Position numbers and translations under genes: made by a program. Below the pieces are notes generated by a model. It did no database searches. It had not been told where the DNA came from and saw only the letters and a program-made list of their open reading frames with translations. 64,000 nt of DNA from Cupriavidus basilensis (lineage in GTDB: Bacteria; Pseudomonadota; Gammaproteobacteria; Burkholderiales; Burkholderiaceae). Of this stretch, positions 1 to 64,000 are shown piece after piece. Location: the NCBI RefSeq assembly GCF_008801925.2, contig NZ_CP062803.1:1736001-1800000 (forward strand), written 5' to 3'. The first letter of the stretch is position 1. Every line of letters begins with the position of its first letter.

Positions 1-1571
1 TGCCGAAGAAGCAAGACGGCACGATCGACGACAAGGCCTATGTCAGCCTGCTGGCCCAGCAAGGCATGACGCCGGAGCAGTTCGATGCCCGCATGCGTTT
101 CGATCTGGCCACCCAGCAGCTCAGCAACTCGGTTGGCGCTACCGCCTTCGTGCCGAAGTCATTGCTGGACCGCCTGATCGCCATTCGCGACCAGCAGCGC
201 GATGTGCAGGCGCTGCAAATCAAGCCGGCCGATTTCACCGCCAAGGTCAATCCGGATGACGCTGCGCTGAAGGCCTACTACGAAGGTCACAAGGCGGCGT
301 TCTCGGTGCCCGAGCAAGCCAAGGTCGAATACCTGGTGCTGTCGGCCGACGCGCTGGCCGCGTCGACGCCGGTCACGCCCGAAGAGCTCAAGTCCTACTA
401 CGACAGCAACATCGCGCGCTTTCGCACCGACGAGCAGCGCCGCGCCAGCCACATCCTGATCGGTTCGCCCAAGGATGCCCCGGCTGCGGAGCGCCAGGCA
501 GCCAAGGAAAAAGCCACCAAGCTGCTCGAGGACCTGCGCAAGCATCCCGAGACGTTTGCCGACGTGGCCCGCAAGCAGTCGCAGGACCCGGGCTCGGCGG
601 AGAAGGGCGGCGACCTCGGCTTCATGGGCCGTGGCGCGCTGGTCAAGCCGTTCGAAGACGCGATGTACGCGCTCAAGGATGGCCAGATCAGCGACGTGGT
701 CGAGACGGACTACGGCTATCACATCATCAAGCTTACCGGCATCAAGCCGGCCGAGACCAAGCCGCTTGACCAGGTCCGTACCGAACTGGAAGCGGAGTTG
801 CGCAAGCAACTCGCCGCCAAGAAGTACACCGAGCTGGCAGACGCGTTTGGCAATACGGTCTATGAGCAGTCCGACAGCCTCAAGCCGGCAGCCGACAAGT
901 TCAAGCTGGCGATCCAGAGCGCCGACAACGTGACCCGCCAGCCGAACCCGGCCCTGGGCGCGCAAAACCCGCTCAATAACGAGAAGCTGCTCAAGGCGCT
1001 GTTCAGCGATGAATCCGTCAAGAACAGGCGCAACACCGAGGCCGTGCAGGTTGGCCCCACCACGCTGGTGGCGGCGCGCATCGTCGACTACCGCCCGGCC
1101 ACGGTGCGCAAGTTCGAAGATGTGCAGGCCAAGGTGCGCGAAGGCTATATCGCGCAGCAGGCAGCCGAGCTTGCGGCCAAGGCGGGCGCGGAACGTCTCG
1201 AAGCACTGAAGAAGAGCGGCAGCGCCGACGGTTTCGGCGCGCCGGTAACGGTCTCGCGTGCCAAGGCCGACGGCCTCGCACCCAAGGCTGTGGAAGCCGT
1301 GATGCGTGCCGATACCGCCAAGCTGCCAGCGTATGTCGGCGTGGACCTGGGCGCCGATGGCTACGCGATCTATCGCATCGGCAAGGTCAGCCAGCCTGCG
1401 CAGGCGGATGCCGCGCAGCGCCAGGGTGAGGCGCAGCAACTGGGCCAGATGCTGGGCCAAAGCCAGCTGGAAGCCTTCTACGAAGGCCTGAAGGACCGGG
1501 CCAAGGTGAAGCTGCTCAAGCCCGCTACCACCACGGAAGCGGGTTCGGCCAGCGGGGCTGGCGCGCAGTAA
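1..1571 (+). CDS. ppiD: Peptidyl-prolyl cis-trans isomerase PpiD (5' end outside window)
   Basis: The frame is open from base 3, so the gene begins upstream of the window; the ATG at 66 is internal. The visible part is the periplasmic portion of a membrane-anchored SurA/PpiD-type chaperone. First comes a SurA-like N-terminal helical segment ([16 protein letters not shown]). A parvulin rotamase domain follows, roughly bases 430-740, with the hallmark RRASHILIG and the FGDL-like [10 protein letters not shown] stretch. A second, degenerate parvulin-like/C-terminal region ends the protein. In the family this protein helps outer-membrane and periplasmic proteins fold at the inner membrane. The N-terminal membrane anchor is not visible here. 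A strong hairpin terminator follows 20 bp after the stop. Confidence 0.93.
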
Positions 1572-1590
1572 TACTGCCGCTCGCAACCAT

Positions 1591-1624
1591 AAAGAGAAAG
1601 GCGCCTTCGGGCGCCTTTCTCTTT
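1591..1624. terminator. Bidirectional intrinsic terminator between ppiD and tesA
   Basis: A 14-bp perfect stem (AAAGAGAAAGGCGC pairing with GCGCCTTTCTCTTT) around a CTTCGG loop. It has A-rich and T-rich arms, so it can terminate both ppiD on the plus strand and the convergent tesA on the minus strand. Confidence 0.9.
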
Positions 1625-1643
1625 ATGGCAAAGCCGCGGACAA

Positions 1644-2327
1644 CTAGCGCGTAGCTGTCTCCGCCGCCGGCGCCTTCAGCAAGGGCTTGAGCTGCGGCCA
1701 GACGGTATCGAGCAGCGTGCCCTGCGCCTGCGCCGTGGGATGGAGGCGGTCCGCCTGGAACCACTCTGGCTTGGCGATGACTTGCTCCAGCAGGAAGGGC
1801 ACCAGCCGGACCTTATACTCGCTGGCCAGCTTGGGGTAAAGCGAGAAGAACCGTTCGGTGTAGTCCGGCCCGTAGTTGGGCGGGATGCGCATGCCCACCA
1901 GCAGCACGCTGGCCTTGGCCTGCTGCGCGCTGGTGACGATGCTGCGCAGGTTGGCTTCGGTGGTCTGCAACGGCAGGCCGCGCAAGGCATCGTTGGCGCC
2001 AAGCTCCACGATGACCACGGCCGGATGGTGCCTTGCCAGCAGGTCGGGCAAGCGCGTCTTGCCGCCCACCGTGGTCTCGCCGCTGATGCTGGCATTCACG
2101 ACGTTATAATCGAACCGTTCCGCCCGCAGACGCGCCTCCATCAGCTTGACCCAGCCTGTATCGCGGGCCAGGCCATACTCAGCGGACAGGCTGTCGCCCA
2201 GCACCAGGATGGCGGGCGTTGCCGCATGCGCCATCGACGCCGTGGCCGGCACCATCGCGGGCAGCAGCGTGGTCACGCACACCGCCAGCGCCAGCTTTCG
2301 CCAACCGCACCAGAACTTCTTGCTCAT
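1644..2327 (-). CDS. tesA: GDSL lysophospholipase/acyl-CoA thioesterase TesA
   Basis: A 227-residue SGNH hydrolase of the TesA (thioesterase I/protease I/lysophospholipase L1) family, which cleaves acyl esters and acyl-CoA in the periplasm. An N-terminal signal peptide is visible (cleavage near AHA-AT, residue 35). Block I is LVLGDSLS with nucleophile Ser46, the oxyanion motif is GAND near residue 112, and the catalytic pair is Asp193/His196 in DRLHP. Length fits the family (about 180 mature residues). The chosen start, MSKKFW, shares bases with the divergent ATPase start; an in-frame ATG 12 bp upstream (MDED) is the alternative. The tesA-ATPase divergent pair is also found in E. coli (tesA-ybbA). 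Confidence 0.9.
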   Translation of the reverse strand: MSKKFWCGWRKLALAVCVTTLLPAMVPATASMAHAATPAILVLGDSLSAEYGLARDTGWVKLMEARLRAERFDYNVVNASISGETTVGGKTRLPDLLARHHPAVVIVELGANDALRGLPLQTTEANLRSIVTSAQQAKASVLLVGMRIPPNYGPDYTERFFSLYPKLASEYKVRLVPFLLEQVIAKPEWFQADRLHPTAQAQGTLLDTVWPQLKPLLKAPAAETATR

Positions 2328-3024
2328 GTCTTCATCCATTCTTGCAGTCGAGTCATTAGGAAAGACCGTAGCCGACACGACAGGTTCGCTGACGATTTTG
2401 CACGACGTATCGTTTTCCGTCACGCCCGGCGAGACGCTGGCCATTGTGGGCGCATCCGGTTCGGGAAAATCCACCCTGCTGGGCTTGCTGGCGGGCCTGG
2501 ACCTGCCCTCGACAGGCACCGTCAAGCTCAACGGGCAGGACCTGTTCCAGCTCGACGAAGACCAGCGGGCAGCGCAACGCGGACGCCATGTGGGCTTCGT
2601 GTTCCAGTCGTTCCAGCTGGTCGGGCACCTGAGCGCCCTGGAAAACGTCATGCTACCGCTGGAGTTGCGCGGAGAGACCGCGGGCGTGCGCGAGCGCGCC
2701 GCCGACATGCTGGCCCGCGTGGGGCTGAGCGGGCGCCTTTCCCACTATCCACGCACGCTCTCTGGTGGGGAGCAGCAGCGCGTGGCGCTGGCGCGGGCGT
2801 TTGTGGCCCGTCCCGACATTCTTTTTGCCGACGAGCCTACCGGGAGCCTGGATACGGCCACCGGGGAGGCCGTCATTGCGTTGATGTTCGAGCTGAACCG
2901 GGATGCCGGTTCCACCCTGGTGCTCGTCACGCACGATCGCTCCGTGGCGGCCCGCTGCGGGCGCATCCTGACCATCGAAGCCGGCCGGGTTGCCAGCGAC
3001 GAGTGGATGACCGCGCCGGTTTGA
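2326..3024 (+). CDS. ABC transporter ATP-binding protein, YbbA/LolD type
   Basis: A 232-residue ABC ATPase. It has Walker A GASGSGKST (about 42-50), the Q-loop FVFQSFQ, the signature LSGGEQQR (145-152), Walker B ILFADEP (165-171) and the switch His in LVTHD. The sequence is of the MacB/LolD/YbbA class, which works with FtsX-like permeases. No permease gene is adjacent: the next gene, pgi, converges 12 bp downstream. The start MSSSILAVES is at the CATG that also forms the tesA start on the other strand. The frame stays open upstream, but that region lies within tesA coding sequence. The substrate cannot be told from sequence. Confidence 0.88.
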   Translation: MSSSILAVESLGKTVADTTGSLTILHDVSFSVTPGETLAIVGASGSGKSTLLGLLAGLDLPSTGTVKLNGQDLFQLDEDQRAAQRGRHVGFVFQSFQLVGHLSALENVMLPLELRGETAGVRERAADMLARVGLSGRLSHYPRTLSGGEQQRVALARAFVARPDILFADEPTGSLDTATGEAVIALMFELNRDAGSTLVLVTHDRSVAARCGRILTIEAGRVASDEWMTAPV

Positions 3025-3036
3025 TAAAACGCTGCG

Positions 3037-4671
3037 TCAGGCGTTGCCGAGCGCCGCGCGCGCGCGCGCAATCAGGCTGGCGGTCGATGCATCGTGCTGC
3101 CCGGCGGCGGCACTTGCCGCATGGTTAAGCTCGCCCTCGATCGGCTTGGCCAGGATCTTGCCGAGTTCCACACCCCATTGATCGAACGAGTTGATGTTCC
3201 AGACCACGCCTTGCACGAAGGTGCGGTGTTCATAGAGCGCGATCAGCGCGCCGAGGGTATGCGGCGTGATGTCTTCCATCAGCAGCGTGTTGCTCGGCCG
3301 GTTGCCCTCGAACACCATGTGGGCGATACGGATCTCGTCGGTGAGGCCCGTGGCGCGCAGTTCCTCGGCCGTACGCCCGAGCATCAGCGCCTCGGCCTGG
3401 GCAAAGCAGTTGGCCAGCAGCTTGGCGTGATGGCCGGGCAGCAGGCGAGGCGGCCGCAGCGGCGCCACGAAATCCACCGGCACGATCTGCGAGCCCTGGT
3501 GGATCAGCTGGAAATAGGCGTGCTGGCCGTTGGTGCCAGCGGAGCCCCAGACTACCGGCGCGGTATGGGCACGCACGTGGCGGCCGTCAAGCTGCACCGA
3601 TTTGCCGTTGCTCTCCATTTCCAGTTGCTGCAGGAAGGCAGGAAACAATTCGAGTGAGGTGGAGTAAGGCGCCATGCAACTGGTCGGCATGCCGAAGAAG
3701 TTGCGGTACCAGATGCCGAGCATGCCCAGTACCACGGGCATGTTCTGCGCCAGCGGCGCGCTGCTGAAATGCGCATCCATGGCGCGGCCACCGATCAGCA
3801 GGTCTTCGAAGGCATCGAAGCCCACCGCCAGCGCAATCGACAGGCCGACCGAGGACCACAGCGAGAAACGCCCGCCGATCCAGTCCCAGAATTCGAACAT
3901 GTGCGCGGGGTCGATGCCGAAGGCGCGCACCGCCTCCACATTGGTCGACACCGCGGCAAAATGGCTGGCCAGCTGGTCCAGGGCCACCCCTTTGTCGAGG
4001 AACCACTGGCGCGCGCTGCAGGCGTTGGCCATGGTCTCGAGCGTGGTGAAGGTCTTGGAGCAGACGATCACCAGCGTTTGCTCGGGGTCCAGCCGCTCCA
4101 GGCATTCGGCCAGCTCGGTGCCGTCCACGTTGGAGACGAAATGCATGCGCGGGCCGTTGCCGGCCAGGTGCGAGAGCGCGCGGCACACCATGCGCGGGCC
4201 CAGGTCGGAGCCGCCGATGCCGATGTTGATGACGTCGGTGATGCGCTTGCCGGTGAAGCCGGTCCAGTCGCCACTGCGCACGCGCTGCGAGAACACGCGC
4301 ATGCGGTCCAGCACGGCGTGAATGGCCGGCATGACGGGCTTGCCGTCGACCTTGAACGTTGCCCCTGCGCCGGCGCGCAGCGCGATGTGCAGGACCGCGC
4401 GGTCCTCGGTGGCGTTGATGTGGTCGCCGGCAAACATGGCATCGCGGCGTTTCGTCACGCCGGCTTCATCCGCCAGTTGCATCAGCAATGCCATGGTCTG
4501 CGGCGTGATGCGGTTCTTGGAGTAATCGAGATACAGGCCTGCGGCTTCCAGCGAGAACTGCTCGACGCGTTGTTCTGCGGAGCCGGCGGCAAACCACTCG
4601 CGCATCGGCGTTTCGCGAATGGCGTCGTGGTGTTGCAGAAGTGAGTGCCAGGCGTGGAGGTCTGTGGGCAT
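3037..4671 (-). CDS. pgi: Glucose-6-phosphate isomerase
   Basis: A 544-residue cytoplasmic enzyme interconverting glucose-6-phosphate and fructose-6-phosphate in glycolysis and gluconeogenesis. Both family signatures are present: GGRFSLWSSVGL (signature 1) and VVWNINSFDQWGVELGK (signature 2, containing the catalytic-loop residues). The sugar-phosphate-binding IGIGGSDLGP stretch and VCSKTFTT are also present. Length matches bacterial Pgi. It starts at MPTDLHAW and is monocistronic, converging on the ABC ATPase gene. The 238 bp upstream (4672-4909) separate it from the EamA gene and show no other gene. Confidence 0.97.
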   Translation of the reverse strand: MPTDLHAWHSLLQHHDAIRETPMREWFAAGSAEQRVEQFSLEAAGLYLDYSKNRITPQTMALLMQLADEAGVTKRRDAMFAGDHINATEDRAVLHIALRAGAGATFKVDGKPVMPAIHAVLDRMRVFSQRVRSGDWTGFTGKRITDVINIGIGGSDLGPRMVCRALSHLAGNGPRMHFVSNVDGTELAECLERLDPEQTLVIVCSKTFTTLETMANACSARQWFLDKGVALDQLASHFAAVSTNVEAVRAFGIDPAHMFEFWDWIGGRFSLWSSVGLSIALAVGFDAFEDLLIGGRAMDAHFSSAPLAQNMPVVLGMLGIWYRNFFGMPTSCMAPYSTSLELFPAFLQQLEMESNGKSVQLDGRHVRAHTAPVVWGSAGTNGQHAYFQLIHQGSQIVPVDFVAPLRPPRLLPGHHAKLLANCFAQAEALMLGRTAEELRATGLTDEIRIAHMVFEGNRPSNTLLMEDITPHTLGALIALYEHRTFVQGVVWNINSFDQWGVELGKILAKPIEGELNHAASAAAGQHDASTASLIARARAALGNA

Positions 4672-4909
4672 GCGTGCGGAAATCTTTGAAGGACAGCGCG
4701 GAAGTACCGTTTCAAGCTTGGTTTTTCAACTAGACAGCATTGCTCCCCGGCAGCCAGTCCGGCTGGCCTTGCGCGACGGTCAGGAGCGTCTCAAGTATAA
4801 CGCGCCCATCTGGCGCGACCCGGTGTTTTGGCGGCAAAAGACGGCATTAGTGCTTCCGAGGGGATCGATCGCCGGGCGCATGCCTGCGCGCGCTGGCGCG
4901 GTTCTTCCA

Positions 4910-5872
4910 TCAGCCGGGGCGCCCCAGCCGGCGCGCGACCGCCCGCAGCGCTGGCTCGCCCCCTGCCACGCACACGCCGCCCGCGCAGATCACCGCCACG
5001 CCGAGCGCGGTGATCCAGTCTGGCAACTGGCCGAACGCCAGGTAGCCGATGGTCGTCGCCGACAGGATCTGCAGGTAGAGGAAGGGGCTGAGGAATGACG
5101 CGTCGGCGTACTGGAACGCGCGAATCACAAAATAGTGGCCAATCGAGCCGGTGATGCCGGTGCTCAGCAGGAGCACGGCTTGCAGCGGCGTGGGTGCCGC
5201 TTCGAACCAGAAGAAGGGCACCAGCAGCGTGGTCAGGGCGGCGCCGGTCACACCGCTCTGGATCAAGGTGGTCATGGGCGCGTCATGCGCGGCGATGCGC
5301 CGCGTCAGCATCTGCATCAGCGCGAACACCAGTGCCGACAACAAGCCCAGCGCAATGCCGGCCCCGCTCAGCTCGCCGCCGGGGCGCACCACGATCAGCA
5401 TGCCGACGAAGCCGATCGCCACGCCGCTCCAGCGGCTGACGCGCGCATGCGCGCTCGGGCGCTCGCCGAGCAGCCAGGGCGACAACGCCACCACGAACAG
5501 CGGCGCGCAGAAATTCAGCGCCGTGGCCTCGGCCAGCGGCATCAGCTTGAGCACGCTGAAGAACACCAGCGTGGAGACCAGCATCATGCCCCCGCGCAGC
5601 CACTGCAGGCCCGGTTTCACCGGGCGCCATTGCTGGCGCAAACGCACCGGCCCGAGCAGCAGGAAGATGGCGGCCACGTGGCCCACGTAGCGTACCCACG
5701 CCACACCCACCACCGGCAGGCCCTGCTGGGTCAGCGTCTTGCTGCTGGCATCCAGCAGGCTGAGGATCCATTGGCCGAGCACCAGCAGGGCCACGCCGGT
5801 CAGCAGCTGGCGCCGGGCCGGCGAGCCGCTGGCGGCCTGCAGGCGGGCGCCGCTATCGGTGGCCTTGCTCAT
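4910..5872 (-). CDS. EamA/DMT-superfamily membrane transporter
   Basis: A 320-residue protein with about ten hydrophobic segments in two EamA halves. The first half includes WVRYVGHVAAIFLLLGP and LNFCAPLFVVALSPWLLGE; the second includes YLQILSATTIGYLAFGQLP. This is the drug/metabolite transporter pattern of inner-membrane exporters for amino acids or metabolites. The ATG overlaps the nnr stop codon (ATGA), so it is translationally coupled to nnr and probably co-transcribed with dadA-nnr. The substrate is unknown; the dadA neighbour weakly suggests an amino-acid-related compound. Confidence 0.88.
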   Translation of the reverse strand: MSKATDSGARLQAASGSPARRQLLTGVALLVLGQWILSLLDASSKTLTQQGLPVVGVAWVRYVGHVAAIFLLLGPVRLRQQWRPVKPGLQWLRGGMMLVSTLVFFSVLKLMPLAEATALNFCAPLFVVALSPWLLGERPSAHARVSRWSGVAIGFVGMLIVVRPGGELSGAGIALGLLSALVFALMQMLTRRIAAHDAPMTTLIQSGVTGAALTTLLVPFFWFEAAPTPLQAVLLLSTGITGSIGHYFVIRAFQYADASFLSPFLYLQILSATTIGYLAFGQLPDWITALGVAVICAGGVCVAGGEPALRAVARRLGRPG

Positions 5873-7494
5873 GCCTGCTGCGCCCGCAGCAGGGCATTGA
5901 ACAGGTCGCGCACCGGCAGGTAGAGCTCGCTCGCGGTCAGGCCGGCGGGGCCGGTGCCCTGGGCCACCAGGTGGTCGGCGGCGCGCCCGTGCAGCCAGAC
6001 CGCGGCCTGCGCGGCCTGCAGCGCCGGCATGCCTTGGGCCAGCAGGGCGCCGATCATGCCGGCCAGCACGTCGCCGGTGCCGGCGGTGGCCAGCCCGGCA
6101 TTGCCGGTCGGGTTGATCGATACCGACACGCTGCCGAGCGCATCCGGTGGCGACGCGATCACCGTGCCCGAGCCCTTGAGCACGACCACGGCCTGCCACT
6201 GGGCCGCCAGCGAGCGCGCCGCCGCCAGGCGGTCGCGCTGGATCTCGGCCACGCTGATGCCGGACAGGCGCGCGGCTTCGAGCGGGTGCGGCGTCATCAC
6301 GCGCACCGGCGGGCCGCCGCCAAGCATGGCGGCAAGCGCGGGGTCCGCGGCCAGCAGGTTCAGCGCATCGGCATCCAGCACCAGCGCGGGCGGCTCGGTG
6401 GCGGCCACGCTGGCTTGCAGCAACTGCGCCAGCTGCTTGCGCGCCGCCGTGCCTGTGCCCATGCCCGGGCCGATCACCAGCGCGGACATGTTGGTCAGCT
6501 CGATCTCCGCGATCGGGTGCAGCATCAGCTCCGGGTGCACAAGGTCGATCAGCGGCGCGGGCTGCGCCAGGAAAGCGATGTGCACGCGCCCGGTGCCCAG
6601 GTGCTGCGCGGCACGCGCGCCAAGCAGCGGTGCGCCGGTCATGCCGATGCCGCCGCCGATCACGGCGAGCGAGCCGAAGGTGCCCTTGTTGGTGGCATGG
6701 CGCCGCGTGGGCAGCGCCGCTGCAAACGACGCCGGCACGTTGACCATGGCGCAGGCAGGCTGGGCCGGCGGGTAGAGCAGGCCGAGCGGGGCGATATCGA
6801 CCTCGCCCGCGCAATCGCGCCCGTCGAGCGTGAGCAGGCCTGGCTTGGCACCGATGAAGGTGAGGGTGCGCAGAGCGCGCACCGCCGGCGCGCCGGCGCC
6901 GGTATCGGCGAACAGCCCGCTCGGGATGTCGAGGGAGAACACGGGCAGCCGGGACTCGGCAAGGTGCGCGATCCACTGCGCCGTGAAGCCATCGGCGGCG
7001 CGGTTCAGGCCAATGCCGAACAAGCCGTCGACCAGCGCGCAGGTGTCCGGGGGAAACGGCGGCAGGGTGCCATGGCAGGCGGATTCCGGTATGGCGTGCA
7101 GTATCACGCCGGCTGCGCGCGCCTCCAGCCAGGCACGCCCGGCGTCGGCGGGCAGGCGATCGGGCTCGGCAGTCAGCCACACCTGCACCTGGCGCCCGGC
7201 CTGGTGCAGGCGGGTGGCGGCCACCAGCGCGTCGCCGCCGTTGTTGCCCGGGCCGGCCAGCAGCACCAGCGGGCCGGCTGGCGCATGGTGCGCCAGCCAC
7301 GCCGCCGCGGCGGCGCCGGCCCGGGACATCAGCGCGAAGGCGGGCAGGCTGGCCATGGCGGCCGCTTCGATGTGGCGCACGGCCGCCACATCGTACAGCG
7401 GGATCGCGCTGGCGCTTGCCGCATCCAGGGGCAGCCACGCATCGTCGGGCAGGGCAGCGGCAAGCGTGGGAGAAGTCGGGGCAGAGCTTTGCAT
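5869..7494 (-). CDS. nnr: Bifunctional NAD(P)HX epimerase/dehydratase
   Basis: A 541-residue fusion that repairs hydrated NAD(P)H. The N-terminal YjeF_N (epimerase) domain, about residues 20-240, shows LLAGPGNNGGDALVAATRL. The C-terminal ribokinase-like dehydratase domain, about 250-535, shows GPGMGTG, VLDADALNLLA and GLATAGTGDVLAGMIGALL, the ADP/ATP-dependent NnrD motifs. The start MQSSAPTSPT is 2 bp after the dadA stop, and the ATG of the following EamA gene overlaps its stop. The three genes look like one operon, an unusual setting for this housekeeping enzyme. Confidence 0.93.
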   Translation of the reverse strand: MQSSAPTSPTLAAALPDDAWLPLDAASASAIPLYDVAAVRHIEAAAMASLPAFALMSRAGAAAAAWLAHHAPAGPLVLLAGPGNNGGDALVAATRLHQAGRQVQVWLTAEPDRLPADAGRAWLEARAAGVILHAIPESACHGTLPPFPPDTCALVDGLFGIGLNRAADGFTAQWIAHLAESRLPVFSLDIPSGLFADTGAGAPAVRALRTLTFIGAKPGLLTLDGRDCAGEVDIAPLGLLYPPAQPACAMVNVPASFAAALPTRRHATNKGTFGSLAVIGGGIGMTGAPLLGARAAQHLGTGRVHIAFLAQPAPLIDLVHPELMLHPIAEIELTNMSALVIGPGMGTGTAARKQLAQLLQASVAATEPPALVLDADALNLLAADPALAAMLGGGPPVRVMTPHPLEAARLSGISVAEIQRDRLAAARSLAAQWQAVVVLKGSGTVIASPPDALGSVSVSINPTGNAGLATAGTGDVLAGMIGALLAQGMPALQAAQAAVWLHGRAADHLVAQGTGPAGLTASELYLPVRDLFNALLRAQQA

Positions 7495-7496
7495 GG

Positions 7497-8786
7497 TCAG
7501 CGTGGGCCTAAGCCGTAGCGGTCGGGGGTCAGGCCATCCAGGTCGATGCCGGGGCGATCGCCTGCGATCAGGTCGGCGGCAATGCGCCCGGAGCCGCATG
7601 CCATCGCCCAGCCGGCGGAGCCGTGGCCCAGGTTGAGGTACAGCCCGGGCACGGCCGTGGCGCCGATCAGCGGCGGGCCATCGGGCAGCATCGGGCGCGC
7701 GCCGGCCCACAGCGTGGCCGTGTCATAGTGGCCTGCAACCGGGAACCAGTCGCGCGCCACCTTGAGCAAGGTGTTGATGGCCGCGGGGCGCAGGTCGAGC
7801 TTGCGCGAGCCGAGCTCGGCGGTGCCGGCAATGCGCAAGCGGTTGCCCATGCGGGTGATGGCGACCTTGTAGGACTCGTCCATCAGCGCGCCCAGCGGCG
7901 CCTGCAGCTCGTCGCTGACCTGCACGGTGGCGGAATAACCTTTGACGGGGTAGAGGGGGATGCGCAGGCCCAGCGGGCGCAACAGCGCGGCGCTAGCGAT
8001 GCCTGCACTGACCAGCAAGCGATCGGCGGTGAGTGTTTCGCGCGCGCTGCGGGCATCGCCGGCAGCGGTGCTGCGCAGGTCAAGCGAGAGCTTGCCGCCC
8101 GGCAACGGCCGCAGCGCGCTGGCGTCGCTGTCCATGACAAAGCGCACGCCCGCGGCCTCGGCCAGCACGCGCAGCCGGCGCACGAACATCGGGCAATTGC
8201 CGGATTCGTCCTCGGGGAGATGCAGCCCGCCGGCCAGCGGCGTGTCGGTGGTCAGGCCAGGCTCGATGCGCCGGCAGCCGTCGGCGTCGACCAGCCGGTG
8301 CGGCACCTTGTGCTCGCGCAGCAGGGCCAGCGCCGGCTCGGCGAGATCCCGGTCGCGCTGGGTGCGGAACAGCTGCAGGTAGCCTTGAGATTGCTCGTAG
8401 TCGATCTGGAGCTGGCCGCGCAGCGCATGCAGGCATTCCCGGCTGTAGAAGGCCAGGCGCTGCATGCGCAGCTTGTTGATGCGGTAGCGCTCCAGCGTGC
8501 ATTCGCCCAGCCAGCGCGCGATCCAGCGCCACATGGCCGGATCGGCGCTGGGCCGGAACAGCACGGGCGAGGTGCTGGCGAAGAGGTTGCGCAGCACCTT
8601 GCCCGGCATGCCGGGCGCCGCCCAGGGGGTGACATAGCCTGGCGCGATCACGCCAGCGTTGCCGAAGCTCGACTCCTGCGCCGGCGCCGCGCGCCGCTCG
8701 ACCACGGTTACGTCGAAGCCAGCCTCGCGCAGGTACCACGCGGAGCACACGCCGATGACACCGGCGCCGATGACGATTACATGCAT
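7497..8786 (-). CDS. dadA: D-amino-acid dehydrogenase, DadA-like FAD oxidoreductase
   Basis: A 429-residue DAO-family flavoenzyme. It has an N-terminal Rossmann FAD motif VIGAGVIGVCSAWYL (residues 5-19) followed by VVERR. SSFGNAGVIAPGYVTPWAAP is the typical DadA substrate/FAD region, and GARPMLPDGPPLIG with NLGHGSAGWAMACGSG closes the FAD site. The family oxidises D-amino acids to 2-oxo acids plus ammonia at the inner face of the membrane. It starts 40 bp downstream of dctM, a gap that holds a 9-bp tandem repeat, so it may be read with the TRAP genes. Its exact substrate cannot be assigned; DadA-like homologues also act on proline-type imino acids. Confidence 0.85.
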   Translation of the reverse strand: MHVIVIGAGVIGVCSAWYLREAGFDVTVVERRAAPAQESSFGNAGVIAPGYVTPWAAPGMPGKVLRNLFASTSPVLFRPSADPAMWRWIARWLGECTLERYRINKLRMQRLAFYSRECLHALRGQLQIDYEQSQGYLQLFRTQRDRDLAEPALALLREHKVPHRLVDADGCRRIEPGLTTDTPLAGGLHLPEDESGNCPMFVRRLRVLAEAAGVRFVMDSDASALRPLPGGKLSLDLRSTAAGDARSARETLTADRLLVSAGIASAALLRPLGLRIPLYPVKGYSATVQVSDELQAPLGALMDESYKVAITRMGNRLRIAGTAELGSRKLDLRPAAINTLLKVARDWFPVAGHYDTATLWAGARPMLPDGPPLIGATAVPGLYLNLGHGSAGWAMACGSGRIAADLIAGDRPGIDLDGLTPDRYGLGPR

Positions 8787-8802
8787 GGCGCTCCGTAGGT
8801 TG

Positions 8803-8838
8803 CTTCAGTTACTTCAGTTACTTCAGTTACTTCAGCTC
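8803..8838. repeat. 9-bp tandem repeat spanning the dctM stop codon
   Basis: Three perfect copies of CTTCAGTTA (8803-8811, 8812-8820, 8821-8829) followed by a diverged fourth, CTTCAGCTC. On the minus (coding) strand each unit reads stop-Leu-Lys in the dctM frame, so the gene end KELK-stop is followed by two further LK-stop units. The array reaches to within 17 bp of the dadA start. Confidence 0.9.
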
Positions 8839-10137
8839 TTTTTGCATCACCACATCGGGCAGCCAGGTGACGATCTGCGGCCACACGGTGACGATGCCGA
8901 TGGCCACCACCATCATCATGAAGAACGGCAGCGAGACCCGCGCTATGTAGTTGCTGTCCTTGCCGGTCATGCTCTGCAGCACGAACAGGTTGAACCCCAC
9001 GGGCGGCGTCACCTCGGCGATCTCCACCAGCAGCACGATGAATATCCCGAACCATACCAGATCGAAGCCCGCGGCCTGCACCATCGGCAGCACCGTGGCG
9101 GTGGTCAGCGCGATCATGGAAATGCCATCGAGCGCGGTGCCCAGCAGGATGTAGATCACGGTCAGCACGGCGATCAGCGCCCAGGGCGACAGGTGCATCG
9201 AGGCCACCCACTCGGCCAGCGCGCGCGGGATGCCCGTAAAGCTCATGGTCACCGACAGGAACGAGGTTGCGCCCAGCACGAACATGATCATGGCGGTCAG
9301 CCGGGTGGCCGACATCAGGCTTTCCCAGAACGCCTTGCGCGTGAGCGAGCCGCCCACCCACGCCAGCGCCAGCGACGCCACCACGCCGTAGGCGGCCGCT
9401 TCCGTGGCGGTGGAGTAGCCGGTGATCATGATCCACGTGATAAAGGCGATCAGCACGATGCACGGCATCAGCTGGCGGATCGAGGCGAGCCGCGAGCGCC
9501 AGTTGAAGACTTCCGCCTTCGGCGTCTTGTCCGGGTTCGACAGCGCCCACACCACGATGTAGCCGGAGAACAGCAGCATCAGCAGCAGGCCGGGCAGGAA
9601 GCCAGCCAGGAACACGCGGATGATCGACACATCGGCCGAGACCGCATAGACCACCATGGTGATCGATGGCGGGATCAGGATGCCGAGCGTGCCGGCGCAC
9701 GACAGCGAGCCCAGGGTCACGCGCTCATCGTAGCCGCGCCGGGTCAGCTCGGGCAGCGCCGACTTGGCGATGGTGGCGCAGGTGGCGGCAGACGAGCCCG
9801 ACACCGAACCGAAGATGCCGCAGCCCAGGATGTTGACGTGCATCAGGCGCCCGGGGAGCCAGTTCAACCACGGCGAGAGCCCGTTGAACATCTGCTCGGA
9901 CAGCTTGGTGCGGAACAGTATCTCGCCCATCCACACAAAGAGCGGCAGCGAGGCCAGCGTATACGACGCGCTGGACGACCACCACGCATTGGCCAGGTTG
10001 ACCAGCGCATCGCGATCGGCAAACACCACCAGCCCCACCCAGGAGGTGACGGCAATGGCCACGGGAATCCACGCGCCGATGACCAGGAAGCCGATCATCA
10101 CCACCAGCAGGATCAGGGAAATGAGGACGGTGCTCAT
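8827..10137 (-). CDS. dctM: TRAP transporter large permease DctM
   Basis: A 436-residue integral membrane protein of the DctM/SiaM large-subunit family with about a dozen hydrophobic segments. It carries the conserved GCGIFGSVSGSSAATCATI, GYDERVTLGSLSCAGTLGIL and IPPSITMVVY motifs that shape the Na+-coupled substrate path. Its start overlaps the dctQ stop (TGATG). With dctQ and dctP it makes a complete solute-binding-protein-dependent secondary importer. The 3' end carries a 9-bp repeat that includes the stop codon. Confidence 0.95.
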   Translation of the reverse strand: MSTVLISLILLVVMIGFLVIGAWIPVAIAVTSWVGLVVFADRDALVNLANAWWSSSASYTLASLPLFVWMGEILFRTKLSEQMFNGLSPWLNWLPGRLMHVNILGCGIFGSVSGSSAATCATIAKSALPELTRRGYDERVTLGSLSCAGTLGILIPPSITMVVYAVSADVSIIRVFLAGFLPGLLLMLLFSGYIVVWALSNPDKTPKAEVFNWRSRLASIRQLMPCIVLIAFITWIMITGYSTATEAAAYGVVASLALAWVGGSLTRKAFWESLMSATRLTAMIMFVLGATSFLSVTMSFTGIPRALAEWVASMHLSPWALIAVLTVIYILLGTALDGISMIALTTATVLPMVQAAGFDLVWFGIFIVLLVEIAEVTPPVGFNLFVLQSMTGKDSNYIARVSLPFFMMMVVAIGIVTVWPQIVTWLPDVVMQKELK

Positions 10138-10688
10138 CAGACGGTCTCCCCGAAATCGCCGGCGGCCAGCTTGGCTTCCTGCGCCAGCTGGTAGCGCGGC
10201 TTTTGCTTGCGCGCCACGCGCGACAGTTCGTCCAGCACCGCCAGCATGAAGCCGGCGCAGCCCAGCACCGCAAAGCTCTGCGGCATCCACAGCGGCACCA
10301 CGATCTGGCCCTGCGACACATCGCCGATCTCCCAGCTCGCCCAGGCGAAGCTGAACAAGGCCCAGGTCGCGTAGGCGGCGAACACCGCGCAGATGGTCAG
10401 CGAGATCAGCTCCAGCCACCAGCGCACGCGCGGCTTGACGGCCTCCAGCAGCATTTCCACGCGGACGATGCCGCCGTGCTGGAAGGTCTGGCCGAGCACG
10501 AGAAAGGCGGAGGCGGCGCACAGCCACGCAACGATGTCGTCGCCGCCCTTGAAGATAAACGTGGTCTCGCGCGAGAACGACATCAGGATCATGATGAGGC
10601 AGACCCCAAGGATGCACAGCGCGCCGAGCACGGCAAACAGGTCAAGCAGCCGGTCCAGCCAGCGCTTGTTGACGGAAGTGGCTTCCAT
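10137..10688 (-). CDS. dctQ: TRAP transporter small permease DctQ
   Basis: A 183-residue protein with four predicted membrane helices. SFSRETTFIFKGGDDIVAWL and FQHGGIVRVEMLLEAV fit the DctQ small-subunit pattern. It forms the membrane complex with DctM. It lies between dctP (178 bp upstream) and dctM (overlapping stop/start). The spacer towards dctP holds a degenerate 9/12-bp repeat array. Confidence 0.92.
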   Translation of the reverse strand: MEATSVNKRWLDRLLDLFAVLGALCILGVCLIMILMSFSRETTFIFKGGDDIVAWLCAASAFLVLGQTFQHGGIVRVEMLLEAVKPRVRWWLELISLTICAVFAAYATWALFSFAWASWEIGDVSQGQIVVPLWMPQSFAVLGCAGFMLAVLDELSRVARKQKPRYQLAQEAKLAAGDFGETV

Positions 10689-10816
10689 GGCGAGTGGGGA
10701 GGGTTGATGCGGTGAAAAAGAGGGCGCGGGAGACTTGCGGCAGCAGGGCCACGGCGGCGGGCAACGCCACCGTGGCCGGCTACGGATCGCTTGTTTCCCG
10801 CTAGGGCACTGACTAC

Positions 10817-10864
10817 GGCGCCAACCACGGCGCCAACAACGGCAACAACGGCAATGACGGCAAC
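10817..10864. repeat. Degenerate 9/12-bp tandem array after the dctP stop codon
   Basis: Units AACGGCAAC, AACGGCAAT and GACGGCAAC (10838-10864), preceded by two copies of GGCGCCAAC (10817-10825 and 10829-10837). The array ends 2 bp from the dctP stop codon. On the minus strand it keeps the dctP frame open past the stop for about 17 codons of mainly Leu, Pro and Ala. Confidence 0.75.
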
Positions 10865-10866
10865 GC

Positions 10867-11856
10867 CTACTTCTTGTATGCGTCCAGGATGGCCTTGCCG
10901 TCGTCGCCGGCGCCCTTGGCCCATTCTTCCACCATCACCTGGCCAAGCTTCTGCATGTCCTGCTTCAACTGCGGCGAGGGCGGCTGCACCGTCATGCCGT
11001 TCTTGCCGAGCACGGCCAGGTATTCACGTGTCTTTTGCTCCGAGATCTGCCAGCCGCGCTTCTCGGCTTCGGCCACGGTCTTGAGCAGGGCGTCCTGGGT
11101 TGGCTTGTCCAGCGCCGCAAAGGACTTCTTGCTGACCACCAGCATGTTCTTCGGCAGCCAGGCATCGACGGTGTAGAAGTACTTCACGCTCTCCCAGACC
11201 TTGGTGTCCACGCCCGTGGCGCCCGAGGACATGAACGAATTGACGGTGCCGGTGGCGAGCGCCTGCGCCAGGTCGGCGGCCTGGATGGTCACCGGCTGCG
11301 CGCCCACCAGTTCGGCGATCTTGGAGGTGGCGGGGTTATACGCGCGCCACTTGAGGCCTTTCATGTCGGCCGCGGTGTTGATCGGCTTGTTGGCGTAGAT
11401 GCCTTGCGGCGGCCAGGCCACCGCGTACAGCAGCTTCATGCCTTGCTTGTCCAGCACCTTGTCGGTGACCGCGCGCGAGGCCTGCCACAGCTTGTAGGAG
11501 TCCTGGTAGCTGGTCGCCAGGAAGGGCACCGCGTCCACGCCGAATACCGGGTTTTCGTTGGCCAGCAGCGACATCAGGATCTCGCCCATCTGCACCTGGC
11601 CGGTCTGCACGCCGCGCTTGATTTCGTTGGCCTTGAGCAGTGAGCCGTTGGGATGGATCACGATCTTGAGCTTGCCGCCCGTGGCCTTCTCCACGTCGGT
11701 GGCCATCTGCTGCAGGTTTTCGGTGTGGAGGTTGCTCACCGGGTAGCCGGTTGGCAGGTCCCACTTGGTATCCGCCCGCGCGGCCGACGTCATCACGGCG
11801 GAGGTGGCAAGCACCCCGCCCAGCAACATGCACTTCAGTGTGGCCTTCCCTTGCAT
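10867..11856 (-). CDS. dctP: TRAP transporter periplasmic substrate-binding protein DctP
   Basis: A 329-residue exported binding protein. The signal peptide spans about residues 1-28 (cleavage near ARA-DT). The TRAP/DctP fold is shown by TGYPVSNLHTENLQQMATDV at the N-terminus and GLKWRAYNPATSKIAELVGA around the usual ligand-carboxylate Arg. The C-terminal helix ends EEWAKGAGDD. It delivers a carboxylate-type solute to DctQM. Neighbouring amidase, D-amino-acid dehydrogenase and 5-oxoprolinase suggest an amide, cyclic imide or amino-acid derivative; this is inference. It is probably the first transporter gene of the operon, 118 bp downstream of the amidase. Confidence 0.94.
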   Translation of the reverse strand: MQGKATLKCMLLGGVLATSAVMTSAARADTKWDLPTGYPVSNLHTENLQQMATDVEKATGGKLKIVIHPNGSLLKANEIKRGVQTGQVQMGEILMSLLANENPVFGVDAVPFLATSYQDSYKLWQASRAVTDKVLDKQGMKLLYAVAWPPQGIYANKPINTAADMKGLKWRAYNPATSKIAELVGAQPVTIQAADLAQALATGTVNSFMSSGATGVDTKVWESVKYFYTVDAWLPKNMLVVSKKSFAALDKPTQDALLKTVAEAEKRGWQISEQKTREYLAVLGKNGMTVQPPSPQLKQDMQKLGQVMVEEWAKGAGDDGKAILDAYKK

Positions 11857-11974
11857 CGATCTCTCCTGGTTGGTCGTTGCGGCTACGTGTGTCTTGGTTT
11901 TTGTTCTGAAGTCGTCTTGCCCGCACCACCTGGCTCAGGGGTGGCGCGGGTTACCTCGGTCTGGCCCCGGCGCC

Positions 11975-13318
11975 TCAGGCGGCCGGCTTGATGATGGACT
12001 CCAATGCAATTGCCGTGCCCAGCAGTTGCGCGTCACGCAGTGCACCGTGCGAGAGCATCAGGCCCACGGGCAATTCGTCCGGCTGGTGGCAGGGCAGCGA
12101 GATGGAGCAGCCATCGAGGAAATTGAACGCCGACGTATTGCGCAGCAGCAGGGCGTTGGTGCGGAAGAACAACGCGTCGTCCGCCACCAGCGGGGCGATC
12201 GGCGGCGCCACCATCGGCACGGTGGGGCAGGCCACGGCATCGAAGCCTTCGATGCGGGCCGTAACCCGCGTGATCCAGTCGAGGCGGGCGCGCATCAGGT
12301 CCACATAATCGGCCGCGCTCATGGCCGCGCCGCGGTCGATGCGCGAGGCGACGCGCGGATCGTATTGCTCGCGCCGCGTGGCCAGCACGTGGCGGTGGAT
12401 GGCATGCGCCTCGGCGGCGGTGAAGCCGCCGCCGGCGTTGATGCTGGCCAGCTCGGCCAGCTCCGGCAGGTCGATGTGCTCGATCTGCACGCCGGCCGCG
12501 GACAGCCGGCCGAGGGCGCGGTCGAACGCGCGCGCCACGGTGTCATCGAGGTCGTCGAGCAGGACCTGGCGCGGGATGGCCAGGCGGATGCCCGCCGCGG
12601 CCTTGATGACGGGGAGCGCCGCCTGGTCGGCAATCACGCTGTCCACCAGCACGCAATCCTGCACCGTGCGCGCCATGGCGCAGGCGGTGTCCAGCGTATA
12701 GGAGAGCGGGAAGGCGCCATCCAGCGGCACGCGCCGGGCGGTCGGCTTGAAGCCGGTCAGCCCGCACAGGGCGGCCGGGATGCGGATGGAGCCGCCGGTG
12801 TCGCTGCCCAGCCCCGCCACCGCCAGGCCCAGCGCCACGGACACCGCGGCGCCCGACGACGAGCCGCCGGGAATGCGCGCGACCTGCTTGTCAGCGAGGT
12901 TCACCGGCGTGCCGAAATGCGGGTTGATGCCCACCCCCGAGAAGGCGAACTCGGTCATGTTGGTGCGCCCGACCAGCGCCGCGCCGCTCTCGCGCAACCG
13001 GCGCACCACCGTGGCATCGGTGGTGGCCGCCAGCGCGTCGCTGCGCACCGGAGAGCCGGCGCGCGAGGCTTCGCCGGCGATGTTGAACAGGTCCTTGACC
13101 GAGACCGGCAGGCCTGCCAGCGGATGCAGCGGCTTGCCTGCCCGGCAGGCCGCATCGGCGGCCCTGGCGACCTGCGCGGCGGAGTCGAAGGTGGTGTGCA
13201 GGAACACGGCGTGCGCGTCCGGCTGCTGCGCGTGCTGCGCAGCCTGCTCGATCACGTCGGCGCGGGAGGTCGCGCCATCGCGAAGTTTTGTCTGTAATGT
13301 ATGGATATCCGTGGGCAT
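11975..13318 (-). CDS. Amidase-signature family hydrolase
   Basis: A 447-residue cytoplasmic amidase with the full Ser-cisSer-Lys triad: Lys75 in PVSVKDLF, Ser153 in GGSSSG and nucleophile Ser177 in GSDTGGSIRIPAALCG. The 24-residue spacing between the two serines equals that of well-studied members such as FAAH. No signal peptide. The family cleaves amides or carbamates, and sequence alone does not give the substrate. It is the first gene of the minus-strand run towards dctPQM-dadA and is divergent from the MarR-like regulator, with AT-rich DNA and repeated motifs between them. GatA is less likely because no gatB or gatC is nearby. Confidence 0.88.
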   Translation of the reverse strand: MPTDIHTLQTKLRDGATSRADVIEQAAQHAQQPDAHAVFLHTTFDSAAQVARAADAACRAGKPLHPLAGLPVSVKDLFNIAGEASRAGSPVRSDALAATTDATVVRRLRESGAALVGRTNMTEFAFSGVGINPHFGTPVNLADKQVARIPGGSSSGAAVSVALGLAVAGLGSDTGGSIRIPAALCGLTGFKPTARRVPLDGAFPLSYTLDTACAMARTVQDCVLVDSVIADQAALPVIKAAAGIRLAIPRQVLLDDLDDTVARAFDRALGRLSAAGVQIEHIDLPELAELASINAGGGFTAAEAHAIHRHVLATRREQYDPRVASRIDRGAAMSAADYVDLMRARLDWITRVTARIEGFDAVACPTVPMVAPPIAPLVADDALFFRTNALLLRNTSAFNFLDGCSISLPCHQPDELPVGLMLSHGALRDAQLLGTAIALESIIKPAA

Positions 13319-13471
13319 GGGGCTCGCGATCAGTCGCGCTCAGGAGGGGTCCGGTCGAGTCTATCCAGTGCGTCCGCGCTGCGCAACCAGCCCATGGCGG
13401 GGCACGCCTGCGTCCCCGCGATAGTGCGCAACCCGCGTTGCCCGCCCTTTTTTCGTGCAGAATCCACGGTG

Positions 13472-13569
13472 ACATCCCCGATGTTTTGCTTGGATTTATT
13501 TTGTGTTTATCCTCATAATTTGTTAATAAACTGTCAAGCCAAATATGGTGGCCGGGACATCGGGGATAC
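13472..13569. promoter_or_regulatory. Divergent control region between amidase and MarR-like gene
   Basis: The 306-bp gap (13319-13624) has an AT-rich core unlike its surroundings. The core is flanked by ACATCCCCGATGT (13472-13484) and, on the opposite strand, GTATCCCCGATGT (13557-13569). The first is itself an inverted repeat (ACATC-N3-GATGT). A minus-strand TTGACA (13532-13537) could serve the amidase, though no good -10 follows at 17 bp. This is a likely binding region for the adjacent MarR-like protein; that assignment is inference. Confidence 0.5.
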
Positions 13570-13624
13570 ACCTAGTCATCCTTGTCGTTCCGTGCGTGCA
13601 CCAACCCCTGAAAGGAGTGAAGAC

Positions 13625-14257
13625 ATGGCGCGTAGGCCAGCAACTCAGCCAGCAACTCAGCCAGTAGCCGATCCAGTAGCCGATCCAGTAGCCGATCACG
13701 CCGAGGGTGGCCAAACGCCCGCCAGAGCCGCGCCCAGCGCGCTGGCGCATCCGTCGGGCCCCAATATCGTTTCGTCTTCGCACCTGGTGTCGGAGCGCAG
13801 CCCGGAGCTGTCGGAGTTCGAGTTCGGCCTGAACACGGCCTACAACGCTTACAGCCGCTGGGTGGTGCGCTGCATGGGCGCTTCCGGCGTGCGCGACCTG
13901 ACCTTCCTGGACGTGCTGGTGCTGCATCACGTCAACCACCGGGCGCGCCCCAAGCGGCTCGCCGATATCTGCTTCGTGCTCAACGTCGAGGACACCCACC
14001 TGGTCACCTACGCGCTCAAGAAGCTGCAGGGCCTGGCGCTGGTGGAGGGCGAGCGCATCGGCAAGGAAGCCACCTACATCACCACTCCCGCGGGCACCGA
14101 GGCCTGCGCGCGCTACCGCGAGATTCGCGAGCAATGCCTGACCAGCAATTTCTCCGCCGGCAGTGCCGAGAACGTGGAGATCGGCGAGCTGGCACGGCTG
14201 CTGCGTGTGCTGACCGGCCTGTATGAGCAGGCCGCACGCTCGGCAACGTCCCTGTAG
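13625..14257 (+). CDS. MarR-like winged-helix regulator with repeat-built N-terminus
   Basis: A 210-residue protein with a winged-helix domain at about residues 60-200. The segment RPKRLADICFVLNVEDTHLVTYALKKL is the helix-turn-helix, and LVEGERIGKEATYITTPAG the wing and following helix. The first about 25 residues are low-complexity ATQP and VADP repeats coded by five 12-bp units. AAGGAGTG, 5 bp upstream of the chosen ATG, supports this start. It is divergent from the amidase-TRAP run and 105 bp upstream of the oxoprolinase, so it is a candidate regulator of one or both sides. Confidence 0.82.
   Translation: MARRPATQPATQPVADPVADPVADHAEGGQTPARAAPSALAHPSGPNIVSSSHLVSERSPELSEFEFGLNTAYNAYSRWVVRCMGASGVRDLTFLDVLVLHHVNHRARPKRLADICFVLNVEDTHLVTYALKKLQGLALVEGERIGKEATYITTPAGTEACARYREIREQCLTSNFSAGSAENVEIGELARLLRVLTGLYEQAARSATSL
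13637..13696 (+). repeat. Five 12-bp tandem repeats inside a regulator gene
   Basis: Two copies of CCAGCAACTCAG (13637-13660), then three copies of CCAGTAGCCGAT (13661-13696). They are in frame and encode ATQP-type and VADP-type tetrapeptides near the N-terminus of the MarR-like protein. Copy-number change would lengthen or shorten the tail by four residues without a frameshift. Confidence 0.92.
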
Positions 14258-14362
14258 CAGCAAGGACACCGCGCGCGGCCGGCCTGCACCCCGGCCGCGC
14301 TGCCCCATGACCGCCCGTATTTTCCCCGACATCTCCATCACGCCCTAGAAGGAAGCCCCCGT

Positions 14363-17300
14363 ATGCCGCAGTCGCTGCCATCCTCCGCTGCCGTAGTTTC
14401 GGACCGTCGCCGCTGGCAATTCTGGATCGATCGCGGCGGCACCTTCACCGATGTGGTGGGGCTTCGGCCGGACGGCACGGTGGTCACGCACAAGCTGCTG
14501 TCCGAGAACCCGGAGCAGTACAGCGATGCCGCCGTGGCCGGCATCCGCCACCTGCTGGGGCTGGCGCCGGGCGAGCCGGTCACGCCGGCGCAGGTAGAAG
14601 TGGTGAAGATGGGCACCACCGTTGCGACCAATGCCTTGCTCGAACGCAAGGGCGAGCCGGTGGCGCTGTTCATTACGCGCGGCTTTCGTGATGCGCTGCG
14701 CATCGCCTACCAGAACCGGCCGCGCCTGTTTGACCTGAACATCGTGCTGCCGGAGCTGCTCTACCGCGAAGTGGTGGAGGTGGGCGAGCGCCTGGATGCG
14801 CAGGGAGAAACGGTGACGCCGCTCGACCAAGCCGCGCTGCGCGCAGACATGCAGCGCGTGTTCGACAGCGGCATCCGCGCCATCGCCATCGTGTTCCTGC
14901 ATGGCTACCGCCAGGCGGCGCACGAGCAGGCCGCCGCGCGGATCGCCCGCGAGACCGGTTTTACGCAGATTTCCGTCTCGCACCAGGTGTCGCCACTGAT
15001 GAAGCTGGTCTCGCGTGGCGACACCACGGTGGTGGACGCCTACCTGTCGCCGATCCTGCGCCGCTATGTCGGGCAAGTGGAGCAGCAGATGCCGGGCGTG
15101 CGCCTGCAGTTCATGCAGAGCAGCGGCGGCCTGACCGATGCACACCGCTTCCAGGGCAAGGACGCCATCCTGTCCGGCCCGGCCGGCGGCATCGTCGGCA
15201 TGGTGCGCTCGTCGCAGAGCGCGGGCTTCGGGCGCATCATCGGCTTCGACATGGGCGGCACGTCGACCGATGTCTCGCACTTCAACGGCGAGCATCCCAA
15301 CGATTTCGAGCGCGTGTTCGAGACCAGCGTGGCGGGCGTGCGTATGCGCGCGCCCATGATGAGCATCCATACGGTGGCCGCCGGCGGCGGCTCCATCCTG
15401 CATTTCGACGGCCGCCGTTTCCGCGTCGGCCCCGATTCGGCCGGTGCCAACCCGGGGCCGGCGAGCTACCGGCGCGGCGGCCCGCTGGCGGTGACCGACT
15501 GCAATGTCATGCTCGGCAAGATCCAGCCGCGGCATTTCCCCGCGGTGTTCGGACCACGCGCCGATGCCGCGCTGGACCGCGACACGGTGGTGGCCAGGTT
15601 CGCGGCGCTGGCGCAGGCGGTAACAGAGGCGACCGGCGATCAACGCAGCGCCGAGCAGGTGGCCGAAGGCTTCATCGAGATCGCGGTCGGCAATATGGCC
15701 AATGCCATCAAGCAGATCTCCGTGCAGCGCGGCCATGACGTGACCGGCTACACGCTGACCACCTTCGGCGGCGCCGGCGGGCAGCATGCCTGCCTGGTGG
15801 CAGACGCCCTCGGCATGCAGACCGTGTTCGTGCATCCGCTGGCGGGCGTGTTGTCGGCCTACGGCATGGGGCTGGCCGACCGCACCGCCATGCGCGAGCG
15901 CGCCGTGGAGGCGCGCCTGGACGACAGTGCATTGCCTGCGTTGCAAGCCACGCTCGATGCGCTGGCAAGCGAAGCGCGGCAGGAACTGCTGGAGCAGGAA
16001 GTTGCCGAGGCGCAGATCGATGTGGTGCGCCGTGCGCACCTGCGCTATGAGGGCACGGATTCGGCGCTGGTGGTGCCGTTCGGCACCTTGCCTGCCATGC
16101 AGGCGGCGTTCGATGCCGCGTACCGTCAGCGCTATGCCTTCCTGATGCAGGGCAAGCCCCTGGTCGTGGAAGCCCTCTCGGTGGAAGCCATCGGCAGCAG
16201 CGCGCCGCCCGAGGAGAAGCTGCCCGACGCGCAGCCGCGCTCCGGTGGCCCAGTGCCGGCGGAACTGGTGCGCATGTTCAGCGGCGGTGCCTGGCACGAC
16301 ACCGGCCTGTTCCCGCGCGATACGCTGCGCCCCGGCGACGTGCTGCCGGGCCCCGCCATCATCGCCGAGCGCAACGCCACCACCGTGGTGGAGCCCGGCT
16401 GGCAGGCTGAGCTGACCGCGCGCGACCACCTGGTGCTGACCCGCGCCGTGCCGCGTGCGCAGCGGCGCGCCATGGGCACCGACGCTGATCCGGTCATGCT
16501 GGAAGTGTTCAACAACCTGTTCATGTCGATCGCCGAGCAGATGGGCCAGCGGCTGCAGAACACGGCGTACTCGGTCAACATCAAGGAACGGCTCGACTTC
16601 TCCTGCGCCATCTTCGATGCCGGCGGCAACCTGATCGCCAATGCCCCGCACATGCCGGTGCACCTGGGCTCGATGGGCGAGAGCATCAAGACGGTGATCG
16701 CGCGCAACGCCGGGCACATGGCCGATGGCGATGTCTACGTGCTCAACGACCCGTACAACGGCGGCACGCACCTGCCGGACGTGACGGTGATCACGCCGGT
16801 CTTCGACGAGGCCGGCACGGAGATCCTCTTCTACGTCGGCTCGCGCGGCCACCATGCGGATATCGGCGGCATCACGCCGGGCTCGATGCCGCCGGACTCC
16901 ACGGTGGTGGAGGAAGAGGGCGTGATGATCGACAACTTTCCGCTGGTGAAGGCCGGTGTGCTCGACGATGCCGGCATGCGCGCACTGCTGGCGGGCGCGC
17001 GCTACCCGGCCCGCAATATCGACCAGAACATGGCCGACCTGCGCGCCCAGGTGGCGGCCAACGCCAAGGGCGTGGAAGAGCTGCGCAAGATGGTGGCGCA
17101 GTTCGGCCTGCCGGTGGTGCGCGCCTATATGGGCCATGTGCAGGACAACGCCGAGGAAGCCGTGCGCCGGGTCATCACCGCGCTGAAGGACGGCGCTTAT
17201 CGCTACCCGCTGGACAATGGCGCGCACATCCAGGTACGCGTGACCGTGGACCAGGCCAGGCGCGAAGCCGTGGTGGACTTCACCGGCACTTCGGCGCAAC

Positions 17301-18013
17301 TGCCCAACAACTTCAACGCGCCGCGCGCGGTCTGCATGGCGGCCGTGCTCTACGTGTTTCGCACGCTGGTCAACGAGGACATCCCGCTCAACGCCGGCTG
17401 CCTCAAGCCGATCAACGTGATCATCCCCGAAGGATCCATGCTCAATCCGCGCTATCCGGCCTCGGTGGTGTCGGGCAATGTGGAAACGTCATCGTGCATC
17501 ACCAACGCGCTGTATGGCGCGCTGGGCGTGGTGGCGGCCAGCCAGGGCACCATGAACAATTTCACGTTCGGCAACGCGCGCTACCAGTACTACGAGACCA
17601 TCTCCGGCGGCAGCGGCGCGGGGCCGGGTTTCAACGGCTGCGACGTGGTGCAGACCAATATGACCAACTCGCGCCTGACCGATCCGGAGGTGCTGGAATG
17701 GCGCTTCCCGGTGCGGCTGGAGAGCTATGAGATCCGGCCCGGCTCGGGTGGCGCGGGGCAGTGGCACGGCGGCAACGGCGGCATCCGCAAGGTGCGCTTC
17801 CTGGAGCCGATGACGGCGTCGATCCTGTCCAACAACCGCTTGCACGCGCCGTTCGGCATGGCCGGCGGCGAGCCCGGCGCGATGGGCCGCAACTACGTGG
17901 TGCGGGGTGACGGGAGCGAGCAAGCGCTGGGCCATGTCGGGCGCTGCGAGATGCAAGCGGGCGATGTCTTCGTGGTGGAAACGCCGGGAGGCGGGGGCTA
18001 CGGCAAGGTGTAA
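14363..18013 (+). CDS. ATP-dependent 5-oxoprolinase / hydantoinase A-B fusion
   Basis: A 1216-residue protein joining the two subunits that are separate in hydantoinase systems. The HyuA half (about 1-690) is an actin-fold ATPase with IDRGGTFTDVVG at the N-terminus, GTTVATNALLERKG, FMQSSGGL, LSGPAGGIVG and GFDMGGTSTDVS. The HyuB half (about 700-1216) shows NNLFMSIAEQMG, NAPHMPVHLGSM, LNDPYNGGTHLPDV, RGHHADIGG and PGGGGYG. The length equals full-length 5-oxoprolinases, which hydrolyse 5-oxoproline to glutamate using ATP; N-methylhydantoinases are the alternative. AAGGA precedes the ATG. It lies downstream of the MarR-like gene and across from a TRAP importer, amidase and D-amino-acid dehydrogenase. 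Confidence 0.92.
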   Translation: MPQSLPSSAAVVSDRRRWQFWIDRGGTFTDVVGLRPDGTVVTHKLLSENPEQYSDAAVAGIRHLLGLAPGEPVTPAQVEVVKMGTTVATNALLERKGEPVALFITRGFRDALRIAYQNRPRLFDLNIVLPELLYREVVEVGERLDAQGETVTPLDQAALRADMQRVFDSGIRAIAIVFLHGYRQAAHEQAAARIARETGFTQISVSHQVSPLMKLVSRGDTTVVDAYLSPILRRYVGQVEQQMPGVRLQFMQSSGGLTDAHRFQGKDAILSGPAGGIVGMVRSSQSAGFGRIIGFDMGGTSTDVSHFNGEHPNDFERVFETSVAGVRMRAPMMSIHTVAAGGGSILHFDGRRFRVGPDSAGANPGPASYRRGGPLAVTDCNVMLGKIQPRHFPAVFGPRADAALDRDTVVARFAALAQAVTEATGDQRSAEQVAEGFIEIAVGNMANAIKQISVQRGHDVTGYTLTTFGGAGGQHACLVADALGMQTVFVHPLAGVLSAYGMGLADRTAMRERAVEARLDDSALPALQATLDALASEARQELLEQEVAEAQIDVVRRAHLRYEGTDSALVVPFGTLPAMQAAFDAAYRQRYAFLMQGKPLVVEALSVEAIGSSAPPEEKLPDAQPRSGGPVPAELVRMFSGGAWHDTGLFPRDTLRPGDVLPGPAIIAERNATTVVEPGWQAELTARDHLVLTRAVPRAQRRAMGTDADPVMLEVFNNLFMSIAEQMGQRLQNTAYSVNIKERLDFSCAIFDAGGNLIANAPHMPVHLGSMGESIKTVIARNAGHMADGDVYVLNDPYNGGTHLPDVTVITPVFDEAGTEILFYVGSRGHHADIGGITPGSMPPDSTVVEEEGVMIDNFPLVKAGVLDDAGMRALLAGARYPARNIDQNMADLRAQVAANAKGVEELRKMVAQFGLPVVRAYMGHVQDNAEEAVRRVITALKDGAYRYPLDNGAHIQVRVTVDQARREAVVDFTGTSAQLPNNFNAPRAVCMAAVLYVFRTLVNEDIPLNAGCLKPINVIIPEGSMLNPRYPASVVSGNVETSSCITNALYGALGVVAASQGTMNNFTFGNARYQYYETISGGSGAGPGFNGCDVVQTNMTNSRLTDPEVLEWRFPVRLESYEIRPGSGGAGQWHGGNGGIRKVRFLEPMTASILSNNRLHAPFGMAGGEPGAMGRNYVVRGDGSEQALGHVGRCEMQAGDVFVVETPGGGGYGKV

Positions 18014-18271
18014 GGGCGTGGCGAGGGTTTTTACCGATAACGTGAACGCAGGGTGCGACAAAGAATGAAACCCCAATTCCTGTTCAGGTTATTCGCGCCA
18101 TGCCCATCGCGGCGGAACAGCCCTTTGCGCTCACAAGCGGGTTGCGTTCGATCATCCATGGCGTGGCGTGCCGATTCACGCTGTGCTGACCGATCCCGGC
18201 GCTGTTGATGCCGCGGTTGGCGGTGCGGTTGGCTTGCCTGAGCATCGTCAACGAGCCACCAAGGAGACCCC

Positions 18272-20215
18272 ATGCCGGACAACGCAAGCTGTGCCCACGC
18301 GGCCACGGCTGACTTTCATCGCCTGCTGGCGCGCGAGTTGCCGGAGCACGACGAGCAGGACTGGGAAGACGCGCAGCGCGGCTTTGTCGGCACCATCCCA
18401 AATGCCAAGGTGGCGCGCGCCAACGGGCACGGCGTGTGGAACATGGAGGCCTACGGCTTTCTCGACGCCGCCGAGGCGCCGGATACCGTCAATCCCAGCC
18501 TGTGGCGGCAGGCGCGCCTGAACCGCATCCACGGCCTGTTCCAGGTCACGCCGCGCATCTTCCAGGTGCGCGGGTTCGATATCGCCAATATCACCTTTAT
18601 CGAAGGCGACACCGGCGTGATCGCGCTGGACGCGCTGACCTGCCCGGAGACCGCCGCAGCGGCGCTCGCGCTGTACCGGGCGCATCGCGGCAACCGCACG
18701 CTGCACACCGTGATCTACAGCCATAGCCACGCTGACCACTTTGGCGGCGTGGCGGGGCTGGTGGACGAGGCCGACGTGCGCGCCGGGCGGGTCCAGGTGA
18801 TCGCGCCCTCCGGCTTCATGCACCACGCCATCGCCGAGAACGTGATCGGCGGCGTGGCCATGGCGCGCCGCGCGCAGTTCCAGTTTGGCCACACGTTGGC
18901 CAAAGGGCCGGCCGCGCAGGTGGACGCCGGCCTGGGCAAGACGCTGCCCATGGGCCGCTCGACGCTGATCGCGCCAACGCTGTCGATCGAGGCCGAGCAC
19001 GAGATCCACGTGATCGACGGGCTGGAGATCGAGTTCCAGCTCACGCCTGAGACCGAGGCGCCCTCCGAGATGCACCTCTTCATTCCGTCCGAGGGCGCGC
19101 TCAACCTGGCCGAGAACGCTACCCACAACTTGCACAACCTGTGCCCGCTGCGCGGCGCCAAGGTGCGCGACGCGCTGGCGTGGTCCAAGTACCTGCATCG
19201 CGCGCTGCGCCGCTACGGCCCGCGTACCGAGGTGGTGCTGGCCCAGCACCACTGGCCGACCTGGGGCGCCGAGCGCGCCCGGCGCTTCCTGTCCGAGCAG
19301 CGCGACCTGTACCGCGTGCTGCACGACCAGACCGTGCGGCTGATGAGCCACGGCCTGAAGGCCAGCGAGATCGCAGAAGGGCTGCAACTGCCGGAGGCGC
19401 TGGCCAGGCGCTGGCACACGCGCGGCTACTACGGCACCGTGTCGCACAACGTCAAGGCGATCGTGCAGCACTACCTGAGCTGGTATGACGCGCATCCGGC
19501 CAACCTGCATGCGCTGCCGCCGGTGGCCGCCGCGCGCAAGCACCTGGAATACATGGGCGGCATCGACGCCGTGATGGCCAAGGCCCGCGCCGACTACGAG
19601 CGCGGCGAGTTCCGCTGGGTGGCCGAAGTGCTCAAGCACGCGGTGTACGCGCATCCCGACCATGCTCCAGCGCGCGAGCTGGCGGCCCGCGCGCTGGAGC
19701 AGATGGGCTTCCAGGCCGAGTCGGCGACCTGGCGCAATGCCTACCTGCTGGCCGCGCGCGAGTATCGCGAAGGCCCGCCGCAGGCCAATCCGCAGGGGCC
19801 GCCGGCTAACGCGCTGATGGGCGCGATGAGCAACGAGCTGCTGTTCGACGCGCTGGCGGTGCGCATCCACGGCCAGCGCGCGCAGGGCATGGCGTGCCAG
19901 ATCGGCTGGCAGTTCACCGACAGCGGCGAACATTGGGTGAGCACGCTATCCAACTGCGCGCTGAGCAGCCTGCAGGTGGAGGCGGCCGATGTGGCGGCTA
20001 ATGTGGCGGACAAGGCGGACGTGGTCATCGAGACCAGCCGCGACACGCTCGACGCCATCCTGACCCGGCGCTTGACGGCGGCCGAGGCTGTGGCGCAAGG
20101 CCGGCTCACGCTGCGCGGCGATGTGTCGCTGCTGCCGCGCTTCATGGGCTTGCTGGACCAGTTCAGCGGCAGCTTCCCGGTAGTGGACGCGGCGCCCTGG
20201 CCGGATTGGGTTTAG
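18272..20215 (+). CDS. Alkyl/aryl-sulfatase of the SdsA metallo-beta-lactamase type
   Basis: A 647-residue hydrolase. The metallo-beta-lactamase domain has the metal motif SHSHADHFGG (His151, His153, Asp155, His156), further ligands in NLAENATHNLHN, and QHHWPTWG. A helical dimerisation domain follows (about 360-510). The C-terminal SCP2-like domain (about 520-640) has NELLFDALAVRIHG. This three-domain order is that of SdsA1-type enzymes that release sulfate from alkyl sulfates. No signal peptide is seen, unlike secreted SdsA1, so a cytoplasmic location is likely. AAGGAGA sits 6 bp upstream of ATG. The 258-bp gap before it (18014-18271) holds no gene that I can see. Confidence 0.92.
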   Translation: MPDNASCAHAATADFHRLLARELPEHDEQDWEDAQRGFVGTIPNAKVARANGHGVWNMEAYGFLDAAEAPDTVNPSLWRQARLNRIHGLFQVTPRIFQVRGFDIANITFIEGDTGVIALDALTCPETAAAALALYRAHRGNRTLHTVIYSHSHADHFGGVAGLVDEADVRAGRVQVIAPSGFMHHAIAENVIGGVAMARRAQFQFGHTLAKGPAAQVDAGLGKTLPMGRSTLIAPTLSIEAEHEIHVIDGLEIEFQLTPETEAPSEMHLFIPSEGALNLAENATHNLHNLCPLRGAKVRDALAWSKYLHRALRRYGPRTEVVLAQHHWPTWGAERARRFLSEQRDLYRVLHDQTVRLMSHGLKASEIAEGLQLPEALARRWHTRGYYGTVSHNVKAIVQHYLSWYDAHPANLHALPPVAAARKHLEYMGGIDAVMAKARADYERGEFRWVAEVLKHAVYAHPDHAPARELAARALEQMGFQAESATWRNAYLLAAREYREGPPQANPQGPPANALMGAMSNELLFDALAVRIHGQRAQGMACQIGWQFTDSGEHWVSTLSNCALSSLQVEAADVAANVADKADVVIETSRDTLDAILTRRLTAAEAVAQGRLTLRGDVSLLPRFMGLLDQFSGSFPVVDAAPWPDWV

Positions 20216-20356
20216 GTGATTCAAGTGGTTTATGAGGCGTAATTGGCCCGGGTCTCGCCCGGCCCGCGTGATGGCTGCGGAGCTTGCCCGGGCCACCACC
20301 ACCTTTTGTCCGTCAAGCCACCTCTGCTGCAACGCGGGAACCCGCTCTCGACAAGG

Positions 20357-20362
20357 TATAAT
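20357..20362 (+). promoter_or_regulatory. Candidate -10 box of purL
   Basis: A perfect TATAAT, 85 bp upstream of the purL ATG, in the 232-bp gap after the sulfatase gene. No good -35 is visible at 16-18 bp upstream, so it may need help from an activator or be a weak promoter. Confidence 0.45.
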
Positions 20363-20447
20363 CCCGGTTTCCCGCCAGCACGGCGCCCCAACCAGCGGCG
20401 CCGGCCGGTAGCAGCCCCTACCTCCTGCCCTCCCGACCGCTCAGACC

Positions 20448-23400
20448 ATGGCGCATTTCTCGTGCTTCCCCGGTGCATTGGCGCTTTCCGCCTTTCGCCA
20501 GCAACGCCTGCTCACCGCCCTCAAGCAGATCGACGCCGACATCGAGTCGGTGCACGGCCAGTTCCTGCATTTTGTCGACACCGACGTGCCGCTGTCGCAA
20601 GACGACAGCGCCCGCATTGCCGCGCTGTTGACCTATGGTGCGCCTTTCGAGGCACAAACCGACGGTGATCGCTTTGTGGTGATTCCGCGCTTCGGCACCA
20701 TCTCGCCGTGGGCCAGCAAGGCGACCGACATCGCGCATAACTGCGGCTTCGAGCACGTGCACCGCATCGAGCGCGGCATCGAGATCACCGTGATCTGCAA
20801 GAAGGGCCTGCTGCGCGGGCGCAAGACGCTGGATGCCGGCACGCGTGCCGCGGTGGCAGCCCACCTGTTCGACCGCATGACCGAGAGCGTGGTGGCTTCG
20901 CGTGAAGATGCCGCCGGCCTGTTCCAGGAACTGCCGGCCAAGCCGCTGCGCTTCATCGACATCTCCGGTGGCCGCGCCGCGCTGGCGCAAGCCAATACCG
21001 ACATGGGCCTGGCCCTGTCGGAAGACGAGATCGACTACCTGGTGGACGCCTACGCCAAGCTGGAGCGCAACCCGACCGACGTCGAGCTGATGATGTTCGC
21101 CCAGGCCAACAGCGAGCACTGCCGCCACAAGATCTTCAACGCCACCTGGACCATCGACGGCGTGCAGCAGGACAAATCCCTGTTCGCCATGATCCGCAAT
21201 ACCCACCAGCTCAACCCGCAAGGGTCGATCGTGGCGTACTCGGACAACTCCGCGGTGATGGAAGGCGATGTGGCCGAGCGCTGGTTCCCCCGCGGCACCG
21301 AGCAGAAGTACGGCCGCCATGAGGCGCTCACCCACACGCTGATGAAGGTGGAGACGCACAACCACCCGACCGCCATCTCGCCGTTCCCCGGTGCCTCCAC
21401 CGGCGCCGGCGGTGAAATCCGCGACGAAGGCGCCACCGGCCGCGGCGGCAAGCCCAAGGCCGGCCTGACCGGCTTCACGGTCTCCAACCTGATGCTGCCC
21501 GACGCCGTGGAAGGCTGGGAAAACGCGCGCGACGCCGCCCAGCCGGTGGCGCACCGCAACCCGGACGACAAGGTGAGCGTGACCGGCAAGCCGGACCGCA
21601 TCGCCTCGCCGCTGCAAATCATGACCGAAGGCCCGCTTGGCGGCGCCGCGTTCAACAATGAATTCGGCCGCGCCATCCTGGGCGGTTACTTCCGCGTCTA
21701 CGAGCAAAACGTGGGCGGCACCGTGCGCGGCTATCACAAGCCGATCATGATCGCCGGCGGCATCGGCAATATCGACGCCGGCCACACGCACAAGAAGGCG
21801 CTGCCGGCCGGCTCGCTGCTGATCCAGCTGGGTGGCCCGGGCATGCGCATCGGCATGGGCGGCAGCGCCGCCAGCTCGATGGCGACCGGCACCAATACGG
21901 CCGACCTGGACTTCGATTCGGTCCAGCGCGGCAACCCGGAAATGGAGCGGCGCGCGCAGGAAGTCATCAACGCCTGCTGGCAGCTCGGCGACGACAACCC
22001 CATCCTGTCGATCCACGACGTGGGCGCGGGCGGCATCTCCAATGCCTTCCCCGAGCTGGTGGACGGCGCGGGCCGCGGCGCGCGCTTCGACCTGCGCCAG
22101 GTGCACCTGGAAGAGTCGGGCATGAGTCCGGCCGAGATCTGGTGCAACGAGTCGCAGGAACGCTATGTGATGGCGGTGGCGCCGGAGTCCTTCCCGCTGT
22201 TCCAGACCATGTGCCAGCGCGAGCGTTCGCCGTTTGCCGTGGTGGGCATCGCCACCGAAGAGCAGCAGCTGCAACTGGTCGATGCGCATGTCGACGCGGC
22301 GCTCAAGGAACACTATGCCGTGAACATGCCGATGGACGTGCTGCTGGGCAAGCCGCCGCGCATGCACCGCGACGTCAGGCACGTGGCGCAAAGCCTGCCC
22401 CCGGTGGACGTGACCGGCATCGCGCTGGACAAGGCCGTGCGCGACGTGCTGCGCCACCCGACCGTGGCCAGCAAGTCGTTCCTGATCACCATCGGCGACC
22501 GCACGGTTGGCGGCATGAATGCGCGCGACCAGATGGTCGGCCCCTGGCAGGTGCCGGTGGCCGACGTGGCGGTGACCACGCTCGACTACAAGGGCCGCGC
22601 TGGCGAAGCCATGACCATGGGCGAACGCACGCCGCTGGCCGTGATCAACGCCCCCGCCTCGGGCCGCATGGCCATCGGCGAGGCGCTGACCAACCTGGCC
22701 GCCGCGCCGGTCAAGGACCTGGGCAAGGTCAAGCTGTCCGCTAACTGGATGGCCGCCTGCGGCGTGGACGGCGAAGACGCCAAGCTGTACGACACCGTGC
22801 ACGCGGTCGGCATGGAACTGTGCCCGGCGCTGGGCATCAGCATCCCGGTGGGCAAGGATTCGCTGTCCATGCGCACCAAGTGGCAGGACGACGGCGTCGA
22901 CAAGGAAGTGGTGGCGCCGGTCTCGCTGATCATCTCGGCGTTTGCCGCCGTGGATGACACCGACCGCACCCTGACCCCGCAACTGCGCACCGATGCGGGC
23001 GACAGCGTGCTGATCGCCATCGACCTCGGCCGTGGCAAGAACCGTCTCGGCGGCAGCATCCTGGCCCAGGTGACGCAGCAGGTTGGCGACACCACGCCGG
23101 ACGTGGACAGCGCCGAAGACCTGAAGAACTTCTTCAACGTGATCCAGCGCCTGAACCGCGAGGGCAAGCTGCTGGCTTACCACGACCGTTCCGACGGCGG
23201 CTTCATGGCAGCGCTGGCCGAGATGGCCTTTGCCGGCCATTGCGGCCTGTCGCTCAACGTTGACATGCTGGCGCTGGACCCCGTGCAGGAACAGGACTTC
23301 GGCGACGCCAAGAACTGGGCGCAGCAAATCTCCGGCCGCCGCGACGAGCAGACCCTGCGCGCGCTGTTCTCGGAAGAACTCGGCGCGGTGATCCAGGTCC

Positions 23401-24494
23401 GCCAGGAAGAGCGCGATGCCGTGTTCGCCGTGCTGCGCGAAGTTGGCCTGTCGGCCTGCAGCCACGTGGTGGGCAAGCCCAATGCCACCGACCAGATCGA
23501 GATCTACCGCGACGCCAAGAAGGTCTTCGGCGCCGCGCGCAGCGAGCTGCAGCGCACCTGGAGCGAAGTCAGCTGGCGCATCGCGCGCCTGCGCGACAAC
23601 CCGGCTTGCGCCGACAGCGAATACGATCGCGTGCTCGACGTGGCGGACCCGGGCATCTCGCCGGTGCTGACCTTCGATCCGGCGCAAGACATCGCCGCAC
23701 CGTTCGTGGCCACCGGCGCGCGTCCGCGCGTGGCGATCCTGCGCGAGCAGGGCGTCAACTCGCAGATCGAAATGGCGTACAGCATGGACCGCGCCGGCTT
23801 CGACACGCACGACGTCCACATGAGCGACCTGATCGCCGGGCGCGCCAACCTGGCCGACTTCTCCGGCTTTGTCGCTTGCGGCGGCTTCAGCTACGGCGAC
23901 GTGCTGGGCGCCGGCGAAGGCTGGGCCAAGACCATCCTGTTCAACGCGCAGATGGCCGAGCAGTTCGCGGCCTTCTTCAACCGCCAGGACACCTTCGCGC
24001 TGGGCGTGTGCAACGGCTGCCAGATGATGAGCAACCTCGCCCCGATCATCCCCGGCGCGGGCGCATGGCCCAAGTTCACCCGCAACCAGTCGGAACAGTA
24101 CGAAGCGCGCTACGTCACCGTGCAAGTGCAATCCTCGCCGTCGATCTTCTTCGCCGGCATGGAAGGCAGCCGCATCCCCATCGTGGTGGCGCACGGCGAA
24201 GGCTTCGCCGACTTCTCGCAGCAAGGCGACAAGAGCCGGGCCCAGGTGGCGCTGCGTTTCGTGGACAACCACGGCGCGCCGACGCAAACCTACCCACTGA
24301 ACCCGAACGGCTCGCCCGACGGCATTACCTCGGTGACCACCACCGATGGCCGCTTCACCGTGCTGATGCCGCACCCGGAGCGCGTGTTCCGCACCGCCAC
24401 CATGAGCTGGGCGCCGGACGCCTGGAAACAGGTGGCAGATGGCGGCAGCCCGTGGATGCGCATGTTCCGCAACGCGCGCAAGTGGGTGGGTTGA
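20448..24494 (+). CDS. purL: Phosphoribosylformylglycinamidine synthase
   Basis: A 1348-residue single-chain (large) PurL. It converts FGAR plus glutamine and ATP to FGAM in purine synthesis. The N-terminal domain is followed by duplicated AIRS-type ATPase halves (for example [44 protein letters not shown]). A C-terminal class-I glutamine amidotransferase domain has nucleophile Cys1188 in GVCNGCQMM and His1309/Glu1311 in MPHPERVFR. Full domain content and length match gamma/beta-proteobacterial PurL. It stands alone, with a strong terminator 26 bp after the stop. A long open frame on the opposite strand is a high-GC shadow. Confidence 0.98.
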
Positions 24495-24520
24495 TCGGCC
24501 TGCTGTTTTTCGCGCTGTAG

Positions 24521-24554
24521 AAAGACAAAAGCCCGCAAGCGGGCTTTTGTCTTT
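24521..24554 (+). terminator. Intrinsic terminator of purL
   Basis: A near-perfect palindrome, AAAGACAAAAGCCCGC then AA then GCGGGCTTTTGTCTTT, beginning 26 bp after the purL stop. The T-rich right arm fits termination on the plus strand. The symmetric A-rich left arm could also stop minus-strand transcripts. Confidence 0.9.
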
Positions 24555-24622
24555 GTTGTGCGGGGCAGTTGCCGAAGCTGGGGAACGGGCCAAAGCCGAG
24601 TGCCATGACGACGGCTGTCTCT

Positions 24623-24646
24623 CCCTCTCCCCTCGGGGGGAGAGGG
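24623..24646. repeat. GC-rich intergenic hairpin
   Basis: CCCTCTCCCC-TCGG-GGGGAGAGGG, a 10-bp perfect stem in the gap between purL and the next minus-strand gene. No T-run follows on either strand, so it is not a standard intrinsic terminator. It could be an RNA 3'-end stabiliser or a dispersed intergenic palindrome. Confidence 0.6.
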
Positions 24647-24693
24647 GTGGCTTAGCTAGGAGCCACTGCAAGCGAAGCGCGTGGCTTCCCCGC

Positions 24694-24996
24694 TCAAGCC
24701 ACCCGCCGCGTACTCCAGGCCTGATAAACGTAATACAACGGCCGCTGCGGATCCGATTGCCTGGCCGATGCCGGCGCCGCGCCGCGGATCTGCATGGTGA
24801 CCAGCACCATGCGGGCGGCTTTCACCGGGGAGTAGCGGTCGCGCAGCGGCAGCATGGGCAGCACGGCGCGCCATTCCGGGGGCAGGCCATCATGGCTGAA
24901 GGTGCCGAGCGCGCAGTAGCCCCATCCTTCGGATGTAAGGTGCCAGAGTTGCCGGAAGGGGCTGCCGCCTGATGTCACTGATGCCGCTGATGCCAT
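24694..24996 (-). CDS. Small protein of unknown function (100 residues)
   Basis: A 100-residue soluble-looking protein with no signal peptide or membrane helix. Its composition is that of a real protein rather than a shadow frame: a Trp/Tyr-rich segment LWHLTSEGWGYCALGTF followed by LPPEWRAVLPMLPLRDRYSP. No family is recognised. It stands alone between purL and the molybdopterin oxidoreductase gene. The 246 bp upstream (24997-25242) show no other gene. Confidence 0.55.
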   Translation of the reverse strand: MASAASVTSGGSPFRQLWHLTSEGWGYCALGTFSHDGLPPEWRAVLPMLPLRDRYSPVKAARMVLVTMQIRGAAPASARQSDPQRPLYYVYQAWSTRRVA

Positions 24997-25242
24997 GGTC
25001 TCCCTCGTTCGCGTGCCGGTGCCCGCGGCGGGAGATCAGGCGGGCTTGCGCTATCCAGGCCGCGCGCCGGCCACGGTGGCGGTGGCGCGCATGGCCTTGA
25101 TATTACCCATGTGCGTCGACGGTGGGAATGCGCGGCGCGCTTTGTGAGTGCGGCAGCGCGCACACCACACACCGTGTTTGGTGCCCGGCATACAGTGCAT
25201 CACCCGGAGTTCGTCACTTGCCGGCGGCGGGGCTTTCTTGCC

Positions 25243-26028
25243 CTACAGCCCGCTGAACCAGTTATACCCCTGGTCTTCCCAGTAGCCGCCTGGATTCTCG
25301 TTGGTCACGAAGAGCGCGGCGATATGCTTGGGGTTCTTGAAGCCGAGCTTGGTCGGCACCCGCAGCTTGAGCGGGTAGCCATAGCGGGCGGGCAGCGGCT
25401 CGCTGCCAAAATCCAGCGCCAGCATGGTCTGCGGGTGCAGCGCGGTTTCCATGTCGAGGCTGGAGTAATAGCGGTCCGCGCATTTGAAGCCGATATAGCG
25501 GGCGGTGGTGTCCGCGCCGATGCGCTCCAGGAAGGTGCGCAGCGCAACGCCGCGCCATTCGCCAATGGCGCTCCAGCCTTCGATGCAGATATGCCGCGTG
25601 ATCTGCCCCGCCTGCGGCAGCGCGCGCAGTTGCGCCAGGCTCCATGCGCGCTTGTCGGCGACCAGCCCGGAGACTTCGAGGCGGTAGCCGGCACCGTCGA
25701 TCTCCGGCACGTCGTACTCAGGATAGAAGGCGTTGAACGGGAAGGGCTGCGTGATCTGGCTGCGCGCGTAGGTGGGCGCGAGGCGGTTGCGGTTGAACAG
25801 CCAGGCCTGCACGCGATCGTTCCAGCGCGACATCGACCACAGCACCTTGTCCACGGCATCGCCATCCTGCAAGGTGCAGCCCGCCAGCATGGACAGGGCG
25901 CCTAGCGAGAGCGAGGAGCGCAGCAACAGGCGTCGCTGGAGCTGCACGAGCTGGGGCTTGAAATCAGCCGCGGTTGGCGGCTCCGAGGCCGGCATGACGA
26001 TCCGCTTGTCATCGTTGGGGGCGCTCAT
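25243..26028 (-). CDS. Sulfite-oxidase-fold molybdopterin oxidoreductase (MsrP/YedY-like)
   Basis: A 261-residue protein of the oxidoreductase molybdopterin-binding family. It has a twin-arginine-like start (Arg32-Arg33 before a hydrophobic stretch) and a lipobox-like LAGC ending at Cys51, so a lipid-anchored or exported protein is possible. RHICIEGWSAIGEW contains Cys148, the expected molybdenum ligand of this fold. The C-terminus YGYPLKLRVPTKLGFKNPKHI and NPGGYWEDQGYNWF match YedY relatives. It overlaps the upstream cytochrome b gene by 4 bp (ATGA), the likely electron partner. The substrate (sulfite, methionine sulfoxide or another) cannot be told from sequence. Confidence 0.85.
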   Translation of the reverse strand: MSAPNDDKRIVMPASEPPTAADFKPQLVQLQRRLLLRSSLSLGALSMLAGCTLQDGDAVDKVLWSMSRWNDRVQAWLFNRNRLAPTYARSQITQPFPFNAFYPEYDVPEIDGAGYRLEVSGLVADKRAWSLAQLRALPQAGQITRHICIEGWSAIGEWRGVALRTFLERIGADTTARYIGFKCADRYYSSLDMETALHPQTMLALDFGSEPLPARYGYPLKLRVPTKLGFKNPKHIAALFVTNENPGGYWEDQGYNWFSGL

Positions 26029-26672
26029 GCTTGGACATCTCCATGGCCAGCGCGCCCGGCGCGTCCGGTCAACATTGGCAACAAGGTGGCCGGCACCAGG
26101 ATGACCAGCGCCAGGTGAATCACCACAAAACCCACGATCCCCGCCATGGCAAGGAAATGCACATGGCGTGCCGTGTCGAACCCGCCGAACAGCGTCGCCA
26201 GCCAGTCCAGCTGCACGGGCTTCCAGATGGCCAGCCCGGATGCCACCACCAGCACGCCCAGCAGCAGCACCGCCACATACATCAGCCGCTGCACCGCGTT
26301 GTAGGCGCCGGGCCGATGCGGCAGGCGCAGCCGGATGGCAAGGGACGCGTCACGCAGGACGCCGCGCACGCTCAGCGGCAGGAAGTGGCGCCGGAAATGC
26401 CGCGTGGCGAGACCATAAGCCAGGTAGACCAGGCCATTGGCGGCCAGCAGCCACATGGCCGCGAAATGCCATGCGATCGAGCCGCCCAGCCAGCCGCCCA
26501 CCGTCGCCCAGGCCGGGAATTTGAAGGAAAACAGCGGCGAGGCGTTGTAGATCGCCCAGCCGCTCATCACCATGCAGGCCATGGCGAAGGCGTTGATCCA
26601 GTGCGTGGCGCGCACGAGCAGCGGATGGACGATGGCGCGCCGCGAGGATGCGGAGGAGGGGAGCTTGCGCAT
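26025..26672 (-). CDS. Membrane cytochrome b (cytochrome b561/hydrogenase-b type)
   Basis: A 215-residue protein with four hydrophobic helices and the His residues expected of a di-haem cytochrome b. These are HPLLVRATHWINAFAM near the N-terminus, WHFAAMWLLAANGLVYL, ARHVHFLAMAG and FVVIHLALVILV. Its 3' end overlaps the start of the molybdopterin oxidoreductase, so the two are translationally coupled. They probably form a membrane redox pair exchanging electrons with the quinone pool. It is not MsrQ-like in sequence but fills the same place. Confidence 0.87.
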   Translation of the reverse strand: MRKLPSSASSRRAIVHPLLVRATHWINAFAMACMVMSGWAIYNASPLFSFKFPAWATVGGWLGGSIAWHFAAMWLLAANGLVYLAYGLATRHFRRHFLPLSVRGVLRDASLAIRLRLPHRPGAYNAVQRLMYVAVLLLGVLVVASGLAIWKPVQLDWLATLFGGFDTARHVHFLAMAGIVGFVVIHLALVILVPATLLPMLTGRAGRAGHGDVQA

Positions 26673-26733
26673 GACGGGGAACGTTGGCAGGACAGCAAGG
26701 ATCCAGGCCGGACGGCGCCGGCCCGGGCGGGTC

Positions 26734-27375
26734 TTACATCGGGGGCACCACGCCTTGCTTGCCGGCCGAGATAAAGCGCGCGGTCAGCCCGCCGTCGGCG
26801 CCTTTGCTGGCAAACAGCACGATATGCGCGCCGGGGACCAGCAAGGAGCGGTCGCCGGGTTCCAGGTTGACGATGGGCACGTCGTTGGGGATCACGATGC
26901 GCTTTTCGCCGTCGGGGTACTTCACGGTGATGGTGCGGCCGTTGCTGACCACCACGTTGCCGACCGTGCCGTTGGTCATGCTGCTGTTCTTGCCGAGGTC
27001 CCACGCACGGTGGCCTTCGCCGCTGCCGCGCATGCTCGGCGGGAACACGTGCACCTCGAGCGCCTTGAGCGAGCCATCCGCCTGCGGCACGGCGGCCGAG
27101 CCGATATAGCTGCCGGGCTTGATCTCATCGACCTTGGCCAGCGTCACCGCGCGCACCGCGGTGTCCTTGGTCAGGCCCACTTCCAGGTCCTGTCCCGAGC
27201 GCGTGCGCACCTTCAGCGTGTCGCCGGCGAAGGCGGTCACGGTGCCGCGCACGCCGGTCGGCGTGGCGGCGGGAGCGGGCTGCGCCAGCACTGCGGGCGC
27301 TGCGGCAAACATGGCGCCGGCGAGCAGCGCCGGGGCCACCAAGGTACGTGTCAACATGCTCGAAACGATCTTCAT
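26734..27375 (-). CDS. Exported beta-rich protein, DUF5666-like
   Basis: A 213-residue protein with a clear signal peptide (residues 1-31, cleavage after VLA). The mature part contains VRGTVTAFAGDTLKVRTRSGQDLEVGL, an OB-like repeated beta pattern that recalls DUF5666, then NGRTITVKYPDGEKRIVIP. There are no catalytic motifs. It lies 61 bp upstream of the cytochrome b/molybdopterin pair on the same strand and is divergent from the two-component genes 147 bp away. It may belong to the same operon. Function unknown. Confidence 0.75.
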   Translation of the reverse strand: MKIVSSMLTRTLVAPALLAGAMFAAAPAVLAQPAPAATPTGVRGTVTAFAGDTLKVRTRSGQDLEVGLTKDTAVRAVTLAKVDEIKPGSYIGSAAVPQADGSLKALEVHVFPPSMRGSGEGHRAWDLGKNSSMTNGTVGNVVVSNGRTITVKYPDGEKRIVIPNDVPIVNLEPGDRSLLVPGAHIVLFASKGADGGLTARFISAGKQGVVPPM

Positions 27376-27522
27376 CCTGGAACTCCTGGTGCGTGGAAAG
27401 TGCTACGTAGCTTAGGGTGATGGCCGGGTCGCTCGGATGACTTTTTGATGACCAAAATGTCATAAATCGGGGCTTCGGCCACCGCTAGAATGGCGGCATA
27501 CCGTTGAATGGCATTGCGCATC

Positions 27523-28194
27523 ATGAGCATCCTCGTCATCGAAGACGACCCCAAGACCGGCGATTACCTCAAGAAGGGTTTGCGCGAAAGCGGCTACGCC
27601 GTGGATCTCGCACGCACCGGTACGGACGGCCTGCACATGGCGCTGGAACACGCCTACGACCTCGTCGTGCTCGACGTGATGCTGCCGGGCATCGACGGCT
27701 GGGAAATCATGCGCACGCTGCGCGCGCGGCGCGACCTGCCGGTGATCTTCCTGACCGCGCGCGACCATGTCAACGACCGCATCCACGGGCTTGAGCTCGG
27801 CGCCGACGATTACCTCGTCAAGCCGTTTTCGTTCATCGAACTGGTGCTGCGCATCCGCACGCTGCTGCGCCGCGGCGTGGTGCGCGAGGCGGAGCTGTTC
27901 GAGTTCGCCGACCTCAAGCTCGATGTCCTGCGCCGCAAGGTGACGCGCCAGGGCGTGGAGATCGTGCTGACCAACAAGGAATTCCTGCTGCTGCACCTGC
28001 TGGTCAAGCGCCAGGGCGAGGCGCTGTCGCGCACGCTGATTGCCGCCGAGGTGTGGGACATGAACTTCGACAGCGACACCAACGTCGTCGATGTGGCCAT
28101 CAAGCGGCTGCGCGCCAAGGTCGACCAGCCCTTCGACAAGAAGCTTATCCATACCGTGCGCAGCATCGGCTATACCTTCGGCGAGGGCGCGTGA
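27523..28194 (+). CDS. OmpR/CusR-type response regulator
   Basis: A two-component response regulator. The start is [10 protein letters not shown]; an ATG 15 bp upstream, adding MALRI, is the alternative. The receiver domain has the acidic pair IEDD, phospho-acceptor Asp in [10 protein letters not shown], Thr in FLTARD and Lys in DDYLVKPF. The C-terminal winged helix ends [14 protein letters not shown]. The sequence is closest to the heavy-metal-responsive CusR/CopR group. The sensor gene overlaps its stop codon, and it is divergent from the exported DUF5666-like gene, a likely target. Confidence 0.93.
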
Positions 28195-29615
28195 AAGCCT
28201 GGTCCTCGCGCTCGCTGACCGCGCGCACCACGTTGTCGTTCGCCGCGATTGCCTGCGTGGTGATCGGCGCGCTGGGCGCGTATTTCTACCAGTCCGTCAA
28301 GACCTCGATGGAGGCCCGTGCCGATCTGCAGCTGATCGGGCGCGTGGCGCATTTCCGCCGGCTGGCCAGCGATGTGTACACCGTCGGCGAGCTCAAGGAC
28401 CGGCCGTTGCTGTTCGAATCCATGCTTGGCGCCGAGCGCGACGTGCTGATTTTCCGCAAGCCGGGCGAGCCGCCGTTTATCCACGTCAACCCGGACAACC
28501 TGCCGGTGCCGGCAAAGCTCGAGGCCTCTGCGCCGGGCGACGGCGCCGGCCCGAGCGCGGCCAGCATCCTGCGCACCTGGCTGGACAACGGCGTGCCGGT
28601 GCACTGGGCGGCCGCGATGGCGCGCTCCAGCGAGGATGGCGGCGTGGTCGAGGTGATTGCCGCGCATCCCATGAGCAACGAAGTGCGGATGCTCGCCGCC
28701 TACCGCGACCGCGTGGTGCTGGCCGCGCTGGTCGGCATGCTGGCGGCGACCGCGCTCGCCTTCTTCGCCATCCGGCGCGGGCTCAAGCCGGTAGGCAGCA
28801 TCGCCGCGCGGGCCGCCGAGATCAGCCCCGCCAGCCTCGCCGTGCGTCTTGATGAGCGGGATGCTCCCGCCGAGCTGCGCGGCCTCGTCGGCGCGTTCAA
28901 CGCCATGCTGGACCGGCTGGCCGACGGCTACGAGCGGCTGTCCCAGTTCTCCGCCGACCTGGCCCACGAGATCCGCACGCCCGTGGGCGCGCTGATTGGC
29001 CAGACCCAGGTCACGCTGAGCCAGTCGCGGCGGCCGGAGGAATACCAGGACGTCCTCGAGTCCAACCTGGAGGAGCTGAACCGGCTTGGCCATATTGCCG
29101 AGAACATCCTGTTCCTGGCGCAGGCCGACCATGCCGGGCTGGTTATCGAGCGCGCCCCGGTGTCGCTGCCTGACGAGCTCAACAAGATCGCCGAGTATTT
29201 CGAAGGGCCGGCGGACGAGAAGGCGATGACGTTCGACGTGGAGGCGCTCGGCACGGTCTGGGCCAATCCGCTGCTGTGCCGCCGCGCCATCAACAACCTG
29301 GTGGTCAATGCCGTGCGCTACGGCGCGCCGGGCAGCGTGGTGCGGCTCAGCAGCACCGAAGAGCCTGACGGCATCGTCGTTGCGGTGGAAAACCAGGGCG
29401 AGGCCATCCCGCAAGCCCAGCTCGACCGCCTGTTCGACCGCTTCTATCGCGGCGATGCGGCGCGCAGCCGGGTCGCGGAGTCCAACGGCCTCGGCCTGGC
29501 CATCGTGAAGGCCATCATGGTGCTGCACGGCGGCGGCGTGATGGCCAGTTGCCCCGCGCCGGGGCTGGTGCGGTTTGCGCTGCGGTTCCCGCGGCAGCAA
29601 GGCGTGGCTTCCTGA
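28191..29615 (+). CDS. Sensor histidine kinase, CusS-like
   Basis: A 474-residue membrane kinase starting at a GTG that overlaps the regulator's stop codon (GTGA). Two membrane segments (about 13-33 and 176-195) enclose a periplasmic sensor of about 140 residues. A HAMP-like linker, the H-box [18 protein letters not shown] with His259, [11 protein letters not shown] (N box), LFDRFYRGD (F) and [11 protein letters not shown] (G2) follow. This is the heavy-metal sensor kinase layout. The signal is unknown; the nearby redox genes make an envelope oxidative or metal signal plausible. Confidence 0.92.
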
Positions 29616-29650
29616 GCTTGTGGCGGCTGACGCCTGCCGTGACAGCAGCG

Positions 29651-30862
29651 TTACAGCAGCGTATCCAGCAGATCCGGTCCGAACACCTCCCGGTGCACCC
29701 GGTCCGCCTTCACGCCTCGCGCCTGCAGCGCCGCGCGCTGTGCCTGCATGAATGGCAGCGGCCCGCACAGGTAGAAGTCCGCATCCGCAAGATCTTCGTC
29801 GGCCAGAATCACATCGATATCCATGCGGCCGGGCAGGGCGGGTTGCGCCAGAAATTCCGCCGGCTCCCCGGATTCCAGGAAAAAGTGCGTGCGCAGCTTG
29901 GGCAGCTTGCGCGCGGCATGCCTGACGTCATTCAGGTGCGCCACGTGCGAAGCCATGCGCGCGGCGTGGCCGAATACCACCTTGCGTGAAGGATTGCGCT
30001 GCGCGACGGTGTTCAGCGCGCTGATCATGGGCGTGACACCGACGCCGGCCGAGAGCAGCACGATGGGGGTGCTGGGCTCGATGCGCGGGGCGAAGTCGCC
30101 GAAGGGCTGGCTGACCAGCAGCACGTCGCCTTCGCGGGCGTTTTCGTGCAGCCAGTTCGAGACCGCGCCGGCGGGCAGATCCTCGCCATTGCCACGGTCA
30201 CGCTTGACCGAGATGCGCCAGGTCTTGCCGTTGGGCGCGTCGGACAAACTGTACTGGCGCTGCTGGAAGGCGCTGGGGGTGAGTTCCACCACCACGGAGA
30301 TGTACTGGCCGGGCAGGAAGTCGGCCAGCGTGGTGCCGCCCACGGCTTCGAGCGTGAAGGCGGTGATGTCGGCGCTTTGTGCTTCGCGCGCGACGATGCG
30401 CACGGGCTGGCGGTGATCGGGACCGGTTTGCGCGCGCGCGTAGAGGCGGGCTTCCGCGGCGATCAGTTCGGCGGCGAGCAGCCAGTAGGCTTCGTCCCAG
30501 GCGGCGACCAGCGCCGGGGTGGCGGCATCGCCCAGCACTTCGCCGATGGCGCCGAGCAGGTGGCGCGCGACGATGGCGTAGTGGCTGGGTTTGATGCCGA
30601 CCGATGCATGCTTGTGGACGATGCGGCTGACCACCGGAGCCAGGGCGCTGTTGTCGCCATAGTTGGCGGCGTAGGCGAACACGGCGGAAGCCAGCGACTG
30701 CTGCTGCGAACCATTGGCCTGGTTGCCCATGTTGAACAGGTTGGTCAGCTCGGGCCGATCGGCAAACATGTTGCGATAGAACGTCTGGGTAATGGCCAGG
30801 CCATGTTCGCGCAGCACGGGCACGCTCGCGTCGATCAGGGGTCTCGATTGTTCGGACAGCAC
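29651..30862 (-). CDS. hmp: Flavohaemoglobin (nitric oxide dioxygenase)
   Basis: A 403-residue three-domain protein that converts NO plus oxygen to nitrate using NAD(P)H. The globin domain (1-140) has Tyr29 and Gln53 on the distal side and proximal His85 in IVHKHASVGI. The FAD domain has RQYSLSDAPNG, and the NAD domain GVGVTPMISAL and FYLCGPLPFMQAQ. The start is a GTG preceded by GGAGG, matching the usual Hmp length; the upstream in-frame extension is not needed. It is divergent from nsrR, with NsrR-like palindromes between. A further half-site pair (about 30873-30894) lies beside the ribosome-binding site. Confidence 0.96.
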   Translation of the reverse strand: MLSEQSRPLIDASVPVLREHGLAITQTFYRNMFADRPELTNLFNMGNQANGSQQQSLASAVFAYAANYGDNSALAPVVSRIVHKHASVGIKPSHYAIVARHLLGAIGEVLGDAATPALVAAWDEAYWLLAAELIAAEARLYARAQTGPDHRQPVRIVAREAQSADITAFTLEAVGGTTLADFLPGQYISVVVELTPSAFQQRQYSLSDAPNGKTWRISVKRDRGNGEDLPAGAVSNWLHENAREGDVLLVSQPFGDFAPRIEPSTPIVLLSAGVGVTPMISALNTVAQRNPSRKVVFGHAARMASHVAHLNDVRHAARKLPKLRTHFFLESGEPAEFLAQPALPGRMDIDVILADEDLADADFYLCGPLPFMQAQRAALQARGVKADRVHREVFGPDLLDTLL

Positions 30863-31009
30863 GGCAACCTCCAAAGATGTGCGAAAAATGCAACAAAAAA
30901 GAAAAAGGACTCCGCACCGTGGTGCGGTGGCGGCGTACGGTCTGGGTGCAGTCCCGGTGTGTCCTGGACGCGGTAGGTGGCGACGCCTTGAAGCCGATTT
31001 TATTAAACA

Positions 31010-31024
31010 TGCATTTTCAATGCA
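31010..31024. promoter_or_regulatory. Candidate NsrR operator 1
   Basis: TGCATT-N3-AATGCA, a perfect inverted repeat inside AT-rich DNA between hmp and nsrR. It has the form of the known NsrR consensus in proteobacteria (two ATGCATTT-like halves). Confidence 0.72.
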
Positions 31025-31047
31025 ACATAAAATTTGCGGCAGCGCGC

Positions 31048-31061
31048 AAAGATGCATCTTT
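31048..31061. promoter_or_regulatory. Candidate NsrR operator 2
   Basis: AAAGATGCATCTTT, a perfect 14-bp palindrome 38 bp from the first site. It carries the AAGATGCAT core typical of NsrR targets. Together the pair could control both hmp and nsrR. Confidence 0.72.
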
Positions 31062-31163
31062 GGTCCATGTTAGACTGCGGCAGCCGTCACACCGAGGCTG
31101 CAGTGCCTGCTGGAGCCCCATCCTGGCGACCCCATGCATCATCGCCGCAAACCGGACTTTTCC

Positions 31164-31688
31164 ATGAGACTGACTGACTACACCGACTACAGTCTGCGGA
31201 CCCTGATCTATGTGGCGGTCCATCCGGGCGAACTGGTCACCATCCAGCACATCGCGGATGCATTCGGCATTCCCAAGAACCACCTGATCAAGATCGTGCA
31301 AAAGCTCGGCCAGGCCGGCTTCCTGCATACGGTGCGCGGGCGCGCAGGTGGCATCGCGCTGGGCCGGCCGGCTGCGCAGATCAATGTGGGCGAAGTGATC
31401 CGGACCATGGAGTCGGATTTCAACCTGGTGGAGTGCTTCCAGGGCGATGACAATCACTGCATCATCACCCGCGTATGCGGCTTGCGCGGCGTGCTGTCCG
31501 CAGCGTTGCGGGCTTATTTCGAGGTGCTGGACGCGTATAGCCTGCAGGATCTGGTGGAGAAGCCTGCGGCGCTCACCCGGGCGTTTGGCGACGGCGGCGC
31601 GGCCACCCTGACCGGCATCCCGGTCAAGAACGTGACGCGCAAGGCCAGGGCCTCTCGGGCGACCGCCGAGGGTGCCGGCGAGCAGTAA
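31164..31688 (+). CDS. nsrR: Nitric-oxide-sensing Rrf2-family repressor NsrR
   Basis: A 174-residue Rrf2-type winged-helix protein. The start MRLTDYTDYSLRTLIYV is the classic Rrf2 N-terminus; an upstream in-frame ATG adding ten residues is unlikely. The recognition helix is in IPKNHLIKIVQKL. Three cysteines, Cys91, Cys99 and Cys105 (C-X7-C-X5-C), match the iron-sulfur cluster ligands of NsrR. In the family NO damages the cluster and relieves repression of hmp. Divergent placement from hmp with palindromes between supports the call. A C-terminal tail rich in Ala/Arg is longer than usual. Confidence 0.92.
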   Translation: MRLTDYTDYSLRTLIYVAVHPGELVTIQHIADAFGIPKNHLIKIVQKLGQAGFLHTVRGRAGGIALGRPAAQINVGEVIRTMESDFNLVECFQGDDNHCIITRVCGLRGVLSAALRAYFEVLDAYSLQDLVEKPAALTRAFGDGGAATLTGIPVKNVTRKARASRATAEGAGEQ

Positions 31689-31825
31689 GTCCGCGTTGCG
31701 CCGGTCTCCCGGCTGGCGGGAGCGGCGCCGGGGCAAGGTCGGCCCGGGTTCAGGCCGACCAGCGTGACGGTGGTGCTGGTGGTTACCTGAAGCTGTGAAG
31801 GTTCGATCGAACTCTGCGTAACCCT

Positions 31826-33391
31826 TCAATGCGCGGCCGCACCAGCGGCAGCATTGCCGCCCTTGGCTGGCTTGGTGAACCAGATCAGCGGAATGATCAC
31901 GATGAAGATCACGCCCGAGATCCAGAAGATATCGTTCAACCCAAGCATGGCGGCTTGCGTGGTGAGGTTGCGTTCGAAGAACGCCATCGCCTGGTCATGG
32001 CTGAAACCGGCCGTGGCCTGCAAGGCTTCCAGCGCGTGCACAAAGGCCGGGTTGTGCTGGCTGGCCTGCTCCGCGAGTTGCGAGTGGTGCAGGACATTGC
32101 GGTCGTTCCAGGCCGTGCTGGCCAGCGACGTCCCTAGCGCGCCGGTGAACACGCGAACAAAGTTCGACAGGCCTGCGGCGGCCGGAATCTTGTCCGGCGA
32201 CAGCCCCGACAGGATGATCGCGGTCAGCGGCACGAAGAACAGCGCGGTGGGGATGCCTTGCAGCAACGTGGGCAGCACCAGCGTCCAGGTGTCCACGGTG
32301 GTGGTGTAGCCCGAGCGCATGAAGAACACTGCGGCGAAGCCGGCAAAGGCCATGGTCGCCAGCACCCGCGCATCGGAGCGCGGCATGATCTTGCCCAGCA
32401 CCGGCCCCAGTATCACGGCGAAGATGCCCAGCGGTGCGGTCACCAGGCCGGCATTCACGGCCGGGTAGCCAAGGTACTGCTGCATCCATTGCGGCAGCAG
32501 GACCAGGTTGGCGAAGAATACGCCGTAGGCTACCGAGATCGCCACGGTGCCGCCCAGGAAGTTGCGCCTGGCAAACAGCTTGAGATCGACGATCGGATGT
32601 TCCTCGGTCAGCTCCCAGATCACGAAGAAGATAAAGCTGATCAAGGCAACGACACCCAGGCCCACGATCAGCGACGAATGGAACCAGTCGAGATCCTTGC
32701 CCTTGTCGAGCATGATCTGCAGCGCTGCCACCCAGGTGATGAGCGAAGCCAGGCCAACCTTGTCGATCGGCAGGGCGCGCTTCGGTGTTTCACGCGAGCG
32801 GTAGATGATCCAGGTCACGGCGGCGGCGAACAGGCCTACGGGAATGTTGATGTAGAAGATCCAGGACCACGAGTAGCGGTCGGTCATCCAGCCGCCCAGC
32901 GCCGGGCCGGCAATCGGGCCCACGGTAGCCGTCATGGCCCACAGCGCCAGCGCGGTGGAGCTGCGTTGCTTGGGGTACGAGCCTAGCAGGATGGCCTGCG
33001 AGAGCGGAATCAGCGGGCCGGCCACGGCGCCTTGCAGCACGCGCGCGGCCAGCAGGATCGGCAGGGTGGGCGCAATGCCGCACAGCCAGGATGACAGCAC
33101 GAACAGCAGGATGGCGCCGACGAACAGGCGGATTTGCCCGATGCGCTGGGTCAGCCAGCCTGTGAGCGGGATCGATACGGCGTTGGCGGCGGCGAACAGC
33201 GTGATGACCCACGTGCCTTCGTCCACCGACACACCGAGGTTGCCGGAGATGGTGGGAATGGCCACGTTGGCGATCGACGAGTCGAGCACGTTCATGAAGG
33301 TGGCGAGCGCTACCGCGAAGGTGGCTAGCACCAGCTTGCCGCCGGTAAGCGGCGGGGGCTGGAGCGGTTCGGCTGTGTTGGCGTTTTCCAT
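31826..33391 (-). CDS. emrB: DHA2-family drug:H+ antiporter, EmrB type
   Basis: A 521-residue, 14-helix major facilitator protein. The conserved motif FMNVLDSSIANVAIPTISG is in helix 1 and WVITLFAAANAVSIPLTGWL follows. Motif C-like TVGPIAGPALGGW and WIFYINIPVG complete the DHA2 pattern. It pumps lipophilic compounds with EmrA and an outer-membrane channel. The start chosen is ATG (MENANTAEP); the frame is open 21 codons further to a TTG. A MarR-type operator lies 66 bp upstream in the 110-bp gap from emrA, so it may have its own regulated promoter. Confidence 0.93.
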   Translation of the reverse strand: MENANTAEPLQPPPLTGGKLVLATFAVALATFMNVLDSSIANVAIPTISGNLGVSVDEGTWVITLFAAANAVSIPLTGWLTQRIGQIRLFVGAILLFVLSSWLCGIAPTLPILLAARVLQGAVAGPLIPLSQAILLGSYPKQRSSTALALWAMTATVGPIAGPALGGWMTDRYSWSWIFYINIPVGLFAAAVTWIIYRSRETPKRALPIDKVGLASLITWVAALQIMLDKGKDLDWFHSSLIVGLGVVALISFIFFVIWELTEEHPIVDLKLFARRNFLGGTVAISVAYGVFFANLVLLPQWMQQYLGYPAVNAGLVTAPLGIFAVILGPVLGKIMPRSDARVLATMAFAGFAAVFFMRSGYTTTVDTWTLVLPTLLQGIPTALFFVPLTAIILSGLSPDKIPAAAGLSNFVRVFTGALGTSLASTAWNDRNVLHHSQLAEQASQHNPAFVHALEALQATAGFSHDQAMAFFERNLTTQAAMLGLNDIFWISGVIFIVIIPLIWFTKPAKGGNAAAGAAAH

Positions 33392-33456
33392 GGTGAACTC
33401 GACGGGTTTCTGGCTGGTGTCTGCCGGCTCTTGCCGGATTTGATTGCCATTCAAGA

Positions 33457-33472
33457 ATCTGAGTTATCAGAT
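33457..33472 (-). promoter_or_regulatory. MarR-type operator before emrB
   Basis: ATCTGA-GTTA-TCAGAT, a perfect inverted repeat. It is the same motif as that before nodT and marR in this cassette, and is followed in all three by AAAT on the plus strand. Confidence 0.72.
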
Positions 33473-33501
33473 AAATAACGAAGAAAAATCCTGGCAAGGC
33501 A

Positions 33502-34767
33502 TTACAGGACGGCCCCTTTGGCCGGTTTTTCAGCCGTCTTCGCGGCAACCGCGGTAGCCTGTGCGGCCTGGCTGGATGCGCCCGAGGTGCTGTTCAGCGC
33601 GATGATGCGAGCGATTTCAGCATCGGCTTGCTCCCCATAGCCACGGTAGACATCGGTGCTGTAGGTGGTCTTCTTGACCGCGCCGAGTTGCGCGCCGCTG
33701 CGGTCCCGGGTGTCCACGTCGACCTGCATCGACAAGCCGATCTGCAGCGGGTGGGCACGCAGCTCCGCCGGGTCGAGCTCGATGCGGGCGGGCAGGCGTT
33801 GCACCACCTTGATCCAGTTGCCGGTGGCGTTTTGTGCCGGCAAGGCCGAGAACGCGCTGCCGGTGCCGGCGGAGAAGCCCACCACGCGGCCGTGATAGCG
33901 CACGCTGCTGCCGTACACGTCCGCGCGCAGCACGACCGGCTGGCCGATTCGCATGTGCTGGAGCTGGACTTCCTTGAAGTTGGCATCCACCCACACGCCA
34001 TCCAGCGGGACGATAGCCAGCATCGGCGCGCCCGGGGCTACGCGCTGGCCGACCTGCACCGAGCGGCGCGCCACATAGCCCGTGACGGGTGCCGGCAGCG
34101 TGTTGCGCGCCAAGGCGAGATGCGCGTCGCGCAGCTTGGCGGCGGCGGCCTGTACGGCAGGGTGCTCGGCGACCGTGGTCTGGTCGGTCATGGTGCGGTT
34201 GGAGGCAAGTTGCTGGCGGGCAACTTCGAGCGCGGCCTCGGCGGTCTTGACCGCGTCGCGGGCGTGGGCCACGTCTTCCGCGGACACGGCCCCGGTTTCC
34301 GTCACCTGGCTGCGGCGCTGGAAGTCGTCGCGGGCCTTGGCCAGGTCGGCCTGGCGCTGCTGGATCGCGGCCTGGTAGACGTTGTTGTTGACGTAGAGGG
34401 CGCTGACCTGGCGCACCGTCTGCGCGAGCTGAGCCTGGGCGTTGCCCAGCGCGACCTGCGCATCGGCCGGGTCGAGGTTGACCACGGCTTCGCCGGCCTG
34501 GACGATCTGCGTGTCGTCGGCGTTGACGCTGATCACGGTGCCGCTGACCTGCGGCGTGAGCTGCACGAGGTTGCCGTTGACGTAGGCGTCGTCGGTGTCT
34601 TCGTGATGCACGGCGTAGGTGAAGTAGTAGCCCGCGTAGCCGCCGGCGGCAAGCAGGGAGGCCAGGCCCAGCGCGGCGAGCAGGCGCTTGCGGGTGGCCA
34701 TCTTGCGGGCGGTGCTGCTGCTGCTGTTGTTGTCGGCGGTGGTTTCGGTCTGGGTAGCTTTGGTCAT
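33502..34767 (-). CDS. emrA: Membrane fusion protein, EmrA/HlyD family
   Basis: A 421-residue periplasmic adaptor with one N-terminal membrane segment (about 25-45). The EmrA hallmark EDTDDAYVNGNLVQLTPQVSG begins the beta-barrel/lipoyl part. A coiled-coil hairpin follows (about 110-200), and the second lipoyl half has LPAPVTGYVARRSVQVGQRV. It bridges EmrB to an outer-membrane channel. The start MTKATQ is preceded by AAGGTG. It lies 84 bp after nodT and 110 bp before emrB. Confidence 0.93.
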   Translation of the reverse strand: MTKATQTETTADNNSSSSTARKMATRKRLLAALGLASLLAAGGYAGYYFTYAVHHEDTDDAYVNGNLVQLTPQVSGTVISVNADDTQIVQAGEAVVNLDPADAQVALGNAQAQLAQTVRQVSALYVNNNVYQAAIQQRQADLAKARDDFQRRSQVTETGAVSAEDVAHARDAVKTAEAALEVARQQLASNRTMTDQTTVAEHPAVQAAAAKLRDAHLALARNTLPAPVTGYVARRSVQVGQRVAPGAPMLAIVPLDGVWVDANFKEVQLQHMRIGQPVVLRADVYGSSVRYHGRVVGFSAGTGSAFSALPAQNATGNWIKVVQRLPARIELDPAELRAHPLQIGLSMQVDVDTRDRSGAQLGAVKKTTYSTDVYRGYGEQADAEIARIIALNSTSGASSQAAQATAVAAKTAEKPAKGAVL

Positions 34768-34828
34768 GTTGATCACCTTGGTCGCTGTATCGGTGGTGTT
34801 ATCGGCGTTGAGCGGTTGTTGCGCTGAT

Positions 34829-34864
34829 TGCGGCTACTGCGGCTACTGCGGCTATTGCGGCTGT
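34829..34864. repeat. 9-bp tandem repeat spanning the nodT stop codon
   Basis: TGCGGCTAC twice, then TGCGGCTAT and TGCGGCTGT (34829-34864). On the minus strand the nodT end reads Pro-Gln-stop and the repeat continues Pro-Gln-stop twice more in the same frame. This mirrors the array at the end of dctM. Confidence 0.9.
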
Positions 34865-36378
34865 CCGGGAGCGCCCGGGGCGGCGGCGCGAAGGACTGGC
34901 GGCGTGGCGGCCACCGCGGTGGCCGCCACGCCGGACGTATCCGTGTAGCCGCCGCCAAGAGACGCCGCCAGCGCGATCTGGCGGTCGCGGCGCGTCATGC
35001 GCAGCTGGGCCACGGCCTGGGTGCGGGCCAGCGCGCTGGTTTCCGCATTCAGCACGGTGAGCTGGGTCGTCAGGCCCTGGCGATATTGCGCAAGAGCCAG
35101 GTCGCGGGCACGGCGGCTGTTTTGCTCGGCGCGCAGTGCATCGACCAGTTGCGCATCGATTGTGCGGATCTGTGCCAGTTGCGTCGCCACGTCGGTCAGG
35201 GCGCCGATCAGCGTCTGGTTGTAGTTCGCCACTGCCAGGTCGAATTCCGCATAGCGGCCCTTCAACTGCGCGCGCAGCGCGCCGGCATCGAAGATCGGCA
35301 GGTGGATGGCCGGGCCGGCGCTGGCGGTGCGGCTGGCGGCGGTGAGAAAGCGGCCAAAGCCAAAGGCATCCAGGCCGATCGCGGCGCTCAGGTTGATGTC
35401 GGGGTAGAAGCCGGCCTTGGCCACCTTGATGTCGTGGGTGCTGGCATCCACGCGCCACCGTGCGGCAACGATGTCGGGGCGGCGCGAGACCAGGTCGGCC
35501 GGGAGGTTGTCCGGCAGGCGTACGGCATCGCCGGGGCTCAGCGTGGGCCGCGCGAGGGCCAGCCCGCGGTCCGGGCCGCGGCCGAGCAGGGCGCCCAGCT
35601 GGTAGCGGGTATTGAGGATGGCGCCGTTGAGCGCCGTGACCGCTGCGTTGCTGGCGTCGAGGTTGGCGTCGGCGGTGCGTTGTTCCACTTCCGTGTCCAG
35701 GCCGGAGGCGGCGCGGGCGTGAGTGATGCGGGCCAGCGCGCTGCGCTGCCCGACTTCGTCCCGGGCGATGTCAAGCAGGGCGTACAGGCGGGCCAGCTCG
35801 TTATAGGCGCGGGCCACGGCCGAGCTGACGGACAGGCGGACCTGCTCCGATTCCGCCTCGGCGGCGCGGCGGGCCGAGACCGATGAGGCCAGCGCTTCGC
35901 GGTTCTTGCCCCACAGGTCGAGTTCATAGGCGGCGCTGATCACGCCACGGTTTTCGGTCTGCCAGGAGCCCGCAACGGGCGGTGGCACCATGGCCGTGGC
36001 CGAGTACTGCTGGCGGGTCAAGGCGTAACCGGCGTCCACGCGCGGCAAGGTGTTGGCATTGGCGCCTTCGCTGTAGGCGGCGGCGGCGGCCAGGCGCGCC
36101 TTGGCCATGTCGATCGACGGGCTGCCTTCGAGCGCCTCGGCAATCAGCCCGCGCAGCTGCGCGTCGCCGAACTGGGCGGCCCAGTCCGCCGCGGGCCAGT
36201 GGCCTTGCTCGGCGGGCAGGCTGGCGGTGGTTTCCAGCGCAGCGGACTCGGCAATGTGCTTGTCGCTGGAGATGCCCGTGTAGTTGGCGCAGCCGGCGAG
36301 CCAGGCGCTGAGCAGCAGGGGCAGGACCTTGGGGGAGCGCAGGGCGCGGCCGGTCGTTCGAGATGTCTGTGTTTTCAT
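34852..36378 (-). CDS. Outer-membrane efflux lipoprotein, NodT/OprM type
   Basis: A 508-residue TolC-like channel lipoprotein. A basic N-terminus and hydrophobic stretch end in the lipobox LAGC (Cys30). Two OEP repeats follow (about 65-270 and 290-480), with EALEGSPSIDMAKARL, ISAAYELDLWGKNREAL, VSRRPDIVAARWRV and YRQGLTTQLTVLNAE. It completes the EmrAB pump through the outer membrane. The ATG is immediately beside a MarR-type operator, with no ribosome-binding site visible between. The Ala-rich C-terminus overlaps a 34-bp perfect palindrome and ends in a 9-bp repeat. Confidence 0.93.
   Translation of the reverse strand: MKTQTSRTTGRALRSPKVLPLLLSAWLAGCANYTGISSDKHIAESAALETTASLPAEQGHWPAADWAAQFGDAQLRGLIAEALEGSPSIDMAKARLAAAAAYSEGANANTLPRVDAGYALTRQQYSATAMVPPPVAGSWQTENRGVISAAYELDLWGKNREALASSVSARRAAEAESEQVRLSVSSAVARAYNELARLYALLDIARDEVGQRSALARITHARAASGLDTEVEQRTADANLDASNAAVTALNGAILNTRYQLGALLGRGPDRGLALARPTLSPGDAVRLPDNLPADLVSRRPDIVAARWRVDASTHDIKVAKAGFYPDINLSAAIGLDAFGFGRFLTAASRTASAGPAIHLPIFDAGALRAQLKGRYAEFDLAVANYNQTLIGALTDVATQLAQIRTIDAQLVDALRAEQNSRRARDLALAQYRQGLTTQLTVLNAETSALARTQAVAQLRMTRRDRQIALAASLGGGYTDTSGVAATAVAATPPVLRAAAPGAPGQPQ
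34900..34933. repeat. 34-bp perfect palindrome in the nodT 3' coding end
   Basis: Bases 34900-34933 are perfectly self-complementary with no spacer (arm beginning CGGCGTGGCGG, centre at 34916/34917). It codes for the Ala-rich tail of NodT. The RNA could form a strong hairpin about 50 bp before the stop codon. Low-complexity GC-rich coding may explain it. Confidence 0.85.
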
Positions 36379-36379
36379 T

Positions 36380-36395
36380 TTCTGATTTGTCAGAT
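36380..36395 (-). promoter_or_regulatory. MarR-type operator before nodT
   Basis: TTCTGA-TTTG-TCAGAT, one mismatch from the perfect repeat found before emrB. It ends 1 bp before the nodT start codon, in the 41-bp gap after marR. Confidence 0.7.
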
Positions 36396-36419
36396 AAATG
36401 GTTAAAAAAAGACGCGCGC

Positions 36420-36857
36420 TCAGGCGGCCGAGAATTTGTCGAGCAGGCGCAACAATTCGTTGAACTCGCTCTTGCTGAAATCCTTGAGGCGCGCATTGAG
36501 CACCTCGGGGGCAATCTCCGGGATCTGGTCGGCAACGCTGTGGCCCTTGGCGGTAAGTTCCAGGTTCACCACGCGGCGGTCATCCACGCTGCGCGAGCGG
36601 GTCAACAGGCCCTTGTGCTCCAGCTTGTCGAGGATGCGGGTCATCAGGCCGGTGTCGATCACCAGCAGCTTGCTCAACTCAAACGGGGTGGTGGCCATGC
36701 CGCGCGACAGCGACAGCAGGATGCCCATCTGCTGGGTGGTGATATCCAGTTCCTTCAGGGCCGCGTCCATCTCCATCAGCACAAGATTGCGGGCCTTGTT
36801 GAGATAAAAACCGACGCTCTCCGTCAGGTTGAAGGTCCCCTTCGTGTAGTGCTTCAT
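36420..36857 (-). CDS. MarR-family repressor of the efflux cassette
   Basis: A 145-residue MarR protein. The winged helix includes LDITTQQMGILLSLSRG, TTPFELSKLLVIDTGLMTRILDKLEHKGLL (recognition helix) and the wing SVDDRRVVNLELTAKG. The start MKHYTKG is chosen by family length, and the upstream frame extension overlaps the promoter. It is first in the cassette marR-nodT-emrA-emrB, and a shared operator lies in its own promoter, so autorepression is likely. The ligand is unknown; comparable cassettes respond to phenolic or other lipophilic compounds. Confidence 0.92.
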   Translation of the reverse strand: MKHYTKGTFNLTESVGFYLNKARNLVLMEMDAALKELDITTQQMGILLSLSRGMATTPFELSKLLVIDTGLMTRILDKLEHKGLLTRSRSVDDRRVVNLELTAKGHSVADQIPEIAPEVLNARLKDFSKSEFNELLRLLDKFSAA

Positions 36858-36888
36858 GGCTGCTTCCTGTCTTTCGTCGGCTGGCTGG

Positions 36889-36917
36889 ATAATATTTGAT
36901 AAGTCAGATAAATTCAA
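36889..36917 (-). promoter_or_regulatory. marR promoter with operator in the spacer
   Basis: Minus-strand TTGAAT (36912-36917) and TATTAT (36889-36894) are separated by exactly 17 bp. The operator ATTTGA-TAAG-TCAGAT (36894-36909) fills the spacer. This is a textbook arrangement for repression by blocking polymerase. Confidence 0.78.
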
Positions 36918-36995
36918 GGCCGCATCTACATGGTTTGGCACGTGCGCAGAGGGCGGCCGGCAGGTTCCGAATGTGCCGATTGCCGGCGCGGATGG

Positions 36996-37862
36996 CTACG
37001 CGTTCACCCCGCGGCTGGCGAAGTACCGGGCCGGAGAATCGCCAAAGGCTCGGCGGAACATGGCGATGAAGTTGCTTGGCGTGGCGTAGCCCAGCGCCTG
37101 CGCAACGTCGCCCACGGCCTCGCCGCGCGCGAGCCGCTCCAGCGCCAGCGTGAGCCGGGCCTGCTGCCGCCAGTTGGCAAAGCTCAGGCCGGTCTCGCCC
37201 AGGAACAGGCGGGAAAGCGTACGCGCGGACAAGCCGGCCCAGGCCGCCCATTCCACCAGGCTGCGGTGGTCGTCGGGCTGTGCCAGGATGGCGTTGCTGA
37301 TCCGGCAGGCGCGCCGGTCGGTCGGCAGCGGCAGGTGCAGGGGTTGTTGTGGCGCCTGCCGGATCTCATCCAGCAGCACCGCAGTGATTCGCTCTTGTGC
37401 GGCGTCCAGCGTGAATGGCGAAGGCCACGACGCAGCGCGGCTGACGAGCGCGCGCATCACATCGCTGGTCCCTACCACGCAGGGCATGCTGGGCAGGTCC
37501 TGCGCCGCGGTGGGCGCGATCCACACATTCCAGCCGCTCAGCACGCCGCTGATCGTGACCCGGTGCATTTCTCCCGGCGGCATCCAGCCAGCTCGCTGGG
37601 CGGGCAGCAGCCAAGAGCCGCGCCGCGTGCGGACATGCACCAGGCCGTTGTCGATGCAGAACAGCTGGCCGCGCACGTGGCTGTGCCAGCCCAGCTCACG
37701 CGTGCCGAGCCGGAACTCGTTGTCCGCCTTGTCGGCGCCGCGCATGGCGATCAGGGCCGGGCCGTCCGGCCGCTCGCTGGCGTCGGCAAAGGCGGCCACG
37801 AGGCTTTCCGTATCTGCCGCCACGCTGACGGAAGCCGAGGGATGGGATGGGCGCGATGACAT
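36996..37862 (-). CDS. AraC-family transcriptional regulator with cupin sensor
   Basis: A 288-residue protein. The N-terminal cupin-like sensor (about 45-130) contains GWHSHVRGQLFCIDNGLVHV and AGWMPPGEMHRV. The C-terminal AraC domain carries two helix-turn-helices, with LVEWAAWAGLSARTLSRLF and VGDVAQALGYATPSNFIAMF, ending FGDSPARYF. It is divergent from the unknown gene and FAD monooxygenase, with a 7-bp inverted repeat between them. It probably activates that pair. The 138-bp gap to marR holds only the marR promoter. Confidence 0.9.
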   Translation of the reverse strand: MSSRPSHPSASVSVAADTESLVAAFADASERPDGPALIAMRGADKADNEFRLGTRELGWHSHVRGQLFCIDNGLVHVRTRRGSWLLPAQRAGWMPPGEMHRVTISGVLSGWNVWIAPTAAQDLPSMPCVVGTSDVMRALVSRAASWPSPFTLDAAQERITAVLLDEIRQAPQQPLHLPLPTDRRACRISNAILAQPDDHRSLVEWAAWAGLSARTLSRLFLGETGLSFANWRQQARLTLALERLARGEAVGDVAQALGYATPSNFIAMFRRAFGDSPARYFASRGVNA

Positions 37863-37885
37863 GGCTGGATTTCATTATTTATCGG

Positions 37886-37903
37886 CTTGATAACGATATC
37901 AAG
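37886..37903. promoter_or_regulatory. Inverted repeat in AraC/unknown-gene divergent promoter
   Basis: CTTGATA-ACGA-TATCAAG, a perfect 7-bp inverted repeat 24 bp from the araC-type gene start and 74 bp upstream of the divergent gene. It is a candidate operator for the AraC protein or another regulator. Confidence 0.5.
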
Positions 37904-37976
37904 TCTACCCGTTTGCGCCGGATACTTGCTGCCAAGGCGCTGCCATCCACACTTTCCCGCGCCGCAGGAGATCTAC

Positions 37977-38453
37977 ATGCAGACCGCAATCGCCGCCGTA
38001 GCGGCTACATCCGCAATACCCAACCTCCAGATTTACGATGCCAGCCGTTTTCCCATCGTGATCGGCCGCACGCAGGCCATGCAGGCGGGCTATGCAATCC
38101 AGTGGCGCGAGGAGATGACCGCGCTGGTCGAGCAGGGCCGGCCCTTTGTCCTGATTCATGACCAGCGGCCGGCGGAGGAAACGCAGGAGGACCGCAAGCA
38201 GCGCGCCTTGTGGCTGAAACAGTACAAGGCGCCGCTCGGCGCAGTATGCAGGGCGCTGATCCACATTGAGCCCGACCCGATCAGGCGGGCAGCGCTCAAG
38301 GCCCAGGCGTTGCTCGCCGTCAAGGCCTTCGGCATTCCCATGGCGATTTCCGCCACCATGTCCGACGCGCTTTCGCTGGCCGCGCGGGTGCTGGACGAGA
38401 CCACGCTGGATGCGTCCGCGGATGCGCAGGCACCCGGGGCAGCCGCGCGTTGA
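37977..38453 (+). CDS. Protein of unknown function, 158 residues
   Basis: A soluble-looking 158-residue protein beginning MQTAIAAVAATS; AGGAG 6 bp upstream fixes this start. The body has IYDASRFPIVIGRTQAMQAG, VEQGRPFVLIHDQRP, a basic QEDRKQRALWLKQYKAPLG and an alpha-helical C-terminus. The alternating beta/alpha pattern recalls STAS-like or SpoIIAA-like folds, but I cannot assign a family. It lies 19 bp upstream of the FAD monooxygenase and was probably transcribed with it. Confidence 0.7.
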   Translation: MQTAIAAVAATSAIPNLQIYDASRFPIVIGRTQAMQAGYAIQWREEMTALVEQGRPFVLIHDQRPAEETQEDRKQRALWLKQYKAPLGAVCRALIHIEPDPIRRAALKAQALLAVKAFGIPMAISATMSDALSLAARVLDETTLDASADAQAPGAAAR

Positions 38454-38472
38454 GCGCTTCAGAACCAACGTC

Positions 38473-39750
38473 ATGGCCCAAACCGCGAAATTCTCCGTGT
38501 CTATGAAACCACTGCACATCACCATCGTTGGCGCCGGCCTGGGAGGCTTATGCCTGGCGCAAGGGCTCAAGCAGCGGGGCATTGCCTTCGATGTGTACGA
38601 GCGCGATGCCGCGCTGGCCAGCCGTACGCAGGGCTACCGCATCCGGATCGACCACGCGGGTCAGCAGGCCTTGAAGGGCTGCCTGCCGGCGGCGTTGTTC
38701 AGCGTGTTCCAGTTGACCAGCGCCATCCCCGTCGCTGGCGTCAACGTAGTGGACACTGGCCTCGAGGCCGTCAGCGGCAGGTGGGTGGAGTCGTGGCGGC
38801 GTGCCCGTGGCGATGCGCCCGCCGCAGCGCAAGCAGAAGCAGAAGCGCAAGCCGAGGCGCAGGCGGAAGACCTGAGCGTGAATCGCCAGACGCTGCGCGA
38901 AGTCCTGATGCATGGCATCGAGGATCGGGTGCATTTCGGCAAGGCGTTCGTGCGTTACCGTGAAGACGAAGACGCGCGCGTGCAAACGGGCTTCTCCGAT
39001 GGTTCATCCGCCTTCTCGGACCTGCTCGTCGCGGCGGATGGCATTAATTCAAGGGTGCGCCGACGGCGCCTGCCGGACGCGGCACCGGCCGATACCGGGT
39101 TTGCCTGCCTCTACGGCAAGACCGATCCCACGCCTGCCACGCTGGAGCGGCTCTCCGGCTTGCTGCCGGCCAGGACGTCGATCGTCTTTGGCGATGGCCT
39201 GGCCGTCATCATCGATCCGATGCGGTTCCGCCCGCCGCCCGCGGGGTACCGCCTGAACATGCCTGGCGACTACCTCTACTGGGCCATCGTCGGCGCGCGC
39301 GAAACCCTTGGCATCGGTTGGGAAGCCGGGGATGCGTTGCAACAGGACGCGCTTGCCGCGCGCCTCGAACGCATCACGGCGCGATGGCATGCCGGCCTGC
39401 GCCCGCTGTTCCAGCAGAGCGATCGTGCCTCGCTGGCCATGGTGCCCGTCAGGACGGCCGATGTGCCCGCTGCCTGGCCAAGCAGTGCCGTCACGGTGCT
39501 GGGAGACGCCATCCATGCCATGAGCCCGGCCGGCGGCCTGGGGGCAAACACGGCGCTGCACGATGCGCTCCTGCTATCGCGGCAGCTGGGCGAGGCCGCC
39601 GCCGGCCGCCGTTCGCTGCGGGCGGCCATTGGCGGCTACGAAACCGCGATGCGGGAATACAGCGCGCGCGCCATCCTGGCGTCGCAGCGTGGGACAGAGG
39701 TGTTGCTGGGCGCCAGCGGCTGGCAAGCGGAGCGGGTCCTGGCCGGCTAG
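38473..39750 (+). CDS. FAD-dependent monooxygenase (PheA/TetX-like)
   Basis: A 425-residue class-A flavoprotein hydroxylase. The FAD motif VGAGLGGLCLAQGLKQRG is at about residues 15-33. The DG-type LLVAADGINSRVR follows in the middle, and TVLGDAIHAMSPAGGLGANTAL gives the second FAD motif. Family members hydroxylate aromatic or polyketide substrates with NAD(P)H and oxygen. An inserted Ala-Gln-Glu repeat at about 38820-38872 looks like a low-complexity linker. The start is uncertain: ATG at 38503 (MKPLHITIVG) would remove ten residues, and neither has a clear ribosome-binding site. Confidence 0.85.
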   Translation: MAQTAKFSVSMKPLHITIVGAGLGGLCLAQGLKQRGIAFDVYERDAALASRTQGYRIRIDHAGQQALKGCLPAALFSVFQLTSAIPVAGVNVVDTGLEAVSGRWVESWRRARGDAPAAAQAEAEAQAEAQAEDLSVNRQTLREVLMHGIEDRVHFGKAFVRYREDEDARVQTGFSDGSSAFSDLLVAADGINSRVRRRRLPDAAPADTGFACLYGKTDPTPATLERLSGLLPARTSIVFGDGLAVIIDPMRFRPPPAGYRLNMPGDYLYWAIVGARETLGIGWEAGDALQQDALAARLERITARWHAGLRPLFQQSDRASLAMVPVRTADVPAAWPSSAVTVLGDAIHAMSPAGGLGANTALHDALLLSRQLGEAAAGRRSLRAAIGGYETAMREYSARAILASQRGTEVLLGASGWQAERVLAG

Positions 39751-39933
39751 GCATGGAGATTGGGCAAGCGGGTGGCGTGACCTCGCGCAGACAAGCGCAC
39801 CCCGCGCGGCCAAGCGAAGGGGCCGCGCGCGGTTGCCGCTGCAAAGGTCCGAACCCGGGGCGCTATTGCCCAAGCGCGAGGATTGCCATGCGGCGGCGCG
39901 GCAACCTGGGTGGCCGCGCCTTTGGGCTGCTCG

Positions 39934-40257
39934 CTACTTCGATTTCGCGCCGTCCGTGTATGGGTCGGCCTTGCCGGCCTTCGCGCCATCCGTATAGGGA
40001 TCGGCCTTGCCGGCCTTGGCCCCGTCCGTGTAGGGATCGGGCTTGCCTTGCGTGGCATTCAGGTCCATTTGCGTGGATTGCTTCGCACCATCCGTGTACG
40101 GATCGAACTTGCCGGTTTTCGCCCCGTCCGTATAGGGATCGGCCTTGCCGGCCTTGGCCCCGTCGGTGTACGGGTCGAACTTCTTCTGCTGGCCATAGCT
40201 CAAGCCTGAAGCCGTTGCGGCGGCGACAAGTAACGTCAACGTGAGTACTCTGCGCAT
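39934..40257 (-). CDS. Exported DPYTDGAK-repeat protein (107 residues)
   Basis: A signal peptide (about residues 1-22) is followed by a mature protein made almost only of six copies of DPYTDGAK, starting at residues 28, 40, 52, 74, 86 and 98. The period is 12 residues (DPYTDGAKAGKA), with a ten-residue linker after the third. At DNA level this is a 36-bp repeat. GGAG lies 8 bp upstream of the ATG. I recognise no family and no catalytic residues. It is divergent from a larger protein with the related repeat, across a 573-bp control region. The repeat is rich in Asp, Lys, Gly and Tyr, so ion, polymer or cell-wall binding is possible but unproven. Confidence 0.85.
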   Translation of the reverse strand: MRRVLTLTLLVAAATASGLSYGQQKKFDPYTDGAKAGKADPYTDGAKTGKFDPYTDGAKQSTQMDLNATQGKPDPYTDGAKAGKADPYTDGAKAGKADPYTDGAKSK

Positions 40258-40598
40258 CTCTTGCTCCGGTGGTAAGGAGGTGGTCGCCTATGGTTCAGCG
40301 AGGGCGCGCCCGGTCACAGGCCGGCCGGAATAGCCGGCATCTGCGCCACGCCTGGCAAGCTGGGGCGGTAACCTCGGTGGGCCAGCGGGGCACGCAAGTC
40401 AAGGCAGGCCAGGGCGCATGAGAACTCGCCCCCGTCTGCCTATGCTGCGTCCCGCGCAGTTCATCCTAGGAGTGAATCCGGAGAGGCCGTAGTAAAACGT
40501 TGTAAATCCTTGTTGCGCTTTTTCCTTTCGGCCGCGCCACGTCCCATGTGCGCTTTGCGCGGTATCTTGGCCTTCTGGCATCCGATCTGAAAAACTCC

Positions 40599-40627
40599 TT
40601 GACTGTCTATCTACCAGTAGATAATAT
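40599..40627 (+). promoter_or_regulatory. Promoter P1 with TetR-type operator
   Basis: TTGACT (40599-40604), 17-bp spacer, TAATAT (40622-40627). The spacer is covered by TATCTAC-CA-GTAGATA (40608-40623), an inverted repeat that recurs in two other promoters nearby. Transcription would start near 40634. Confidence 0.75.
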
Positions 40628-40633
40628 TCACGA

Positions 40634-40718
40634 CATGGAAGCCGCTGCTCCGCCCCAGCAAGAAAGCTGAAGCAGGAAAGAGGATCCAGCGCATCACCCG
40701 GGGAATCCCCGTTTTTTT
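40634..40718 (+). ncRNA. Possible short terminated transcript (sRNA or leader)
   Basis: Downstream of P1, a hairpin CGGGG-AAT-CCCCG is followed directly by seven T (stem-loop 40699-40711, T-run 40712-40718). This predicts an RNA of about 85 nt. The only open frame in it is an 11-codon ATG-TGA (40635-40670) without a ribosome-binding site. It could be a small RNA or an attenuated leader ahead of the repeat gene. The stem is only 5 bp, so termination may be partial. Confidence 0.4.
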
Positions 40719-40746
40719 GGCTGGCTTATCTATCTACTGGTAGATA
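40717..40746 (+). promoter_or_regulatory. Promoter P2 with TetR-type operator
   Basis: TTGGCT (40717-40722), 18-bp spacer, TAGATA (40741-40746). The operator TATCTAC-TG-GTAGATA (40731-40746) overlaps spacer and -10. The same -35, spacing and operator offset are found before the TetR gene. It would drive the exported repeat-protein gene starting at 40831. Confidence 0.7.
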
Positions 40747-40830
40747 ACTAGCAAGAGAAGCGAAGGGTTCCAAAGCGTACCGATTCGATTCCGCCCAAGC
40801 GCGGGTCCTCAAATGGAAATGGAGAACATC

Positions 40831-41343
40831 ATGACCTCGAACCTCTTCGCCAAGAGCCTGATCACCGCCGCCGCCCTGGCTGCCGCGTTCGTTGCCGGCA
40901 CCGCCCAGGCTTCGGGCCCGAAGGACAGCACGTTCTCGGGTGACAAGTACGGCTACGTGTTCCGCACCACCACGCCCGACGCCTTCACCGATGGCGCGCG
41001 CAGCGGCAAGTTCGACCCATTCACCGAAGGCGCACGTGTTGGCAAGGCTGACCCGTACACGGACGGTGCCCGCGTTGTTGCCGGCCTGGATCGTAGCGGC
41101 GTGTCGGCCAGCCCGGCCCGCAGTGTTGACGCTTATACCGATGGCGCGCGCAGCGGCAAGTTCGACCCGTTCACCGAAGGCGCACGCGTTGGCAAGGCTG
41201 ATCCGTACACGGATGGTGCCCGCGTTGTTGCCGGCCTGGATCGTAGCGGCGTGTCGGCCAGCCCGGCCCGCAGCGTGGACGCCTACACCGATGGCGCGCG
41301 CGGCGGCAAGTTCGACGTGTTCAGCGAAGGCGCCAATGCCTGA
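40831..41343 (+). CDS. Exported DPYTDGAR-repeat protein (170 residues)
   Basis: The signal peptide MTSNLFAKSL... is cleaved after AQA (residue 27). The mature chain has a 50-residue unit present twice and partly a third time. Each unit holds three 12-residue repeats (D-x-[FY]-T-[DE]-GAR-x-GK), starting at residues 50, 62, 74, 100, 112, 124, 150 and 162, and an 18-residue spacer VVAGLDRSGVSASPARSV. The start at 40831 is set by GGAG 7 bp upstream; an ATG at 40813 is in frame but poorly placed. It is the larger relative of the divergent gene. Function unknown. Expression is probably under the local TetR protein. Confidence 0.85.
   Translation: MTSNLFAKSLITAAALAAAFVAGTAQASGPKDSTFSGDKYGYVFRTTTPDAFTDGARSGKFDPFTEGARVGKADPYTDGARVVAGLDRSGVSASPARSVDAYTDGARSGKFDPFTEGARVGKADPYTDGARVVAGLDRSGVSASPARSVDAYTDGARGGKFDVFSEGANA
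40978..41343 (+). repeat. 150-bp tandem repeat within the repeat-protein gene
   Basis: Units begin at 40978, 41128 and 41278 (the third is cut off after 66 bp by the gene end). The two full copies differ by only a few mostly silent changes, so the duplication is recent or homogenised. Each contains three 36-bp sub-repeats. Confidence 0.93.
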
Positions 41344-41432
41344 GTGCGGCAAGGGCATCCCGGCGATCGCCGCCTGGATGTCCGATGGCGGTTGGGAAAC
41401 AGAATGAGAATGAAACAGAGTAGGGGTGCATC

Positions 41433-41534
41433 ATGAGTTTACGAGACAGCTTCCTGATCCTGGCCGGCTGGGTGGTTCTGTGCGTTGCCAGTGGCTCTGC
41501 CATCACCGCGGTGGCGCAAGTGCTCCCGGCGTGA
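41433..41534 (+). CDS. 33-residue single-span membrane peptide
   Basis: An ATG with AGGGG 6 bp upstream opens a 33-codon frame: a short charged start MSLRDS, then one hydrophobic helix (about residues 7-29) and a PA C-terminus. It lies 89 bp after the repeat-protein gene and 120 bp before the TetR gene on the same strand. Its good ribosome-binding site, hydrophobic helix with an N-terminal Arg, and place between co-regulated genes suggest a real small membrane protein. It resembles no family I know. A cleavable signal is less likely, as almost nothing would remain. Confidence 0.6.
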   Translation: MSLRDSFLILAGWVVLCVASGSAITAVAQVLPA

Positions 41535-41614
41535 GCCGCCAAAGGGCGGCGATAAGCGCAATGAAGGCGTAACTTAGGGGCAACTAAGCCGGCTTGTTGC
41601 GACCGCACACGAAA

Positions 41615-41644
41615 TTGGCTTGAGGATCTATCGATAGGTAGATA
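41615..41644 (+). promoter_or_regulatory. tetR promoter with TetR-type operator
   Basis: TTGGCT (41615-41620), 18-bp spacer, TAGATA (41639-41644), with operator-like TATCGATAGGTAGATA (41629-41644; two mismatches to the other sites). The predicted start of transcription is only a few bases before the ATG at 41655, so the message would be almost leaderless. Confidence 0.68.
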
Positions 41645-41654
41645 AGATCGCGCT

Positions 41655-42221
41655 ATGAAAACGCAATCCGTACGCGAACAACTGCTCGAACACACGCTGG
41701 TGCTTATCCGCCGGCGCGGCTTCAATGGTTTCAGCTATCGCGACCTGGCCGAGCTGGTCGGCGTGAAGACGTCGAGCATCCATTACTACTTCCCCGCCAA
41801 GGGCGACCTGGTGCTGGAGGCGGTGAAGGAATACAGCGCCCGCATCTCCGAGCGGCTGCGCAGCGTGGATTCGTCGCTTTCCCCTGCCGCGCAGGCCGAG
41901 GGCTACCTCAACTTCCTGCGGACCGCGGCCTGCGGCGACCAGATCTGCCTAGCGGGCATGTTGTCCACTGAGACGCTATGCCTGCCGGAGGCGGTCCACG
42001 CCGAACTCAAGGCGTTCTACCGCATGAACGAGAACTGGCTGACGGGGCTGATCGAGCGCGCGCAGAAGGAATACGGCAAGGTCTACCCGGTGACGCCTCG
42101 CGCACTGGCGCAGGTGATCTACGGCGCGCTGCAGAACGGCTTGATCGTTGCGCGGCTGTTTGGGGCGCCTGAGCGGCTGGAGTCCGCCGCCGAGCTGCTG
42201 ATGGCTTCGGTATCCAAGTAG
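41655..42221 (+). CDS. TetR/AcrR-family repressor
   Basis: A 188-residue regulator. The N-terminal helix-turn-helix shows TLVLIRRRGFNGFSYRDLAELVGVKTSSIHYYFPAKGDLV (residues about 14-55), close to the AcuR/YxaF-type TetR group. The C-terminal ligand domain has CLAGMLSTETLCLPEAV with two cysteines and ALAQVIYGALQNGLIVARLFG. Three copies of a TATCTAC-N2-GTAGATA motif lie in promoters of this gene and the repeat-protein genes. It is therefore the probable repressor of the locus and of itself. A strong terminator follows. Confidence 0.93.
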   Translation: MKTQSVREQLLEHTLVLIRRRGFNGFSYRDLAELVGVKTSSIHYYFPAKGDLVLEAVKEYSARISERLRSVDSSLSPAAQAEGYLNFLRTAACGDQICLAGMLSTETLCLPEAVHAELKAFYRMNENWLTGLIERAQKEYGKVYPVTPRALAQVIYGALQNGLIVARLFGAPERLESAAELLMASVSK

Positions 42222-42258
42222 GACGAACAAGCAGCGCGCCGCTGGCTCCCGGCATGTG

Positions 42259-42288
42259 AAAAAGCCGACCTGACGAGGTCGGCTTTTT
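42259..42288. terminator. Intrinsic terminator after the tetR gene
   Basis: AAAAAGCCGACCT-GACG-AGGTCGGCTTTTT, a 13-bp perfect stem with A and T arms. It lies between tetR and the convergent Nudix-MBL gene and can work in both directions. Confidence 0.92.
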
Positions 42289-42309
42289 GTTTGCATCGCG
42301 CGCCGCGCT

Positions 42310-44016
42310 TCAGCCGGCTGCGCTCTCCAGCACCTGCCACTTCTCGTCGGACTCCTGCACGCGTTCGTCCTGCACCAGCTTGAGCAGGTGCGCCAGCAGC
42401 GAGCGCTTTGCCACGGGGAGCATGCGTTCCGGCACGTCGTCGTAGACGCGCAGGAGCAGGGCGTCGATGCTGGTTTCGCCGAGCGCTCGCAGCGCGTTGA
42501 GCACCTTTGCCTCGCGCTGCATGCGATGGCGGATCAAGGTGCGGATGGCGTCGGCGGGCCGGGGCATCAGGAAGCCGTGGCCGGGTGCGAGCCACTCCAG
42601 GTCTTCGTCCTGCAACGCGGTGAGCGAGGCCAGGTACGCGCGCATGTCACCGTCGGGCGGATTGATCACGACGGTGGATCCCTGCATCACATGGTCGCCA
42701 GTGAACAAGGTCTTCTCTTCCTCAAGCAGGAAGCAAAGATGATTGGATGCATGCCCCGGCGTGTGGACGACGCGCAGCGTGCAGCCTTCGCCCAGCGCCA
42801 GGCGCTCGCCGTGCACCAGGATGCGCCCGGGCTGGAAGGTCTGGTCCTGGCGTGGCGTCTGCGGCGCGGGTCGGCCCAGCACCGCCGCGCCGGTGGCGGC
42901 CTTGAGCCTGGATGTCGCCGGCGAGTGGTCGATGTGGGTGTGGGTGGCCAGGATCCAGCGGATCGGGCCGGGCGCGGCCGCCAGCACGGCGTCCACATGG
43001 GCTTCGTCGTCGGGGCCCGGATCGATCACGGCCCATTCGTTGCGCGTGGGATCGCCCACAAAGTACGTATTGGTGCCGGGTCCGGTCATCACGCTGCCAT
43101 TGCCGGCCGTGACGCGCCAGATGCGTTCGGACAGGCGCACCGCGGCGCCGGTCGCTAGCTCATAGCGCGCATGGCCCTGGCCTTGCGGGTCGATGCGCTC
43201 GATCTCGGCATAGGCGGGCTCGCTGGGCAGCACGGGCCGCAGGCCGCCACTGCCCTGGGCCAGGCGGGGCATGACGCGCGCAATGTCGCGCAACTGTGCC
43301 GCGTGGTCAAAGCAGGCCTGGGCGGTGTCGAAGCGGGCAATCGACGCCAGCGTGCGCCGCGTGACGGCCACCAGCTTCAGGCCGCGCGCCGGATCGATGG
43401 CATCGCCTGGGCGTATCCAGAGATGCTCTACGGCCTCGTCGCCATCGTGCGTGGCGGACTGGCCGGCGGGCGCCACGGCCACGAAAAAGCGCGTGTCGAA
43501 GCGCTTGGGCAAGCCAGGTGGCGTCAGCCAGTGGCTGTGATATGCCAGGCGGTCCACCGCCAGGCGCACGCCAAGCCGCTCGCAGAGCTGCGCCATGCCC
43601 GGTCCACCGCTGCGCGCCGACTGCCGCAGCCATGCCTGCTGCGTGGCATCGAGCGTGTCCAGCGCGATCAGCTTGCCATCGGTATCGCTTGCAAACAGCA
43701 GGCCGGCTTCCTCGAAACACTCGCGCACGGCTGCCAGGTAGAAATCCAGGCCGCCATCAGGCAGCTTGAGACGAGCGCTGGCCACGGCATCATCCAGGCC
43801 GGTGCAGGCATCGCGCAGGGTTTTGTCCTGGGGGTCGAGCGTGCCGCCGGGAAAGACGAAGGCGCCGCTGCTGCGGTCGTCGTTGCGCTCGGGGCGGCGC
43901 ACCAGCAGCACTTCCATGCCGGCCGCGCCATCGCGCACTACCAGGATGCTTGCGGCCTGGCGCAGGGAGGGGGGGCGTGAGGGAGGCGGGCTTCCGCTCT
44001 GTTCTTGTTCGCGCAT
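42310..44016 (-). CDS. Nudix hydrolase-metallo-beta-lactamase fusion protein
   Basis: A 568-residue protein of two enzyme domains. The N-terminal Nudix domain (about 20-270) has FVFPGGTLDP and, after an insertion of about 35 residues, FYLAAVRECFEEAGLLF; a split Nudix box of this kind is known from NUDT19-like enzymes. The C-terminal metallo-beta-lactamase domain (about 290-560) has THTHIDHSPA, HTPGHASNHLCF, FTGDHVM and a winged-helix end as in LACTB2 relatives. The likely chemistry is cleavage of a CoA- or nucleoside-diphosphate-linked compound plus a thioester/phosphoester hydrolysis. The pairing of substrates is unknown. It stands alone. Confidence 0.88.
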   Translation of the reverse strand: MREQEQSGSPPPSRPPSLRQAASILVVRDGAAGMEVLLVRRPERNDDRSSGAFVFPGGTLDPQDKTLRDACTGLDDAVASARLKLPDGGLDFYLAAVRECFEEAGLLFASDTDGKLIALDTLDATQQAWLRQSARSGGPGMAQLCERLGVRLAVDRLAYHSHWLTPPGLPKRFDTRFFVAVAPAGQSATHDGDEAVEHLWIRPGDAIDPARGLKLVAVTRRTLASIARFDTAQACFDHAAQLRDIARVMPRLAQGSGGLRPVLPSEPAYAEIERIDPQGQGHARYELATGAAVRLSERIWRVTAGNGSVMTGPGTNTYFVGDPTRNEWAVIDPGPDDEAHVDAVLAAAPGPIRWILATHTHIDHSPATSRLKAATGAAVLGRPAPQTPRQDQTFQPGRILVHGERLALGEGCTLRVVHTPGHASNHLCFLLEEEKTLFTGDHVMQGSTVVINPPDGDMRAYLASLTALQDEDLEWLAPGHGFLMPRPADAIRTLIRHRMQREAKVLNALRALGETSIDALLLRVYDDVPERMLPVAKRSLLAHLLKLVQDERVQESDEKWQVLESAAG

Positions 44017-44156
44017 GTGGGGCGGTTCCTGATTGACTGGCTAGGATCAGGGGACAGTGTAGCGGCATCGCACGGTTATGCCACCAAGGGAAAGCGAGAC
44101 GGTAAGCCGTTGGCGGGGCCGTCCCGCACTTGCGGGCAGGACGGTTGTGGCGGTGA

Positions 44157-45590
44157 TTACTGGTTGGAGGTCGTTTTGTTCATCGCAGCGAATTGCTGGG
44201 TGAGGTAGGTTTTGGTGGAGTTCATCCGGGTCATCATCAGGTCAAGCTGCTGGAACTGCGCGCGATAGCGTGCCATCGTGGCATCGATCCCCGCTGAGGT
44301 GCGGGTGTAGGTGCTGTCGAGGTTCTTCAGGTTGGTGTTGATGCCTTCGGTGGCCGTCGTCAGCGCGCCTTTTGCAGCGCTGAACGATTTCACCATGTCC
44401 GCCAGTTGATTGCCATAGCCGGACTTGCCATCGGTACCGCTGAACAGCTGTGCCACGCCGGTCCGGTTGGTGGTGAGCGCCTTGTTCAGCTTGGCGGTGT
44501 CGAGCCCCATGGAGCCGTCGGCCTTGAACGAGATCCCGATCTGGGTCAGGTTGACCAGGCTCGAGTCGCTGGTGCCGGTCTGCGGCGTGTTGAACACGGA
44601 ACGCAACTGGTTCTGGATCGTGCGCAGCGTAGCGTCGCCCAGCAGCGGCGACTGCGTGCCCTTGTTGGTCTTGTCGAAGGCTGACAGCTTCGCGGCGGTG
44701 CTCTGCAGCGTGTTGTAGGCCGTGACAAAGCTCTGTACGGCGGAAGCCATCGTCCCGGTGTCGGTGACGGCGGTCACCGTGCTGTCGCCCTTGCTCAGCA
44801 GGTTCAGCGTCAGGCCCGGCGCGGCGCCCTGCACCGAGTTGGTCGGGCTGCTTACGTCGATGCCGTTGATGTTCAGCTTGGCATCGAGGGCCTCGATGTT
44901 CTGCTTCATCGCCTTGGTGCCGGCCGGGTCATACGCCAGCAAGCCGGCAATGGTGCTGGGGTCGCCGGCGCCGTTGCTGTCCACGGAGATGCGCATGCTG
45001 GACTTGGCGCCCGTGGTGTTGGACGTCAGCACCATGCGGTACGGTGTGCTGCCGCCATCGTTGACGATGCTCGCGGTCACGCCGGCATTGGACGCATTGA
45101 TCGCATCGCGGATGCCGGTCAGCGTGTTGTTGGTGCCGTTGATGTTGATCGAGGCGGACTTGGCGGTGCCGGGCGTAAAGACGGCGCCCTCGGTGGTCCC
45201 GAATTCGATCGTGATCTTGGCGCTGCCCAGCAACTGGCCCGTGCTGTCGGTGATGCCGTTGGACACCAGCGTCTGCGACTGCGCCAGCTGCGACACCTTG
45301 ACCGCATAGCTGCCTGCCAGCGCGGACTTGTCCGCCACGACGCCCAGCACGCCGGTGTTGCTGGATGTGGTGGTGCTGCTGTTGTACAGGCTTGCCGTGC
45401 CAAGCGCGCTGGCGGCATTCTGGAACGAAGCCAGCGCCCCTTGCAGCAGACCATAAGCGGAGAGCTTGGTGGTGTGGACGGTGGCCTTCTTGGTCAGGGC
45501 GGTGAGCTTGGTCTCTTCCGCCTTTTGCAGATTGTCCAGCAAGGTGCTCAGGTCTAGCTGGGACCCGACTCCTATCGAGGAAATAGCCAT
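44157..45590 (-). CDS. fliD: Flagellar filament cap protein FliD
   Basis: A 477-residue hook-associated protein 2. The N-terminus MAISSIGVGSQLDLSTLLDNL and coiled-coil LQKAEETKLTALTKKA, the central beta-rich domains, and the C-terminal heptad region (RYRAQFQQLDLMMTRMNSTKTYL) all match FliD. It caps the growing filament so that flagellin can fold. No other flagellar gene is within this window, so it appears as an orphan here; fliS or flagellin may lie elsewhere. A conserved CCGTCC/GGACGG hairpin (44119-44144) follows the gene, without a T-run. No sigma-28 box is visible upstream. Confidence 0.93.
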   Translation of the reverse strand: MAISSIGVGSQLDLSTLLDNLQKAEETKLTALTKKATVHTTKLSAYGLLQGALASFQNAASALGTASLYNSSTTTSSNTGVLGVVADKSALAGSYAVKVSQLAQSQTLVSNGITDSTGQLLGSAKITIEFGTTEGAVFTPGTAKSASININGTNNTLTGIRDAINASNAGVTASIVNDGGSTPYRMVLTSNTTGAKSSMRISVDSNGAGDPSTIAGLLAYDPAGTKAMKQNIEALDAKLNINGIDVSSPTNSVQGAAPGLTLNLLSKGDSTVTAVTDTGTMASAVQSFVTAYNTLQSTAAKLSAFDKTNKGTQSPLLGDATLRTIQNQLRSVFNTPQTGTSDSSLVNLTQIGISFKADGSMGLDTAKLNKALTTNRTGVAQLFSGTDGKSGYGNQLADMVKSFSAAKGALTTATEGINTNLKNLDSTYTRTSAGIDATMARYRAQFQQLDLMMTRMNSTKTYLTQQFAAMNKTTSNQ

Positions 45591-46197
45591 GGTTGCAATC
45601 CCTTAATTGCATGTTGGAGGAGGCCGGCCCGCCGAAGCGGCCCGGCTGGTCAGGAGAGCCAGTTGCGCGCGGATGATACGGCCGTCACGCAGGGCTTCCT
45701 CGGGCGAGGTACTGATCGATGGCGTCGCCATAGGCGTGCGCTGTATTGCGACAAGCCGCTGGTTCCTGGCAGGAAATCCGGTGCCCGTGGCCTGGCTGTC
45801 GCGTCGCCCTTGATGTTGTCGACACGAGGGTAGATACGGATACGCCTGGGCAGCCGTGGGACGCCACTGGCCATTAAGATGCTGCTGATTTCACCCCGGC
45901 TCGCTGATCTGTCGGCTGTGGGCGCCGATCTTGTCCTCGTTTCGCGCTGAAGATGTGCGCATCGATCGAAAACCAGGGGGTAATCCCGATCGTGTGCTTC
46001 ACTCTTCACGCTCAAGATCGTAGCGGCGTGGGCCTGGGGCCAATTGAGTGAATAAGGGGTGAAAGTCCGCGCATATCGTTTGGGTCGGCGCCGCGCAGGG
46101 CGTTTCGCCAACCGCAGCGAAACCTATCGACGAGCCTGCAAAAAAATGCACTGCGGGACCGTCCATTTGCCATCAAGTTTGAGAGGGAGATGCCGAT
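45591..46197. other. 607-bp gap without a recognisable gene
   Basis: It holds the fliD leader (minus-strand AAGGGA before the ATG) and the ribosome-binding site of the following small gene. A 68-codon plus-strand frame at 45607-45813 has Arg-rich shadow composition and no ribosome-binding site, so it is not called. I see no RNA gene, terminator with T-run or mobile element. Confidence 0.6.
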
Positions 46198-46461
46198 ATG
46201 GACCGCAAGGGTTTGCTCGACGCAGCGACGGTACTGGAAGACCTGGCCGCCGGCTTGCAGCCGGACGCGGTGCGCCTGGCGGCGGGCGCGCAGGCGCTGG
46301 AGGCCATGCACGCCGACCACCCCTCATGGCGCGACATGACCGACGCCGCATTCGGCCTGCAGGCGCTGGCCGCGGGCGGCGCGCTGGGCCCGGACGCGAA
46401 GGGGCGCGCACGCGCGGCCCGCCTGGCTGAGGTCGTGCGCAGCCTGGTCGATCCTTTGTAG
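46198..46461 (+). CDS. Small alpha-helical protein of unknown function (87 residues)
   Basis: An 87-residue, Ala/Leu-rich acidic protein starting MDRKGLLDAATVLEDLAAGL, with AGGGAG 8 bp before the ATG. Two or three helices are likely; there is no signal peptide or membrane span. No family is recognised. It is isolated between fliD and the DUF4126 gene, which converges on it. Confidence 0.55.
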   Translation: MDRKGLLDAATVLEDLAAGLQPDAVRLAAGAQALEAMHADHPSWRDMTDAAFGLQALAAGGALGPDAKGRARAARLAEVVRSLVDPL

Positions 46462-46599
46462 GGCCAACTGGCGACGGTGCCTGAGAGGCTGTTTCAAGAT
46501 GAAACGAAACGGTATTGCCCAGGCGCGCGGCCTCAGGCAGTGCAAGTGGATTGGCCAAGGCCGCGCAACGACGCCAGCATCTTTTGGAAATGATGGTCT

Positions 46600-47064
46600 C
46601 TAAGCCAGCGACAGGACGATGGCCGCCGCGCCAATGACGGCAACCAGATCCTCGATGACCGCCGCCGGCAGGCCCCTGCCGAATATCGCCGCAAGGCGCG
46701 CGCGCACAGCCGCGCCGCCGAGCGTGCCGATCGCCGCGCCCATGGCGCCAAGAATGCCCCCTCCCACCAGCATGCCGCCACCCGCCCCGATCGTGGCCCC
46801 GCACAGCGCCCCCGAGAGAATACGCGCGCTGAACTGTGGCGGCACTCTGCGGCTTGGCGTGCCGGGCAGCTTGTCGGTGATGAGCTCCACCGCGGCCAGC
46901 ACGCTGAAGACCCAGGGCGTGAACCGATAGCCCATGAAGGCAAGCCAGCTGCCCGACAGGTCCAGCAAGCCCGCGTGGACCGCCCAGCTGACGGCGGCAG
47001 GCGCCGTCATGGCGCGCAGGCCAGCCACGATGCCGATAAAAAGCGAGAGCACGTACAGGGTCAT
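46600..47064 (-). CDS. DUF4126-type membrane protein
   Basis: A 154-residue integral membrane protein with about four hydrophobic segments. The start region MTLYVLSLFIGIVAGLRAMTAPAAVSW and the central VELITDKLPGTPSR fit DUF4126 proteins, followed by a glycine-rich SGALCGATIGAGGGMLVGGGILGAMGAAIGT. Function is unknown for the family. The ATG at 47064 was preferred; an alternative start five codons upstream exists. Confidence 0.78.
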   Translation of the reverse strand: MTLYVLSLFIGIVAGLRAMTAPAAVSWAVHAGLLDLSGSWLAFMGYRFTPWVFSVLAAVELITDKLPGTPSRRVPPQFSARILSGALCGATIGAGGGMLVGGGILGAMGAAIGTLGGAAVRARLAAIFGRGLPAAVIEDLVAVIGAAAIVLSLA

Positions 47065-47216
47065 GGCGTCTGTCCTCAATCAAGGCTGACAACGGTGACA
47101 TGGCTGACGCGGTGAGCTTAAGGCCGTGCCGTGCGCGGGCACGTGCGCTAACCCACATGGCGAAGCAAGCGGCCGAGTGAGGGGGCGCGCGCCAGGACCT
47201 TGGCCCAGCGCTGGAG

Positions 47217-47663
47217 CTACAGCATCGCCTCCACCTGCGCTAGCAGCTTGCCCAGCGCGCGCTCCATCACCGCGCGCTCCTTGGGGGAAAGCGCGGACAC
47301 CAGCGTCTCGTGGCGGCTGGCGGCGATCCGCATGATCTTCTCAAACAGCGGTTTGCCCTCGGCGGACAGCGAGATCAGCACCGCGCGGCCGTCGGTGGGG
47401 GATGGCTCGCGCCTGACCAGGCCTTGCTTGATGAGGTGATCGGCCGCGCGGCTGGCCTGGCTTTTGTCCAGGTTGGCGAAGCGCGCAAGGTCGATGACCA
47501 GGAAGGGGCCGAACTCGCCGATGGCGGCGAGCGTCCTGGCTTCGCTGAGCGACAGGCCCAGCGTTTCCGAATAGGCCTGCGCGATGCCGCGGTCGAACTG
47601 CTTGACGATACGGTGCAGGCGGTACGTGGCGAAGTCGGAGAGGGAGAGCTTGGGGTTTGTCAT
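47217..47663 (-). CDS. MarR-family transcriptional regulator
   Basis: A 148-residue MarR protein with a winged helix: LSLSEARTLAAIGEFGP, ARFANLDKSQASRAADHLIKQGLV (recognition helix) and the wing EPSPTDGRAVLISLSAEG. Its ATG overlaps the DUF2783 stop (4 bp), so it is the last gene of the FAD-hydroxylase-DUF2783-marR operon. It probably binds the two matching palindromes in front of the hydroxylase gene and responds to an aromatic substrate. Confidence 0.92.
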   Translation of the reverse strand: MTNPKLSLSDFATYRLHRIVKQFDRGIAQAYSETLGLSLSEARTLAAIGEFGPFLVIDLARFANLDKSQASRAADHLIKQGLVRREPSPTDGRAVLISLSAEGKPLFEKIMRIAASRHETLVSALSPKERAVMERALGKLLAQVEAML

Positions 47664-47884
47664 GACGCGCGGCCCGCCGTGTTGTCCGTCTGCGTTGCTT
47701 CGAAGCTGCGCGAGACCTCATCGAGCAATCGCGTCGCATCGGCAAAGCCGGCATGGCGGCTGAGCGCCAGCAGCGCCACGCGGGCCAGGTAGAGCGGCGT
47801 GTTGTGCTCTCCGAGCGCGGTCATGCGGTAGCACATCGCCGTGTAGATTTCATCGAGCTCGGTCGGGCTCATGGTCGTTTGCAT
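47660..47884 (-). CDS. DUF2783-like small protein
   Basis: A 74-residue soluble protein: SPTELDEIYTAMCYRMTALGE, then PLYLARVALLALSRHAG. This matches the short DUF2783 family, which I recall beside FAD hydroxylases of aromatic pathways; its role is unknown. It begins 13 bp after the hydroxylase and overlaps marR by 4 bp. Confidence 0.72.
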   Translation of the reverse strand: MQTTMSPTELDEIYTAMCYRMTALGEHNTPLYLARVALLALSRHAGFADATRLLDEVSRSFEATQTDNTAGRAS

Positions 47885-47897
47885 TTTGTTCTCCCGC

Positions 47898-49556
47898 TTA
47901 GTCGATCTGCATGGCAAGGGCGATGGCGTTGCGCACATCGCCGGCGCGGGCCTGGCGCCAGCGGCCGCTGACGTAGCCATCCGGGCGGACCAGGTACAGC
48001 GTGCCGTCGACGGCGTCCAGCGCGCGCCGCACGGCATCCTGTGGATCGGCCAGCCGTCCCGCTGCGGGTGCCGTGCCCGCAATCAGGTGGCAATCCAGTT
48101 CGAGGCCGCTGTCGCAAAGCTGGCGCAGCCCGGGCACCGCGTCGTCCAGATCCTGGCCGGCGCCGGCGAAACAAAACGCTGTGAAGCCTTTGCCGATGCA
48201 GCGGACCAGCGAAGCCGGCGTGCCGTGCGGGCCGACCAGCGGCATGTCAGGCAGCGTGGCGCCCGGCGCCGGACCGGCCTTGAAGGCAGGGTCGTCCGTC
48301 ACGGCAATGGGCGAGTCGGCAAAGACCGCCGGACTGGTCTGGCGCGGGTTGATCAGCGAGCGCAGTTCCGCGTGCGCCGCCGATAGCCCCAGCACGGCTT
48401 CACGCATCAAGGCAAAGGCAGGCGAGGGCGGGGCCATGAACTCCGTGCTCTTCGCGCCGAAGCGCATGTTCTCGCGCGCCGCCGCCACGCGCTCCGTGGA
48501 GTAGGAAGTCAGCAAGCCGGGGGAGGCCTTGCCGCGCACGGCAAGCGCGAGCTTCCAGGCGAGGTTGAAGGCATCGTCGAAGCCGCTGTTCAGGCCGCGC
48601 ACGCCAAAGATGGGCACCAGGTGCGCGGCGTCGCCGGCAAAGAGCGCGCGGCCGTGCACGTAGCTATCCAGCGTGAGGCACTTCGCGTTGTAGATCGAGA
48701 TCCACAGCGGCTCCCAAGGCGCGGTCACGCCCATCATCTTGAGGTGGCTCGCTACGCGAGGCAGCACATTCTCCGGCTTGACGGCCTGCTCCGCATCCTC
48801 GTGCTCGCCGACCTGGTAGTCGATGCGCCACACCTGGTCTGGCTGCTGGTGCAGCAAGATGGTGGAGCCGGGGTTGGACGGCGGATCGAACCATGCCAGC
48901 CGCTCGACCTCACGCGGGGCGTCGATAGCGATATCCACGATGACGTAGCGGCCCTCGTACTGCATGCCGCGCAACGACAAGCCTAGCGCATCGCGCACGG
49001 CGCTGCGGCCGCCGTCGGCTGCCACCAGCCAGTCCGCGCGCACCGTGTAGGCACGGTCGCCCGCGGCTACCGCCAGCGTCACGCCGTTGCTGTCTTGCGT
49101 GACGGCGGTAACGCGGTTCTGCCAGCGGATTTCGATCAGGTCCGGGTAGCGCGCGATGGCGTCGAGCAGGTATTGCTCGATGTAGTACTGCTGGATATTG
49201 ACCATGGGCGCAAAGGCCTGCCCGGGCTCATGCGGCATGGTGAAGTGCAGCACCTCCTCGTTGCGGTAGTAGCTGCGGCCGCCCGTCCAGGCGAGGCCTT
49301 TGTCCAGGACCGGGGCGGCAACCCCGAGCGCGTCGAGGATTTCGAGTGAGCGCCGGGAGATGCAGATGGCCCGGCTGCCTTCACAGGTGCCGTCGTCCGC
49401 TTCCAGCACCACGCTGGGAATGCCGTGGCGGGCCAGGGCCAGCGCGACCGCCAGCCCGACTGGCCCGCCGCCGGCGATGACGACCTGGCGCGGGGCATCC
49501 ATGCCGCCGGGGTGCAGCACCGGCAAGGATGCGGCGTGGACTTCGCGCTGGTACAT
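47898..49556 (-). CDS. FAD-dependent aromatic hydroxylase (MhpA/PheA type)
   Basis: A 552-residue class-A flavoprotein monooxygenase. The FAD motif VVIAGGGPVGLAVALALARHG begins at about residue 25. WLVAADGGRSAVRDALGL and ALFAGDAAHLVPIFGVRGLN give the second and third FAD motifs. A thioredoxin-like C-terminal domain (about 420-550) is as in MhpA and phenol hydroxylases. It uses NAD(P)H and oxygen to hydroxylate an aromatic acid or phenol. AGGAGA lies 5 bp before the ATG; the open frame upstream crosses the operators. A LigB-type ring-cleaving dioxygenase lies 1.3 kb away, consistent with one pathway. Confidence 0.9.
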   Translation of the reverse strand: MYQREVHAASLPVLHPGGMDAPRQVVIAGGGPVGLAVALALARHGIPSVVLEADDGTCEGSRAICISRRSLEILDALGVAAPVLDKGLAWTGGRSYYRNEEVLHFTMPHEPGQAFAPMVNIQQYYIEQYLLDAIARYPDLIEIRWQNRVTAVTQDSNGVTLAVAAGDRAYTVRADWLVAADGGRSAVRDALGLSLRGMQYEGRYVIVDIAIDAPREVERLAWFDPPSNPGSTILLHQQPDQVWRIDYQVGEHEDAEQAVKPENVLPRVASHLKMMGVTAPWEPLWISIYNAKCLTLDSYVHGRALFAGDAAHLVPIFGVRGLNSGFDDAFNLAWKLALAVRGKASPGLLTSYSTERVAAARENMRFGAKSTEFMAPPSPAFALMREAVLGLSAAHAELRSLINPRQTSPAVFADSPIAVTDDPAFKAGPAPGATLPDMPLVGPHGTPASLVRCIGKGFTAFCFAGAGQDLDDAVPGLRQLCDSGLELDCHLIAGTAPAAGRLADPQDAVRRALDAVDGTLYLVRPDGYVSGRWRQARAGDVRNAIALAMQID

Positions 49557-49566
49557 GTCTTGTCTC

Positions 49567-49622
49567 CTGGTTGTGTGCGCAACCAGTTCAAGATAGTCCA
49601 ATTTGGTTGCGTGCGCAACCAG
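49567..49622 (-). promoter_or_regulatory. Paired MarR-type operators before the FAD hydroxylase
   Basis: CTGGTTG-N6-CAACCAG (49567-49586) and TTGGTTG-N6-CAACCAG (49603-49622), both with GTGCG in the spacer and 36 bp apart. They occupy the region just upstream of the hydroxylase ribosome-binding site. Confidence 0.8.
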
Positions 49623-49637
49623 ATTGCCGTGCTCCGA

Positions 49638-50063
49638 TCAGAATTCCACCATCGCAAAGTCTTCCTTGCCAACGTCGCACAGCGGGCAGCGCCAGTCGTC
49701 GGGGATGTCTTCCCAGCGGGTGCCGGGCGCGATGCCGTCTTCCGGCAGGCCCGCGGCTTCGTCATAGACCCAGCCACAGATGATGCACACCCATTGCTTG
49801 AACGCATCGGTGGCGGCGGATGCGGCCTTTGCCGCGATGGGGGCCTCCGGCTGCGCGGCGGCCTTCTCTTGTTCCGGCTCGTCCAGGCTGAAGACAAGCG
49901 GCGCCGCCGTGGCTTCGCTGCCGGGCGCCAGGCGCGCCTGCAGCAGGGCAAGCAGCGCCTGCGCCTCTTCCGTGGCCAGGTCGATCCAGTACGGATCGCC
50001 CGCGCCGTCGTTCAGGCGCTTCGGGGAAAACTGGATCTCTACTGCGGTGCCTTTCTTGTACAT
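49638..50063 (-). CDS. Rubredoxin with an N-terminal extension
   Basis: A 141-residue protein. The last about 50 residues are a rubredoxin: [19 protein letters not shown], then [20 protein letters not shown], giving two CxxC iron sites. The first about 75 residues form an extra domain ([17 protein letters not shown], then [21 protein letters not shown]) joined by an Ala/Glu-rich linker. Typical rubredoxins are about 55 residues. It probably passes electrons to an oxygenase or reductase. It lies between the hydroxylase promoter and the esterase gene. Confidence 0.88.
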
Positions 50064-50122
50064 GCGATCAGGGGGCGGAGTATCGGGGTAGCGGGGTTTT
50101 TGGTGTTTGTGCAGGGTAAGGA

Positions 50123-50827
50123 TTAGACAGGAAAAAGCACGCTGGTGAGCCATTGCTCGAAATCGGCTACCACGTCGGCGGTCAGCTCATGGCCAATGGG
50201 GTAGCGCCGCGACCGATGCGGCACGCCCAGCGCGTCCAGCCACTGGTCCGCGCGCTCGGCCCACGCGACGGGCAGCTTGTTGTCGAGTTCGCCGTGCGCG
50301 ATAAAGGCCGATAGCCCGGCAAGCGCCTCGGGCGGGGCGAGGTGCGGCTCGATCTCCGGCAGGATGCGCCCGCTCAGCACCGCAAAGCCGGCCACGTCGG
50401 CTGGCGCGCTCAGGCCCACGCTGGCGCTGAGGATGCCGCCCTGGCTGAAGCCGGCGATCACCGTGCGCGCGGGCAGGGCGCCATCCTGCGCATGGAGGGC
50501 ACGGACGAAGGCAATCAGCTGCTGCCGGCTGCGCTCCGCCTGGGCTGCGTTGATGGCGGGCGCGCCACCGGCGAAGCTGACCTCGAAAAAGCCATGCTGG
50601 CCGGGACCGAAGGTGAGCGGGCCTTGCACCAGCACCACTTCCACGCGCGGGTCGATACGCATGGCCACCGGCGCGAGGCTGGTCTCGTTGCTGCCTACGC
50701 CGTGCAGCAGCAGGAGCCGCGCCGCAGGCGCTGCGGCCGCAGCCTCTGACGCCTTTCGCAAGCGATAGCGCAGGCCGGTCGCCGGGTCTTCGGCCAGCGG
50801 GCCGATTTCATTGCGGGTGGTGTTCAT
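50123..50827 (-). CDS. Alpha/beta-hydrolase, phospholipase/carboxylesterase family
   Basis: A 234-residue esterase. The oxyanion [11 protein letters not shown], nucleophile elbow GFSQGG, Asp in [10 protein letters not shown] and His in [11 protein letters not shown] form the catalytic set of the carboxylesterase/YpfH group. No signal peptide. It starts at MNTTRNE, 52 bp after the LigB-type dioxygenase gene, and probably belongs to the same transcript. The substrate may be a ring-cleavage product ester, but this is not shown. Confidence 0.85.
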
Positions 50828-50879
50828 ATCGTCTCGCGTGGCTGTGAGCAAGGGATCAGGGAAGGGATCAGGCAGGGGA

Positions 50880-51710
50880 TTACGCCGCAATGGGCTGCGC
50901 GGCTAGCGGCCGGAATTGGCCGAGCACATACGATTCCATCGACAAGATCCCGTAGGTGATGCCGCCGTCGATCACCGCCATCGGCTCGCCCACCCCGGCC
51001 GCGCCGATGGCCACCAGCAGCGGCAGGAAGTGCTCGTCGGTCGGGTGCGCGCGCTCCGCGTGCGGGGCCAGACGGCGGTAATCGATCAGTGGCTGCAGGT
51101 CGCCGGTGCGCATGGCGCTGCGCACCGCCTCGCGCACCCACTGCGTGAATGCCGCCACGTAAGGGGCATCGCCGCCGCCATGGCCGCGGAATTCATGGAG
51201 GTTGTGCGTCATGCTGCCGGAGGCGACGATCAGCACGCCCTGCTCGCGCAGCGGCGCCAGCGCACGGCCCAGCGCCAGCGCGCCGGCCGGGTCCAGCGGC
51301 TGCGGCAGCGACACCTGGAACACCGGCACCTGCGCATCGGGATACAGGTGGCGGATCGGCACCCAGGCACCGTGATCCAGGCCGCGCCGCGGATCCAGCC
51401 CGGCGTTGAACCCGGCCTGCGCCAGCAGCGCCACCGTGCGCTCGGCCAACGCCGGATGCCCGGCCGCCGGGTAGCGGATCTCGTACAGGGCACGCGGGAA
51501 GCCGCCGAAATCGTGGATGGTCTCGGGCTGCGTGCTTGCCGTCACGCGCACGCCGCCGCGTGTTTCCCAGTGGGGCGAGACCACCAGCACCGCCTTGGGC
51601 ACCGGCAGCGCGCGCCCCAGCGCGGTGAGCTGCGGGCCGGCCAGGCCAGGCTCGATGGCGAAGGTGGGCGCGCCATGGGAGACAAAGAGGACGGGCAGTG
51701 CGGTAGACAT
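50880..51710 (-). CDS. LigB-type (DODA) extradiol ring-opening dioxygenase
   Basis: A 276-residue class-III extradiol dioxygenase homologue. It has the metal-binding/active-site His residues in LFVSHGAPTF, VSPHWET, GLDHGAWVPIRHLYP and VASGSMTHNLHEF. The family, which includes YgiD and plant DOPA dioxygenase, opens catechol rings. GGAG lies 8 bp before the start MSTALPV. It is divergent from a LysR gene with inverted repeats between. Confidence 0.9.
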   Translation of the reverse strand: MSTALPVLFVSHGAPTFAIEPGLAGPQLTALGRALPVPKAVLVVSPHWETRGGVRVTASTQPETIHDFGGFPRALYEIRYPAAGHPALAERTVALLAQAGFNAGLDPRRGLDHGAWVPIRHLYPDAQVPVFQVSLPQPLDPAGALALGRALAPLREQGVLIVASGSMTHNLHEFRGHGGGDAPYVAAFTQWVREAVRSAMRTGDLQPLIDYRRLAPHAERAHPTDEHFLPLLVAIGAAGVGEPMAVIDGGITYGILSMESYVLGQFRPLAAQPIAA

Positions 51711-51770
51711 CTCGGAATCTCCGGTCGCCACGGCAAAACCCGCGGCGTGCAACGACATAGGAATCTTGCT

Positions 51771-51845
51771 AGTTTATTGATTCATGTCGCGGCAATAAAC
51801 TGCCATTCGTGTGATATATAGTCCCGATTATCGAGACAATAAACC
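51771..51845. promoter_or_regulatory. LysR/dioxygenase divergent control region
   Basis: AGTTTATTG (51771-51779) and its inverted copy CAATAAACT (51793-51801), and a third half CAATAAACC (51837-51845). Between them is GTCCCGATTATCGAGAC (51821-51837), an imperfect palindrome with the T-N11-A form of LysR sites (ATCG arms). Confidence 0.6.
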
Positions 51846-51862
51846 GGAGCCCAGGCAACCCC

Positions 51863-52759
51863 GTGGACCGTGCCCTGGAAATGACCGTATTCACCGCCGT
51901 GGTCGACGCCGGCAGCTTTGTCGGCGCGGTCGAGGGCCTGCGCATGTCCAAGGCCGCCGTCTCGCGCCATGTGGATGCACTGGAACAGCGCCTGGGCGTG
52001 CGCCTGCTGCAGCGCACCACGCGCCGGCTGTCGCTGACCGAGGAGGGGCGCATTTTCTACCAGCGCGCGCGCGAAGTGCTGGCGGCGCTGGATGATGCCG
52101 AATCCGAGATCACGTCCCGCACGCAGGAGCCCAGCGGGCTGATCCGCATCAACGTGCCGCTCACGTTTGGCATCCTTCACCTCGCGCCGCTCTGGAGCGC
52201 TTTCATGGCGGCGTATCCGCAGGTTGATCTCGATATCACCCTCAATGACCGCGTGGTGGACCTGGTCGACGAAGGCTACGACCTTGCCGTGCGCATTGGC
52301 GACATGCCAAGCTCCGCACTGATCAGCCGCAAACTGGTCGCAACCCGCATGGTGCTATGCGCGTCGCCTGGCTATTTGGCGCAGCACGGCGTGCCAACCC
52401 ATCCGCATGAACTGGCCGCGCACCGCGTGCTGGCCTACACCAACTGGTCCGGGCGCGACGAATGGCAGTTCGATGGCCCGCACGGCAAGGTCAGCGTGAG
52501 CACCCGCGCCCGCGTGTACGCCAACAATGGCGACACGTGCCGCGCCATTGCGCTGGCGCATGGCGGCATCATGCTGCAGCCGAGCTTCATGCTCCAGGAC
52601 GACTTGCGGCGCGGTGACCTGGTTGAACTGATGCCCGAGTTCCGCGCGATCGAGATCGGCGTCTACGCCGTGTATCCGACGCGCAAGCAGCTGCCGCTCA
52701 AGGTGCGCCGGCTGGTGGATTTCCTGGTGGAGGCGTTTCGGGATGTGTCTTGGGGCTAG
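51863..52759 (+). CDS. LysR-family transcriptional regulator
   Basis: A 298-residue LysR protein. The N-terminal helix-turn-helix is in MTVFTAVVDAGSFVGAVEGLRMSKAAVSRHVDALEQRLG, followed by LLQRTTRRLSLTEEG. The C-terminal periplasmic-binding-like effector domain contains SGLIRINVPLTFG. The start is a GTG (MDRALEM) 11 bp after CCGGAGC. It is divergent from the LigB-type dioxygenase gene and is its likely regulator. Confidence 0.92.
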   Translation: MDRALEMTVFTAVVDAGSFVGAVEGLRMSKAAVSRHVDALEQRLGVRLLQRTTRRLSLTEEGRIFYQRAREVLAALDDAESEITSRTQEPSGLIRINVPLTFGILHLAPLWSAFMAAYPQVDLDITLNDRVVDLVDEGYDLAVRIGDMPSSALISRKLVATRMVLCASPGYLAQHGVPTHPHELAAHRVLAYTNWSGRDEWQFDGPHGKVSVSTRARVYANNGDTCRAIALAHGGIMLQPSFMLQDDLRRGDLVELMPEFRAIEIGVYAVYPTRKQLPLKVRRLVDFLVEAFRDVSWG

Positions 52760-52775
52760 GGGGCACCCATCGCCT

Positions 52776-53633
52776 TCAGAGTCCCTTGGGCAACAGCGCC
52801 GCCAGCGATTCGCGCATGGCTCGCGCAATCAGTTGCTGCCGCTCGCGCGGCATGCGGGCCAGCGTGGAGGCCACGCTGATGCCCGCCACCGGTTCGCCGT
52901 CCGTGCTGTGCACCGCCATGCCCACGGCCAGCACGCCGCTGGTGGCGTGATTGCCGATCACGGACCAGCCGCGCTCGCGTGTGGCGCGCACCAGGATGTT
53001 CATGCGCTCGGGCGTCATGCCGCCATAGTGGCCGAGGGCCGCGGCATTGGCGGCGATGGATCGCGCCACGTCGTCTTGCGGCAAGGCCGCCAGCAAGGCC
53101 AGCCCGGCAGCGCCGACGCCCAGCGGCTGGCGCGTGCCGACCTGGATCACGAGGATCTGCACCGGATGCGTCCCGACATGGCGCGCGATGCAGTGCGAGA
53201 TCGCGCCTTCGCGCACGACGGCGAACGCGGCATCCCCGCAAGCGGCACTCACGCGCGCCAGCACTGGCTGTAGCCGCGCCGCCAGGCCATCGGTGGCGTG
53301 CGGCTGCGCAAGCGCCGCCAGGCGCGGTCCCGCCACGTAGCGAAAGCGCCCGCGCTGCGCCACATAGCCGCTTTCCATCAAGGTAGCCAGCAGCCGGTAG
53401 ACGGTGGCGCGCTCCAGCGCCGCGATGCGGCACAGGTCGACCACGCGCAGGCCTTCGCGCCCGCTGGCCAGCACCGCATCCAGCAATTGCAGGCCGCGCC
53501 GCAGCGTGCGGCTGCCGCCGTCTTCGGCGGCTTCGGTGGCATCGGCGGCGCCGGGAAGGGGGCTGAGGATTGCCTTGCTCTTGGTGGAAACGTCCGGCAG
53601 GCGGACGTTTTGATTGGCGGAGCGGGCAGGCAT
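52776..53633 (-). CDS. IclR-family transcriptional regulator
   Basis: A 285-residue regulator. The winged helix begins at about residue 40 (LRRGLQLLDAVLASGREGLRVVDLCRIAALERATVYRLLATLMESGYV). The IclR effector domain has CIARHVGTHPVQILV and SVIGNHATSGVLAVGMAVHS. The start MPARSANQNV was chosen; an N-terminal tail of about 35 residues precedes the helix-turn-helix and contains a 9-bp inverted repeat. It is divergent from the Bug-ligase-lyase-SDR operon and probably controls it. Confidence 0.9.
   Translation of the reverse strand: MPARSANQNVRLPDVSTKSKAILSPLPGAADATEAAEDGGSRTLRRGLQLLDAVLASGREGLRVVDLCRIAALERATVYRLLATLMESGYVAQRGRFRYVAGPRLAALAQPHATDGLAARLQPVLARVSAACGDAAFAVVREGAISHCIARHVGTHPVQILVIQVGTRQPLGVGAAGLALLAALPQDDVARSIAANAAALGHYGGMTPERMNILVRATRERGWSVIGNHATSGVLAVGMAVHSTDGEPVAGISVASTLARMPRERQQLIARAMRESLAALLPKGL
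53588..53610. repeat. 9-bp inverted repeat at the iclR-type gene start
   Basis: AAACGTCCG-N5-CGGACGTTT, perfect arms, 23 bp into the regulator coding sequence and about 125 bp upstream of the divergent bug gene. It could be an operator; if so the regulator may bind within its own gene. Confidence 0.6.
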
Positions 53634-53735
53634 GGGGAAGAATTTCTCGGTCGATGGAAGCCACCCGCAGTATGCCGCAGCGCGGCCAGAAGGGGGCCAG
53701 CGACGGCATTGCACTGCCAAAACAGGAGACAAACC

Positions 53736-54731
53736 ATGACCTTGCATCATGCATCGCGCCGGCGCCTGCTGGCGTTCGCGGCGGCCTTAAGCCTGGCGGG
53801 CGGCCTCGCGCTGCCGCTTCATGCCCAGCCCACTGCCTGGCCCACCAAGCCCATCAAGCTCGTGGTCGGCTACGCCGCCGGCGGCGCCACGGACGTGATC
53901 GCGCGCATCATCGCGCTCAAGCTGGGCGAACAGCTGGGCCAGCCGATGGTGGTGGACAACCGGGCGGGCGCCAACAGTAACGTGGGCGCCGAAGTGGTGG
54001 CCAAGTCCGTGCCCGATGGCTATACGCTCTACGTCTACACCATCGCCAACACCATCAACGCGTCGCTGTACGACAAGCTTGGCTACGACCCGCAAAAGGA
54101 CTTCGAGCCCATCGGGCTGATCGCCAGGATTCCCAACATCCTGGTGGTGAACCCCAAGCTGCCGGTGAAAACCCTGGCCGACTACATCCGCTTTGCCAAG
54201 GCGTCGCAGGACGGCATCACCTTTGCCTCGTCGGGCAGCGGCTCGTCCATCCACCTGTCGGGCGAGATGTTCAAGATGCAGGCGCGGCTGAACATGCTGC
54301 ACATCCCGTATCGGGGCAGCGCGCCGGCGGTGACCGACCTGCTGGGCGGGCAGGTCCAGTCGATGTTCGACAACACGCCTTCTGCGCTGCCGCACGTGAA
54401 GGCGGGGCGGCTGCGCGCCATTGCCATCACCAGCGCCCAGCGCTCGCCGCTGCTGCCCGAGGTGCCGACCGTTGCCGAGTCGGGCTTTCCCGGCTTTGAC
54501 GTGCAATCGTGGTTCAGCCTGGCCGCGCCCGCCGGCACGCCGCGGCCGGTGATCGAGCGCCTGAACTCGGCCCTCAACAAGGTGCTGGCCGCGCCCGACG
54601 TGCGCCAGCGCTTGCAGGATCTGGCGGCCACCCCCGAGCCCGGCTCGCCAGAGCAGTTGCGCCGCCTGATCGCGGCGGAAACCAAGCGCTGGCACGACGT
54701 GGTGAAACAGTCTGGCGCCAAGGCCGAATAA
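53736..54731 (+). CDS. Bug/TctC-type periplasmic binding protein
   Basis: A 331-residue tripartite tricarboxylate transporter receptor. The signal peptide spans 1-31 (RRRLLAFAAALSLAGG ..., cleavage after LHA). The TctC pattern is shown by WPTKPIKLVVGYAAGGATDVIAR, MVVDNRAGANSNVG, SGSGSSIHLSGEMF and IPYRGSAPAVTDLLGGQVQ. It binds organic acids in the periplasm. No TctA/TctB membrane genes are nearby, as is common for the many orphan Bug proteins in this family of bacteria. It is the first gene of a four-gene operon. Confidence 0.94.
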   Translation: MTLHHASRRRLLAFAAALSLAGGLALPLHAQPTAWPTKPIKLVVGYAAGGATDVIARIIALKLGEQLGQPMVVDNRAGANSNVGAEVVAKSVPDGYTLYVYTIANTINASLYDKLGYDPQKDFEPIGLIARIPNILVVNPKLPVKTLADYIRFAKASQDGITFASSGSGSSIHLSGEMFKMQARLNMLHIPYRGSAPAVTDLLGGQVQSMFDNTPSALPHVKAGRLRAIAITSAQRSPLLPEVPTVAESGFPGFDVQSWFSLAAPAGTPRPVIERLNSALNKVLAAPDVRQRLQDLAATPEPGSPEQLRRLIAAETKRWHDVVKQSGAKAE

Positions 54732-54753
54732 GAAACAAGGAGCGTTGCCTACC

Positions 54754-56307
54754 ATGTACCCGATCGATTTCTTCTGGCGTGCCGCGGCGCGCTGGCCTGG
54801 CAACATTGCGATCGACGCCCCCGAAGGCGCGATCCGCTACGACGCGCTGGCCGCCCAGGTGGCCGCGCTGGCCACGGCGCTCAATGCGCTCGACAACACC
54901 CTGCAGAGCCGCGTGGGCATTTGCGCGAAGAACAGCGCCGAGCACATCGTCGCGCTCCTGGCGGTGCTGGCCTGCGGCAAGGTCTGGGTGCCGCTGAACC
55001 CCAAGAGCACCCAGCCGGAGATCCGCCGCATCATCGATGCCACCGAGCCCTCCATCCTGGTGCTCGATACGGCCTGCGCCGGCCTGCTGGAGGGCGCGGC
55101 CGGCGCGCGCATCTATAGTGGCTCGCCGCCGCCCGGGGAGGTGTCGGTGGCCGCGTTGATCGCGCAGCATGCCGGCGCATCGCGCCCGGCCTTTGCGCTG
55201 CCGGAGGATGCCACGCAGGCGATCAAGTTCACCGGCGGCACCACCGGCTTGCCCAAGGGCGTGATGCAGCCGTACCGCGCCTGGATGACCAACGTCGCCA
55301 ACCAGATCCACGCCTGGGGCTTTGATGAGCAAGAACGCTATATCGTGGCCGCGCCGATCACGCATGGCACGTCCACCTACCTGTTGCCCATCCTGGCGCA
55401 AGGCGGCTGCCACGTGGTGCTGGCCGAGGCCGGCGCCGAGGCGGTGCGCACGGCGTTTCGCGAGCGCGGCGGCACCGTGTGCTTCATGCCGCCAACGCTG
55501 GTCTACATGCTGATGGCGCTGCCCGGCGCCGCGCGCGCGGACTTCCCCTGCCTGCGCCGCCTGATCTACGGCGGCGCGCCCATGCCGCCCGAGAAGATCC
55601 GCGAGGTGCGCGCTTTTTTTGGCCCCGTGCTGGGCACCACCTACGGGCAGACCGAGGCGCCGCAGAGCCTGACCGTGATGCGCCCCGCGGATTTCGAGGA
55701 CGAGCGCAACTGGGCCGCCGTGGGCCTGCCCACCTGGTTCAGCGACGTGGCCATCATGTCCCCGGACGGCCGCCTGCTGCCCCCGGGCGAGGTCGGCGAG
55801 GTGGTGGCGCGCGGCGACCTGGTGATGAGCGGCTACTGGCGCCTGCCGGAGAAATCCGCCGAGACGCTGGTGGACGGCTGGCTGCACACGGGTGACCGCG
55901 GCCTGATCGACGAGCGCGGCTACCTGTACCTCAAGGACCGGCTCAAGGACATGGTCATCACCGGCGGCTTCAACGTCTATCCGGTGGACGTGGAGAACGC
56001 GCTGGGCCAGCACCCGGCGGTGCATGAATGCACGGTGTTCGGCGTGCCCGACGAAAAATGGGGCGAGGCGGTGCAGGCCGCCGTGCAGTTGCGCCCCGGC
56101 CAGCATGCCACCGAAGGCGAACTGATTGCCTTTGTGCGCGAGCGCCTGGGCCCCGTGCAAACGCCCAAGCGTATCCACTTCCATGCGAGCCTGCCGCGCT
56201 CCGCCGTGGGCAAGGTGCTCAAGACCGCGGTGCGCGAACGCGCCATCGCCCCTTCGGCCCCATCGGCCCCGACCCCTGCCAACGAATCCACTGCGAACCC
56301 ATCATGA
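54754..56307 (+). CDS. AMP-forming acyl-CoA ligase
   Basis: A 517-residue ANL-superfamily ligase. The P-loop FTGGTTGLPKGVM is at about 165, then TYGQTEAPQS, GWLHTGDRGLIDERGYLYLKDR (adenylate and hinge) and the C-terminal Lys in LPRSAVGKVLK. It activates a carboxylic acid to its CoA thioester. AAGGAG sits 12 bp before the ATG; a nearer TTG is too close. It overlaps the next gene by 4 bp (ATGA). The substrate is unknown; with a Bug binding protein and a citryl-CoA-lyase-like enzyme a hydroxy di- or tricarboxylate is plausible. Confidence 0.92.
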   Translation: MYPIDFFWRAAARWPGNIAIDAPEGAIRYDALAAQVAALATALNALDNTLQSRVGICAKNSAEHIVALLAVLACGKVWVPLNPKSTQPEIRRIIDATEPSILVLDTACAGLLEGAAGARIYSGSPPPGEVSVAALIAQHAGASRPAFALPEDATQAIKFTGGTTGLPKGVMQPYRAWMTNVANQIHAWGFDEQERYIVAAPITHGTSTYLLPILAQGGCHVVLAEAGAEAVRTAFRERGGTVCFMPPTLVYMLMALPGAARADFPCLRRLIYGGAPMPPEKIREVRAFFGPVLGTTYGQTEAPQSLTVMRPADFEDERNWAAVGLPTWFSDVAIMSPDGRLLPPGEVGEVVARGDLVMSGYWRLPEKSAETLVDGWLHTGDRGLIDERGYLYLKDRLKDMVITGGFNVYPVDVENALGQHPAVHECTVFGVPDEKWGEAVQAAVQLRPGQHATEGELIAFVRERLGPVQTPKRIHFHASLPRSAVGKVLKTAVRERAIAPSAPSAPTPANESTANPS

Positions 56308-57101
56308 CTTCCTCCGCTTCCTCCACGCCCGTCACCCGCCTTTGCACCCATACCCTTACCAGCCTGCATTACCGCGACGCGGACCTGGTCGAGGACCTGA
56401 TGGGCAAGAAGACCTTCACCGAGGTCATGCTCATGCAGATCCTGGGCCGTGCGCCGCGCCCGGTGGACCTGCGCATCACCGACGTGGTGCTGATCGTGCT
56501 GATGGAGCACGGCCTCACGCCCAGCGCCATCGCCACGCGGCTGATCTACATGAGCGCGCCCGAAAACCTGCAGGGCGCCGTATCCGCTGGCCTGCTGGCC
56601 GTGGGCAGCTCCTTCGTGGGCACCATGGAGAACTGCGCGCAGCTGCTCGACCGCATCGGCGCGGCCGCCGATCCCGATGCCGAGGCCATGGCGATCGCAC
56701 GCCACTACAAGTCCATCAAGAGCCATGTGCCCGGCTTTGGCCATCACCTGCACAAGCCGGTGGACCCGCGCGCCTACAAGCTGCTGGAAATGGGCCGCGC
56801 CGAGCCCGACCTGGCCGGCGACAAGATCCGCGCGCTGGAGCGCCTGTCCAGCGCGGTGGATGCCGTGGCCGGCCGTCCCATTACCATCAACGCCACCGGC
56901 GCCGTGGCTGCCTTGCTGGGTGAGCTGGGCGTGCCCACGGCCGTGATGCGCGGCTTTGCCGTGATTTCGCGCGCCGCCGGGCTGGTGGCGCATATCGTGG
57001 AGGAGCAGCAAAGCCCCTCGGGCCGCTTTATCTGGGACACCATCGAGCACGCGATCCCCTATGTGGGCGAAGGTGGGCAGCAGCCGGGGGAGGGGGCGTG
57101 A
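56304..57101 (+). CDS. Citryl-CoA lyase-like, citrate-synthase superfamily protein
   Basis: A 265-residue protein with only the catalytic portion of the citrate-synthase fold, as in citryl-CoA lyases. It has LMGKKTFTEVMLMQILGRAP, GLTPSAIATRLIYMSAPENLQGAVSAGLLAVGSSFVGTMENC, and GFGHHLHKPVDPRAYKLLEM, which holds the histidine region. The C-terminal part has the substrate region VMRGFAVISRAAGLVAHIVEEQ. In the family it cleaves a 3-hydroxyacyl-CoA such as citryl-CoA to acetyl-CoA plus a 2-oxo acid. The start overlaps the ligase stop codon, so ligase and lyase are coupled. Confidence 0.87.
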   Translation: MTSSASSTPVTRLCTHTLTSLHYRDADLVEDLMGKKTFTEVMLMQILGRAPRPVDLRITDVVLIVLMEHGLTPSAIATRLIYMSAPENLQGAVSAGLLAVGSSFVGTMENCAQLLDRIGAAADPDAEAMAIARHYKSIKSHVPGFGHHLHKPVDPRAYKLLEMGRAEPDLAGDKIRALERLSSAVDAVAGRPITINATGAVAALLGELGVPTAVMRGFAVISRAAGLVAHIVEEQQSPSGRFIWDTIEHAIPYVGEGGQQPGEGA

Positions 57102-57102
57102 C

Positions 57103-57957
57103 ATGACCAAGCCATCGAACGCTGGCGACAGCGCGGCGGCGGCTCGCCCGCCCGCGTTGCCGCTCGATCTTTCGGGCCGCACGGTGTTTGTCGCCGGCGC
57201 AGGCTCCGCGGGGCCGGGCTGGAGCATCGGCCGCGCGGCCAGCGTGACCTACGCGCGCCTGGGCGCGCAGGTCTGCGTGGTGGACCGCGACGCGGCCTCG
57301 GCCGGGGAAACCACGGCGCTGATCCGGGCCGAAGGCGGCATCGCCGAAACCTTCACGGGCGATGTGTCCGTGGAGGCCGAAGTGGTGCGGCTCTTTGCCG
57401 CAGCGCGCGAGCGCTTCGGCATGGTGGACGTGCTGCATCACAACGTGGGCATTGGCAAGACCGGTGGCCCGATGGAAACCACCGCGGACGACCTGGACCG
57501 CATCCACGCCGTCAACGTGCGCAGCCTGCTGCTGGCCAGCCAGCAGGTGCTGCCCGACATGGTGGCGCGCGGGCGCGGCGCCATCATCGCCATCTCGTCG
57601 GTGGCGGGCATGCGCTACGTGGGCTACCCGCACCTGGCCTACAGCGTGACCAAGGCCGCCGTGACGCAGTTCACGCGCATGCTGGCGCAGCAATACGCGC
57701 CACATGGTGTGCGCGCCAACACCGTGGTGCCGGGGCTGATCGACACGCCGCGCATCGCCACCACGGTGGCAAAGATGTTCTCCGGCACCAGCCTGGACGA
57801 GGCGCGCCGTGCGCGCGCCGCGCAAGTGCCGATGGGCCGCATGGGCAGCGCATGGGACGTGGCCCACGCCTGCGCCTTCCTCGCCTCCGATGCGGCGGCC
57901 TATGTCACCGGCACGGAGCTGGTGGTGGATGGCGGCATCACCGGGAAATTCGTGTGA
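57103..57957 (+). CDS. Short-chain dehydrogenase/reductase
   Basis: A 284-residue SDR. The nucleotide-binding turn is atypical (VFVAGAGSAGPGWSIGRA in place of TGxxxGxG). HHNVG replaces NNAG, and the catalytic set is Ser in AISSVAG with Tyr-x3-Lys in YSVTKAA. The C-terminus VTGTELVVDGG is standard. It starts 1 bp after the lyase stop codon, as the last gene of the operon. It probably oxidises or reduces a hydroxy/oxo acid produced in the pathway. Confidence 0.9.
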   Translation: MTKPSNAGDSAAAARPPALPLDLSGRTVFVAGAGSAGPGWSIGRAASVTYARLGAQVCVVDRDAASAGETTALIRAEGGIAETFTGDVSVEAEVVRLFAAARERFGMVDVLHHNVGIGKTGGPMETTADDLDRIHAVNVRSLLLASQQVLPDMVARGRGAIIAISSVAGMRYVGYPHLAYSVTKAAVTQFTRMLAQQYAPHGVRANTVVPGLIDTPRIATTVAKMFSGTSLDEARRARAAQVPMGRMGSAWDVAHACAFLASDAAAYVTGTELVVDGGITGKFV

Positions 57958-58061
57958 CACGCAATCCGTCGCCCCGTGTGCAGTAGTTGCTTAAAAGAAG
58001 GGATGACCGGCTAGCCATGTCCGCAGCGCGGATATTCGCGCTATGCCATTGCGCGAGGGAC

Positions 58062-58088
58062 TAAAGAGCCACTCAAGCTTGCCGATAT
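58062..58088 (+). promoter_or_regulatory. Sigma-28 (FliA) promoter of the chemoreceptor gene
   Basis: TAAAGAGC (58062-58069), an 11-bp spacer, and GCCGATAT (58081-58088). This is very close to the FliA consensus TAAAGTTT-N11-GCCGATAA. The start of transcription would be near 58095, leaving a leader of about 220 nt that includes a GCCGGC-N7-GCCGGC hairpin. The rest of the 355-bp gap (57958-58312) holds no gene. Confidence 0.82.
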
Positions 58089-58312
58089 GTAGTCATCGGC
58101 ATGAAGAATGCCGGCATTCCTTGCCGGCACGAGCCGATGTCTTCCTCCCGAAGCCGACGCTCGATCGGTTGCCACGACAAGCGAAAGTCAGGCATCCGTG
58201 CAGGCGGCGTTGCCACGCACCCGCCTGCCGGTCTCTCGCTTGCCTATCCGGGATGGCTCTGGCCGATGACCTCTTGCAATCCTCCTTTCTTTTTCCAGGA
58301 CGACGGACAAAC

Positions 58313-59902
58313 ATGCGTTTCAGTGACATGAAAATATCGACCCGCCTTACTGCCGGATTCGGCATTCTGGTTCTGTTGATCGCCTTCATGGGCGGCACAT
58401 CGATCATCAAGATTCATATGGTGGAAGGTGCATTGCACACCGTCTTGAGCGATTACTACAGGAAAATCGCCGAACTCAATGAGATCAAGGGAAACCTGAA
58501 CCAGGTCGCGCGCTCGCTGCGCAATATGGTGATCATGACGGTGGCGGCGGATATCGAGAAGGAACGTGAGCAGACCGCCGCCACGCAAAAGACCATTGCC
58601 GCCCAATGGGCCCGGCTAGAGGCCAAGATCGTCTCTGACAAGGGGCGGGCCGAGCTGGCCAAGGTGAACGCGGCGCGCGGTGCGTACGGTGCATTGCAGG
58701 ACAAGTTCCTTGGGCTGGTGGCGGCAGGCAATGCCGACGAGGCCAGGAACATGCTGCTGGGCGAGCTGCGCCCGGGCCAGCTGGCCTATTTCGCCGCCGT
58801 GGAAGGCCTGATCCAGCATCAGGACAATCGCATGGAAGAATCCACGAGCGAGGCCATCGACGCCGTCGAGCGCATGAAGACCACGATCTGGGCTTCGGGT
58901 GCCGTCGCGCTGCTGGTCGCCGTTTGCATGGCCACATGGATCATCCGCGCCATTACCCGGCCAATCAATCAGGCCGTGCGGGTGTCGGCGGCCGTGGCCG
59001 CGGGCGACCTGAGCCTGCAGTTCGATGCCAGCGGCAATAGTGAAACCGCCAGGCTGATGCGCGCGCTGAAGGACATGCAGGCCAACCTGGTGCGCGTGAT
59101 CGCCCACGTGCGTGAGAACGCCGAGGGCGTTGCCAGCGCAAGTCAGCAGATTGCCGATGGCAACCGCGACCTGTCCGGCCGTACCGAGGAACAGGCCAGC
59201 GCGCTGGAGCAGACCGCGGCCTCGATGGAGGAGCTCAGCTCCACGGTCAGGCAGAACGCCGACAACGCGCTGCAGGCCAATCAGTTCGCCATTGGCGCCA
59301 CCACGGTGGCGCGCAAGGGCGGCGACGTGGTCGGGCAGGTGGTGGGCACCATGAAGGAGATCAACGATAGCTCGCGCAAGATCGCCGACATCATCGGCGT
59401 GATCGACAGCATCGCGTTCCAGACCAACATCCTGGCGCTGAACGCCGCCGTGGAGGCCGCGCGCGCCGGTGAGCAGGGGCGGGGCTTTGCCGTGGTGGCG
59501 GGCGAGGTGCGCAACCTCGCGCAGCGCAGCGCCGAGGCGGCCAAGGAGATCAAGACGCTGATCACTGCCAGCGTGGAGCGCGTGGAGCAGGGCACGGCCA
59601 TGGTGGATCATGCCGGCGCGACCATGACGGAGATCGTGACGGCGATCAAGCGCGTGACCGACATCATGGGCGAGATCAGCGCAGCCAGCACGGAGCAGAG
59701 CGCGGGCGTGGCGCAGATCGAAACCGCCATGAGCCAGATGGACCAGGCCACCCAGCAGAACGCCGCGCTGGTGGAGCAAAGCTCGGCAGCGGCGGAAAGC
59801 CTGCATGCGCGGGCACGGCAACTGGTGCAGGCGGTGGCCGTGTTCAAGCTCCATCAGGAGCGTGGCGGGCATGGCGCGCCATCCGGCCTGACCGCGGCCT
59901 GA
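58313..59902 (+). CDS. Methyl-accepting chemotaxis protein
   Basis: A 529-residue transmembrane chemoreceptor. The first membrane helix is at about 10-30 and a four-helix-bundle periplasmic sensor at about 31-195. The second helix (about 196-216) is followed by a HAMP domain ([21 protein letters not shown]). The signalling domain contains the hairpin tip [20 protein letters not shown] with [19 protein letters not shown]. No C-terminal pentapeptide for CheR docking is seen. The start MRFSDMKIS is typical; the open frame upstream is leader. The ligand is unknown. Confidence 0.94.
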
Positions 59903-59977
59903 GCGGGGGCTGAACGGGGCCTGATTGGCCAAGGACCAGTAAAATAGCCGGCCAGGGTGGGTTTTCAAAGGCGGCAG

Positions 59978-62353
59978 GTGGCACAACGACAACAGGGTTT
60001 TCTTCTGACTCGGCACTGGCGGGATACGGCCGCCGGGACAGAAGTCGAGTTCTGGCTGGCGACCGACAGTGGCCCCCGGCATATCCGCCTGGCGCATCAG
60101 CCCTCGGTGGCATTTATCCCGGCTGAGCAGCGCGAGACCGCCGAGGCGGTCTTGCGCTGCGAGCGCAATGTGGCGTTGCGCGAACTCCCGCTCGCGGATT
60201 TCCATCGCCGCCCGGTGCTGGGCCTGTACTGCCAGCATTACCGCCAGCTCACCAAGCTGGAAAAACTGCTGAAGGAAGCCGGCGTCAGCGTCTACGAGGC
60301 CGACATCCGCCCCCCGGAGCGCTACCTGATGGAGCGCTTCATCACCGCGCCTGTCTGGTTTGCCGGCGAGGCCAACGTGGCCCACGGCGGGGGTCCCCTG
60401 CTCAACAGCCAGATGAAGCCAGGGCCAGCCTATCGGCCAACGCTGAAGCTGGTGTCGCTGGACATCGAGACCACCGCCCACGGTGACCTGTACTCGATCG
60501 CGCTCGAAGGCTGCGGCCAGCGCCAGGTGTATATGCTCGGCCCGCCCAACGGCGACGACAGTGCGGTCGACTTTGACCTGGAGTACTGCGCCAGCCACCC
60601 GCTGATGCTGCAAAAGCTGAACCAATGGCTTGCCCAGCACGATCCCGATGCCATCATCGGCTGGAACGTGGTGCAGTTCGACCTGCGCGTGCTGCAAAAG
60701 CATGCGGATCGCTATCAGGTCCCGCTGCTGTTCGGCCGGGGAGGCAATGTGCTGGAGTGGCGCGAGCACGGCTTCAAGGACAACCATTTCTTTGCCTGCG
60801 CCGCCGGTCGCCTGATCATCGATGGTATCGAAGCGCTGCGCTCCGCTACCTGGAACTTCCCGTCCTTCAGCCTGGAGAACGTGGCGCAGGCGCTGCTAGG
60901 CGAGGGCAAGTCCATCGATAACCCGTATCAGCGGATGGCGGAGATCGACCGCCGCTTTGCCGAGGACAAGCCCGCGCTGGCCCGCTACAACCTCAAGGAC
61001 TGCGAGCTGGTGACCCGGATCTTCGCCAAGACCGAGTTGCTGACCTTCTTGCTGGAGCGGGCCGCTGTCACCGGCTTGCCCGCGGACCGCAGCGGCGGCA
61101 GCGTGGCCGCCTTCACCCACCTGTACATGCCGCTGATGCATCGCCAGGGCTATGTCGCCCCGAACCTGGGCGAGGTGCCGGAGGGTGCCAGCCCCGGCGG
61201 CTTTGTCATGGATTCGCAGCCCGGGTTGTACGATTCGGTACTGGTGCTGGACTACAAGAGCCTGTACCCGTCCATCATCCGCACCTTCCTGATCGATCCG
61301 CTCGGGCTGGTGGAGGGGCTGCGGGATCCGTCCGACGAAAGCTCGGTGCCGGGATTTCGCGGCGCGCGCTTCTCGCGCACCCGGCATTGCCTGCCGGCCA
61401 TCGTCAAGCAGATCTGGCAAGGCCGGGAAGCGGCCAAGCGCGAAGGCAACAAGCCCTTGTCGCAGGCCCTGAAGATCATCATGAATGCGTTCTACGGGGT
61501 GCTAGGGTCCAGCGTCTGCCGCTTTTTCGACCCGCGCCTGGCGTCGTCGATCACCATGCGCGGCCACGAGATCATGCACCGCACGCGCGAGCTGATCGAG
61601 GCGCAGGGCTACCAGGTGATCTATGGCGATACCGATTCGACCTTTGTCTGGCTGAAGCAGCCGCATGCCGAGGAAGACGCCGACAGGATTGGCCGCATGC
61701 TTGTCCAGCAGGTGAACCAGTGGTGGCGGCAGCATCTGCAACAAGAGTACGGCCTGGACAGCGCGCTGGAGCTGCAGTACGAGACCCACTACCGCCGCTT
61801 CCTGATGCCCACCGTGCGCGGCGCAGAGCAGGGCAGCAAGAAGCGCTACGCGGGGCTGGTCGCCAGGGCGGACGGCAGTGAGGAGATGGTCTACAAGGGC
61901 CTGGAGACGGTACGCACGGACTGGACGCCGCTGGCCCAGCAGTTCCAGCAAGCGCTTTATCAACGCGTGTTCAAGAAGCAGCCGTACAGGGAATACGTGC
62001 AGGACTACGTCCGCCGCACCATGAGCGGCGAGTTCGACGCGCAACTGGTCTACCGCAAACGCTTGCGCCGCACGCTCGAAGACTATCAGCGCAACGTGCC
62101 GCCGCACGTGCGCGCGGCACGCATCGCGGACGAGTTCAACCGCAAGGAAGGGCGTCCGCTGCAATACCAGGACGGCGGCTGGATCAGCTATGTGATGACA
62201 GTGGCCGGCCCCGAGCCGCTGGAAACCCGGCGCTCGCCCATCGACTACGACCACTATCTCACGCGCCAGCTGCAGCCGGTGGCCGACGCCATCCTGCCCT
62301 TCCTGGGCGATGCGTTCGAGACGCTGGTGACGGGGCAGAAGGCCTTGTTTTGA
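59978..62353 (+). CDS. polB: DNA polymerase II (family B)
   Basis: A 791-residue family-B polymerase, closely like E. coli Pol II (783 residues) along its length. The 3'-5' exonuclease motifs are LVSLDIETT (Exo I), [14 protein letters not shown] (Exo II) and YNLKDCELV (Exo III). Polymerase motifs are [11 protein letters not shown] (A), [12 protein letters not shown] (B) and YGDTDST (C). The start is uncertain: GTG at 59978 ([14 protein letters not shown]) aligns with the E. coli N-terminus and is preferred; a GTG at 59957 adds seven residues. In E. coli it restarts or bypasses damaged replication and is SOS-induced; I see no LexA box here. Confidence 0.95.
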
Positions 62354-62589
62354 CGGGGGCTCAGGCGTTGGCGTTTATCCAGCGCTGAGTCAACGTTAGA
62401 GGTTCGCGAGCTTCAAGGGATGCAGGAATTGGCGTCGACGGCATAGACGGCATAGTCACGCAGTTTCTTTTGCTTTTACATTAGGACCGCGTGCCCATGT
62501 CCGGTCGCTTCCACGGCAGTGTGGACTGCCGTGGAAGCAGGCGCCGCTATCTCTGCGAGGTGTCGCGCCGGCGTATTGGCAAGGTGCTG

Positions 62590-63222
62590 CTATTTCTTGG
62601 ATTCGTATGCCATCCGCACCGCCAGACCTGTCAGAACGCTTCCCATCAGCCAACGCTGCACCAATAGCCACTGCGGGCGTCCTGACAGGAAGGTGGAGAT
62701 CGATCCGGCCGTCACGATGATCAGTGCATTCACAGCGAGGCTGATCGAAATCTGAACGCCGCCGAGCGCCAGCGACTGGGTAAGAACACTGCCATGTCCT
62801 TCCGTAATGAATTGGGGCAGCAGAGACAGATACATGACGGCGATTTTTGGATTCGCCAGGTTGGTGATAAACCCCATGCTGAAGAGCTTCCTTGGGGTAT
62901 CGACCGGCAGGTCGCGCACTGCAAACGCGGACCGTCCGCCCGGTTTGACCGCTTGCCAGGCAAGATAGAGAAGGTACAAAGCGCCGCCAATGCGAAGCGT
63001 GTCGTATGCGTAAGGTACCGCAAATACGAAAGCCGTAATTCCGAATGCCGCGCACAGCATGTAGAACACAAAGCCCAGAGCAACGCCGCCCAATGAAATG
63101 AGGCCTGCGCGTCTGCCTTGGCAAATGGAGCGGGAAATCAGATAAATCATGTTCGGCCCCGGCGTTAAAACCATTCCCAAGGCCACAAGAGCGAACATCA
63201 GCAAGTGTGCAAAATCAGGCAT
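62590..63222 (-). CDS. LysE/RhtB-family amino-acid exporter
   Basis: A 210-residue membrane protein with about six hydrophobic segments. The family start LVALGMVLTPGPNMIYLISRS, GVALGFVFYMLCAAFG, YLLYLAWQAVKPGG and GFITNLANPKIAVMYLSLLPQFI are all seen. It would export amino acids or derivatives such as homoserine or threonine. MPDFAHLLMF was chosen as start; an upstream in-frame extension lacks family support. GC content seems lower than that of its neighbours, a weak sign of different origin. The 236-bp gap after polB holds nothing I recognise. Confidence 0.9.
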   Translation of the reverse strand: MPDFAHLLMFALVALGMVLTPGPNMIYLISRSICQGRRAGLISLGGVALGFVFYMLCAAFGITAFVFAVPYAYDTLRIGGALYLLYLAWQAVKPGGRSAFAVRDLPVDTPRKLFSMGFITNLANPKIAVMYLSLLPQFITEGHGSVLTQSLALGGVQISISLAVNALIIVTAGSISTFLSGRPQWLLVQRWLMGSVLTGLAVRMAYESKK

Positions 63223-63396
63223 AACCCATCTCCAAGGATAGTAGGTAATGCCCAGGCGCGCGGCGGCTAGCAACCTCACGCTCCCCGATAGTGCCCTATC
63301 TGTATGCGCCAGTCACATGAGTGCAGAAATCATAGCACAGGAGAAAATGCTTTAGGCCACGGGAAGAATCATTGGCAACGCGGGGGATACGCTCCT

Positions 63397-63894
63397 TCAG
63401 CTTGCGGATAGGTTTTGGCCCAGCCGTGCTGCTTCTATCGCGGCGATGTCGATCTTTTTCATGGTCATCATCGCGTCAAACGCGCGCCTGGCCACAGCAG
63501 GATCAGGGTCGGATATTGCCGCGGTGAGGGCGCGCGGGGTGATCTGCCATGACAAGCCCCAGCGGTCCTTGCACCAGCCGCATGCGCTTTCCTGGCCGCC
63601 ATTGCCGATGATTGCGTTCCATAAGCGGTCGGTTTCGGCCTGGTCGTCCGTCGCGATTTGAAAAGAGAATGCCTCGTTGTGCTTGAAATACGGGCCGCCG
63701 TTCAGGCCAAGGCAGGGGATGCCGGCGACGGTGAATTCAACCGTCAGGACATCGCCCTGCTTGCCGCCAGGATAGTCGCCCGGTGCGCGGTGGACGGCGC
63801 CGACTGCGCTGTCGGGGAACGTCTGCGCATAGAAGTTCGCGGCGTCAACGGCGCCACCTTCGTACCACAGGCAGATCGTGTTCTTGCTGGTCAT
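63397..63894 (-). CDS. VOC-fold protein, PhnB/3-demethylubiquinone methyltransferase-like
   Basis: A 165-residue vicinal-oxygen-chelate protein of the PhnB-like group: ICLWYEGGAVDAANFYAQTFPDS, VLTVEFTVAGIPCLGLNGGP, FSFQIATDDQAETDRLWNAI, and GWCKDRWGLSWQITP. These proteins are often named 3-demethylubiquinone-9 3-methyltransferase, but they lack a SAM-binding domain and their role is unknown. AGGAG lies 7 bp before the ATG. It is the last gene; the remaining 106 bp of the window (63895-64000) show no feature. Confidence 0.88.
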   Translation of the reverse strand: MTSKNTICLWYEGGAVDAANFYAQTFPDSAVGAVHRAPGDYPGGKQGDVLTVEFTVAGIPCLGLNGGPYFKHNEAFSFQIATDDQAETDRLWNAIIGNGGQESACGWCKDRWGLSWQITPRALTAAISDPDPAVARRAFDAMMTMKKIDIAAIEAARLGQNLSAS

Positions 63895-64000
63895 TTCGCA
63901 TCTCCTGATAAGTTGGCCACCTGCATCCGCGCAGCAGCCGCAGTGACGTCGTGCGTGACTATCTTGTGTGGGTTGCGTGATCTTCGAACGCCGAGACGAT

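Follow-up and report, generated by a model that had tools for sequence, protein, structure and literature searches.

An mmsQ/mmtQ-type repeat gene of Cupriavidus basilensis in a conserved TetR-linked module with a putative thiol-stress switch

The window analysed here, a stretch of 64,000 nucleotides of Cupriavidus basilensis DNA, carries two genes for exported proteins built from the same short repeat, together with a gene for a small membrane peptide and a tetR gene. This raises the question to which family the repeat proteins belong, and how a TetR repressor might govern them. A preliminary description had placed the two repeat ORFs on opposite strands, followed by a 33-aa ORF and the tetR ORF, and all of them were recovered at these places (Table 1). 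The minus-strand ORF (39934-40257) encodes 107 aa with six DPYTDGAK units. The plus-strand ORF (40813-41343) encodes 176 aa counted from the first ATG, the ATG at 40831 (170 aa, MTSNLF...) being the likelier start. By eye, its eight units comprise DAFTDGAR (one), DPFTEGAR (two), DPYTDGAR (two), DAYTDGAR (two) and DVFSEGA (one). The strict DXXTDG pattern is present in 6/6 units of the minus-strand protein and in 5/8 of the plus-strand protein, the rest being DPFTEG (two) and DVFSEG (one). For the minus-strand gene, Tandem Repeats Finder returned 6.7 copies of a 36-bp unit at 66% matches, and for the plus-strand gene 2.4 copies of a 150-bp unit at 92% matches, the latter equal to a 50-residue super-repeat. 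The earlier description of the repeats is confirmed.

Table 1. Coordinates of the features of the locus within the window
Feature	Position	Strand	Basis or remark
Second CopQ-family exported protein, 6 repeats	39934..40257	-	clade-limited neighbour; TetR control not claimed
Promoter P1, TTGACT + 17-nt spacer + TAATAT	40599..40627	+	promoter scan, sequence reading
Operator op1 TATCTACCAGTAGATA	40608..40623	.	inside P1 spacer; motif search
Leader transcript (inferred)	40635..40718	+	starts ATGG at expected +1, U-run at end
Intrinsic-terminator-like hairpin CGGGG-AAT-CCCCG + T7	40699..40718	+	terminator scan
Operator op2 TATCTACTGGTAGATA	40731..40746	.	12 nt past U-run; motif search
CopQ/MmsQ-family exported repeat protein, 8 repeats	40831..41343	+	alternative start 40813
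33-aa membrane peptide MSLRDSFLILAGWVVLCVASGSAITAVAQVLPA	41433..41534	+	ORF list, neighbourhood counts
Likely tetR promoter TTGAGG-17-TAAGAT	41620..41648	+	judged by eye
Operator op3, degenerate, 3 mismatches	41629..41644	.	motif search
TetR/NemR-like repressor, invariant Cys98	41655..42221	+	profile searches, alignment

The repeat proteins and the CopQ-like family

The repeat had been thought to belong to no named family. However, a CopQ-like family including CopQ, CzcJ, MmmQ, MmtQ and MmsQ of C. metallidurans has been published (PMC2864759; this paper, PMC7380067, PMC7464077 and PMC2830190 are cited from excerpts of their text), and homologues are labelled 'copper resistance protein CopQ' in public records. 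Judged by sequence, both window proteins are members of this family. MmsQ of strain CH34 matches the plus-strand protein with an E value of 9e-56 (57%), while CopQ gives weak alignments with the two window proteins (E 2e-8 and 6e-11). The main, plus-strand gene is, by the same kind of comparison, the counterpart of mmsQ/mmtQ. With the group used for comparison (CopQ, CzcJ, MmrQ, MmmQ, MmtQ, MmsQ and PrsQ, from Cupriavidus and one more genus), the window proteins share export, repeats that mostly read DxxTDG with fixed spacers, a large paralogous family and a link to metals. They differ in having six and eight repeats instead of three to four, and in lacking the His/Met of the CopQ repeat as well as the Arg preceding the repeat Asp (RDXXTDG), which is also mostly missing from MmsQ. 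A search within the Burkholderiaceae only found CopQ-like proteins in 75/398 genomes and 2/25 genera, the second genus beside Cupriavidus presumably being Ralstonia. In the stretches read of the window genome, 19 repeat ORFs were counted; CH34 has 21 homologues, and the family has been termed poorly characterised (PMC7563307), although its members are numerous in Cupriavidus and several are strongly metal-induced.

According to the 2010 paper, mmsQ/mmtQ show strong metal induction and no link to any resistance locus (PMC2864759). The mmtQ gene of CH34, with which the locus at 771 kb was equated solely by interpolating gene numbers (18 kb off), is reported to be strongly induced by Cd, Hg and Pb, not by Cu/Ni ('data not shown' there), which counts in favour of the thiol-stress reading proposed below. 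In a rival reading, the TetR pocket senses a small molecule or metal directly and the repeat protein serves as a carboxylate sink for metals in the periplasm, with no thiol chemistry involved. CopQ-like genes respond to differing sets of metals (PMC2864759), the silver resistance of a C. metallidurans mutant depends on PrsQ1 and PrsQ2, both listed as CopQ-like (PMC7380067), and the repeats carry many acidic residues, with a mean of 20.4 D+E per mature protein. On the other hand, K+R nearly equal D+E (mean 18.9). The repeat had been suggested to bind a metal, polyanion or wall polymer; soft-metal chelation is argued against because Cys occurs in none, His in 13 and Met in 5 of the 92 mature TetR-linked repeat proteins obtained from the 97 leaders described below.

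The N-terminus of both repeat proteins is hydrophobic by eye. An AF2 model calculated for the plus-strand protein has a signal helix (residues 3-25) as its only structure and a mean pLDDT of 48.2. Coming from 27 repetitive sequences, this low value is weak evidence of disorder; the repeat protein is probably soluble and disordered in the envelope. The suggested resemblance to calcium loops was not sustained, since the anthrax-PA-type family PF03495 was matched only below the Pfam cut-off (E 0.033 and 0.048).

A module conserved in Cupriavidus

As read from the sequences, mmsQ/mmtQ-type genes belong to a module of the order P1-op1-leader-terminator-op2, repeat gene, 33-aa peptide and tetR, which is new. 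The TetR was found in 59/60 Cupriavidus genomes, and the operator at up to one mismatch in 58/60, with no occurrence of the reversed-pattern control across the 60. Among 72 TetR ORFs, which are the unique ones among chosen loci and not a random sample, a repeat ORF lies within 1.7 kb upstream in 71, L132 being the single locus without one, and an operator pair lies upstream in 70. A peptide of the 33-aa type precedes 62 of them, the other ten loci having no recognisable peptide; its length is 33 aa in 74/80 collected instances. The proposal that TetR, exported repeat protein and small peptide form a unit therefore holds for Cupriavidus. Only 52/72 loci carry an operator-like site, at up to 4 mismatches, no more than 60 bp from the start of tetR. 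Copies of the module were compared among five hand-picked genomes.

The divergent pair, by contrast, had been taken as the core of the system. Within the window's clade the divergent six-repeat gene is present in 5/6 loci, a contig end truncating the remaining one, and outside the clade in 0/14 loci (20 loci compared); on this sequence evidence it is clade-limited. No operator was found near its start (ATG at 40257), the nearest being op1 at about 350 bp; a shared-operator system of the divergent pair was accordingly rejected.

A dedicated TetR sets the window gene apart from mmsQ/mmtQ as presented in the excerpts of PMC2864759, which mention none. The silver-resistance gene prsQ2 is likewise a stress-regulated CopQ-like gene, but it is controlled by AgrR, an activating two-component response regulator, instead of a TetR repressor (PMC7380067). 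With a dedicated TetR found genus-wide and a defined operator, the mmsQ/mmtQ branch becomes a testable circuit.

Operators, leader and terminator

The motif TATCTACYRGTAGATA is perfect at 40608 and 40731 and has 3 mismatches at 41629, against a mean chance expectation of 0.03 in the window. In the 8.94-Mb genome, four places were found at up to 2 mismatches, all perfect and all at two module copies, compared with one place for the reversed pattern. These operators suggest that TetR regulates the repeat gene. The operator had been described in three promoters; this stands for op1, in the spacer of the promoter-like site P1, and for op3, within the likely tetR promoter, but op2 lies within no detectable promoter. 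The consensus promoter scan did not return the likely tetR promoter; the tetR ATG, 6 nt past it, points by eye to a leaderless tetR.

To compare the region between the operators, 110 unique operator pairs were collected, and 13 without a downstream repeat gene, mostly the same sites read from the other strand, were dropped, which left 97 leaders. The -35 element is TTGACT in 69/97, the filter itself demanding TTG; this filter also left out L094, whose +1 reads ACGG. ATGG stands at the +1 position in 95/97 leaders. The leader length varies from 47 to 107 nt, while the distance from the end of the U-run to op2 is 12-14 nt in 97/97. For the stem search, promoter enrichment and stop count, 53 representative leaders (less than 90% alike) were used, 50 of which entered the 5'-helix shuffle test. 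A terminator stem was found in 50/53 and none in three, whereas on average 4.6% of shuffles were as good. The stems are short, often 4-5 bp, and at least two of the 50 (L087 and L118) are not credible. Between 39800 and 42400 there are 3 terminator-like sites versus 2.3 expected in shuffles.

The transcript from P1 might instead be a stand-alone sRNA, roughly 50-110 nt long and ended by a terminator of its own, the promoter of the repeat gene lying near op2 and having been missed by the consensus. The promoter-to-terminator unit with ATGG at +1 would suit such an sRNA, and the conservation of op2 could be explained by its being the operator of this second promoter. However, the region from the U-run to the gene shows no sigma70-like promoter enrichment over shuffles in the 53 representative leaders, for which reason a second promoter at op2 was rejected. 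Moreover, conservation of the leader is poor, with a mean column identity of 40%, and an Rfam covariance-model search of 39700-42400 gave 0 matches at E<=1. We consider a stand-alone sRNA rather unlikely.

No consensus structure emerged when the MAFFT alignment of the leaders was folded with RNAalifold. A 5' hairpin UGGA...UCCA appears in some single folds but is equalled by shuffles (mean fraction 0.43 for the 5'-closing helix; 5/50 leaders at <=0.05), and a conserved hairpin is not claimed. A leader peptide was also rejected: the mini-ORF frame is the richest in stops (26, 12 and 12 in frames 0, 1 and 2), and codon differences between close pairs among all 97 leaders are mostly non-synonymous (79 synonymous, 545 non-synonymous). 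DNA looping through a fixed op1-op2 phase was rejected on account of the variable distance, 87-147 bp.

The TetR cysteine and the ohr loci of sister genera

The window TetR matches TetR_N (PF00440; E 2.9e-9, 37 bits, cut-off 24). None of the NCBIfam equivalogs scored at its cut-off, and those listed include no NemR model. A profile search links the TetR to NemR (PDB 4yze; E 7.2e-11), and 'repressor of nem operon' appears in only some source names. Cys98 is present in 70/70 aligned TetRs (of 72, two long sequences being left out), and also in 2g7s and 3on4. The operator and the targets of E. coli NemR differ from those of the window TetR, and the likeness between the two is one of profiles. Like the window protein, NemR belongs to the TetR family, and it senses electrophiles and HOCl through cysteine (PMC7464077).

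Sister genera possess TetR orthologues with the same operator. In ten sister loci, drawn from the best-scoring TetR matches, the organic-hydroperoxide reductase gene ohr adjoins tetR in six and is absent from four; the operator lies between tetR and ohr in each of the six, and upstream of tetR (up to 3 mismatches) in 9/10. TIGR03561 confirmed Ohr for all 3 tested. This linkage to a peroxidase gene also speaks against the metal sink with direct sensing, which we regard as improbable. The Burkholderia tetR-ohr(-hydrolase) locus shares with the window a TetR homologue (45-49% identity), the operator, Cys98, the promoter geometry and ATGGA at +1, but its neighbour gene encodes the peroxidase Ohr, and a repeat ORF occurs in 0/10 loci. 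Among 17 Cupriavidus module sequences tested, no Ohr match was found, with a weak OsmC-type match (27%) in L003. The regulator thus appears to have retained its operator and promoter while the neighbouring gene was replaced between the genera, and a thiol-stress repressor may have been rewired onto a CopQ-family gene.

At the tetR start of sister genera, ATGGA was found in 11/12 cases by pattern and in the twelfth, L192, by eye. This shared geometry, together with a mini-ORF free of coding constraint, could mean that leader and ATGG are only a relic of the ancestral, leaderless tetR start, the terminator serving as insulation and op1/op2 being looped or doubly occupied. Against this stands the constant U-run-op2 spacing beside a variable op1-op2 distance, an objection tempered by 123-125 bp being the commonest distances; on balance, we find the relic rather doubtful.

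It seems fairly probable that a Cys-bearing TetR/NemR-like repressor governs the mmsQ/mmtQ-type gene through both initiation and a terminator switch, and that thiol stress is the inducer. In the off state, TetR dimers at op1 in the P1 spacer would stop initiation, and TetR at op2, just beyond the intrinsic terminator, would act as a roadblock where leaky transcripts end. Thiol-reactive stress (Cd, Hg, Pb, oxidants, hydroperoxides) would modify or load Cys98, so that TetR leaves, P1 fires and polymerase reading through the leader lets the exported repeat protein be made along with the 33-aa membrane peptide; op3 would provide autorepression. The repeat protein may then buffer the periplasm during metal and oxidant stress, and the switch may derive from a tetR-ohr locus that is ancestral and persists in sister genera. 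More tentatively, and with rather low confidence, op2-bound TetR could clamp an attenuator by stalling polymerase just when its active centre is over the U-tract, termination being near-complete only with TetR, in a thiol-stress circuit moved from the peroxidase gene. The locus would offer a natural example of a repressor site whose spacing from a terminator is constant.

The TetR link would tie the mmsQ/mmtQ branch to thiol and peroxide stress and not to one metal. One record of B. pyrrocinia and another of B. cenocepacia show the order TetR-Ohr-hydrolase. This order corresponds to the arrangement of BCAS0084-0086, with orthology suggested by gene order and by way of another B. cenocepacia strain, and these three genes are reported to be 5.9x, 49.3x and 96.6x up with H2O2 (PMC2830190).

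Repeat proteins of the CopQ-like family

The open reading frames, the repeats and the operator motif reported in the preliminary description are real, as confirmed by ORF, motif and tandem-repeat checks of the window. The plus-strand repeat protein probably starts at ATG 40831, and its relatives start at the same place or close by. The view that the repeat belongs to no named family had to be abandoned, since a CopQ-like family of C. metallidurans CH34 is already described in the available passages of PMC2864759; those of PMC7563307 count 21 copQ homologues in this strain. CopQ itself was located on pMOL30 through its repeat and its place within the cop cluster, and the repeat proteins of the window match it weakly, while they match MmsQ strongly. 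Several homologues carry the public-record name 'copper resistance protein CopQ'. Searches of the repeat proteins against Pfam and NCBIfam gave no model above its cut-off, and the literal string DPYTDGA gave no match in the literature searched.

The family was found in 75 of 398 Burkholderiaceae genomes, belonging to 2 of 25 genera. Among the matches listed (120 of 142), the named database homologues are nearly all from Cupriavidus, as are all 12 matching records of the plasmid collection. The genome containing the window (8.94 Mb, 8 contigs) holds 28 family-matching places at E ≤ 1, and the stretches read contain 19 ORFs with at least two repeats, two in the window and 17 elsewhere. Two further members on its contig C2 (L030 and L031, near 573 and 555 kb) lie about 17 kb apart and have almost identical N-terminal halves with different repeat numbers.

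In the AF2 model of the repeat protein only the signal helix is folded (mean pLDDT 48.2). The 92 mature TetR-linked repeat proteins are nearly balanced in charge and all lack Cys, with His present in 13 and Met in 5. From these properties, the protein would more probably be a disordered protective envelope protein than a soft-metal chelator.

Features of the module in the window
Feature	Position	Strand	Remark
Divergent gene	39934..40257	-	second CopQ-family exported protein, 6 repeats
P1	40599..40627	+	TTGACT-17-TAATAT, op1 inside spacer
op1	40608		operator copy
op2	40731		operator copy
Repeat gene	40831..41343	+	CopQ family
Membrane peptide			33 aa
tetR	41655..42221	+

Conservation of the module and its TetR regulator

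TetR homologues (E ≤ 1e-20) are present in 59 of 60 Cupriavidus genomes. Allowing up to one mismatch, the operator TATCTACYRGTAGATA is present in 58, with no hit of the reversed-pattern control in any of the 60. When up to two mismatches were allowed in the window's genome, the operator occurred at four places without any actual mismatch, this locus and the second module copy having two each; the reversed control occurred at one.

The proposed association of repeat, TetR and small peptide is borne out in Cupriavidus: for 71 of 72 unique TetR ORFs from the fetched loci, a repeat ORF lies no more than 1.7 kb upstream, and 62 have the peptide. None of ten sister-genus TetR loci, chosen from the best matches, has a repeat ORF. 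An operator pair 80-175 bp apart accompanies 70 of the 72, the other two having just 629 and 970 nt upstream, and an operator-like site lies close to the tetR start in 52. Of 80 peptide instances collected, with duplicates and a single false hit still among them, 74 have 33 residues. The divergent gene, with 6-7 repeats, occurs at 5 of 6 window-clade loci (the sixth ends at a contig end) and at none of the 14 other loci read. L156 and L157 show a tandem arrangement of two modules, both of them complete with a separate repeat gene and TetR.

All 70 aligned TetRs have Cys98, as do the two nearest relatives of solved structure; NemR is related more remotely. At E ≤ 1e-35, TetR homologues occur in 232 of the 398 Burkholderiaceae genomes and 11 of 25 genera including Cupriavidus, with none in the second repeat-bearing genus. 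The sister matches share 45-49% identity among the matches listed. The operator (≤3 mismatches) precedes tetR in 9 of the ten sister loci, L193 having a longer-spaced variant. In 6 of the ten, a gene for the organic-hydroperoxide reductase Ohr lies downstream, preceded each time by the operator, and TIGR03561 confirmed Ohr in three of three tested. In the sister-genus loci L192-L195, L199 and L201-L203, ohr adjoins the TetR gene with an operator before it, and its control there is possibly TetR-type, not MarR-type (OhrR). At L197, an aldehyde-dehydrogenase-like ORF (named by eye) takes the place of ohr beside a TetR homologue, and two operator-like sites precede this ORF.

In a B. pyrrocinia record the annotated order is TetR-Ohr-alpha/beta hydrolase, a B. 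cenocepacia record has the same order by tblastn, and BCAS0084-0086 share this gene order. According to the available part of PMC2830190, BCAS0084-0086 are induced 5.9-, 49.3- and 96.6-fold by H2O2 and 3.8-, 20.3- and 11.3-fold by NaOCl, respectively.

Leader, putative terminator and op2

In the 97 unique leaders that passed the filter with a repeat gene downstream, the expected +1 reads ATGG in 95 and GTGG in one, and is shifted by one in another; a further leader, which did not pass the filter, reads ACGG. In the sister genera, the same promoter has ATGGA at its +1, and this is where tetR starts (by pattern in 11 of 12, by eye in L192). P1 and the leader of Cupriavidus are therefore probably derived from the leaderless promoter of an ancestral tetR.

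The predicted leader transcript measures 47-107 nt and ends in a U-run. A stem precedes the U-run in 50 of 53 representative leaders, with 21 different stems; on average, 4.6% of shuffles were as good, and at least two of the 50 are not credible. Because no enrichment of sigma70-like promoters was seen between the U-run and the repeat gene, we read the leader as a putative attenuator that transcription of this gene must pass. In all 97 leaders the distance from the end of the U-run to op2 is 12-14 nt, even though the intervening sequence is conserved only in part. DNA-bound proteins can stop polymerase at roughly such a distance upstream of their site. In PMC1950744, a lac-repressor roadblock was used to hold polymerase within a terminator region, the available text giving no distance.

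Module copies and the CH34 counterparts

In five hand-picked genomes, each with two alike modules, the copies share 94-97% identity in the leader, 99-100% in the 5' UTR and 97-99% in the repeat protein, while their TetRs share just 64-72% (four genomes, those with a TetR in each copy). The order is reversed when the window's genome is compared with genome G021 (repeat protein 76%, TetR 88%). This pattern, alike in leader and repeat gene, unlike in TetR and reversed between genomes, fits gene conversion of the leader and repeat gene. The window's genome is one of the five: its second copy (L029, G000:C1:2815500-2830500), compared with window positions 40560-42221, is 98% identical in repeat protein and 66% in TetR. 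Such likeness is not universal, as the repeat protein of the third CH34 module (770.8 kb) is 65% identical to that of mmsQ.

Genome G031, taken as CH34, has three modules, all on the chromid, at 770.8, 1570.8 and 2348.8 kb. The proteins of the latter two differ at 1 of 165 residues, fitting mmsQ and mmsQ1, the latter an 'almost identical paralog' of mmsQ in the available text of PMC2864759. To place mmmQ and mmtQ, Rmet numbering was used with mmsQ and mmsQ1 as anchors. For mmmQ this gave 1064 kb, where the nearest family match (1058.9 kb) is weak with two in-frame stops; for mmtQ it gave 753 kb, with the nearest match at 770.8 kb and the next at 856 kb (E 0.03), so that the 770.8 kb module fits mmtQ. 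The same passages of PMC2864759 report, as data not shown, high induction of mmtQ by Cd, Hg and Pb, moderate by Zn and none by Cu or Ni, and describe mmtQ, mmsQ and mmsQ1 as apparently unlinked to any resistance locus. No link of a TetR to mmsQ or CopQ-like genes appeared in the available texts of the literature searched, a single 'TetR' mention in PMC7380067 aside; Rmet_4908, Rmet_5594 and Rmet_4187 are mentioned in PMC2864759 alone, whose available TetR passages do not link them.

The mmsQ1-like copy of CH34 (L145, G031:C4:2346500-2351500) has neither peptide nor tetR within the 5 kb read. Since it retains op1, leader and op2, it may be controlled in trans.
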